In this document: piece by piece, positions 1-64,000 of the stretch
How positions within the stretch are numbered: the stretch's first letter is position 1
How the letters are laid out: every line of letters starts with the position of its first letter
Assembly: GCF_032854445.1 (NCBI RefSeq)
Contig: NC_088299.1
Location: 13,013,608-13,077,607 of the forward strand
Length of the DNA stretch: 64,000 nucleotides
Origin: Liolophura sinensis
Taxonomy: Eukaryota > Mollusca > Polyplacophora > Chitonida > Chitonidae
Reading direction: 5' to 3'
The notes under the pieces: model-generated
Told to the model about the DNA's origin: nothing
The model's input: only the letters and a program-made list of their open reading frames with translations
The model's database searches: none
Program-made: the position numbers and the translations under genes

Positions 1-2
1 AC

Positions 3-114
3 CTGCTACCAAGAACTCTGTTTTCCAGTCAAGCACAGGGTCATGACTCAGAACGGACTCCAAAGCGTCAAAGTCGCAACAATATATCTCAAGACGGTTT
101 CTCCAGTAACCGAA
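3..114 (-). pseudogene. Duplicate of GLYAT-like exon 3 at the window edge
   Basis: The bases repeat exon 3 of the GLYAT-like gene (6827-6938) essentially unchanged, with the same acceptor (gttgttacag) and the start of the same donor at the edge. It lies downstream of that gene's stop codon, so it is not part of its transcript as modelled. It may be exon 3 of a second tandem gene that continues left of the window, or a stranded duplicated exon. The reading frame is intact, so 'pseudogene' is a cautious label. Confidence 0.7.
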
Positions 115-342
115 CTGTAACAACGAAAAAACAGCATTCTAATGGCATCTGGTGTAAACTCATCGAACTGTGAGTATACATAGACGTGATCATTTGCAGG
201 ATCGTTATCCAGTCATATTGTCCATCTTTAAGCCATTTCACAGTATTAATAATTCAGTCCGACTAATAATGCTCTGCTTCAGACCCATGCCCTTGCCATA
301 AGACACAGTATTAACGATTGACAGTTTCAGTATTCTGTACAC

Positions 343-566
343 TATTTATCTATTTGATCGGTGTTTTATGCCATATTCAAGAATATTTCATTCTACGACG
401 ACGGCCAGCATTATGGTGGAAGGAAACAGGGAAGAATCCAGGGGAAATCCACGACCATCAGCAGGTTGGTGGCCGCATATGAAGCCAGTATGAGTTGGTC
501 TTGTACTCACAACGACTGCATTGGTGAGAGGCTGCTGGGTCATTCTGCTGTGCTGGCGCTCTAATA
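343..566 (-). mobile_element. SINE (tRNA-derived family 1), minus orientation
   Basis: Reverse complement shows the family tail (TGAAATATTCTTGAATATGG ... CACCGATCAAATAGATAAAT) preceded by a degraded body; the tRNA-like head is weak. It is duplicated at 7165-7386. Confidence 0.75.
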
Positions 567-801
567 CCCTCTGTCCTTTTCAGTATTCTCTGCTACTAAT
601 ACTAAGGGTGCCAATAACAATGATTTGCTTGAGGTTTACGTCCATATCAAAAGACAAGAACACAACACACGCACAAAATTATGTCGTTACAATGCAAAGC
701 GCATCGCATATATTGAATGTATTGAAAGAAAGGGCTGTGAATAACTGGTAAACATATATATTTTGTTTTAACTGATTTATCTATTTTTTATTTCACTGCA
801 G

Positions 802-840
802 TTCTGCAGATTGGAATTCGTTCTGAGTCATAACCCTGTG
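802..840 (+). pseudogene. Inverted, partly deleted remnant of GLYAT-like exon 3 (copy A)
   Basis: On the plus strand, 811-840 reads almost the same as the minus-strand exon 3 segment coding for LESVLSHDPV, here LEFVLSHNPV. It still follows a cactgcag acceptor-like sequence, but about 45 bases between the acceptor and the match are missing. The next bases no longer resemble exon 3. It looks like an inverted copy of the exon that decayed inside the intron and was then carried along in the later direct duplication. Confidence 0.6.
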
Positions 841-1479
841 GATGCAGCAACACCGCTCTTTTGCTTAAAATTGTCCGGATTAATACCGTTTTGCACGGAA
901 AGTTGCTTTCAAGAAACTAATGGAAGATGGTAAACTTTATAACAAAATTTTTCTGCGATCTACTTTCTGTGAGACAACTTTGGTTCAGCTGTACCCGTGA
1001 TTGAAATGTTAACTTGCTGAGTGGCCGCCATTTTCCAGCCATCAGTTTGACGAGGTGAGAGTGCGCAACAAATTATGGAACGTGTGAAAGCTTATACAAA
1101 GATCAACATGTGAGTGAGTACGAATCATGTCATACATTTTCACTAGGCTTGGTAGGATGAACAACAATAGTTTTGGCGTGTGTACTTTGAGCAGTTATGT
1201 AATGTTTATGTGTACTCGAACAGCTGATCGATCGTGTACGAACGCACATTCTGTTAGGGACTTGTGTAACTAAACCAGAATTTGCTCTCCAGGTTCTTGA
1301 AATCGAAGAGACAGAGCACAATTTAGAAATGAAAGCTTTTCAAACCTCTTATTACTGTAGAAACATATAGTTGTTAAATTGCTTGTTCCTCTTATTCCAT
1401 TTGCGTGTATTCTTTCTATTGACTTAAATTTTTCAATAACACTTTATGCCAGAAAGTGAATTATAAAAATACAGCCACT

Positions 1480-2300
1480 TCTCCAGACATCTTGAAATCG
1501 AAGAGACAGAAGAGAGTTTCGAAATGAAAGCTTTTCAAGCCACATTTTCCCTGTTAAATTGATCTTTCGTCGTTTAACATTAACACTTTGCTATGGCAAC
1601 TTTGACATCTCCTTGAGTGGTGTCACTGCTTGACACCAGAGCCTGTAGTTTCAAAAACATAGTTTATATATAGTTAATATGCAGTAATTTTAGATGATTG
1701 TGTTAAGATTGCAGGATGGTTTTCTTTGGGATCAGAAAAAAAGACACATCTCGATGATATAAAACAAATTTTTCAGGGAAGAGAAAAAGCAGACGTGGTT
1801 TATTTTAGAACCACAGATCAGGTGGGGGCAAATTTCGACACGGAAGTGTAGGTTGGAGTGGACTATTTTAGAATAGATTCCAGATCTTCGGGATTGACCG
1901 AATTCCAGTCACCATTTATGTGCGGACAATGTTTTAACTGGGAGAGGATACATCTACAGATGTTCAGCAACGCGTCTCTGCTGTTTGCTGTGTCACATCA
2001 TCTGAAAGTAGGCGTGGTTTCAGTTGAGCTTTCCTGTCTATCCTGACTCTCTCGTTGTGACATGTATAAAGCGCCATGACTTTTAACATCAAAAGTAGAG
2101 CCTGCAATAAACCCTTCAGGGGATTCCCCGGTCAGATCACTATGAGAATCAGCACACCAAAATTCGCAGCATAATCAGAAGAGTAACATGTTGCCAAAGG
2201 CTCTAACAACTGCTGATTGTCTAATAGTGAAGGCTCTAAGTGGTATTCATATTTACACTATGTTTTAGTCTTTCAAACGCTCAAACAAAAAGTGCACTTG
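1480..2300. repeat. Diverged long repeat X, copy 1
   Basis: Most of this interval matches 5030-5900 in direct orientation with substitutions and indels: the ttgaaatcgaagagac start, a tttatatatagttaatatgc block, an agacacatctcgatg block and a caggggattc-ccggtcag block. No coding domain was recognised. The start block also occurs a third time near 1293, so the region has its own small tandem structure. It may be an unknown mobile element or part of an older duplication. Confidence 0.75.
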
Positions 2301-2612
2301 TCCGATTCCTACAAGTAATGCTAAACTTTGCACTGCCCATTGTATCTAAAGGTCTGACTAAAGCAAACTTTGGCGGTAAGTGCAGGTAACTACCATCAGT
2401 GGAATGCCTGTAAATTAGATATAAGGCAGCTACAGAAAAACACAACCACCTTTAGTGGTATGGGCGTAATTTAACATTGTATGGCATAACAAAAAAGTAT
2501 TATATGAAATGTAACTGGCATCATCAGCCACACAACTCTCAGAAATATCTATGTTTCTAGCAAAGATATTAAATGGCTATGTTTACGACTATTATAGACA
2601 GGCATATGATTT

Positions 2613-2927
2613 TCATTTATTTCACTGGTGTTTTATGCCGTACTCATGAATATTTCACTTATACGACGGCGACAAGCATTATGGTGGAAGGAAACCAGGC
2701 AGTGCCCGAAGAAATCCACGACTATCCGTACGTTGGTGGCAGACCGTCCCACGCACGGCCGGAAAGAAAGGCGGCATGACCTGAACTTGAATTCACAGCG
2801 CCCGCTTTTTTGTGGAAGGCTTCTGAGTGACAGGTATATGCATTGGCTGTAAACGATTAAGATGTCGCTAATATGAAATATTCTTGAGTGCGGCGTAAAA
2901 CACCAATCAAATAAATAAATAAACAAA
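2613..2927. mobile_element. Two SINE family-1 fragments in tail-out arrangement
   Basis: 2613-2830 is a minus-oriented copy (tail first) with a decayed head. 2862-2927 is a plus-oriented tail ending in aataaataaataaac. They are close to the 3' end of the GLYAT-like gene. Confidence 0.7.
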
Positions 2928-2983
2928 TGCGTATGTCTCAAATAACGTCACACCGACTCTTTTTTCTGGACCTGAAACAAGTA

Positions 2984-2989
2984 TTTATT
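2984..2989 (-). terminator. Polyadenylation signal AATAAA for the GLYAT-like gene
   Basis: The minus strand reads AATAAA about 154 nt downstream of the stop codon. It is the first canonical hexamer after the stop. Confidence 0.5.
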
Positions 2990-3142
2990 AACTGAAAAAG
3001 ATATGGAAAACAAACTATAATGCTGTACCGCTTCTTCAGAAATCTCACAAAAAGGTTGTGTGTACAAAAGGTAAATTCGACGTTTTGGGGATATGAAATT
3101 AAAATTGTTGATCTAATACTTAACATGTCTAATGGGATGTTT

Positions 3143-6100
3143 TTAAACCCTAAAATTCAAGCATGAGCTTTCTGATGATATTGGTTTGAATAAGAACCAA
3201 TACAGTAATTTATTAACACGCCGGAAACCAAGCTTCTCGTACATTGCTAGAGCTCGTTCGTTGTTGGTGGCGACGACAAGATACGGTGTCTGTTTCGGGG
3301 CTTTCTGTTCAATTTTCTTGATCATTTCTGTTGTTACTAGCTTTCCGAGGCCTTTTCCGCGGTATTCCGGCTGCACATATAGGAGAGCGAGTGCCCAGTA
3401 ATAATACAGCAGGCAGTAAGCTATCGGAATACCATCGGCTGTGTAAACTGCAACTGACGGCATATTGTTGATGAGTGCCCGGATGTATCGCTCACACAGA
3501 GGCCCGCCATCAGGCTCCCAGATTTGGCTTAGGGAAGTGGAAAGACAGGAATCCACGGTACCCACACGGTAGTCTGATGGCAATGGCCTATCTGGGATGC
3601 CACTGTGAAGAAAAAAATATAGCAGTGGAACTGCAGCCATCCTGAAACCTGCATGTTCCAAGTAGGTGTAAATGACAGAAAATAAACAGGCATGACTGAG
3701 TTCCTTTGGAGGGTCAAGGATATTACGCATGGAATAGCTATCCAAATTCAGCTTATTAATGTTCAAATCAATGTGATTATTAATTTTTAAAAAGCCAAAA
3801 AACAAAAGAAGGTGCGAAACTCCATGGATATCCTTTTAACAAGCCCGTTGATATAACGATGACAAGATCGCTGATATTTATGCAAATTAAGCTTACAATA
3901 TGCAAATTAATATAAGGATAGACCTGAAAAGTTGAAAGGGTTTTACCATGGCTTTGTTCTGTTTCTTCCCACCATAAGGCTACCTGCTGTCATATAAGTG
4001 ACAATATTGTTGAATTCAGCGTAAAACCCCAATGAAATAAATGAATGAATAAATATAATAATGAATGAAGGAATAAAACTAAACAATGGTGAGCAAGTCA
4101 TGTACAATAATGTAAAATACATTACAAATCATACACAGAATTACAAACCATATTGGCAGGGGTAGATAGAATTCCAACTCACATTAAGGTATCACGTGTT
4201 GATTTCGGTAAGTAATATATATACAGCTCAGTATCGAAAGGTACCACAGTTCCAACATGCTTCTTCCTTACTACTTTAGCTACTGTCTTCATACATTCTT
4301 TCGATACACCTGGAAGTAATAAAAAAGAATCGACATTCAATAAGTATAGATAAATGGTTTACACTCGAGTCAAAAGTTTCGGACAAATTAAAGTGTACAC
4401 GTATGATGAGTGAGTGCTTAGGGTTTAACGTTGCACTTGACAATTTTTCAGTCATATGACGACGACTACATCTATGACGATGAAGGAATCGTTAGAGTGC
4501 ATGTAATGTGACTCCTTGTTGCAGGACAGATTTCCACCCCTATTTTATCTAGTGCTGCTTCACTGAGACGCCTCACCGAAGGTAAGTAAGCTGCCCGCCT
4601 AAGACACTGTACTAATAGGAGTCAACCAGTCTTTGCCCTATCCCTTCATGCTGAACGCCAAGAGAGGAAGTTACAACTTCCTCTTTAAGGTCCTACGTGT
4701 GACACGACCCGGGATTGACTCTGGATCTACCGTGCTATCGGGGCCGGTTCATTTTAGATATAAAGCAGCTGAGTTAAGCTAATATGTTTCCTTGTTAAAT
4801 CTCTTCTGGATTCAGTAAGGATAACACGGGGGTTTCCGTGGCCGAAGGATTCAGGTTATCAATAAAATTAGTGTACGATGGCAACATATGTAACTAATTG
4901 GCTCTGTCGTTTATCACCCGATGTGGTGTTTATTTGTTTACGCACAGAAAAAAAAGACAGATAATTAAAAGACCTTTCTGTAAGCGCCGTTATCTCTTTA
5001 TACAAGACAGTGAATATTAAAAAATACAGCCACTTCTCCAGATTTCTTGAAATCGAAGAGACGAAATGAAAGTTTTTCAAACCGCCTATCAATGTAGAAA
5101 CATAAAATCACATTTTCTCTGTTAAATTGATCTTTCGTCGTTTAACATTAACATTTTGCTATGGCGACTTTGATATATCCTTGAGTGGTGTCACTGCTTG
5201 ATATCAGAGCCTGTAGTTTCAAAAATATAGTTTATATATAGTTAATATGCAGTAATTTTAGGCCAAGATGATTGTGTTAAGATTGCAGAATGATTTTCTT
5301 TGGGATCAGAAAAAAAGACACATCTCGATGTTATAAAACAAAATTTCCAGGGAAGAAAAAAAGGACACGTAGTTTATCTTGGCTCTATATTTCCCCATTC
5401 CACATCTCATGCGGGGGCAAACTTCTACACGGAAGTGTGGGTTGGAGCGGACTACTTTAGGATAGACTGAAGATCTTCCGGATTAAGCCAATTTCAGTAG
5501 AAGCCATAAATGTGTCGACAATGTCCTGACTTGGCAGAGGATACATCTACAAATGTTCAGCAACCCGTCTCTGCTGTAGCTGTGTCAGATCATCTCAAAC
5601 TAGGCGTGGTGTCATGTGATCTTTCCTATCTATTCTGACTCATCGCGACATGCATAAAGCGCCATGACTTTTAATAATCAACAAATAGCGCGTGTAATAA
5701 AACCATTCAGGGGATTCTCCGGTCAGGCCACCATCAGAATCAGCAAACCAAAACTTGCAGCACAGTGAGAATAGTAGAATTTGGCTTAAGGCTCCAACAA
5801 CTGCCGATTGTCTCATAGTGACGGTACCAAGTGGGTTTCATATTTACAAAATGTTTTACCCTTTCAAGCGCTCAAAAACTACACTTAAGGGTTTGGCTAA
5901 AGCAGACTGTCTCGGTAAATACATTGAACTACCAGTCATGGTATGCGCGTAATTAAAAATGATAAGGCATCTACAAAATTCAGAATCATAGGAAATGACA
6001 TCAACATCATCGGACATACAACTCAAGACTGTATCAAATGATATCAACTTCCAGAAGAGCTCTGTACAAATATCCATTATACAGTACACCTTTGTGAACA

Positions 6101-8736
6101 ACGTAAACATAAGAAAGGTTCTGTGACGCATTCGACATTCGACAAATGTCATTGCTGTCTACTAACACAATTTTCAGAGGCGTGTCTCATGATCGTGGAT
6201 TCATCTTTTGGTTGTCTTTCCTTTACACATTTCGCGATTTTTTTTATCCTCATTCACGATACCAAGTACACTAAGTGTATAATCGACGATAAGCTCCATA
6301 GGACAAACTGATTCCTTTTCGTCGGAACTTTTATGAGCGCATTTAATGGCACCTAATTTAAAAAACAAGGATGACCTTAATACTTACAGTCAGTAACGTA
6401 CCAGTCGACGTGCTGAGACGGTTGAGGATTAGAGTGTCCACATAGCGGAGACATAAGTTCGCGCTCGACATGCGTCATGTCAAAGGAGTTAGCAATTAAT
6501 AATCTGGGCACCGCTTAGCTTCGTGCACTGATGCATAGCACAAGCTCATGCACAGATGACCGATCTGATCAAAGTGTTTTCTCAGGGTAAAACGTTTAGT
6601 CTGGTGTCTCGGGCGTGATGTCTGTCCGCATTGGTACCGGACTCCGACACATAGACACGTGGTCATGATATCGTTATGCTTTGAGTCCGAATAATGTTGA
6701 ATGCAAAACTAAGTCAAATACTCAAACAAGCATGTCAATAAAATGGAAACGAAAAAGAAACTTGGACAGCGGAAATAATTGTACGGTATGCGACTGTTAC
6801 AAAAAATGGTAATAAATACAATTTACCTGCTACCAAGAACTCTGTTTTCCAGTCAAGCACAGGGTCATGACTCAGAACGGACTCCAAAGCGTCAAAGTCG
6901 CAACAATATATCTCAAGACGGTTTCTCCAGTAACCGAACTGTAACAACGAAAAAACAGCATTCTAATGGCATCTGGTGTAAACTCATCGAACTGTGAGTA
7001 TACATAGACGTGATCATTTGCAGGATCGTTATCCAGTCATATTGTCCATCTTTAAGCCATTTCACAGTATTAATAATTCAGTCCGACTAATAATGCTCTG
7101 CTTCAGACCCATGCCCTTGCCATAAGACACAGTATTAACGATGACAGTTCAGTATTCTGTACACTATTTATCTATTTGATCGGTGTTTTATGCCATATTC
7201 AAGAATATTTCATTCTACGACGACGGCCAGCATTATGGTGGAAGGAAACAGGGAAGAATCCAGGGGAAATCCACGACCATCAGCAGGTTGGTGGCCGCAT
7301 ATGAAGCCAGTATGAGTTGGTCTTGTACTCACAACGACTGCATTGGTGAGAGGCTGCTGGGTCATTCTGCTGTGCTGGCGCGCTAATACCTCTGTCCTTT
7401 TCAGTATTCTCTGCTACTAATACTAAGGGTGCCAATAACAATGATTTGCTTGAGGTTTACGTCCATATCAAAAGACAAGAACACAACACACGCACAAAAT
7501 TATGTCGTTACAATGCAAAGCGCATCGCATATATTGAATGTATTGAAAGAAAGGGCTGTAAATAACTGGTAAACATATATATTTTGTTTTAACTGATTTA
7601 TCTATTTTTTATTTCACTGCAGTTCTGCAGATTGGAATTCGTTCTGAGTCATAACCCTGTGGATGCAGCCAACACCGCTCTTTTGCTTAAAATTGTCCGG
7701 ATTAATACCGTTTTGCACGGAAAGTTGCTTTCAAGAAACTAATGGAAGATGGTAAACTTTATAACAAAATTTTTCTGCGATCTACTTTCTGTGAGACAAC
7801 TTTGGTTCAGCTGTACCCGTGATTGAAATGTTAACTTGCTGAGTGGCCGCCATTTTCCAGCCATCAGTTTGACGAGGTGAGAGTGCGCAACAAATTATGG
7901 AACGTGTGAAAGCTTATACAAAGATCAACATGTGAGTGAGTACGAATCATGTCATACATTTTCACTAGGCTTGGTAGGATGAACAACAATAGTTTTGGCG
8001 TGTGTACTTTGAGCAGTTATGTAATGTTTATGTGTACTCGAACAGCTGATCGATCGTGTACGAACGCACATGGCCGCAGTTAGTGGTAAGATTCGCTCAC
8101 GGTAGACGATACCACATTTTGCAGCTTCAAATCGACAATGAAACGCTGTCTCACCCTGTACGTAATTTAGTTCTGAGACAATGGAACAGTGTTAATAGTT
8201 CTTTTAAGAGTTAAACACTGTACTGAGTTAGTAGTACAGACCGGATGGGGTTAGACACCATGGCAACTTTTGTCTAAAATTTTTGCACTGTATATGTTAC
8301 CTCTCTTGACTTGTGAGTACATATATAAGATAGAAATAAGAAAACTGTAAATGACTTTATTGTTTGTTGTGGTTGCCATTAACAATGATTACTGTCAGTC
8401 TACTAGAGATCAATGTGTGTTAAATAGTTAAAGTAACATGACGTTTGACTTTCCTTGCATGTGACATCTGCAGAATACATGATCATCAAGATTAAGGTTA
8501 AACCATTGGAATGGCCTACCGAGACATCCCTGCCAGGTTCTGTCAGTAACTGGTAGACACATTCGATGTGACATTGTGTTATATTGTAGTCATGCATCAC
8601 CATTATTTATAAGGACCTGTATGTAGTATATCACGGTATTTCCGGTGATATTTCTTCCTAACGTTTAAGTATATGCAAACAGCATTATGCATGTATGTAC
8701 AGGATGTTACATTTTTTTTTAATTTTCATGTTAGTC

Positions 8737-8773
<37 letters not shown>

Positions 8774-11700
8774 TTTATCCTAACTCACTGACATGCCGCT
8801 ATGATGCCATGCCACAAAGAACCACCACATTAGGTAATGATGGTATAGCTGAGAAGGGGCCTCTGTGGCTCAGTTGGTTAGCGTGAGTCTCCCACCAATG
8901 CGGTCGCTGTGAGTTCAAGTCCAGCTCATGCTGGCTTCCTCTCCGGCCTTACGTGGTAAAGTCTCTCACAACCTGCGGATGGTCGTGGGTTACCCCCGGG
9001 CTGTGCCCGGTTTCCTCCCACCATTATGCTGGCCGCCGTCATATAAGTGAAATATTCTTCAGTACGGCGTGAAACACCAATCAAATAAATAAATAAATAT
9101 AGCTGAGAAAATAGAGCTGACCATTTACATGCTTTTAGTCAGTCAGGTGTTTTACTGAGGTCAAAATATTGATTCGAGAGATAACTCATTTTAATTGCCA
9201 ATAGCTCCAAGTTACTCACGTTATATTGATTTTTCACTTTGACATTTTATTTTCTAAAAAAACGGTTGTTGTTTCAAGTTAAGTTCGCAGTTCGTACAAA
9301 GCTGAACTCGTATTTTAACGTTTCATGTCGGTTTCAGGAAAGTCTAGTAAAAGTGAATGAACTTTGTCAGAGGCACATTTCCACAAAACGTCTTGTTTTT
9401 ATTACGTCGATCTGCTATTGTTCATTCAACCAAATATGGAAAGCAAATTGACAGAAAGCGGCAATACTACTTTATTTGAAATCCTTAATCGCTCAGTGTC
9501 ATATCAGTTAACGATTAACACTAAGAGAAGTGTATCGATCAAAATGAAATGTACGAAAACGTCTTCATTAATTAGAGAAACCTCCCCTAGCGGTGACAAA
9601 GGTATCGGCGGGAGTGGGACAGCAGCGTGCTGTGTCGGATCACATGACGTGGTTTAACATGTATTAGATACAATGGAGACTGGAAATCGCGATCGGTATT
9701 CACAATAGACAAGTGTCGGTTTGTTCAATAAAAACAGCATGGGTTGTAAATGGAGACAAAAGCAGGCCAAGCGGCACGGTTGGTACTGACAAGACGTCGG
9801 TTAGTGTTGGTGTTGGCAAGTTTTACTGTAGTACAAGACAGTCCGGCTGCAAAGAGAGTGACTATTTGGGGAAGTGGGCAAACAAGGTTTCTGAAAGCAC
9901 TATAAAATTGGTGCGAATACAAAGTCAACTTTTATATTTATTTATTTGATTGGTGTTTTACGCCGTACTCAAGAATATTTGACTTGTACAACGGCTGCCA
10001 GTACTGATGTGGGAGGAAACCAGGCAGAGCCATAGGAAACCCCCCAATCATCCGCACGTTTCTAGCAGACCTTTTCACGTACGGTCGGAGAGAAAATCAG
10101 CATGAGCTAGCCTCAATCTCACAGCGACCGCATTGGTTCGAGGCTCCTGGGTCATTGCTCACCCCCTTGGGCACGGGAAGTGGTGGTGGTGGTGGGGGGG
10201 GGGATTGACTTTTATAAATCGTATATATATTTATATATATTTTTTGCCGCGCAACGAAGAACTTGAATTATTTATTCATCAATAAAGCAAGAGCTACGGT
10301 GCTTCGAGAGGTATATATGAATGTGTCAGGACTGTGACGTAAAACCAGCCAGCCCATGGCGCCTCTAGAGATTGGTAAGTTACACTGAGTGGATACAAGC
10401 TTAAAGAAAAACTCCAAAGGGTTGTTACATATAACATTGCATATGGTTGATAATTGAACGCCACTATTTTAGCTACAATGAATTCATTTTAAGCCACCAG
10501 GCATATTGTGGCTTTAATTGGCTGAATGTTCTATATTTTATGAAAACATCATTTTGGCCACTCAATGAAGATGAAAGAATATTAACAGAGAGAAAGAATA
10601 GTGGATGTAATCGATTGCAATGTTGGGAGATAATATGGAATTCGCTGTGTGAAATAATGTCATGAATCGATTTACGCTAAGGTCTCCATGCGTATCAAAG
10701 GTTTGTATTAAAACAAATTGTATCTTGTCGAATAATCTTCCTTGACGTCACGCGTGGCAATGCGTTCTAGGCGTATAAACTGAGCTTATGCAGTTTAATG
10801 TTATAAATTAGAAAAAGTGTTCCAATTTGATTTTCTTTACAAGAATATGGACTTCCAACATATCCATGTGTAAAGCTTGTGTTGTTACGTGTCACTGACT
10901 TGGTAGCGAGAATGACTGATTTTACAGAAAACTGAATATAGGCAACTTTTTGAAAGAATTTGAATATAATTATAGCATCCTCGAGACTTAGGCCCCTTGA
11001 ATTGTTTTCATGTTATTATTTATTTAATATTATGCCATCACAGGATTTTAAATCATTCTAGACCGGTGACGTCTCATAAACTGCAATTAACTTTACTACA
11101 TTTTTTACCTAATTCTGCACAGGCCATGGTGCTATGGAACGTGCAGTTTGAACCTATATACATGCATAGTTAGAATAAAACCCTACCGGAGGGAAATTGA
11201 TAAGAGGACATATTTCACCGGTTGCGTCTGGCCATTTGCAAACTATCACACTGCCCATAATGCTCTGGTGGTACTCTGTATGCTGTAAATCTTTTGTAAG
11301 TCTTCACATGGATACCCTAAAAAAATTCTTCTGTGTGTTCTTGAGATCCTGCACTTTATTGGAAGACATGTAATAAGGAATTTAAAAATTCTGATTCAAA
11401 GCGAATGTACCTTGGCATTATGACTATCCACCACGCAGACCACAGCCCGGACTTCCGGCCAGTCATCCACCCAGATTTTCTGTCCGTCACACCAACCACC
11501 CAGGACACTACGGATGTTTGACTGTACCTGTGACATGTCAAGAACCATGGAAATCCACAATCAGCCACATTCAAGGCCTGGTCAATCTTGCACAAAGACA
11601 ATGTAGCTACAATCGACTGTAGGCCCTGTCACTGAGCTTACAATTTATTGTAAAAATAAGTTGCGTCGTTTGTACGAAGGCAATTGTCAATTTTGGAAGT

Positions 11701-12835
11701 TACAACCGCGATCGTAGGTCAAATATGACTCGTACATTAAGATAGCCTATGGACAACGTGCCAGTCAGTAGCTTTTCTGCCCTTCATTTTCGAAAGAGTT
11801 CAACATCATTATGATTCAGCAATTAACAACAACATATGGAAATGTTTTCGTAACATCTTTTTGAGACAATTAAATTGCACATCTTTGCAAAGCCGAAAAT
11901 ATCACACCAACAGTCTACCTAAGGTAATCATTTGTACTTAACGTTAATTACAACAATTTAACTTTACGTAAAATATTTACAACATGGTGGCCCCAACTGT
12001 AATCTGTGATTGTAGGCCTAAGTCCAGCTATCGTAGCTTACAATCCCTTTGCGCATGAATGTGTCGATTGTAAATTAGATCTACGATCGCGGTCTTTGTG
12101 ATTTACAATCAACTTAGGCTTACGATCCCTTTGTGCAAAGGGGCCCAGCATTCGGAAACAAATAACTTCACTACAGGACAACGGTGAGGTTGATAAGTTA
12201 AGGAAACGGGATAGACCCCGGAAGAAACGAGTACCAGTGTATATTACGACATTTGTGTTAAGTCCAAAATGGGACGGATTTGCTGATCCATAAATACCCT
12301 CACTAGCAAGCCAGGTAAAACAGTATTTTATGAAAACTTTTGTCAAGATAATATGGAAAATTCTGTAACCAAATATACTTATCATAATAATTATTGAAGC
12401 TCGGAGTGATTTTTCGTGTTGTTTGATCAGAACACTTAATAGCGTCTTTCATAATTTGTGGAGAACCAAATGCTTTCTTCCTGTCTGAGAGCGGGTAAGG
12501 GGAAATAACTCCGAAAGCCTAAATGTCAGCTCGTCCTTGAATCGGTCTTACAGTGACGGCATGGCCCTGGGGGAGGTAGACATCATCATCTATATTACAT
12601 AACAGTCCAAAAGAACATATCTTCTGCTGGAATGCTTGGGTGTATAGATCACATCTTTTGCTGGTGGCCTGAACACCGTGGCTTAAATTGACACATTCAC
12701 TTCACGTCCTATGCATGCACAGATCAAACACGTTCCGAAATATTTCAATGTACTTACCCTTATAGCTTCTGGTAAATACTGCTCGAGTTTATCCACAAGG
12801 ATAGACAGTTCATCGCCGTGTACTTGAAGGGGCAT
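3143..12835 (-). CDS. Glycine N-acyltransferase-like protein (GLYAT/GNAT family), 5 exons, complete
   Basis: Hand model: exons 12758-12835, 11411-11527, 6827-6938, 4183-4309, 3143-3602, all with GT-AG borders and matching phases; 894 nt, 297 aa, close to the length of vertebrate GLYAT-like enzymes. The start MPLQVHGDEL fits the family N terminus. Exon 2 carries VDDWPEV (residues 46-52), like the VDSWPDF block of the Gly_acyl_tr_N domain; exon 3 carries VLDWKTEF, like the NWKQ block. The last exon holds the GNAT fold: LYVQPEYRGKGLG with the acetyl/acyl-CoA loop RGKGLG (226-231) and NNERALAMYEKLGF (258-271). Family role: transfer of an acyl group from acyl-CoA to glycine or another amine, often mitochondrial in vertebrates; the substrate here cannot be told. 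Introns are long (1.2, 4.5, 2.5 and 0.6 kb) and full of repeats. Exon 3 has a near-identical copy at 3-114. An alternative start in an unseen upstream exon is possible because the frame stays open upstream of the ATG. Confidence 0.88.
3963..4052 (+). mobile_element. SINE family-1 tail fragment
   Basis: Only the last part of the body and the tail are recognisable (cccaccataaggct ... gcgtaaaaccccaatgaaat). It sits in the last intron of the GLYAT-like gene. Confidence 0.6.
4405..4755 (-). mobile_element. SINE family 2, minus orientation
   Basis: Matches 15665-16025 over its length: gagtgagtgctt, caatttttcagtcatatgac, ttttatctagtgctgcttca and gagaggaagttacaacttcc blocks. In the better-preserved copy the minus strand begins with a tRNA-like head, so the element runs on the minus strand. 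It is in the GLYAT-like intron 4. Confidence 0.75.
5030..5900. repeat. Diverged long repeat X, copy 2
   Basis: Partner of 1480-2300, about 3.57 kb apart. It lies in the intron between exons 3 and 4 of the GLYAT-like gene. It is clearly older than the exon-3 duplication because many substitutions separate the copies. Confidence 0.75.
7165..7388 (-). mobile_element. SINE (family 1), minus orientation, duplicated copy
   Basis: Same insertion as at 343-566, carried by the segmental duplication rather than by a second transposition. Confidence 0.75.
7622..7661 (+). pseudogene. Inverted, partly deleted remnant of GLYAT-like exon 3 (copy B)
   Basis: Counterpart of 802-840 in duplication copy B. 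Here one extra C at about 7669 keeps a longer frame open (through a stop near 7742) than in copy A. I see no downstream donor that would make it a functional exon. Confidence 0.6.
8738..8775. repeat. (TTA)n microsatellite
   Basis: Uninterrupted run of about twelve TTA/ATT units, shortly 5' of a SINE. Confidence 0.95.
8857..9102 (+). mobile_element. SINE family 1, near full length
   Basis: Head with A box TGGCTCAGTTGG and B-box-like GAGTTCAAGTCC, then the conserved body (ctccggcc, acccccgggctgtgcccgg, ccaccattatgctggccgcc) and tail gtacggcgtgaaacaccaat with aataaataaat. It is in intron 2 of the GLYAT-like gene. Confidence 0.9.
9934..10162 (-). mobile_element. SINE family 1, minus orientation
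   Basis: Reads tail to head on the plus strand: tatttatttgattggtgttt, cggctgccag, then a head remnant with cacagcgaccgcattggttc. A short poly(G) tract follows near 10194-10203. Confidence 0.8.
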
Positions 12836-13002
12836 ATCAAACCGTGGCTGGCTGGCGCTCTGCAGAAGTGCCGCATATGTATTAGCACGTTTAACTAGCG
12901 GGCTTTAATTACGAAATATAGGACAATATGTAGAACAATATGATGAACTAGGTCATTCAGTGCAACCTATGTATTCAGTACACGCACGATATACCTGGTA
13001 GA

Positions 13003-13240
13003 CGGCCTTCCGTGGCTCGGTTGGTTAGCATGCTGGCGCAGCGTAATAGCCCAGGGGCCTCTCGCCAATGCCCATATCTGCTTCCTCTCCGGCTGTATGT
13101 GGGAAGGCCTTGCAGCAGCCTCCGGGTAGTCGTGAGTTTCCTCCAGGCCCTGCCTGGTTTCCTTCCACTATAATGCTGGCCGCCGTCGTATAAGTGAAAT
13201 ATTCTTGAGTACGGCGTAAAACACCAATCAAATAAATACA
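13003..13240 (+). mobile_element. SINE family 1, near full length
   Basis: Head ggccttccgtggctcggttg with A box, body and tail all present, ending in caatcaaataaatac. It lies just upstream of the first exon of the GLYAT-like gene (minus strand), so it could be in that gene's 5' flank. Confidence 0.88.
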
Positions 13241-13245
13241 TATGC

Positions 13246-15664
13246 CTGGTCGCTGTGCATCAGACAGGCTTGTATGCACCTGTGGTTGACTGATATATTT
13301 ATATTAAAATTCTTTACAAACAAATACTTGAATAAGAGAAGCAATTTTTCGTATGGATAAATTCAAATTTGATCTTAACCCAGAGTTGAGTGAGGTTAAA
13401 TCGTTCACAGAACAGTTAGCTAGCATAGAGATTTAAACGGTTACGCTGACCCAGTTTAACCTACAAGTAATTCCACGTTGCATTTTTTTCTTCATGCGAA
13501 CTCTGATAGGATACCTTAAGAACTTTATTATGTCCAAAGTGGCAGGCATAGAGTTTCAGGATTCGGTCTGAAAACGGCCATGTCTATGTATAGTCTATGT
13601 ATATACGATATACGCATGTTCAGCTGCATGCAGATACAACTGAAGTACAACTTATAGAGGTCAAGAAATGAACGGTTTGCAAGAATGGTTGGAGGATATA
13701 AATATCGCCTATTCGTGTCTTTCGGACTAATCACATAACATAGCCTAATAATTGTAAAATGTTACGCCTAGTCGTATAATAGAGCCTAATCACGGTAAAA
13801 TGTTACGCCTAACCGTGTAACAGAACCTAATCATGGTAAAATATTACCTAATCATGGTAAATGTTACCCTTAATCGTGTCACAGAGCATAATCCTGTTAA
13901 AATTCTGTTTGGTTTATATACGTTTCATATGCCATATTGAACAAAAACAAAAGGGTAAACTCCTTAATATTATAGGTATCAAATACGTTTGAACATGATT
14001 GAACTACACGAGTCTCGAAAGGAAAAAAATTAATAAGACTAATGATATTTCTGAAAATAGAAATGCACTTTTAGCACTGATATTGGGTTGAGATCAGCTG
14101 AAGAATTATCAGTGGAAAAAAAATCATTTTAATTCGCTTATAGTCATCATTATGTTAATCAGATTTCACCTAATAAAATGCAGCACAAAATGACAATGCT
14201 GCACAACATGTCCTGGTGTGAGTCGAGGCAGCCATCTTGATAAGTTTATCCAATCAAACACGTTGCTATCAGGTTGAGCAGCCTAAGCTGTGACGTAGCC
14301 TACACAGAACTACTGCATAAGACAGCATTTTGTGATCGTTTACAACGTTTGAGTTGCATGTAGCCGAATGACCATTTCACACAGTGTTGTGGAGCAGGTC
14401 TGCATCACTTATGGGCCACCACAGACGTAAAATCAGTTGATTAACAAGCCGTGTAATATTCAGCGATGGTGTCACAAATTATGTCAGACAGTAACATACC
14501 GTTTCGGCCCAAAACCGCACTCGTCTCCCCTAATACATTTTTTTTTTGGTCGCTCATTCGTTTAGTCAGCCGTTTTTATATAGCAAATATCAGTCAGGGC
14601 AAAATTCATTACGGAAGCTGAAGGTTTATGGGAAGGGTGTCCCACCGTACAACGCTTAAAATTAATTTAAAATCTTATGATATAACTTTTTCTATGAATT
14701 TACTAGAACTGTAGAATTTAAATTTTGCTCATTCAAGGGATGTTCTTTTTTCTGCTTTCTTTCATACAATACAGTAAAATTATTGAAACGCCGTGTTCAA
14801 GCCGAGGTGCTTTCTGTGACGTCGGCGGTCCGCTTAGAAGTCACCGCAGTAGAAATGAACCATAAAATCCAGCAACAGTCGAATGCCTAGATCAGCTTCT
14901 GTGGTCCTTTGATTTATGTCCATTTGTTTCAAAATTGAGCATGAATCTAGTTGTACTAACCCTATTATACTAACCCCATATACTAACCCCAACCGTTCAT
15001 CCGCATCTTCAGCTAGGCTATTGAAACAGGGTCGCCGGAGTTCCTTATAAATGATAACGTAGCCCTGCTGTATCAACAGTTCAAGCAGTGGAAGAAATAT
15101 TCTTCGGGCATGTCCACTTTCCGAGAAAACTATATTTATCTCTTGGGCCTTCATCGCCAAAGTCCACTACTTTTATCTGCTGTCTTTCATTTCAGTGTGC
15201 TGACTCAGCAAGGTAACCCTCTCACGCTTCCTCCTGTCGGTGACATTTCCATGTCTTGGATGATCCACTCACAGTTTTCTGTCTCGGACGACTTCCTTCC
15301 AGTTCTGTCTCGGACGATCCCTTCCCAGTTTTCTGTCTCAGAGGACTTCCTCCCACTGTTCTGCCTCGGACGACTCGTCCCATTTCTTTGTCTCAGGCGA
15401 ACTCCCCCACATTTTTATTTTTTTCTTAAAACTTTTCGCTCTGTTGAAAAACATGCGAGGTGTTTAACAGAAAGCATCATGCATGCTAGTTTAAATTACA
15501 GCCGTGTTAATTATATGATTATGACGATTTAAAAGCTGTTGAAACGTTCACTGATATATATAGAAATGTGTGAAAAGAGTCTAAGATGTGAAGCGTAATC
15601 TAAGATGTTAAATGGTACTGTTTTATCAATTAAGGTCAGATGTTGATGGCAACTGTTCACAAGA
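13246..15664. other. Intergenic stretch without recognised gene
   Basis: Nothing coding was recognised. It contains a degenerate roughly 40-bp tandem repeat at about 13735-13895 (units with cctaatcatggtaaaatgtta) and a degenerate 39-bp repeat at about 15270-15405 (units with ctgtctcggacgacttcc). An open frame on the minus strand at 14834-15160 matches nothing I know and has no supporting splice context. Confidence 0.6.
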
Positions 15665-16025
15665 ATAAGACTGAGTGAGTGAGTGCTTGGGGTTTAACGT
15701 CGTACTTAACAATTTTTCAGTCATATGACAACGAAGGAATCCTTGGTGTGCATGTGATGTGCCCCCTTGTTGCAGGACGGATTTCCACCGCTCTTTTATC
15801 TAGTGCTGCTTCACTGAGACGACTTATCAAAGGTAAGTAAGCCGCCCCGCCAGAGCCATTATACTAATACGTGTCAACCAGTCGTTGCACTAACCCCTTC
15901 ATGCTGAACGCCGAGAGAGGAAGTTACAACTTCCTCTTTAGGTGTGACTCGACCCAGGACTGACCCTGGATCTACCACTCCCGAAGCGGACCCTGTACCA
16001 ACTGTGCCATTGGGGCCAGTTCACA
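15665..16025 (-). mobile_element. SINE family 2, well-preserved copy with tRNA-like head
   Basis: On the minus strand the element starts with ggccccaatggcacagttgg, which contains an A-box-like TGGCACAGTTGG, followed by a B-box-like GGGTCAGTCC. Pol III promoter boxes at the head indicate a tRNA-derived SINE. Other copies or fragments of the family are at 4405-4755, 46500-46720, 47830-48060 and 50330-50520. Confidence 0.75.
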
Positions 16026-16196
16026 TGAATAAGATAGTAAGCTATCGAATGGTGGTTTGACATCATTAAATCGGGATGCATCCAATCTTTTACACCCGTC
16101 AGGTGGCGCACGTGTGAATTTCGATCTTCCATCATTATAGCAGGACTACGAAACTATTTGTTCACGGCAAAACTATCCATTCCCAGCTCTTCATTA

Positions 16197-16338
16197 TGAC
16201 GTCACATTAATGACGAACGACGTTACGGTAAAATTTATGCATTGTAGTATGGGAACCTGTCTAACGCTCGGTAGCAGGACCTAGACGTCATTTTACTGAC
16301 GTCAAATGTTCTTTCCCCAGTTCATCATGATGACGTCA
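16197..16338. promoter_or_regulatory. Cluster of CRE-type palindromes TGACGTCA
   Basis: Perfect TGACGTCA occurs at 16197-16204, 16296-16303 and 16331-16338, and again at 16984-16991; a one-mismatch site (AGACGTCA) is at 16282. TGACGTCA is the consensus for CREB/ATF bZIP factors. The cluster lies about 0.2-1.0 kb upstream of the first coding exon at 17183. Regulation of that gene is an inference. Confidence 0.5.
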
Positions 16339-16656
16339 TATTAAAAACACTACTACGTTACAACAGAAACTGATACATTGTTACGGTGTTGACGTTACTC
16401 TACAATCCATTCTTGATGGAACAATGGTTTGATGTCATGCTTCACACGAGCGCCACCTCACGAGATTAAAAATATGCCACCTACCCATTGCAGACGGTGT
16501 GCTCCAGTCAGTTTGACGTAACAATGGACGGAGGTCCTGCTTGACACTAGCACCACCTCATGCGATTAAAACATATTTCGTCACTCTAATGTAGCACAAC
16601 GTTTCATATATGTATATCAGTTTCTACTGTACTGTTGTACCGTCTATGTTCACGTG

Positions 16657-16795
16657 CGGCCGTAAGTGGGAAGGTCTGTCAGCAACCTGCGGATGGTCGT
16701 GGGTTTCCCCCGGGCTCTGCCCGGTTTCCACCCACCATAATGCTGGCCGCCGTCGTATAAGTGAAATATTCTTGAGTACGGCGTAAAACACCAAT

Positions 16796-16828
<33 letters not shown>

Positions 16829-16836
16829 TTCACGTG
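16657..16836 (+). mobile_element. 5'-truncated SINE family 1 with poly(A) tail and 11-bp target duplication
   Basis: The element starts within the body (cggccgtaagtgggaaggtc), ends in caatca plus about 30 A, and is flanked by a perfect direct repeat ATGTTCACGTG (16646-16656 and 16826-16836). The intact poly(A) and duplication point to a recent L1-type retroposition. Confidence 0.9.
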
Positions 16837-17020
16837 TATATATGTCACTTGGACATTGGGCAATATGATGAGTTCGGAAAGTCAACAAAATTGCGTCAGT
16901 CATGCCGGGCGTTTGTCGGTTCCCCATTCTCATAACGTCACAACAGCACTTGGCAACAAGTGTTCTCGCGTGAACCCCTATGATGACGTCATAATCCATT
17001 CCCTAGTGTTGATAGCAGAT

Positions 17021-17172
17021 CCGGTGGCCACCGGAGTCGCATGAGCTAGGGCGCTATATCACACACCACCGACTCCGCTGATACCTGACTCGGTGGAGAC
17101 AGTGGAGCCACTGGTCTCCTCCGGTGGCCAATGGAACGTTAGTGGCCACTACCTCCTCCAGTGGCCACCGGG
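17021..17172. repeat. GGTGGCCA palindrome cluster
   Basis: 17021-17034 is a perfect 14-bp palindrome CCGGTGGCCACCGG. Related cores (GGTGGCCA, GTGGCCAC) recur three more times up to the start codon at 17183. The region is GC-rich compared with its surroundings and may be a 5' leader or promoter element. Confidence 0.55.
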
Positions 17173-17182
17173 GAGCGAATGG

Positions 17183-19141
17183 ATGAACTTTGCGAGGTGT
17201 TTAGTGTTTTTGACACTGTTATTCACTGCCAAGTGGGCAGGGGATATTGCCATTGCGCATATGAACAGCACGTGAGTATAAGTTGCTTGTTTTAGTCAAA
17301 GGATTACTGATATACTTCTTTGTCAGGCACTTGTACATTTACGTTAAAATTCTATATATACAAGTACTAGAAAAACAGAAGCCATTTTTCGTATAGATAA
17401 ATTCAATTTATAGAAACACTCTAGAGCAAAGTATTCTCATGTCTATAAGCACTCTGGCGTAAAACTATTTAAGCTGTTTAATCTATCCACATCTACAGCA
17501 TCTTCATATCTGTACCCATTCATAAAGTAAATAAAATTCGACTGGGTCAAACTTTTCTACCAATTCTATCCCAAATTTAACTTATTTTGTGTTCAAAACC
17601 CATTGTTGTTTCTGTTTCTATCTTCCAGATGCGTTCACGCCTGTGCGTACCGTCCTAATAGGCTGACGGCTCTTCTAGTCCACCTCCGGCTTAGGTCACC
17701 GCCTGAATGGCCAATGGGGGCACGGCCATGGTGGGCAGGCTTATGTGGCGTCCACAACAAACAAGGTATGTCACAACATATGTCATACCCTGTCACATAA
17801 AAAATGACATACATTAATGATAGAATATTGTAAGCCAACTGCAATAAATTATTATGTAAACAATTTCTTGATATACTTTAGAATTATAAATTTTGTTTAA
17901 ATTAAGTTATTTTAGGTGGTTTTAAATGTATACATGTTTTAGTTTCATTTTAGATGTTCTCTTTATAACATGGAAAACAACTTACCGTCTCGTGGTTTAA
18001 AATTAGACAAAAAGCTGATCTAGAGTTACTATGTCATATATGCTCTGTACATGCCGGTATATTTACATTATAACAGGCGGTCATTTTCGGTTTGGATGTT
18101 GACGCTGAATTTAATGTTCACAAATATCTATGAACATCTCCATGCTTCCATTCCGCCATAAATTATAACAGGCGGTCATTTTCGGTTTGGATGTTGACGC
18201 TGAATTTGATGTTCACAAATATCTATGAACAACTCCATGCTTCCATTCCGCCATAAATTATAACAGGCGGTCATTTTCGGTTTGGATGTTGACGCTGAAT
18301 TTGATGTTCACAAATATCTATGAACAACTCCATGCTTCCATTCCGCCATAAATTATAACAGGCGGTCATTTTCGGTTTGGATGATACAGAATTTCTCCTT
18401 TTGTAAGTGGCACTCGATTAATCGTGTGAATTCTTGGCTGTTCTCACTAGCATTTGTGCCAAGAACAAATGAGTTATTTTTTTTGTTCCTTAGACTATCT
18501 GGACTTTGCTGTCGTGTTGGTCCTCCTCGTTGTGTACATACATGTCATCTATGAATTAGCCAAAAAAAAACGTGAGTATCACACCAGTACATTTAGTTTA
18601 CCTTACTTTTCTTTACTATACTCAACTGCAAAATACAGGCTGCTAGAGCTGAAAACAACGCAGAGAAATTCAAAGGCAAGAAAGTTAAACCTTGCAATTC
18701 GCAAATTCGAATCCAAGTTTTGGTGGCTTGAGTGAGGCTTCAATTTTGCAAGGTTTGTCAGGTACACCTGGTGAAGGCGGTGGTTTACTCCAGGTATGGC
18801 ATTTTCTTCCTCTTATAACACTAACAATGCGGATTCGTTGGCTCGTATGTTAAAGCGCTGATTCAATGGAACCAATGAGGTCGCTTTGTCAGGATGTTTG
18901 GTAGATACCTGACAAAGGTCGCTAGTTGACTTCGATGTCCTCCATCCGTGACTGCCGTCGTTTAAGTAACAAATTCTTGACCACGGCGTTAAACACCAAT
19001 CAATTAAATAAATAAATAAACCTGATTAACGTCGTAAAAGTGAAAAATGTTGAGTTAAGCGCCTATCAAACAACTAAATAAATGTTTCCTGAATATGTTA
19101 CAGCCCCACGACGTATCATCAGGAGATCCCGATGGATATAG
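17183..19141 (+). CDS. Putative small type I membrane protein (113 aa), 4 exons
   Basis: Hand model: exons 17183-17271, 17629-17765, 18494-18571, 19104-19141. All junctions are GT-AG and all phases agree. The start MNFARCLVFLTLLFTA is a good signal peptide; it is followed by a short ectodomain with one NST glycosylation site and three cysteines (CVHAC ... GLC), a single membrane span (FAVVLVLLVVYIHVIYEL) and a basic tail ending PPRRIIRRSRWI. No family was recognised. Support is only the consistent splicing and the signal-peptide/membrane architecture. The 5' flank carries CRE sites and a GGTGGCCA cluster. Possible alternatives: an upstream exon, since the frame is open from 17045, or a longer tail from a different exon 4 acceptor. 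Confidence 0.5.
18068..18385. repeat. 95-bp tandem repeat, about 3.3 copies
   Basis: Units starting ttataacaggcggtcatttt recur at about 18068, 18163, 18258 and 18353 with one or two differences; the last is cut after about 30 bases. Each unit contains a hairpin-forming ttcacaaatatctatgaa. It is in intron 2 of the putative membrane-protein gene, ending about 110 bp before exon 3. Confidence 0.9.
18930..19022 (+). mobile_element. Diverged SINE family-1 tail
   Basis: Recognisable by gactgccgtcgtttaagtaa and cacggcgttaaacaccaatc followed by aaataaataaataaa. The upstream body is too diverged to place. Confidence 0.55.
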
Positions 19142-19317
19142 AGTCGGTCTGCTAAAAACATCAGGGTAAGTTTATATTCTACGCTTCGTTTTATATATTT
19201 GACAATTTTTTTTTCATTTGGTGTACAGTCGAATTTTATTTCAATGAGACGTGGATTCTGTTTTACCAGCTAAGGTAGAGAAAATACAACTGGTAAACTC
19301 ACAGATAAATGACATCT

Positions 19318-20070
19318 GTGACCATCCGGAGAGTAAGAGCTCATCTGTCACATATACTGAATCTGGAGAGTAAGAGCTCATATCTGACATATATTGAGCC
19401 TGGAGAATAAGAGCTCATTTGCTAATGTTAAAACGTTTAATAGAGTAAGAGCTTATGTACTACACATGTTGAATCTGGAGAGTAAAATCTCATCTGTTAC
19501 ACATGTTGAATCAGGAGAGTAAGAGCTCATTTGCTACACCTGTTGAAACTTTTAACTGAGTAAGAGTTTATGTCCTACACAGGTTGAATCTGGAGAGTAA
19601 GATCTCATCTGTTACATATATTGAATCAAGAGAGTAGAAACTCATTTTCTACACATGTTGAAATAGAGTAAGAGCTTATTTATTACACATGTTGAATCTG
19701 GAAAGTAACAGCTCATCTGTTACACATGTTGAATCTAGACAGTAACAGCTCATCTGTTACACATGCTGAATGTTAGGGGTTAGATTTCAATTGTTGCACA
19801 TAATGAATTTGAAAAGTAAGAGCTCAATCTTTCACGTGCTAAATGTGGAGAGTAAGAGCTAATTTGTTACACATGTTGAATTTGGAGGGTAAGAGCTCAT
19901 TTGTTACCCATTTTGAAACTGTAGAGAAACAGTTCATCTCTTACAAAAGCTGAATCTGCATAGTAATAGCTCAATTATTTCACATGTTGAATTTGGAGAG
20001 AAAGTGCTTATCTGTAACACATACTGAGTCTGGAGAGTAAGAGCTCAATTGTTACACATGTTAATCTGAA
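19318..20070. repeat. 37-bp minisatellite, about 20 degenerate units
   Basis: Core unit resembles gttgaatctggagagtaaga followed by gctcatctgttacacat. Most units contain the SacI-like AGAGCTC or a variant and many contain GGAGAGTAAG, which resembles a splice donor. It begins about 180 bp after the stop of the putative membrane-protein gene. Confidence 0.92.
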
Positions 20071-20546
20071 GGTGAAGTGGTAAACATTCTAAATGTGTAA
20101 ATGTCAAGTCATGAGAAATTAATAGCAAGAAAGCTGTCACGAGTTCACGTCAAAAGTGCAACAAAAAGAACACAGCCCCAACAGTACCAACAACAACTTC
20201 ATTTTTCTATGTATGAACCTGCTCGTCGTACGTAAAACGTTTGCCAGCTATAAATTCAGTTAACTAACAAGTACATGATGAAAAGACTGCAGCATAGAGA
20301 GTAAAATCAGAGCAGCATTCAGAGAGAAAACATTGTGACAAGAGGGAAATGTTCAATTACCCCAGTTAGTTTTTTTTTATCCAAATTATTCATGAAATGC
20401 CTAAATAATGACAAATTACACGCCCCCCAAGCACTGTGGCTTCAGCAGAATGAGATAAAAACATAGTTCATAGTTCCTTCAGATCCAGCACGTTTATTTC
20501 AGTCTGTCTGTTGCTGTAATTACTGTGGCGGCAAATGTACTGTGAT

Positions 20547-20833
20547 TCATTTATTAATTTGATTGGTGTTTAACGCTGTACTGTAGAATCTTTCACTTAT
20601 TTAATGGGTAAGGTTTAAGGATGGCGGTATAATAAAATTCCCTATGGCAAACCACTTTTGCCGAGTATCTGGTAAACGTAGCTACAGGGCCTGGCAGCAA
20701 CCTGCGGATGATCATGGGTTTCCCCCGGGCTCTGCTCGGTTTCCACCCACCATAATGCTGGCAGCCGTCGTATAAGTGAAATATTCTTGAGTACGGCGTA
20801 AAACACCAATCAAATAAATAAATAAATAAATTG
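20547..20833. mobile_element. SINE family-1 fragments facing each other
   Basis: 20547-20600 is a minus-oriented tail only; 20684-20833 is a plus-oriented body and tail (cctgcggatgatcatgggtt ... caataaataaataaa-type end). The head is missing in both. Confidence 0.75.
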
Positions 20834-21769
20834 AAGCTACAGAGCCTGTGGTAAAAAAACGCCGTACACATTCAGCCCAGAGTGAACATTCATAACACAG
20901 CTTTTTGCAACCTAAATATATATGTGCAGTTTTGATTGATAATAATGATCATATATACACTGATAGAACTGTTAATAAATAATTTATTTATTTCCTCATT
21001 GTTTAACGATTTCCACCAGAGCATTTTTCATTTAAACGATGACAAATACGATGTTTACAGCAAGAGTTGCCAGAGTTACGTTCAAATTTTAATGTGAAAC
21101 ATTTATTCAATTTTGGAAGGTTTGGTTGCTATAGGATGACAACAACCCAGCAACAACAACATCGGAGCTTAAGAATCGGGCCGATGGAGAAGTGAGTCTA
21201 AGCCATGGACATTGTGCTGGTCAGCCTCTTTCCCCACCAGACCTGCAGTTGTCAGTCAACCGTGACCGGAAATCCGGACTATACAGGCGTCTGGGGCGAA
21301 CTTCGGGAGGTGACAATGGCAGCAGCAGGCAACTTACATTAATATACTCTATGGGTCCTGGGGATACTTTTTACTTTCTTTTAAACTTTCCCAATTTCAG
21401 TTTTTGAAAGAAACCACACAGTACATCTTTGTTTCTGATAAAACGATGCCAGCCATGCGTGTATGTCGAAGTTCAATAGTTCAAGAAATCAATTCTCACT
21501 GGTAACTTGAGACAACGTTATTGTGAAACATGTGGACGACTTGTTCTCGATTGAGGCTATGAGCTTTTGCAGTGCGCCTTCATATCTGCAGCAATTTCCT
21601 TGACCACTGTATCTTCTTTTGAATTATTTGTAATTCCGACTATTATGAAATAAAAGACATCCATACGTTTTGCAAGGAAAGTTTGGTCATGGAATACAGT
21701 TTTTACCTTCCCTTAAAAACTTAAAATCTGTTGGTGCTGGCCGCATTGATTGATTTTATACATTCATTT

Positions 21770-22060
21770 ATTTGATATATTTATTTGACTGGTGCTTTTC
21801 GCTGTACTCAAGAATATTTCACTCATACGACGGCGGTGGCCAGCACTATGGTGGGAGGAAACCGGGCAGAGCACAGGGGAAACCCACGACCATCCGCAGG
21901 TTGCCGGGAAACCTTCCCACGTACGAGTTTATTCATTGAAAACATATTTACACGAAAATATTTTATGGCACAGTGGTGGCTCAGTTGGTTAGCGCGCTAA
22001 TGACCCAGGAGTCTCTCACCAATGCGGTCGCTGTGAGTTCAAATCCAGCTCATGCTTCGC
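21770..22060. mobile_element. SINE family-1 pair: minus body/tail and plus head
   Basis: 21770-21930 is tail and body in minus orientation (cggtggccagcactatggtg). 21970-22060 is a plus-oriented head (gtggctcagttggttagcgc ... gtgagttcaaatccagctca) that breaks off after the B box. Confidence 0.8.
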
Positions 22061-23066
22061 TTAGCAATTCCATGGCTAAAGAATACTTATGTGGTCATCC
22101 CTGCCCTGAGTCCACTAAGACAAGGCGCTTGATTGCACAGGACACGTCTTTGACCAATATTTTGCATCCACCTGTCGCTAACTCGCTACAAATTTACGTC
22201 TGGGGGTTTCTCCACTACTTGTTCGTGGCGAAGCTAGATAATTTTTCATAAGCATGAAAACTGTCGTTTAAGTAAAATGTTCTTGAGTACGTTTAAAAGT
22301 CTCATACAAATAAAAGGGACATCCAATAGTCCACAAGTGAGGTGGAGAGTTTGAATCCACGTGAGGCTCAAACCAGAAGCGCGTGAAGGTGCACAACAGT
22401 AACGGGCAAAGAATAAATAAAATGAATTCAGTATGTAACAGCAATATTATTGGTTTATTTTATGTACTGTCAAGTACTATTCCGAGATTCAGATATTTAA
22501 TAAAAATAAATAAATATTTTTTTATTTGATATATTAATATAATTTAAATAAATAAATTCGACAGGGCGTTCCCTCATTCCAGGCATGTTAATTCCGTCAA
22601 CTTCTTGATACACGTGCTTGTCTTTAACATTGGCTAGGATTTCGCAATTGTTGCACGGACAATGGCCAACTGGAACTTTTTACTTGGGCGTACACTTACA
22701 GTATCACAACCATGCCATCTTTCTGGTTTCCAATTTTCTCTTTGATTTTGTTTATACACGTATCATACAAATATCTAGAACGTTTCTTTAAAAAAAATTC
22801 CGAAAATTCTCCTTTCAAAGGAAGACCAGAAAGATAGTTAACACTGATAAGCCTATAAGCCTGATAATTCTATATACTAGGAATAACACTAGGGCAACGT
22901 AGGCGAGAAAGTTAGGCGAAATTTCATTGTTAGTTACCTTTGAAAGGAAGTCCAATGTGATATTACTTTTTAGCTCTGATTTGTCTTGTTAGTTATAGAA
23001 TTACAGTCCATTTGTCGATGTCCAGCGTCGATTTGCGATTGGTCCGTTCCGATTGGTCAGCTCAGT
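22061..23066. other. Intergenic stretch, 3' flank of beta-tubulin
   Basis: AT-rich, with aaataaata runs at 22495-22555 and no coding signal that I can support. I did not find a canonical AATAAA on the minus strand close to the tubulin stop codon. Confidence 0.5.
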
Positions 23067-25367
<2,301 letters not shown>

Positions 25368-25450
25368 GGTGTCGGGAGGTTGGGTTGAACAGGTTGGTTG
25401 AGGCTTGAAGGTAAGACTGAAATGCTTGATGATTAACTGTCGTATTCCTC

Positions 25451-25460
25451 TCTTTTTATA
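25451..25460 (-). promoter_or_regulatory. TATA box of the beta-tubulin gene
   Basis: The minus strand reads TATAAAAAGA about 85 nt upstream of the ATG at 25367, leaving room for a 50-60 nt leader without an intron. Confidence 0.65.
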
Positions 25461-26443
25461 CGATTTTAGAGTCAAACTTCACATAGTAACAGTCAAGATC
25501 CGCTTCGAAATATAGTCCTAAATATGCCATTACGAATTGATTAACTCCAAGTGCTTTTCTGCGGAGCGATATTTCCATGGAGAAGATTATGGTCAAATGC
25601 GGACGAGTTATGACCTGCTATAACCATGTACCTTAAATGTGACGTATGTATAGATGGGAACAATACATCGCTGCGCCGTAAAACCCCACTCAAATTAATA
25701 ATCTATAAGTTGGGAGATTACGCTAAGCTGTTTACCACACTCAGTGCGCTAAACGGCGCGAAACACCATTGTGACTCCCTGGACTTGAGTGTTTCTCACC
25801 GTGTTAATCTGTTTGTTTACTTTGTTAATAACAAAGTTTAGTTCGTCTATTGCAATCACGCTTTAATCTGTTGTGGATCGACGTGTCAAAGTATAGGAGT
25901 AGAAATCTCATGTGCGGGCCTGTATTTTCATGGGAACCCTCAATCAATGTCAAAAACAGCAAAGTTGATTACCTGTTTATACCACTTCTGCACGACTATG
26001 GCTCCAAAAACACATTGACCATGGCACGAAAGGATTTGATGCACAAATATTTCTGCTGACAGTGTCACACCAATCTTTCAAAATATCTACGCGTATTTTA
26101 CAAGTTCACTGTGAAATTTTTCAGAAATCTATTTTAATTTGCTACCACACCATTCTATGACCTCTTTTAATGTTATATGCCCTAATCACCGTTAAGAAAC
26201 GAAGGATCATATCAACATTAAAAATATATATTTTGAATTTTGTATACTGTGTAAATATGATATTATTTATGTAACCATGCACATAAAGTGTAGGTGCTCA
26301 GGGCAGAAAAATAAAGCCAACACGAGAGTTGTTATACACACACAAAAAAAAAAATTAAAAAACGTGGAAATTAACCGGTGAGTACTTATTATTACAGGTT
26401 GTTTGAAAACTGATTTACATCCATTCCACAATGATTCATAAGT

Positions 26444-26590
26444 GCAATATTCTTGAGTGCGGTGTAATTCCCCTATTAAATAGATCAATAAATCAGTAAA
26501 TTGATTTATTTATTTCACGGGTGTTTTACGCCGTACTCAAGAATATTTCACTTATACGACGGCGGCCAGAAATATAGTGGGAGAAAACAT
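26444..26590. mobile_element. Two SINE family-1 tails facing each other
   Basis: 26444-26485 is plus-oriented (gcaatattcttgagtgcggt) and 26500-26590 is minus-oriented (cgccgtactcaagaatattt). Only tail ends survive. Confidence 0.7.
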
Positions 26591-27807
26591 AACTCAGTAA
26601 ATAAATTAACTAATAGACGGATTTTTTCTGCACACCAGATAATTCCAAATTAATACGCTTTTTATCTAATCGCGCATAAATTAGTAATTTCAATAGATAT
26701 TACACATGTATTTATATGAGAGAATTACTTTAGTATGGGTAATTTTTTTCAATAAAATTTGCAACAATGGCTTTGCAGTTCTCAGTTATGTGAAATTTTT
26801 ACTGTTCTTTGTTGTTTTTTATTTCTCAGTTATGTGACTTATCTTCGGGTTTTATTTTCTCCCCTCTGGAATATAAAGCTAACATTTACACGCAGCTTCC
26901 GTTATTTTTCCAGTGTTAATGGACATCCTTGATTTTGTCTGTCTATCATCCGGGAAATATTTCATTCATTAAAATAAGGGATATACAGTGTACTTTATGT
27001 CGGAGGAAAGATGTTCAGCGGAGCGTAAAAACGCACATGTATTTAATCATTTTTTATCAACTAAAAACACATTGATTACCAGAGTGGATCACTTAATACT
27101 GTCTTTACAATGAAGTAACACTGTTCAATTCAGTTAATAAAAAAATTTGTAGATAACGGAAATTTGTTCAAGTAAAAACCATCGCCACAGGATATCGCTC
27201 CTTGACCGTGAGGCAATGTGTTCGAATCCAGCAGTCGCTCGGTTGTTAAATGACTAGTGTCCAAATTTAGCTAATGGTTCTAATTTAAAACATTATAATC
27301 GGTATATTACCGGGAGGGTTTCTAAGGAACGTAATAATGAGTTTAAATATACCTAAACAATAAATTTACCGCCCAGCCGATCTGCAGCTGGCCACAGCTG
27401 AGGTCATATATGACCAACCCAAGTGCAGCTGGCCTAAATAACCTGGGAATTCCATCAAAACGATATCCTTTTCGACATAGAAGCAAACATATTGCTGTTT
27501 CAATATTGAACCTATACTGGACGACATTCCGATTTATGACACTGACATCTCTGACCAGACTTTAGATTCTGAGATTTCAGACGTTGAATTTGATCTTTGT
27601 CAACTTGAAGGCATTTCCTTGTACACTGGCAATACAGACTGGTCAGCTATAGTTATATTGTATATTTCATGTGTTCATCTTAGAATGTAGTATTTATTGA
27701 CTGTTCTTTCCCTCTGATCGCTTCACAGTAAATATCATTCTATTCCCCGAGGAATACTAAATTCATACCAAAATGCGAAGACAATGTTGTTATTGGCATT
27801 CCTAATA

Positions 27808-28012
27808 ACCCATGCGGTCGCTGTGAGTTCGAGTCCAGCTCATGTTGGCTTCCTCTCCGGCCCTAAGTGGGAAGGTCTGACAGCACCCTCCGCATGGTCG
27901 TGGGTTTCCTACCGGGCTCTGCCCGGTTTCATCCCACCATAATACTGGCAGCCGTCGTATAAGTAAAATATTCTTGAGAACGGCGTGAAACACCAATCAA
28001 ATAAATAGCCTA
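27808..28012 (+). mobile_element. SINE family 1, head-truncated
   Basis: Starts just before the B box (catgcggtcgctgtgagttc), then body and tail (ccgtcgtataagtaaaatat ... caatcaaataaat). Confidence 0.85.
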
Positions 28013-29915
28013 TGCCTATATAGTCGTGTTCAATAAAAAAAGTGGACGTCGTCGTCAGAGGACATATATTTGCTATCTATCAGTTTTAAGTTCAGTGAAG
28101 CTTGAGGTTTCAGTCGACTGCGGCGCCCATAGTCTTTTGATTTCAGCCAGCTCTTGTAACGTTCCAGTGCATAATGGATAAATCAGATACGGGTGTTTTT
28201 TTTAGTGAGAACCTTCAGTAAGGTGTTGATCTTAGAGCATGTTTTTTTCACCCATTAAAAGGGCGCTTACAAATGTAGAGGCTTTTATGGTAAGTTCACT
28301 TTAGGATTAATGCGGAGAATAAGATGCAGATGCCGGCACAGTATTTATGTATATGTTATATATGTCGAATTAGATAAAATCTGATAAATGCTTACATCCA
28401 GGCTTATTCTTAATATTTTTATTTTTAAACGTATCAAATGAGTATTCCCGGAAGACGATTGTAGTCTAGTCGGTGACCAATGAGGTTGCGTGTTTAAATC
28501 CTGACGTAAAAAAACAGATTGCAATCAAATCCTGCTGGTTTCTGTTGCATAACATGTCTTGAGGTTCACATGACATCTCATGGCTCTGTTCAGCACAGTT
28601 TCCTCCATCAGTGAAACTGATCGCCATGGCTAATGGCGAATATAGTTCATTACCGATATATCATAGAAAATACAACAGCAAATTGTTTGCTTCATACTTA
28701 CGGGGCAACGTAATGCGTAATGCATGTAGCACAATAAATAGAAATAACAAGTTAAGAGAAATCGTCAGTATATGACTAAAGTAATGCTGACATTGTGGTG
28801 TTACCCGAAGCAAGCAAACTAACAACATACATGTTTTATATAAGAGCTAGTCAATCACTCCTCCATCTGTTTTATACCAAACGTTGTTAATTTCATCAGG
28901 ATCAAAACCGGATCAGAAAACAATTTAACGGAGTGGATTTCGCGAGATATGATTTCAGTTAGGATGTTTAGCTAATTATGTTTGGTTTCATCAATTTGCT
29001 ATGATAGGAACGTTATTAACTCAGTTATGTTCTAACAGCAGCTGATCTGCCTGTGATGAATGAAGTCACAGGTTAGAATCCAGATGTAGCTTTTTGTCAG
29101 GAGGTTTATTATTTTCCTAACAAGTAACGTGCAACAACGAACATAAATCAATTAATCTTTGAAAAAAATATTAATTAGAGGCCGAGCGCTCAAAAGTTTT
29201 CTACAAGCTGACTCCGGCTTATACTCTAATACGAATCTTATTCCAGTTCATTATTCCATGTGCAGATTTAATCTGAAATCGGGCTTAATAGCTAATACAC
29301 TTTTTAACAACTAGGCCCAGAACACTCGCAGATAGCTCGCTGATTATAAAACGTCATTTTAATTGAAATTTGCAAGCTGTGGGACCTAGCCAATGTCAGC
29401 AGATAAAGTTTTGGGTTATTCTATTGAGTAAAAAGTTATTCATTTTTTAAAAGAAGCCATCTACTTATTTCTGGGTTATTTACATTTTTTAACGCTACCA
29501 TTACATGAAGCGTTTCCTTATTTCGTTAAATAAACTTCGGCGGATGGAATGATCAAACCGAGTCGGTGTCTCTTTGTTCATTGGAAATTCAGGTTGGTCC
29601 AAAACGTGACAAAGGTCAGTGCATTGACCGTTCCTTTTTCCTGTTTGGAGGACAACTTGGATAGATTAGGTATTCAAGTTATGAAGAACCGATTGATCGA
29701 ATAATCAGCCCAATGACAATTTCCTTATTTGTCACAGGAAATTAGAGACAGCATGTCCTTGTGAAGAAACGAAATAATTGCTACCAAGCGTCATTCAGGA
29801 CATCCGATGTAGAGGGTGGCAAGCAGTAAGAGACTCCATTAGTCTCGTGATTCAAGACTTTTTTCTTGAAGTAAATAGTTTCCTTAAAATCACCTCGTGA
29901 CGGGGTATGAGATAG

Positions 29916-29923
29916 TATATAAG
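29916..29923 (+). promoter_or_regulatory. TATA box of the single-domain M15 gene
   Basis: TATATAAG lies 57 nt before the ATG at 29980, a spacing that implies a short leader. The paralogous gene downstream has the same arrangement. Confidence 0.65.
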
Positions 29924-29979
29924 CAAGTGATGTTGTCTGGGAACTGTCAAAAGTACAGAAGTGTCAAGAGCTGAACATC

Positions 29980-31929
29980 ATGAAGTCTCTCATTCCTACT
30001 GCAGTCGTCCTCTCCTTGATATGTGTGGTTACCGTTTTTGGTAAGTTTTCATAAAAAATATGGCTTATTTGTTCGTTTGTTTGTTTGATTGTCTCCTTGT
30101 AGCAGACCGCGTCCAGTCTTAGCATACATATACACCTGGCTTCAACCATGCAAAAAACACAAACCAAGACTTACATACTTGTGACACCGGAGGGAAGCCC
30201 TTGACCTCACGTTCAGCGTTAAGTGGCAAAAGTCTTAATTGTCAGTCTTAATTAACACTGATGCAATCAGGCGTGTGCGTTGCTATTATTTATGCATTTA
30301 CACGAACAGTCAATGACGTTGTTTTCAAATTCATGATTATACCAACACAGCATTTTCAGTAATTCTAGACCAATACCGATATCTAACAAATTGCTGTCAT
30401 GTCTTATGGTGCTGTGTAATAGCTGAAACACAAAGCATGTTACTGTCAATGATAATTACGTACCAGAGGAAAGGATTTGTTGTCAAACCGATTAAATGAA
30501 AGATAGGCCGAATTCTAAAAGAGATGATAATTGGCTCACACTTCACATTTCGGTGTGGTATTGCTTGTCTCATTTTTGTGAAAGGCACTGCAACTAAGGC
30601 ACCAATGGGCCTCCGATTTGAATTTACTGTTTTGTTGATTTTTTTTGGTATGTTTCACTTATATTAAAGAAGGCGATGAGGTTTACAGGTATGGAAGACT
30701 GGAGTACCCGATATAAAACACCGCCCAATTAAAAACCTGATTTGGAGCCAAGGCTCCAGAGCTGTATTGAAAACCTTTAGCACAAATGAAGATTATGTGT
30801 GCAGAAGTTTACGTCGGCATAACTTCACATCCAAACAAAGTGCGAATCAAAGAACGGTGAAAACCGAGTTATTTTATTAAACCTTTCAATCCAAAGCCCA
30901 GCGGGATACTTAATTCTGTTTTGAAACCTTCTGGTGTAAGTCCTTGATAAGTCAGGGAAAGACAACCAATTATGGTTGTGTCGAACGTTTTTACGCATAA
31001 AACAAAGATGATGTTGATCGGCCATGATCAGCCTGCCTATGATCTTGACTTTATCATTAGCTGTGTGAGGTGCTCATTTTTACAAAACAAAAATGTCTTT
31101 ATGATATGAATGATAGGTCACTGATTTCATTTTAGGTCGCGGCTATGTGGACTACAGAGGGCATCGAGTCTCTGACTCTCAAGTCAGACAGAAGCTACAG
31201 CAAATAGCCAATTTGTACGGGAAGCGCGTCTGGTTGACGAGTGGCGACCGCAGAGGAACAGGAAGATCTCACGTGAGTTTATATAGGAGTTATTTCCCTT
31301 GGCAAATGTTGCGACTGTGGGCAAATCAAGGGTACTTGAGCGACATTTCTAACTATTTATGTATTAAATTTAACTTAAAATTTGTAATAAATATTTTCCC
31401 TGACTCTTCGCACAGAGCCATACCATAATACCACCTGAGACTTGCACTTTACAACGTATCAAAAATCATCCATAAGTAATGTTATCCATAAGTAATGCCT
31501 CTGTCAATCTGTATCAAAAATCAACCTGACACGACCACTATTTTTTAGCTATTTGTTGTTATAATTGGAGTAATATCATTTTGTCACCTTATCAACCTCC
31601 TCGGGAGGTGGGTAGTATCACTGGGCAAAGCGTTTTTAGTTCATCCGCCAGCGGTCCACGTTAAGCTGAGACATTTTTTTGTTTCTCAGCATTACAAGGG
31701 AAGGGCTGCTGATTTCTGGATAGACGGGGAAACATCCGGTGTAAACATCCTCAACCGAATCCGACGGAGCGGGATCATGCCGAGGAACTATCAAGTCATC
31801 TATCACGGGAGAAACACGTGCACACAAGGCTTTCACATGCATATTGGTCGCTATAACTACAGCCGTGCCACCTGTTGGGTGTTCGAAGGTACCAACAGCA
31901 GGAATAGATGTGTCTACAATTGTATGTGA
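29980..31929 (+). CDS. Secreted peptidase-M15-like protein, single domain (145 aa), 3 exons
   Basis: Exons 29980-30040, 31136-31272 and 31690-31929; phases agree. Residues 1-20 are a signal peptide (MKSLIPTAVVLSLICVVTVFG). The mature part has LTSGDRRGTG, then SHHYKGRAAD (65-74), an exact SxHxxGxAxD zinc motif of the M15/D-Ala-D-Ala carboxypeptidase fold, and HMHIGRY (115-121) that can supply the third ligand. Four cysteines near the C terminus (TC, TCW, RC, NC) are shared with the paralogue at 36081-45962 and probably form disulfides. M15-type enzymes cut peptidoglycan peptides in bacteria and phages; an extracellular role against or on bacterial walls is an inference. At the position where the paralogue has Glu (E-H-I-H) this protein has Phe (F-H-M-H), so activity is uncertain. 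The intron falls exactly before the zinc-binding His codon. Confidence 0.82.
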
Positions 31930-33543
31930 GCGATAAAGCACTCAGTAAAATCAAATTACATCAAGATTTCTTTTGAAATGTATACCATGTCGTGAAACAG
32001 GCTTAACTGAAATTATTTCTGAAGTGTTTCCGGATATTAAAGCGGTGTATATTCCCCTGATTAAATATACATTCTCTTAATTTGAAAATCAGTATTCTGT
32101 ACGTCTAATTTCTATTATTTTGTTCTCGTGTCACATAAACATTAAACAGTTCACAGGTTTGACTGACTGGAGTCATATACTTATGCTTAGATTTTGGAGT
32201 AATACACTTTTGCTCCGATTTTGGGGTCATATACTTACGCACAGATTTTGGGGTCATACACTTACGCACAGATTTTGCTTTACTTTATACTGCAAACTAT
32301 ACAGTAAAGAAAACTATAAACACTACACATAAAATCATATCATATATATACATATACATTATACGTATATATGTATTACCATGTATTTGTTTTCTTGATT
32401 GAAGTTTAACTCCCTACTCTGCAATAATTTTTCACTTAGACGACGGCCCGGTATACATGCAGCAGGGTGTCTTACGAACTGCATTCACTCGTTGGTAATG
32501 TGTGATCGTAGCTTCTAGCTCTCTGCGTTTCACTTTGTGAGTTCAATTCATACTATGTAAATGTGGTATATGACAAATTTACTCCAAAAACTGCATGGAT
32601 AATTAGTGGTGCCTTAAAATGTTGTACTGGTTTTCACAGAAACTTTGTGATTGATGTGGTCTCCAGCATATTGTTCCCGGATTGTCACATATAAATTATC
32701 GTACCTTCCAGATAACGTCACCTCATTGAATTCATCTGCAGTTACAACAGTTTTAATATATCACCCGAATGTACCCCATTCTGCTTGGGTCGTCTACATG
32801 CAGGTTGGTGAAATGTATACAAGAATATGTCATGACTATAATGTTCTGAAGAAGATTCAAACTACACACAAAAATCAATGTGTCAGTTTTAACAGAGAAT
32901 CTGTTCTCTGAGTGATGCTAGAATGCATTCTGTTATTACAACATAATGTTCTGTCGTATTCAACATAATAACTGTGTTGGTGTAATGGAATCTTTAGGTT
33001 GAAATAATAGAATATGTGTGTTGTATTTAACAGAACAATCTGTTAAATCAGACAACAGTTTGAGTATTTGCTCCATAACACGATAAAGTATGCGTTCTGC
33101 CCGTCACACCCATAATATTCGACTGATCTCTTTTGTGGGAGAGCTGTGTGGCCTTGCTGGTTCCGATGGTTAAAGCGCTGGGTGGACGCAACGATCAGTC
33201 TCATAAATTCCACCAGTCGAATACCATTAATATTGGAATGGGTTCGGAGATTAGAAATTAAAGTGATGTTACAGCAAAATTCACCACAAAATAGTCCTAA
33301 TGGGATTTTGTTCTGTGAAATATTTAAGCATAGTAAGCATCATTTACTCGGAGAAATGACAGGATAATCAAACACTGACAAAGAGTCACCTGACTTGTTT
33401 TCAAACTAAGTACATGCCTATGAGTGCAGGTGACCCTGTTCCAGTTGGCTAAACTAGAACACGGAAATACTGCCCGTGCGAACTCTCAAGGAAATTACCT
33501 GGACTTATGCGAAATGAAAACACAAAGGCTCATTAAGAGATAA
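31930..33543. other. Intergenic stretch after the first M15 gene
   Basis: Contains an ATTAAA near 32036 that could serve as polyadenylation signal, a 30-bp tandem repeat at 32165-32276 (units with cagattttggggtcatacac, about four copies), and at about 32880-33080 a diverged relative of the MITE at 40165-40450 (gagtgatgctagaatgcatt). No gene was recognised. Confidence 0.55.
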
Positions 33544-34288
33544 TGTTACGACCCAAACTGCCTGTATTATAAAGAGATGGCTTGTTCGAAATACACGACA
33601 GTTTAGCCGCACAAAAAAGTAACCAAAACCAGCAGATTTTATTTTACAACAATTTATTAGCTTAACAAGAACAGATAATAAGACTTATACAAATACTAAA
33701 GTACTTAAATTTAACAAGAAAGGATAGCAGTATCTATACAAATACAAAAGTACTTACGGTGTCAAGTCCAAACGGACCACACATGCATAAATGCTCAGAG
33801 GCAAATTCACAAGAGGGAAAATCCACAGTATAACTGAGTGTATGACGAAATATACACAAAATTCCACAGACAGGGTCCGTGTACTAATAGGCACAGTGTA
33901 TACAAGAGCACAAATTAAACATACAAGTTCAGACTGAACAAGTGCTCGGTGGAGATAGGATATAACAAAGCCAGAGGCTATAGAGACACCAAAATTCAGC
34001 ACAAATGGCCTACTAAAGTAATACACAGCAAAAGCATCCAAGCTCTAAATAATTCTCCGTTCTCCGTTCTCTGTTCTCCCCGCTTGACCTGCTTTCATAG
34101 GTCTTATATAGCCTGGTGGAATTGTCTACAATAAGAAAATTCCTGAACACTTGATGTAAACAAACAGGCACCGAACTGCGTGCATTCTGGAACACTCTAA
34201 GGCAGAGGCAGACAGCAGGCGCCGAACTCAGCGTATGTAAACAATGGCAAGCTAAATTTAGAAACTGACGGCAGTCGTGCACATAACA
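33544..34288 (-). mobile_element. Probable LTR of a Ty3/gypsy-type retrotransposon
   Basis: The 745-bp segment starts TGTTACGACC and ends ACATAACA, giving TGTTA...TAACA ends on either strand. On the minus strand it lies downstream of the pol fragment and directly after a purine-rich GAAGGGTGGA, as expected for polypurine tract plus 3' LTR. A minus-strand TATATAAG is near 34103-34114, as in a retroelement promoter. No second LTR was found in the window, so the element is truncated. Confidence 0.65.
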
Positions 34289-34423
34289 CATCCACCCTTC
34301 AAGAAAAAAAAAAGTTTTCCTAACTTTTTTTTTACTTACAATATATGTTAAACAATATATGTTAAACAATAATATATACAACATTGTAAAACCACATGTA
34401 ATTAAACATTTATACACAACTTA

Positions 34424-35000
34424 TACACGAGACAAGCAATCTGCAATAACATTATCTTTTCCCTTTACATGTTTGATTTCAAGATTGTATTCCTGCAACA
34501 ATAAACTCCACCGTAACAATCTCTGATTCTTTCCATTAACTCTCTGTAGAAACACAAGTGGATTGTGATCAGTATTTACAATCACAGGTTGTCTCGAAGC
34601 TGTTACATAAACTTCAAAATGTTGCAGAGCTAAAATAACAGACATTCTTTTTCAACAGTTGAATAATTCCTCTGAAACTTGTTAAGTTTACGGGAAGAGA
34701 AACAAACTGGATGATCAACACCAAGATTGTCCTCCTGAAGCAAAACAGCACCTACAGCAACATCGTGAAAATTGATACCAGTTCTTGATGGTACATCCGG
34801 AAATAAATGTGAAAACTCAAAAACAAGTTCAGACAGTTGCTGTTGCAGAATGGGTTCCAGATGTTGCAGTTTAGAATCAAGTTGTTTTAAGACATTTGAA
34901 TTCTGAAGCTTTGAAGAATTGAGCTTAGAATCAACCAACTGTTCGCCAATATCATCTGTATTACAGCAACTCTGGTCAATGTCAGCAATGAAAGTTAATT
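34424..35000 (-). pseudogene. Ty3/gypsy pol remnant (RNase H part, RT deleted, frameshifted)
   Basis: Upstream part ends in FSHLFPDVPSRTG, typical of the protease-RT linker, and then jumps straight to RNase H (VAVGAVLLQED ... HPVCFSSRKLNKFQRNYST ... EKECL). So the whole reverse transcriptase core is missing. A one-base frameshift near 34640 separates this from the rest of RNase H (VILALQHFEVYVTASRQPVI ... TDHNPLVFL ... GKDNVIADCLSRV). Integrase is absent before the LTR. It is a dead copy, minus strand. Confidence 0.85.
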
Positions 35001-36019
35001 TACAAACACAGAAGTGCTAATGGGAGAAGGGTTCAACTAATGGGCGCTGTTGTTTGCGTTTAAATCTAATTTGTTCACCTCCACAACAGAAGATCCTCTG
35101 GAGCGTAACTGACATACCCATCAACATTATTAACCTACATAGGCAGGCCAGGTCTACCACGATTGTTTGATCATGGCTCACAGGTTACCCATACCACCAC
35201 CCTACCCCACCACCCTCACCCTAGACATACTATTTAGAATCGTGTGAATAAATTAAACGCACTCCACCTATTTTCAAAGGTCGCATATTTATTTGTGAAT
35301 TAAAGCTGAGATGTACTTCAACGACAAAAAGGGTAAATGCACAATAACTGGGACATCCTCTGTGTAGGATTTCGTGTGGTCTTCCGCAACGGCCTGACGT
35401 GAAGCGCAAAGGCCCATGTAAAAGTATAGGCCCATGTTCAGAGATATGATGTCAAAAAAGACCTGGTCTCACTTGCACGTAGCCCTCTCAACCTTATGAG
35501 CTCGAAACTACCATGGCAACCAGTACTGTAGGCATTATGTCGCCGGCTTCGTACAAGTTGGCCCTGGAACGGTAAGGTGGGGAACGGGACATGCCGGCTT
35601 TCTTTTTTTTAACTGATTTATCCACTTTTGCAGTCAGAATTTTTCTTTCTTTTTTTTTACGCACCTCCAAAGAAACTTTCCCAGAAAAAGATCTCGGACC
35701 TCTAGATAATCGTCCAAATGGATTACAACTTGATTCTGGGTTTCGTCTAAATCGCGATACCTGCGGCCAAATGATTGGCTGGTTATCTCGGGGATCACAA
35801 TATTATGTCAGGACCTTAGAAAATCAGCCAATGATAATGTCACATACATGAATCTTTCAACAAAAGCGCGAGGCAAAACGTAATCCGATTGGTTCGGTGG
35901 ACAAAGTTGTTTTCGGCGAGTTTTTGTTTTTGTTATGTCGTATGAATGAAAATTATTAGATCGTGACTAACGATAAAGAGATCACAGAAAAAAATACTGT
36001 CTGTTGGGGAGGCTGCCAA
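35001..36019. other. 5' flank of the modular M15 gene
   Basis: No coding region was recognised. Sequence is ordinary AT-rich DNA with T-runs near 35605 and 35655. It ends at the TATA box of the downstream gene. Confidence 0.5.
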
Positions 36020-36027
36020 TATATAAA
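36020..36027 (+). promoter_or_regulatory. TATA box of the modular M15 gene
   Basis: TATATAAA lies 54 nt before the ATG at 36081, the same layout as in the paralogous gene (57 nt). Confidence 0.65.
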
Positions 36028-36080
36028 TAAAGCTTGAGACCTCATTGCGAAAAAACGTCCAGCCATAGCCGCACGTGAAG

Positions 36081-38835
36081 ATGACAACTGTGCTCCGCGT
36101 AATCTTGCTGGTCACTTTAATGTGTGTGGCCAAGATTTTGGGTGAGTTGATGTTATTTAATGTAGTTGAATGTCTAGTGTTATCTGTGAGGCAAGTATCT
36201 GGGGTGAGCTAAGGTCAGCAGGGGATAAGTTAATTTATTTTTTTATACTTGTGTATATTGCTCGTTTGTGGTATCTTATGATTTTGTTGCTTGAGAATAA
36301 CAACGGTTTGGGCTTAGTTATAGTTGTTTATGCTACTTTTGTGTAGCAATCGCTTGGAGTAAGTTATTGTTTCCCTGTTATTTTGACGTTAAACAATGTT
36401 TTGTAGACTGCGACTAGGTTTGAGGTAAGCTGAGTTTGCCATGTTACCTGCCTGGCAAGTGTTTGGGGTATGTTAAGTTTGCTGATGTTACCTGCATGGC
36501 GAGTGTTTGGAGTAAGCTGAATTGGCTATGTTACCTGCGTGGCGAGTGTTTGGAGAAAGCTGTTTGCTTATGTTATCTGCGTGGCGAGTGTTTGAGGTAA
36601 GCTGAGTTTGCCATGTTACCTGCGTGTTGAGTGCTTGGGCAAACTGAGTTTACTGATGTTATCTGCACGGCTAGTGTTTGAATAAGCTGAATTTGCTATG
36701 TTACCTGCATGGTGAGTGTTTGGGGTAAGCTGAGTTTGCTGATGTTATCTGCATGACGAATGTTTGGGGTAAGCTGAGTTTGCTGATGTTACCTGTGTGG
36801 CGAATGTTTGGGGTAAGCTGAGTTTGCTGATGTTACTTGTGTGGCGAGTGTTTGGGGTAAGCTGAGTTTGCTGATGTTATCTGCATGGCGAGTGTTTGGG
36901 GTAAACTGAGTTTGCTGATGTTATCTGCGTGACGAGTGTTTGGGGTAAGCTGAGTTTGCTGATGTTATCTGCGTGACGTGTGTTTGGGGTAAGCTGAGTT
37001 TGCTGATGTTACCTGTGTGGCGAGTGTTTCGGGTAAGCTGAGTTTGCTGATGTTATCTGCATGGCTAGTGTTTGGGGTGAGCTGAGTTTGCTGATGTTAT
37101 CTGCATGACGAGTGTTTGGGGTAAGCTGAGTTTGGTGATGTTACCTGTGTGGCGAGTGTTTGGGGTAAGCTGAGTTTGCTGATGTTACCTGCGTGACGGG
37201 TGTTTGGGGTAAGCTGAGTTTGCTGATGTTATCTGCATGACGGGTGTTTGAGGTAAGCTGAATTTGCTTATGTTACCAGCATGGTGAGTGCTTGAGTAAG
37301 CTGAGTTTGCTATGTTACCTGTATGGCGAGTGTTTGGGGTAAACTGAGCTTTATGTTGCCTGTTTTATCATAAGGCTCAAGTTTTAGGTTAATTGTAAAT
37401 CAATTTATTTACGCTGCTGTTCCTTTCTGATGTGTTGGCAGATTTAGAAGTCATATGGTTAAACATAATGATTTCTATCTACGTTTAAAACACTGTTAAA
37501 ATCTTTTTACAGGTGATCAAAAATGCACAGCCAAAAGAGGGAAATGTCAGGAAGACAGTATAAACTGCCCAGGAGGATATCAATCCAACTTGTGCGATGG
37601 CGCAGCGGACAGGCGATGCTGTCTTCCTAAAGCTGGTGAGTAGGGGTTTCCCGCATAAACCAAAGATTAAACATTCTAGTCATTTAAACAATTAAACCTG
37701 TTCATAAAAAATGTCTTATAAACATTGTCATGCAGTCTATAGTTAGAAATTCTTTGCATATCAATTATTTAATCCCCGCGGAGCTGGTCGTTATCTCTTG
37801 GAGATATGCTAATGTATAATGCGTAAATGAGTTGATTTTTTGTATATATCTATGAAGAATGGCCTTCGTTCTGAAACAAAATCAAGTTTTCTTACCTTCA
37901 TTTTTAAATTCAAATTACAACTGATTCGATACTTATTTAATCTTCATCGAATTAAATAAAGATAATAGACAGATTTAGATATACAATTTACCTGAAAAAT
38001 GCCCATATACCCATGTTGGCTGTAGGTCCCTAATCTTCAGTGAATGTCCATAAATCACAGGTGATGGTGACAAGAAATGTACAAATAAGGGAGGAAAATG
38101 TCAGAAAGACAGCCTAAACTGTGCGGGAGGGTATCAGTCCAACCTGTGCTCCGGTGCTGCCAACATACGATGTTGTCTTCCTAAGGCTGGTCGGTATTTT
38201 CCTTTATATATAGTGCTTTTGTCATTTTTTTAAAATCCATTTGGTTAATTTATTTGGAGTTCCCAATGAGATATTTACCAAATTTAACAAATGAAAATAA
38301 ATTTGGAATTCCAGACTATGTTCCTGATTCAGATAAAAGACTACAATACATCGAAATCGTTTGCGATGGAGATGTTATTTTCATTTTACATTTAGGGTAA
38401 AATGTTTCAAAAATTAACTGTAACAAAATTTGTGAGTGCTTACTAGAATTGACCAGTCCTTTATGTACAAAAACAAATATATAGATTATACCGAGTAGGA
38501 AACCCAGTGGCTTTGGAAAGACGGGATACACACAAAGGTCCAAAATGCAGATAAAAACGTACCGGTTTTTTGATGTAGTGTGCAATACAGTGCTTATGTA
38601 TACTTCCTAACTGTTTAATAAGTCCACACACTCCACAAAGCGTGACCTGTGAAAGAAAAAACAAATGGGTACATAGCTTTGGGCCACTGTGTGAAAAGCG
38701 TAAAGGAGATCCGCATGAGTAAGATTACCTTATATTTAATTCATTAATGTCCAAGCCGTATGCTTTAAAAACACTATGGAATGGTATTTCACAACGGGAA
38801 ATGGCAGATAAGAAATGTAAAGTTAAGGGAGGAAA

Positions 38836-38908
<73 letters not shown>

Positions 38909-41900
38909 CGCTTTTGTGGGTAACATGAAAGACCAAAATGCATTTAATCATTTTTTTCCTGTTTCCGTTTTATATTTTGGGGAAAATGTCTGAACAATTA
39001 CTTGCTATAAAATATGTGGGAAGTTATTAGAACTACACTGTCGAATATGTAAAAGATCGACTACATACTTGACTGAGATACCCATATACAGTGCTATAGT
39101 TATTTTAGACTGACACTTTCTGTGTACAGAACACATGTCAAACTGGCCACTCCAAGTCTTGAACTAAAGACTTCAAAGTCAGTCTCCTTAAAACCAGCAG
39201 TACATTTCAACCATCTAGATCATACGGCGTTTGCCTGATTTAGAGGTCGTTGGTTGGAAACCATGAGTGGTCTCTGCTAAATTTAAGAGTTACAATTTTT
39301 AATGGTAAATCCCGAATATCGATAGTACTGTCACTAAACGTGCATGTACATTCCAAATAACATCCATCAATATGGTAGATACATTTGACATATGGAACCC
39401 GGCTAATGCAGATTATTTTCCAGCCGTTAAAACCTTGCGTTTTTCTTCGTAAACACTGTATGGTGATGTTACAGGAGATGCAGATAAAAAATGTAAAGAT
39501 AAGGGCGGAAAATGTCAGAAAGATATCTTAAACTGTGCGGGAAAGTATCAGTCCAACTTGTGTTCCGGTGCTTCCGACAGACGATGTTGTCTTCCTAAAG
39601 CCGGTGGGTATATCTCCATTACATATATACAGTGCGTTGTTAATTTTTGTAATTTATTTAACTGGAAATATTTAACATACTGCAATTTGCCGTACAAGGT
39701 TGTAAATAAAACACTTGTCTTTAGATCATTATAGAAATAATAGCTTCATTCAGTGTGCATGCGCTATAATAACTGCAGTATTTGAAAAGTGTCCATCGTT
39801 TTTGGACGAGGCCAACGAACAGCCACCATGCTTTTACATCTTTTATCATACAGACACTGTTTTGCTTTTTTACATATTTTTTTTTAATTTAATTTTTTTT
39901 TCCATTTTCTAAACCCATGTGAAAAACCCAGGGTAACAGTTCTATAATTTTTGGAAGCAATTCGGAAGAAATTTAAAAATGACCTAGTGAAAATATACAT
40001 AAGCCTACCTGTACTATTCTATTTGTATATGTAGGGCCTCACATAAAAACAATGCACACTTCCTTTTTTACTCCAATTATTACAGCGTGTACGCAGTGAA
40101 GCCGTTATTCCTTTTTTTAAGATCTGTAAGTCTCAATGGCTGATGTCATATTTTCTACACAGGAAAACTTAATCTGCTGATTTCAACAGAAAGTCTGCTG
40201 TCTGAGTGATGCTAGAATGTATTATGTTATTATCAGATAATATTCTGTCATACTGAACCTAATATTTTGTCAGTCTAGTAAAATAATGTTAGTCTAGTGT
40301 TTATAATCTTTATGTTGAATTAACTGAATATGTGTTTTATATTATATTATTATATATAACAGAACAATGTGAGACAAAAGCAAAATACATTCTATCATCA
40401 CTCAGGCAACAGAATTTCTGTTGAAATCAGCAGATTAATTTTTTGAGTGTACATTTTGTAGAAAATAATAAACCTAATGTCTCACTTATTGTTGTTGCAC
40501 GCCTCAAAAACTAATCTCGCGTTATGCCATCACTGCTATCGTGCCCGGTCTTACAGACGTTGCATAGAGTTTATAACATTGTTTAATGTTATTTCGTTAC
40601 AGGAGATGGAGATGAAAAATGTAAAGATAAGGGTGGAAAATGTCAGATAGATAGCTTAAACTGTGCGGGAAAGTATCAGTCCAACTTGTGCTCTGGTAAT
40701 GCCAAGAGACGATGTTGTCTTCCTAAAACCGGTCAGTAAAATTTGCTTTCAGTTGTTTTTTGTTAAATTAATGAAAATTCAGATGTTTAACTTGTCAGTT
40801 TTCCCTTTAAGGCTTTACATTAAAATCATCAACTTATTTTAGTTTAATAGCCGCATATGGGCAGAAATATCAAAATATTAATTCACATGGAAGGCCACCG
40901 TACTTTCAAATTGTTCCCTTGGTCCGTGTGACAATCGTTAATTTCTTTTTTTTTTTAATTTTTTTCATTTTGCAGGGGTTTTTTTTAGTCCATATATTCA
41001 AACCTTGCGTATGTTTCATAAACACTATATGCAGTATAATTAAGACGTACAGTACAGAGAGAAGAATCATAGCAGCGACCAACTTGTGATAACTGCGAAA
41101 TACGAAATGATTAAGTAACCGATGAAATACAGCCCCCAGTTTCATTTAATTTACCTCCATTGGGGTTTTATTTTAACTGTGCACTTAAATGCTTAAACTG
41201 TAGCAAATTACACCCCCCTCCTCCGTTCTGGTTTTACAGAACGAATGTTTCAAAGATGAAATTGATTCCTTCACTGCATAAATTTCCCATGCCGTCCTTT
41301 AAATCTTACGTTTGTTTCGTAACCATTATTAAATGCTATTTCATTACAGGAGACAGAGATAAAAGATGCATAGACAAAGGAGGAAAATGTCAGAAAGACA
41401 GCATTAAATGTCCAGGAGGATATCAGTCCAATCTATGTTCTGGTGCTTCCAACAGACGATGTTGTCTTCCCAAAGGCGGTGAGAATATATGCTACACTTT
41501 ATGGCATAAAGGACTTGCCATCACAACAACCAAAAACGTCGTGCTATGTCACTGGTTCGAATCCAGGTTTGACAATTAGCGTAAAATTTAGGTAACTTTC
41601 AGGTTGAATTTACCAAAACATTTATACGCCGTCTAACAGATGAAGTAAGTGTATTAAATTAACAATCACGTTGACGAAATAGTAAGTAACCATCTGATGT
41701 TAAATACCCCCAATATCTTCGGTCACTTGAGGTCTGTGGTTAATAGAAATTTTCCTTATATGCCCAAGCAGATGAAATACCTTAGATAACACCTAGATTG
41801 CAAAATTTATTGATCTGAGCTTATTACATTATTTGTTTCGCAGAAAGAATAAACATGGAGAAAAAATAGATGGTACGAAGAGTATTATTTCCAGCTACTG

Positions 41901-44900
41901 TGTATGGCCCAGAATTACGAAGCTGTATTAGACTAAAGCCAGGCTTAGTTTTATCGTCAAAATGCTATGTTTACTTGAGGAATTTTCAATTTGTTCAGGC
42001 TTTCATTACAAAATTTTTAATTAGCCTTCACGTTTAAAACTGTAAGCTCTGAAATAATACTGCAAGCTGGATGCAAACTCGAAAAATCCAAATAACACAA
42101 CTGAACACTAAGTCAGACGTAAGGCAGTTTCATGATTATGGGACATGGCGCTGAAGGGAAGAAAAAATTCACTGCATTTATGTTTTAGATGACAAGAAGT
42201 GTAAAGAGCTGGAGGGAGTATGTCAGAAGGACAACATTAAATGTGCGGGTGCATATCGCTCCACGTTGTGCTCTGGTGATGCGGACAGACGTTGTTGTCT
42301 TCCTAGTGCTGGTACGTAGCACAGTGTAAAGATATTCTATAAGTGCCGAACTAATAGATTTGCATAATTGACTGGGTATGGAAATGTATTGTAAAAAGTA
42401 CAATGGTTTTCAAACATAAAAAAGGGTTCTTTTCTGTAAGTATTTAGGCCATGTTTTCACGTATGATTTCTTAGTTTAGTTGTACCGTGTAAATAATAAA
42501 GTCTAAGAAACGCTTTCAAATCTCGTTGTTTGCCTGGTAATGTAAGCCTGGGCCAACCTTGTTGAGGAGATCTAACTTTTCCCATGTCCTTTAATGACTT
42601 TAAATGGAAACGAAGCATGGAATGAAATTGTGCTTATAGGTGCATCAATGAAAATTGGATCTATAACAATATCAAAAGCACCGCATTCAAATGTTGACAT
42701 CCAATTAAGGTGCATTCATAGCTTCCAGACCCAATACGACAGATTTAAGGCATTTGCTCACATACATATTAATCCTACCTTGCATTTCAAGTATCTAAAA
42801 GCGTTTAATTATTTTATTCGCAGTCAAGAAAGTTTTCCTAATTACAGATTATCCGGTTTTCTCTCACTTGACCTCCAGATTACGTGATTTTATAATTCAG
42901 TTGCGATTTGTTGTGAGATGACGATAATATCCCCATACTCAACAAAAACAAAGAATGCCTGCAGATGGTGATTAGATGCCTGGGAGGATGAAGACGACGT
43001 TTTCGTATATAGCATGAATGCATGGATGACAATGGTTTCACACTACCTGTGCAATATTACAGTCATATCATAGTGATACTTACCATGCAGTGATTACCTT
43101 AGGCATCTGGTTCCACGAAACCATTTCTGACATAAGCGGAAATTTGAAATACGATCTTAAAGCTTGTTTTTGGGCTTTGAAAATTGAAAGTTTGACCGTC
43201 TCTCCCACTGTTACCCCTCCACTCATCAATGACATTTTTAGACCAAGCGTGTCTAAATTTCTACTCCCAGTATCATAAAGAATATCGTAAAGAGTTTTCC
43301 AATTTTGGACTAAAGTCAGAAATAGCTTTGAGGAATCGGCCCCGGAGGATATATCAATATTAATAAACCGGGGTTTCTAAAGCAGCATTATTGGTTTATT
43401 TTCAGACCTAAAATGTATTAACCAGGGAGGTAAATGCCAGCTTACTAGCAAAAGCTGTACGGGGTCGTACAGATCCAATCTCTGCGGGGGAAAATCCAAC
43501 CGGAAATGCTGTCTAGAGGTAAAAAAAGGTAACAATTTCATTTTTGTCTCGATTACTGAATTGTACATGGGATTAATCGTGGGTTTGAGCAGGTCATAAA
43601 TCATGATCGTCTTATGTCCATTACTGGACTGTAAATGGGATTAATCGCGGATTTGAGGAAGTCGCAGCCCTTCTTGTTACCATCACTGGTGTACCATTAA
43701 CGATACACGTGATTCATCATGAATATATCGAGGTAACAAAATCCCAGCATCCTCTTTATTATAATAAAGCAAGGGTTTTTTTTTGAACTGGTGAAATCGG
43801 TCCAGCTAGCAACATTACCATTTAAGATTTAAGATTTAATCAACTACTCAAACTTAAACGTGGGTTTAAATTTCATCACACTTTTGAACCATCGGACCTT
43901 TTTATAATGAACACGTTTGAGTATGTGTTCTTAACGTATGATTTTGTGATTAAGGATCCGGAACAGTGGCTTACCGTGGATTCACGGTTTCTGACAGAAT
44001 CGTACGAAATAAGCTTAAGGAGATAGCCGATCTGTTCGGGCGTCGACTGTGGCTAACCAGTGGGGATCGCGATGGAACTGGTCGCTCTCATGTGAGTCTG
44101 CGTGTAGTTATCTCCCTTGGCATGATGACCGTCAACTGATCTAAACAACCTTTTTACACACATTCTTTAATTTGTCTACCTCTGAACAGGATTCACACGC
44201 GTCAAATGGCTCAACAAAGCCTAAGTTTCCCCTCCACAACCAAAATCTATAACCAGATGTTGGGCCTTGCTGGTTTTTAGAGCATAAGCCGTGGTCGATC
44301 AACGCAAAGAAAACGTTTATTTGTTTCGCACTAATAAAAAGAATGTGGCAAAATGGGCAAATGGGGAAAAAATCCAATGAGCATGGTGCCATAATTTTAC
44401 TCCTACTGTGATGAAAAGAACAGTTGAATACTTTTGAAGAATTTACTTCTGGAAGATCCGGTAGAGACTTGTGATACTTTTGCCGCTTGAGGCCTCTAAA
44501 CAGCATGGGACTACATAAACCTTTATCCTTTGGATGTTTTCATCATTCCTTTAAAACATCGCCCAGAAGCTCTTGTGGCTGGACCCAAACCAGTCAGTTT
44601 CGTCCTTGCCTGCTGATCACAATATCACCGTTTTGGTTGTGAAGGAGAGAAATTTGACATTTGCAAAGGCTGAGTGTTGAGTGACGCGATTTCGCCTACT
44701 GAGAGTACTGTACCATTCGCATCGTTATCCAAATCGACATCTTCTCTTTCGAAATCAAAATTGCCAGAATCACATTCATCATAGTATTCTGTCGTCTAAT
44801 CTTCTTCGCTCGTTTTGGGGCCTCCGTGGCTCAGTCGGTTAGCGCGCTAGTGCAGCGTAATGACCCAGGAGTCTCTCACCTATGCGGTCGCTGTGAGTTC

Positions 44901-45962
44901 AACTCCAGCTCATGCTGGCTTCCTCTCCGGCCGTACGTGGGAAGGTCTTCCAGCAACACGCAGATGGTCGTGGTTTACCCCCGGGCTCTGCCCGGTTTCC
45001 TCCTGCCATAATGCTGGCCGCCATCGTATAAGTGAAATATTCTTGAGTACGGCGTAAAACACCAATCAAATAAATAAATAAATAAATAAATAAATCTTCG
45101 CTTGTTTCATTTGATTAGCAACTCATCATGACCTTTCATGATTGAAATAAATCAGCTGGTTAGTGACTATGATGACGTAGTATCGCTGCCAAGCACAGAA
45201 ATATATGACAGCTCCGACGTTTAATAACTGTGCGATAGTCAATGACTGATAATATTAACAGAAAATGACATTGATTTTTTTTCGACGTTGGAAGGCTCTG
45301 TATTAAAGGTTTTAAAGATTTTATTTTATTGTCCACAAAAAAAACGCAAAGAGAGACAACTCCAGGTTGGCCTGACCTGGTTAGCAGCAGTTTTCCTTAG
45401 TTCCACATGTACGTCTCAAAAATGCTCTTTATGGTTATAAATTCATTATATGACGACCTTCCTGGGGTATTGATCTCCAAATATCTACCCGTGTATCCCC
45501 GGAAGATCGTCATATAACTAATATTATATGGCATGACATAGTTGATTTGCTGTTATATGTTATCAGCTTTATTTACCACCTGTATTTGTATATAATCTCA
45601 AATATATTCCTTTGGGAACTGGTGAAAATGAATCTTTGGAAGGACGTTCATGGTTTACAAGTGCATAGTATATGCATGGATATCGCACTTGACCTTTTTA
45701 CAGCTGTCTGGTTAATTTCCAGCACAATGTGGGCCGGGCGGCTGACTTTTGGGTGGACGGAGGGCTGACGGGAGGTCAAATGTTCAACCGGATCCGGAAC
45801 AGTGGGATACTGGATCAAGATTTCCAAGTGATTTGGCACGGAAGAGGCACGTGCACGGGAGGAGAACACATCCATATTGGTCGCTACGGAGATGGCCGAG
45901 AAACGTGCTGGGTTCACGAAGGGACACGCGCTAGCAACAAATGCGTTTATACCTGTATGTAG
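36081..45962 (+). CDS. Secreted protein with seven six-cysteine modules and a C-terminal peptidase-M15-like domain (440 aa), 10 exons
   Basis: Exons 36081-36141, 37513-37635, 38061-38189, 39475-39603, 40603-40731, 41350-41478, 42189-42311, 43406-43528, 43955-44091, 45723-45962; 1323 nt, all phases agree. Signal peptide 1-20. Exons 2-8 each code for one module (about residues 21-315) with fixed spacing C-x6-C-x6-C-x8-C-x7-CC and a GYQSNLCSG-like core; every module exon is a symmetrical phase 1-1 cassette. Exons 9-10 (316-440) form the M15 domain: SHHNVGRAAD (360-369) gives zinc ligands H362 and D369, and EHIH (409-412) gives a possible catalytic Glu and third His ligand. Four C-terminal cysteines match the paralogue. 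I recall similar CC-ended six-cysteine modules beside cell-wall hydrolase domains in other eukaryotes; binding to bacterial wall is an inference. Some donors are weak (GTCGGT after exon 3, GTCAGT after exon 5). Confidence 0.85.
36420..37360. repeat. 44-bp minisatellite in intron 1, about 21 units
   Basis: Core unit: gtttggggtaagctgagttt followed by gctgatgttacctgcgtggc gagt. Units are 44 bp apart with few changes in the middle of the array and more at its ends. Most units contain GGGGTAAG, a good match to a splice donor, lying between the true donor of exon 1 and the acceptor of exon 2. Confidence 0.95.
38795..38838 (+). pseudogene. Broken remnant of an eighth cysteine-module exon
   Basis: The bases gcagataagaaatgtaaagt and taagggaggaaaa match the first third of the module exons (compare 39480-39515), in the same order and strand and between two intact modules. 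The sequence then runs straight into an (AT)n array, and the rest of the module is missing. After the array the sequence resembles the intron just downstream of exon 3 (agcgcttttgt). So a former module exon was lost by microsatellite expansion or deletion. Confidence 0.75.
38839..38907. repeat. (AT)n microsatellite inside a former exon
   Basis: About 33 uninterrupted AT units. Confidence 0.97.
40165..40450. mobile_element. MITE with about 55-bp terminal inverted repeats
   Basis: Left end cttaatctgctgatttcaac agaaa is repeated inverted at the right end (tttctgttgaaatcagcaga tta). The inverted match continues inward through gagtgatg and tagaatgta. It is about 286 bp, non-coding, in intron 5 of the modular M15 gene. 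A diverged relative is at about 32880-33080. Confidence 0.75.
44817..45096 (+). mobile_element. SINE family 1, full length
   Basis: Best complete copy in the window: head gcctccgtggctcagtcggt with A box, B-box-like GAGTTCAACTCC, body with cccccgggctctgcccggtt, and tail gtacggcgtaaaacaccaat with six AAAT units. It is in the last intron of the modular M15 gene. Confidence 0.93.
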
Positions 45963-46031
45963 GAAGAAAAACGAATGTCTGATCACAAGCTGCGACACAT
46001 GAGCATTTTTTAAAAAACATGCTCCTAGCAA

Positions 46032-46037
46032 AATAAA
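46032..46037 (+). terminator. Polyadenylation signal AATAAA of the modular M15 gene
   Basis: First AATAAA downstream, 70 nt after the stop codon. Confidence 0.6.
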
Positions 46038-46499
46038 AATATGTACATCAATTCAAATAACTGAACAACAACACCGTAGCTCCAAGTGGTCTGTAGCTAT
46101 TATAATCTATAGCACGGAGTATGTTGTGAATGACCTGTGAAAACAGTAACCTGTATTAAGTAAATAGATTACATTCTAAAATTCACCCATCGTGTCACAC
46201 ATGCAAATTTGACAATGTATATTGCTCATGAAGTTTGGTTTCGTTATTTTTGTCAGTCTTTATCTGATATGATTGATTTACTCGGTTGTTTTTTAACGCA
46301 GAGGTAAAAAAAAAAAACAATTTTGCTTTAGGGACAGCGGTAAGATTCATGGATGGATGAAAGCGGAACGCACAGAGTAAAACCAATCACCTTTGGCATG
46401 AAACCGATGAATTTTTCCTTCATTATAGCAAAACCGTTCTGAGCAGATCCAAAAACTGTGTTGTATACAGTGTGGCAGATGCTGGGCAGGTTGATATTG

Positions 46500-46720
46500 G
46501 CATGCATATATGCCTTGCTGGCGAAGTGCTGCCCCCATTGAAGTAACATGTCTAAGACACAAGACATGACACCCCACCCAAGCACATTATACTGACACTG
46601 GGCCAACCAACCATGTTTCCTTGCTGTACCTCTCAGTGCTGAGCGCCAAGCGAAAGGCCCGGGTGGAGTCCTTGGTGTGACTCGACCCAGGCCTAATGTC
46701 ATGAGATTTGTACCCGATGA
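46500..46720 (-). mobile_element. SINE family-2 fragment
   Basis: Middle part of the family only: cattatactgacactgggcc, tcagtgctgagcgccaagcg, gtgtgactcgacccagg. Same direction as 15665-16025. Confidence 0.6.
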
Positions 46721-47829
46721 TCACCCCCACCGATCCCACTCAACCAATCTTCTAACTGCGTGTGTCCGAACGATAGTTAGACAAGCACCTTAACCGCGTG
46801 ATACGAATAATTGCACCGTGTGAGCCTATTCTGGAGAAATCATACGCGATTTTTCTACAATGTTTGTTACCTCTCCGATTTCCTTTTTTATCGCGAACGT
46901 ATGGGTTCACGTAAGACGCTTGACACAGTTATTAATGAGTACAACCCCATTGCTTGCAACAGGGTATGTTCCCCCATTAAAGATTGTAAGGGAAAAAATT
47001 CGTTTGAGTTTAAGATTAAAAACATAACTCTAATGACGCAGTCAGTCTAACTTCTTTGGGACCAATGTCGTAATTTGAAAGCTACTTAAAAGCTCAGCTT
47101 TTGGTAGTTTGGTCCATTTGGCTCACCTCTCGATACTGACGAGAGGCCTTTCATGTCGCTTGCTAAAATCCACCTCCCACTGTTGCTTTAAGGAAGAAAC
47201 TAGGTGATGGTTTCCACTGAGGTGATTCCTTCACGAATATGACTGAGTGCTAGCGTGAAACATTCTTCACAACACCAATGCAAGAATGAAAACAATGCAA
47301 GTACAAAAAAATGGAGCAGTGTTTCAGATTTTGTACATGTTAAAAGCAATATAATTGGACAGGCTAAAATGGGCGCCATAAACCCAGATAAACCGTGGTT
47401 ATTTTATTAATGGAGCTTTACAAACTAAATATGTAAGTACTCAAATACAAGCATTTGACGAATAGAATTAAGACGTACAGCACAGCATAATGTCATAAGC
47501 AGAGTAAAGTAAAAATAACACAATGCAATGGTGTTAATTGCAATTTGTGGGACGTCACTGGTACAGAATTAATCACAATACTGTGTTACCGTCACATTCT
47601 TATCGTACAATAACATTAAAACAAGATTGATCAACTTCTAAACGGTATTCACTTATTTTTAACAGGTGTAAGGTGTCGGTTGTCATAACGGAGATTTTCA
47701 AAAGTATAATTCTACGTGTTTTTCACTGTAGTCTACGCACGCGATATCTATGTCTGTGTGCTCGGGGTTTTATGTCGTACTTTATGACAAGGCGGAAGCA
47801 TTAGCTGTGTGTACATCTACTTATCTTCT

Positions 47830-48060
47830 TCTGGCAGGGCGAGTCCATGCCGCCAAACGTATTGCCGTCACTGAAGTATCATGCAGAAGATACCCGACGT
47901 GACACCCAGTTACATTATACTGACACCGGGTCAACCAGCTCTGTTTCCTTGCTCTAACATTTAGTGCTGAGTTTCATGCACCATTTTTTAAGAATCTTTG
48001 GTTTCATCCCGGGTCTCCCGACTTCAAGGCGGACGCTCTAACCATTAGGACAAATGACAT
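47830..48060 (-). mobile_element. SINE family-2 fragment with tRNA-like head
   Basis: Middle block cattatactgacaccgggtc plus a head region (gggtctcccgacttcaaggc) whose minus strand resembles a tRNA anticodon-to-T-arm segment. Confidence 0.6.
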
Positions 48061-48469
48061 GTGTAACACAGTTACACAGTTAAAGGTTGAGGTGATAGGT
48101 TTTTTTTTAACTTTCTGTGCATGTGTAGTTAGACTGCGATATATACGTCTCCATGTGTATACACGCTCTGTTTGAACACACTTGATCCTTGATAAGGCAT
48201 TGACACCTAACAAAACCAGGCTAACAGTGACACGTTAAGGTCCCCTCCCCTAACCGAGAGCCCGTGTTGTTTATCGGTTGCTCGTCGTCTAAAAGATAAC
48301 TCACATGGATTTGACAGACAAGTGCTGCAGGACACCGATACACAGGCATCTTGTGATCTTGTTTCGGACAAGAGTCAACAAAGCGAGGCTGAAAAGTACG
48401 AACTGTTTTACACAGCTGGCCTAAAGTCAGACGAGCTATTCAAGAACAAGAGGAGACGAAACAACTAGA

Positions 48470-59285
<10,816 letters not shown>

Positions 59286-59495
59286 GTAAAGTAAAAAATT
59301 GTCTTGAGCACTAAGTTCATGAAACATCAAACATATGATAACGTTTTCTGTTACAATGTCACCAGATTCGCGTTAAACACGGGGTCATAGTTTTATTGGT
59401 AGGACGGAATAGACCAGCTAACAGCGAATAAATGTAAATGAAAGTCTCGTCATCGTGAAATACCGTATCTAAATACAACCCTGTGTTATGGTAAT

Positions 59496-62400
59496 AATCC
59501 GGGAGCCAGCAGAGGTTTATCGGTCAGGTGGCGAACGAAAGGTTTGACACCCTGAACATACAGAATCCTGTGTGACGCCAAAATGGTGATTCTTAAGTGT
59601 GGCAGCCGTGCACAGCCCGCTAGGGTTGGGGTAGAAAGTACCCCAAAACTAATTTTATTGGTCACAATCACAAATGCAAATGAAATTCATTTTATATATT
59701 CCTTATGTCGACATGATCACTAATATCTAATTCTTTAAGCTCTCTGCCCGTGCACTTAGCCACTTAAGAACGGTCTAATTAACGTTAATTATGACTTGTA
59801 TCGGTCATGTCGCGAAATTTGAAAATTTGTTTTACCAAAAGATGCCTTGAGATATGCTAATTATAAAATGTTAATTCTTAAGTTCCAACTCCATGCTAAA
59901 AAAATTTAAGAAGTGGTCAAAGGTCAATATTTGGGCTGAATTACCTTAAAACAAGGGTATCGGTCACGACTAGTACGAGGATGAAACTTATTTTATACAT
60001 TCCTACAGACAACCTGATCGCTAAAAGCCAATTCTTAAGTTCCTAGGTCATGCACAAAGTCACTTAAGAACCGTACAATTAACGCTAATTATGACTTTTA
60101 TCGGATTTGTCAATGTCAATTCGTAACTGTTCAGCGTGTGTACTAAACCACTAATTAACGTCTGTTATGATTTTCCCCATGTTATGTTGAGTGCGAGAAT
60201 TAATTTTTGACGACAATTGCTAATGAAGTTTCAATATGCACATATACACTTAACAACGGATCAAAAGTTATCTGCCGACCAAGGCAGAAGGACTGCCGTT
60301 CTGTAGCTAATGGTCTAGATTTATAAATACATGCATTTAGGTGACTTGTATTTAATAATACAGCAGAATGTGTGTTCATTGTTCTGGAGGAGTGCCGACC
60401 ATCACCAGGTGCATGGCAAATCGTAGGCTAAACATCGCCAGCTTAATGGAACACGAGTCAGGGCTTTAATATAATGAACAAAGCCGCTGAATAATCACAT
60501 AATTAACGCTTTTGTGACAACTGTTGGTAATGTCGGTTACTCAAGATGCACCAGGATATGGTCATTATAAAATGGTAATTCTTAATGTCTTCAATCCTTT
60601 GTGCTGAATGGCTTGTAAGAATGGACCAGATTGAATGGACTGGCAGGAATCGTTTTCTGAAAAGGCATAATCACAATAACCCAATTAGATACAGGATTGA
60701 AAATCGTTTGTTTTTTTTTAACCAAATCTGAACAGAAAATGCGAGAAGATTGCCATTACTTTTAAATGTCAATTGCACTTGGAATGATTTTTGAATCTTT
60801 TCTGGAGAATGACAGCTTGACGTTACTCCTCGTGGGTATATTGTTCTACGGTCTACATTTGTCAGGAAGAGATGGAGTTCTCAACTCTAAGATGCAAAAA
60901 CAAGCTACACAGTGACATGTCATACTGAAAATGTATTAACAACAATAGGAAACAATATGACAATTGGTTAATATGACTAAATTTTCTCCTTAAGATTCAC
61001 TTCACTTAATTCAGAGCTAGCAACAGAAAATTATTAGAAAAATATTTATTATCTGAATGGGACTCAAACAAAAGATTAGGAAAGACGTCTCGGCCTAGGA
61101 TTTCTTCGATTAACAAGTCGTCCAGGGGGCGTGTAATTTACTGCTATTTATGCATTTACATGATCAGCTAGAATAGATTACCTGACAAGATGCGGTATTT
61201 CACCAGTTACGCGTGACCATCTGGTAGCTAAACCCTTACCCTTATAAGGTGGAAACGAGGTATACTTGAGGTTCATCTGAGGTGTATCATTAGGGTGTAG
61301 CATATCTGATCTGAGGTGTGTTTCAGGTATTTTTGAGCTGTATCTGAGGTGCACTGAAAGTGTATCTGAGGTACTACAAATTATGCAAATTAGTACCTCA
61401 AGTACACCTACAGCACACCTCAGTGGAGGTGAACATTGTAAATAATGCGTTAAAATCTGATGCCTGAGGTGTACCCGAGGTACAACTGAGACATAGCTGA
61501 GGTGCATTCTTATAGACCAGGTGGTTGTACACTGGTTTCACTTTTATTTTGATATAAATTATTTCTATAAATTATACATAAATTTAAGAAAGTTTGTAAG
61601 TGAATGTTGTTCTTTGTTTACAGCATCTGTAAACCTCAACTGACTCACAACAACAACAGTTATATACTTTACATGAGGTTTTCTAGCTGCTTGATCAAAA
61701 TTTGCGTTTCTATGCCTTTTAAAACGGTTCCTTGAATATTGTTCAGTTCAGTGCAGCCATCTTGGAATAATCAGGGGCAAATATATCCATGCTCTGATTG
61801 GTCAATATCTGTGCACTGAATAGCAAGTCATTATAGGGCGAGACAAAGGCTTATATTTATTTAGTAAAAAATTTTCTTTTGCACAAAAATACTTGCGAAT
61901 TTGTACTCACCATTTTGTCTGAAGTAATATGTAAATCTGATCTCTTGTTAAAACTTGTAAAAAGTGGCTGAGGTGTACCTGAGGTACATGACCAGTAAGT
62001 TATAATCAAAAACTCTCAAAGTTTCTAAGGTGTACCTGGGATACATCATTTATTAGGGGTTTTATTTAATTTTCAAATTTTCTAAGATGTACCTGAGGCA
62101 CATCTTCTAGGTGTTGATTTTTTGCCACATTTCTGATGTACATCTGAGATATAGGTACATGACTGGGACGTACTTGACGTGCAGTACAACTCAGACAATC
62201 TGAAGTCGAGACTTCCTCTGATGACTTCCCTTATCATCCTAATCACGTTGTATTCAATCTGGAACCACTGTGTCGGCAAGTGTTGTTGTTACTGTGCAGT
62301 TTGTATTTGCATGTTGAAGTTGGAACTTCTTCTGTTCTTGACAAATGTAGAAGGAAAAAAAAATAAACCCACGAGGACTAGCGTGGATCTATCATTCTCC

Positions 62401-63873
62401 CGAAAAGACACAGGCAAGGATGTCCAGAAGTAATTCGATGTGCATTTGACATTCAAAAATAATTGCCGACTTCTCATATCTTCTGATCAGATTTTATTGG
62501 TTTTTTTAAGCGACTTTCTATCATGTACCCGATTGGGTTATTGTGAAATGTTCAACCTATTCCGTTCCAAAAAATAATTTAATCCATTCCAGTAAAGCTG
62601 GTCCATTCTTAGTGCATTCAGAACAAATAATTGAATACCATTTCATAATAACCATATCCTGATGCATCTTGTTGCACAAGTTCACCTGCGTAACCGACAT
62701 TGCAAATATGTGTCCTAAAATCGTTGATTAGGTGGTTCTCCAGCGGCTTGGCTCATTATATTAAAGCCTTCACTGGTATTCAAATCAAAGTCACGCTGTT
62801 CAGGCTGCGGCTTTATTACCTACGGTTTGCCAGGCACGTGGCGATGTTCGGCGCTGCTCCGGAGCACGAAGAGCACGAAATTGTATTATTAAATACAAGT
62901 CAGATCTGTTTGATCTGTTCTTAAATGTACATGTTGGATCTTCATTAGCATTTTAAAATCAGTATACCTCAAGCACGTTTCCGTCAAAAAATCATTCTCA
63001 TACTAGATATAGGAAAAATCACCTTTGACGCTAATTAGTACATAAGATGACCACTTAAGAATTAGCGATCAGTAATCAGGCTGCCTTGACTCATATTCAG
63101 TTGTGACTGACACCCTTGTTTTAAGGTAATTTAACCCAAGTATTGATCCTTGACCCGTTCTTAAATGGTTTTTTAGCATGGAGTTGGAACTTAAGAATTA
63201 CAATTTTTATAATTAGCATATCTCAAGGTATCTTTTGGTAAAAAAAAAATTCCTCGTAAGCGACATAACCAATAAAAGCCATAATGAGCGTTAATTAGGC
63301 TGTTCCAAGGTGCTTAGTGCATGACCTGGGGAATTAAGAATTGGATTATAGCGATCAGGTTGTCTTGAAGAATGTTTAAAATAAGTTTCATCCTTGTACT
63401 AAGTTGTAACCGATGCCCTTGTTTTAAGGCAATTTACCACAAATATTGACCTTTGACCAGTTCTTAAATGGTTTTTAGTATGGAGCTGGAACTAAGGAAT
63501 TACCATTTTATAATTAGCACATCTAAAGGTATCTTTTGGTAAAAAAATTTCAGAAGTTATAGATAAAAGATAAAAGTTATAGTTAGTATTAATTAGACAT
63601 TTCTTAAGTGGCTTATTGCATGAGCTGGGAACGTGAGAATTAGCTTTTAGTGATCAGGTTATCATAAGGAAGGTATAAAATAAGTACATTCGTGGCCGTT
63701 AAAAATTAATTTGGGGTACTTTCCACCACACCCCTAGAGGGCTGTGCACGGCTGCCGCACTAAAGAATCACCATTTTGATGTTTTCATACATAGTTCTGC
63801 ATGTTCAATGTGTCAAACCTTTCGTACGCAACATGACCGATAAGCCTCTGCTAGCTCCTGGACTATCAGAAGC
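59496..63873. mobile_element. Large foldback element with about 1.2-kb inverted arms
   Basis: The left arm (about 59496-60660) is repeated inverted in the right arm (about 62620-63873). Outer ends: agccagcagaggtttatcgg versus ccgataagcctctgctagct. Further in: gtgcacggctgccgca-type block with ggggtactttcca, then tandem units of about 290-300 bp containing tcttttggtaaaa, gaattaccattttataatta and tcttaaatggtttttagcat. The left arm has two clear units plus a diverged third, the right arm three plus a diverged one. The centre (about 61260-62170) has repeated TGAGGTGTACCTGAGGTACA-like motifs. No transposase was recognised. It sits in the last visible intron of the NRF-6-like gene. Confidence 0.8.
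61260..62170. repeat. TGAGGTGTACC/TGAGGTACA motif cluster
   Basis: Short motifs with core TGAGGTGTA or TGAGGTACA recur irregularly on both strands, more than fifteen times, inside the centre of the foldback element. Several pairs form small palindromes. Confidence 0.75.
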
Positions 63874-64000
63874 CGTGGTAATATTCTCAAAGCTGTCGCT
63901 AAGTGTTTAAATGCATGTCGCTTAATCTTGCATGATTACTTAATTGGATGTACTTGAACCTGTTGTGCCCTTTGCTTTACCTATTTTCTGTGGCACTCCT

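What the first reader, a model, noticed from the sequence alone, without database searches (positions are those of the whole stretch)
36081..45962. Secreted M15-type peptidase fused to seven exon-encoded six-cysteine modules
Seen: signal peptide, seven modules with invariant C-x6-C-x6-C-x8-C-x7-CC spacing, each in its own phase 1-1 exon, then a domain with SxHxxGxAxD and EHIH. Known: the M15 fold acts on peptidoglycan peptides in bacteria and phages, and phase 1-1 exons duplicate without frameshift. Inference: an animal effector against, or processor of, bacterial cell wall, with the modules as targeting or defensin-like parts. Modules 2-5 are much more alike than 6 and 7, so the expansion is probably recent and may vary between individuals.
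Basis: partly seen in the sequence, partly recalled or inferred. Interest (0 to 1): 0.88.

Follow-up and report, generated by a model that had tools for sequence, protein, structure and literature searches.

The report
Chiton enzyme with defensin-like modules
A chiton gene encodes a secreted enzyme, probably one that cuts the peptides of bacterial cell walls, carrying seven small defensin-like modules; it is an enlarged relative of a design already described in sea squirts and other animals.

Summary
In detail: ten exons (36081-45962, +) encode 440 residues with a putative signal peptide, seven C-x6-C-x6-C-x8-C-x7-CC modules in phase 1-1 exons and a domain with SxHxxGxAxD and HxH. Scaffold lengths identify the chiton Liolophura japonica. 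The kind is known: rusticalin has two modules of the same spacing and an M15-clan peptidase. Here the peptidase is nearest Pfam M15_3, below its cut-off, with profile support from phage M15_3 endolysins. The module model has a helix and three strands; 7 of its 14 weak Foldseek matches are beta-defensins. New: seven modules, a module-free tandem paralog (29980-31929), at least six M15 loci of which two have modules, and the module before an Amidase_2 domain and a possible phage-type lysozyme. Most likely it is a secreted peptidoglycan peptidase whose cationic modules bind bacterial envelopes; they may instead stabilise it, as in a Trichoplax lysozyme. Metal site, activity and transcript were not shown; recent, variable expansion is weakly supported.

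The parts
36020..36026 (+). TATA-like box about 55 nt upstream of the ATG (position only)
   Evidence: TATATAA found by script; not tested
36081..36141 (+). exon 1, putative signal peptide, ends in phase 1
   Evidence: signal peptide judged by eye, no predictor was run
37513..37635 (+). exon 2, module 1
38061..38189 (+). exon 3, module 2
   Evidence: structure model of this module
39475..39603 (+). exon 4, module 3
40603..40731 (+). exon 5, module 4
41350..41478 (+). exon 6, module 5
42189..42311 (+). exon 7, module 6
43406..43528 (+). exon 8, module 7
43955..44091 (+). exon 9, first part of the M15-like peptidase domain (residues 316-361)
45723..45962 (+). exon 10, second part of the M15-like domain with H362, D369, H410, H412, and stop
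46032..46037 (+). AATAAA polyadenylation-like signal
   Evidence: position only
29980..30040 (+). tandem paralog without modules: exon 1, putative signal peptide, phase 1
   Evidence: by eye
31136..31272 (+). tandem paralog: exon 2, first part of M15-like domain
31690..31929 (+). tandem paralog: exon 3, second part of M15-like domain and stop; intron at the same codon as in the seven-module gene
   Evidence: the script stopped one base short of the end of the stop codon; the TGA is read

Best explanation
The locus is an ordinary, probably working nuclear gene of the chiton Liolophura japonica. It encodes a secreted M15/LAS-type zinc peptidase, most likely acting on the stem peptides of bacterial peptidoglycan, with an N-terminal string of seven cationic beta-defensin-like modules (net about +29 over 294 residues) that most likely hold the enzyme on anionic bacterial envelopes by many weak contacts. 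The module is a phase 1-1 exon that also stands upstream of other presumed wall-cutting domains in the same genome (an Amidase_2 domain, and a possible phage-type lysozyme). Shown: gene structure, coding constraint, paralogs, and module exons upstream of these domains on the same strand. Inferred: splicing, secretion, zinc, substrate, binding role of the modules, and a role in defence or in digesting bacteria.
For: Intact frame and GT-AG introns. In 21 of 21 module pairs, and in 6 of 6 pairs among four M15 genes, pN is below pS. H362, D369, H410 and H412 are invariant in five distinct paralogous domains. Pfam best match PF08291 Peptidase_M15_3 in 4 of 5 domains, best E 1.7e-4; PHROG 894 endolysin, E 0.092 for this domain and 0.0028 for the tandem paralog, over stretches that hold both motifs; hhalign against 13 phage M15_3 sequences: probability 94.6%, P 6.6e-8, SxHxxGxAxD on SxHxxGxAxD, and in a forced global alignment H412 falls on the invariant phage H116; control of modules against the same phage profile: 0.3%. 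Module model pLDDT 86.8, helix + three strands; 7 of its 14 Foldseek matches with E<=10 are beta-defensins and one is the tick carboxypeptidase inhibitor. Array: 60 K+R, 31 D+E. Module upstream of an Amidase_2 exon (E 4.2e-15) and of exons matching Vibrio phage proteins, one of them annotated lysozyme domain protein.
Against: No domain reaches the Pfam cut-off (best 22.1 of 23.2 bits); the C3 paralog gives no Pfam match at all; the top PHROG match of this domain is a tail protein family (phrog_6465, E 0.055), ahead of the endolysin family. PDB searches with the protein, the domain profile and the module profile found nothing. No Foldseek match of the module is significant on its own: the top row (E 1.5) is a luciferase and four rows are intimin chains. 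The exon-10 model is too poor to show a metal site. No transcript, protein or activity was seen. A published relative (PLys of Trichoplax) uses such repeats as a stabilising part that is cut off on maturation, which is not an anchoring role.
Confidence: 0.6

Rival explanations
1. The modules are a pro-part: they stabilise or restrain the peptidase during storage and secretion and are removed on maturation, so the working enzyme is the bare M15 domain.
For: Passages of PMC12855814: in the Trichoplax lysozyme PLys the N-terminal cysteine-rich repeats stabilise the protein at the cost of activity and are truncated in the mature form. Three M15 loci without a module in the stretch read (four if the two C2 copies are separate genes) exist in this genome, so the enzyme domain can evidently be encoded alone. 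Rusticalin's authors offered a regulatory reading too.
Against: A pro-part does not by itself explain growth to seven modules under purifying selection or the positive net charge of every module (+2 to +6).
Confidence: 0.25
2. The peptidase domain is no longer an enzyme and serves as a binding or signalling domain, like the peptidase fold of Hedgehog; the modules are the active antimicrobial part.
For: Position 409, three residues before H412, is not conserved (E, F, Q, E, V), and that is where M15 enzymes of the E-x-x-H type keep their catalytic acid (recalled). Styela rusticalin itself lacks part of the active site, and its authors raise the Hedgehog comparison.
Against: H362, D369, H410 and H412 are all kept in five diverged paralogs, with synonymous sites saturated in 6 of 6 pairs tested among four of them. 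H-x6-D with H-x-H is the motif of the LAS peptidases, where the first His of HxH acts in catalysis (recalled).
Confidence: 0.1
3. The array is a precursor from which single defensin-like peptides are cut.
For: The linkers between modules are short and hold lysines. The C11 locus has two modules, the second followed at once by a stop codon, and none of the three catalytic domains was found in the 12 kb read downstream, so modules may also be made without an enzyme.
Against: No repeated dibasic or RxxR site lies at the same place between all modules (read from the protein).
Confidence: 0.07

Closest known systems
Rusticalin and rusticalin-like proteins (Styela rustica and others; PMC6339383, parts 1-3 of 7 read)
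   Same: Signal peptide, cysteine-rich repeats with spacing Cx6Cx6-7Cx8Cx7CC (the spacing of the modules here), C-terminal peptidase of the M15/MD clan, predicted secreted, introns in the repeat-coding part. The C3 paralog (two modules + M15) has the same layout.
   Different: Two repeats, not seven. The paper likens the C-terminal domain to the phage A500 endolysin with its zinc and catalytic residues, and the 2020 paper names Peptidase M15 PF13539 for six repeat proteins, with Trichoplax as its metazoan M15 case; here no PF13539 match appears at E<=10, the best is PF08291, and the motif is HxH. Two introns inside the domain there, one here. Taxa listed there: tunicates, cephalochordates, a coral, a placozoan; no mollusc.
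Cysteine-rich-repeat proteins surveyed by Daugavet et al. 2020 (PMC7379824, four of five parts read)
   Same: 382 proteins with the repeat; 98 of the 124 with an annotated domain carry prokaryote-type domains such as phage lysozyme, Amidase_2 and M15, including a fungal protein with repeats before a PF08291 M15 domain.
   Different: No chiton and no molluscan M15 fusion in the text read; molluscs appear with Amidase_2, and through the cited bivalve phage lysozyme. Its supplementary table could not be read here.
Phage M15_3 endolysins (PF08291, PHROG 894; crAss-like phage cr113_1 and IMG/VR relatives)
   Same: SxHxxGxAxD motif and C-terminal His; profile match 94.6%.
   Different: No modules; no cysteine in the consensus of the 13 aligned sequences, where the animal domain keeps four; in most of them W, not H, two residues before the last His.
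PLys, Trichoplax goose-type lysozyme with N-terminal cysteine-rich repeats (PMC12855814, passages)
   Same: Repeats of the same published class before a wall hydrolase.
   Different: GH23 catalytic domain; repeats shown there to stabilise and to be removed.
Beta-defensins and tick carboxypeptidase inhibitor
   Same: Six cysteines ending in CC; helix plus three strands in the model; they make up 8 of 14 weak Foldseek matches.
   Different: No significant sequence or structure score; cysteine spacing differs from the usual defensin ranges (recalled).

Membership tests
rusticalin-like proteins | signal peptide + cysteine-rich repeats + C-terminal M15-clan peptidase | tested here: met
   signal peptide by eye only
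rusticalin-like proteins | repeat spacing Cx6Cx6-7Cx8Cx7CC | tested here: met
   7 of 7 modules; spacing from the paper
rusticalin-like proteins | two repeats | tested here: not met
   seven in the window gene; two in the C3 paralog
rusticalin-like proteins | Peptidase M15 of the PF13539 / A500 endolysin type | tested here: not met
   hmmscan at E<=10 gives only PF08291; no rusticalin sequence was at hand for a direct comparison, so homology of the two domains stays open
rusticalin-like proteins | two introns at fixed places inside the C-terminal domain | tested here: not met
   one intron, same codon in both window genes; exons of the C3, C8 and C2 loci break at the matching place; two in the paper
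Pfam PF08291 Peptidase_M15_3 | score over the curated cut-off (23.2 bits) | tested here: not met
   16.1 bits for the window domain (12.9 for the whole protein), and 22.1, none, 15.7, 15.2 for the four other distinct paralogs
Pfam PF08291 Peptidase_M15_3 | homology at profile level and SxHxxGxAxD motif | tested here: met
   hhalign probability 94.6%, P 6.6e-8, 57 columns, against 13 phage sequences; control 0.3%
M15 / LAS zinc peptidases | His, Asp, His zinc site in space and peptidase activity | tested here: inconclusive
   residues invariant in five distinct paralogs; exon-10 model pLDDT 54; activity not testable
beta-defensin fold | helix + three-stranded sheet with three disulfides | tested here: inconclusive
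   model pLDDT 86.8 with H-E-E-E; 7 of 14 weak Foldseek matches are beta-defensins, none with E<=0.001; disulfide pairing not seen
beta-defensin fold | antimicrobial activity | not testable with these tools
   needs the peptide

The most novel reading that the evidence does not exclude
Chitons have built, from exons, their own counterpart of a phage endolysin: a wall-cutting peptidase with a tunable, multivalent wall-binding string of defensin-like modules, in which one phase 1-1 exon serves as the common targeting cassette of unrelated wall hydrolases (peptidase, amidase, probably a phage-type lysozyme), while module-free enzymes and an apparently enzyme-free module gene exist beside the fusions.
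Probability: 0.3. Interest if true: 0.7.

Novelty: new variant of a known kind. Interest (0 to 1): 0.48.

Why it matters
Whether the cysteine-rich repeats found on many animal and fungal wall hydrolases are anchors, killers or removable stabilisers has been left open in the papers read here. A seven-module enzyme beside a module-free tandem paralog in one genome is a natural pair for that test: related catalytic domains (63% identical) with and without modules. The genome also adds a mollusc (a chiton) to the animals with repeat + M15 proteins. I found no report of this in the held library, which lacks most subscription journals.

Tried and rejected
Led nowhere: close relatives of the M15 domain in IMG/VR and in the GTDB genome contigs: none confirmed, though these scans start from short conserved stretches only. 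Profile A1 over 395 genomes of the phylum of a Tannerella MAG: 1 of 395 with a weak match (E 2.3e-4, 51 residues), not pursued; in that MAG itself none at E<=1; no positive control was available. INPHARED phages and PLSDB plasmids: one weak match each (E 0.1 and 1). NCBIfam: none. Pfam family PF08291 against the own genome: none at E<=1, perhaps because each exon alone is short and distant. Second structure job (exon 10 only, two rows) gave pLDDT 54; the 50 Foldseek rows shown of 325 are mostly antibody chains and mean nothing. tRNA or Rfam elements that might support the published phage-attachment-site idea: none in the window. The sigma-70 scan says nothing about an animal promoter. An IQ-TREE run hit its time limit. 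FastTree: on the five domains the two modular genes (window, C3) do not pair exclusively, so gain or loss of modules is undecided; on 13 modules those of C3 group with the amidase-linked module (0.91), apart from window modules 1-6, but other supports run as low as 0.04 with 38 residues; not built on.

Rejected: bacterial contamination (introns; a 19.5-Mb scaffold of an animal assembly); chance (seven of seven matches in the six-frame 64 kb lie in order in one gene); pseudogene (intact frame, pN below pS in every pair).
Full report
WHAT IS THERE. Joining the ten exons named by the finding gives an unbroken frame of 440 codons and a stop, with GT-AG at all nine introns. Introns 1-8 are phase 1, so a module exon can be added or removed without shifting the frame; intron 9 falls between H361 and H362 in phase 0. 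A scan of all six frames of the 64 kb with relaxed cysteine spacing gave seven matches, all in this gene, in order, with exact C-x6-C-x6-C-x8-C-x7-CC spacing. The motif residues are as stated: S360-H361-H362-x6-D369 and E409-H410-I411-H412. TATA-like and AATAAA signals lie at plausible places.

WHAT THE FINDING MISSED. About 4 kb upstream (exons 29980-31929) is a tandem paralog: a putative signal-peptide exon ending in phase 1, then directly the same two M15 exons, split at the same codon, with no modules. Over the domain it is 63% identical to the seven-module gene.

WHOSE GENOME. The held genome has 609,464,459 bases in 632 contigs. Five contig lengths that I saw (19,479,325; 58,388,612; 28,395,274; 27,489,247; 32,819,725) equal scaffolds 13, 4, 10, 11 and 7 in the table of the Liolophura japonica genome paper (PMC11068029, found by its size, passages read), which also gives 632 sequences. 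Two further lengths (C6, C10) differ by a few thousand bases from scaffolds 2 and 6, and the total by about 31 kb. The window is thus from a chiton (Mollusca, Polyplacophora).

THE FAMILY IN THIS GENOME. Searches of the whole genome with the domain found six second-exon and six first-exon places: the two window genes; C3 (two modules + M15); C8 (no module found in the 30 kb read); and two C2 copies about 30 kb apart with identical domain translations (no module by tblastn in the 70 kb fetched, part of which reads N; three regex matches there are low-complexity stretches). Signal exons of C8 and C2 were not identified with confidence. The counts are lower bounds. The five distinct domains share 51 invariant columns, including H362, D369, H400, H410, H412 and four cysteines; position 409 is not kept. 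In 6 of 6 pairs among four of these genes synonymous sites are saturated while pN is 0.20-0.30, so these are old, constrained paralogs. A FastTree of the five domains does not pair the two modular genes exclusively, so whether modules were gained or lost is undecided.

THE MODULE ELSEWHERE. A composite module query found 16 places and a C11 module 17. Outside the M15 genes: C6, a putative signal exon, one module and an Amidase_2 exon (E 4.2e-15; the amidase reading as a PGRP is from memory of its motifs); C10, four places, one read, with a module followed on the same strand by exons of which one matches 39 phage records at E<=0.1. Of the ten rows listed there the best (E 2e-7) is annotated as a coil-containing protein or virion RNA polymerase and one (E 1e-5) as a lysozyme domain protein; Pfam gives only a subthreshold fn2 match and PHROGs only phrog_37474 of unknown function. 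I read it as a phage-type lysozyme like those co-opted by bivalves, partly from memory; that label is tentative. C11 has two modules and then a stop codon, and tblastn with the three catalytic domains found nothing credible in the 12 kb that follow; its signal exon was not found. C7 has one weak place, not read. In C6 and C10 the module exon also appears to be phase 1-1 (sequence, by eye). That module and catalytic exons of C6 and C10 are spliced together is inferred. The three other C10 places were not read.

WHAT THE DOMAINS ARE. Pfam's only match to the domain is Peptidase_M15_3 (PF08291), below its cut-off of 23.2 bits: 16.1 for the window domain, and 22.1, none, 15.7 and 15.2 for the other four distinct paralogs. 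PHROGs gave a tail family (E 0.055) and an endolysin family, phrog_894 (E 0.092), for the window domain, and phrog_894 first (E 0.0028) for the bare paralog. I took a phage endolysin matched weakly by tblastn, confirmed as PF08291 (E 1.2e-20), aligned it with 12 of 34 IMG/VR relatives and compared profiles: probability 94.6%, P 6.6e-8 over 57 columns, with the SxHxxGxAxD stretches on each other. The modules against the same phage profile gave 0.3%. The local alignment does not reach the HxH; in a forced global alignment H412 meets the invariant phage H116. The phage profile in turn matches one PDB sequence at E<=0.01, the muramoyl-pentapeptide carboxypeptidase 1LBU (E 1.1e-8). The chiton protein and domain profile match nothing in the PDB by sequence. 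H-x6-D with H-x-H is, from memory, the signature of the LAS peptidases. The module, modelled from seven window sequences, has pLDDT 86.8 and a helix followed by three strands. Foldseek found 14 chains with E<=10, none with E<=0.001: 7 beta-defensin chains, the tick carboxypeptidase inhibitor, one SCRiP1, four intimin chains, and a luciferase at the top. This agrees with the published HHpred link of rusticalin repeats to beta-defensins and that inhibitor; it is suggestive, not proof.

HOW IT MOST LIKELY WORKS. Shown: gene, constraint, architecture, paralogs. Inferred: the protein is secreted, folds its M15 domain around zinc held by H362, D369 and H412 with H410 as catalytic helper, and cuts peptidoglycan stem peptides; the array (60 K+R, 31 D+E over 294 residues) holds it on negatively charged envelopes. 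Where a catalytic partner of the module was read in this genome it is a presumed wall hydrolase (M15, Amidase_2, possibly lysozyme), which is the best argument for a wall-directed role. The strongest rival is a stabilising, removable part, as reported for Trichoplax PLys (passages). Chitons are grazers (recalled), so digestion of bacteria is as likely as defence. Because the lysozyme label is tentative, I set the odds of the boldest reading at 0.30 where I had first put 0.35.

RECENT AND VARIABLE? Synonymous distances are low only among modules 2, 3 and 4 (0.16-0.34); 5 and 6 stand at 0.67-1.26 from them and from each other; pairs with module 1 give 1.38 or more, and 6 of 6 pairs with module 7 are saturated. 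Intron flanks of 60 nt are 25-58% identical over modules 1-6. This points to stepwise duplication, the latest being 3-4, not to a fresh burst. Variation between individuals could not be tested.

WHAT IS KNOWN. Rusticalin (PMC6339383, parts 1-3 of 7 read) is a predicted secreted protein with two repeats of the same spacing and an M15-clan domain, reported with its relatives from tunicates, cephalochordates, a coral and a placozoan. The follow-up (PMC7379824, four of five parts read) found 382 proteins with the repeat, joined to phage lysozyme, Amidase_2, M15 and others, including a fungal protein with repeats before a PF08291 domain. Bivalve phage lysozymes co-opted by transfer are published (PMC5303276, part 1 of 4 and passages), one fused to a PGRP gene. 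So this is a new variant of a known kind: more modules, another M15 subfamily by Pfam, another phylum, with a bare tandem sister. By the stated tests it should not be filed as a rusticalin proper.

LIMITS. No eukaryotic protein or transcript collection was available, so I could not compare with real rusticalin sequences, other molluscs or RNA. Origin of the domain by transfer from phage or bacteria is plausible but was not shown: no close prokaryotic or phage relative was found.

Noticed in passing
window 36411-37346: A tandem array of a 44-nt unit (about 20 copies) fills much of intron 1.
   Followed up: no
window 34424-35016 (-): Pieces of a retroelement reverse transcriptase/RNase H (RT_RNaseH, E 7.4e-12 and 2.5e-10) lie between the bare and the seven-module gene. 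Described only.
   Followed up: partly
window 44818-45095: A tRNA-like SINE-type repeat with an (AAAT)n tail sits in intron 9; a similar stretch lies at 27800-28010 (seen by eye). ARAGORN and Rfam call no tRNA in the window.
   Followed up: partly
window 23073-24616 (-): A tubulin gene in at least two exons (Tubulin_C E 6.8e-45, Tubulin E 9.8e-37).
   Followed up: partly
window 48425-50044 (+): An open frame of 540 codons (stop to stop) with no Pfam match at E<=0.01; a methionine followed by a hydrophobic stretch near its start suggests secretion.
   Followed up: no
window 54224-54577 (+) and 3149-3835 (-): An exon of a nose-resistant-to-fluoxetine (NRF) protein (E 3.3e-9) and a GNAT acetyltransferase (FR47 E 5.8e-15).
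   Followed up: no
L048 (C11), about 937-1905: Two modules of the same kind, the second followed at once by a stop codon: possibly a free two-module protein without enzyme.
   Followed up: partly
C8 stretch, loci L010-L012: A second, frame-broken copy of the first M15 exon lies upstream of the C8 gene. Noted only.
   Followed up: no
L015 and L018 (C2): Two M15 genes about 30 kb apart with identical domain translations: a recent duplication or an assembly duplicate.
   Followed up: no
L050 (C6) and L049 (C10): The same module type stands upstream of an Amidase_2 exon and of a possible phage-type lysozyme in this chiton genome.
   Followed up: partly
L051, 905-1321: A crAss-like phage endolysin annotated as one coding sequence holds three in-frame TAG codons, as expected of a phage with recoded TAG (recalled).
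   Followed up: no
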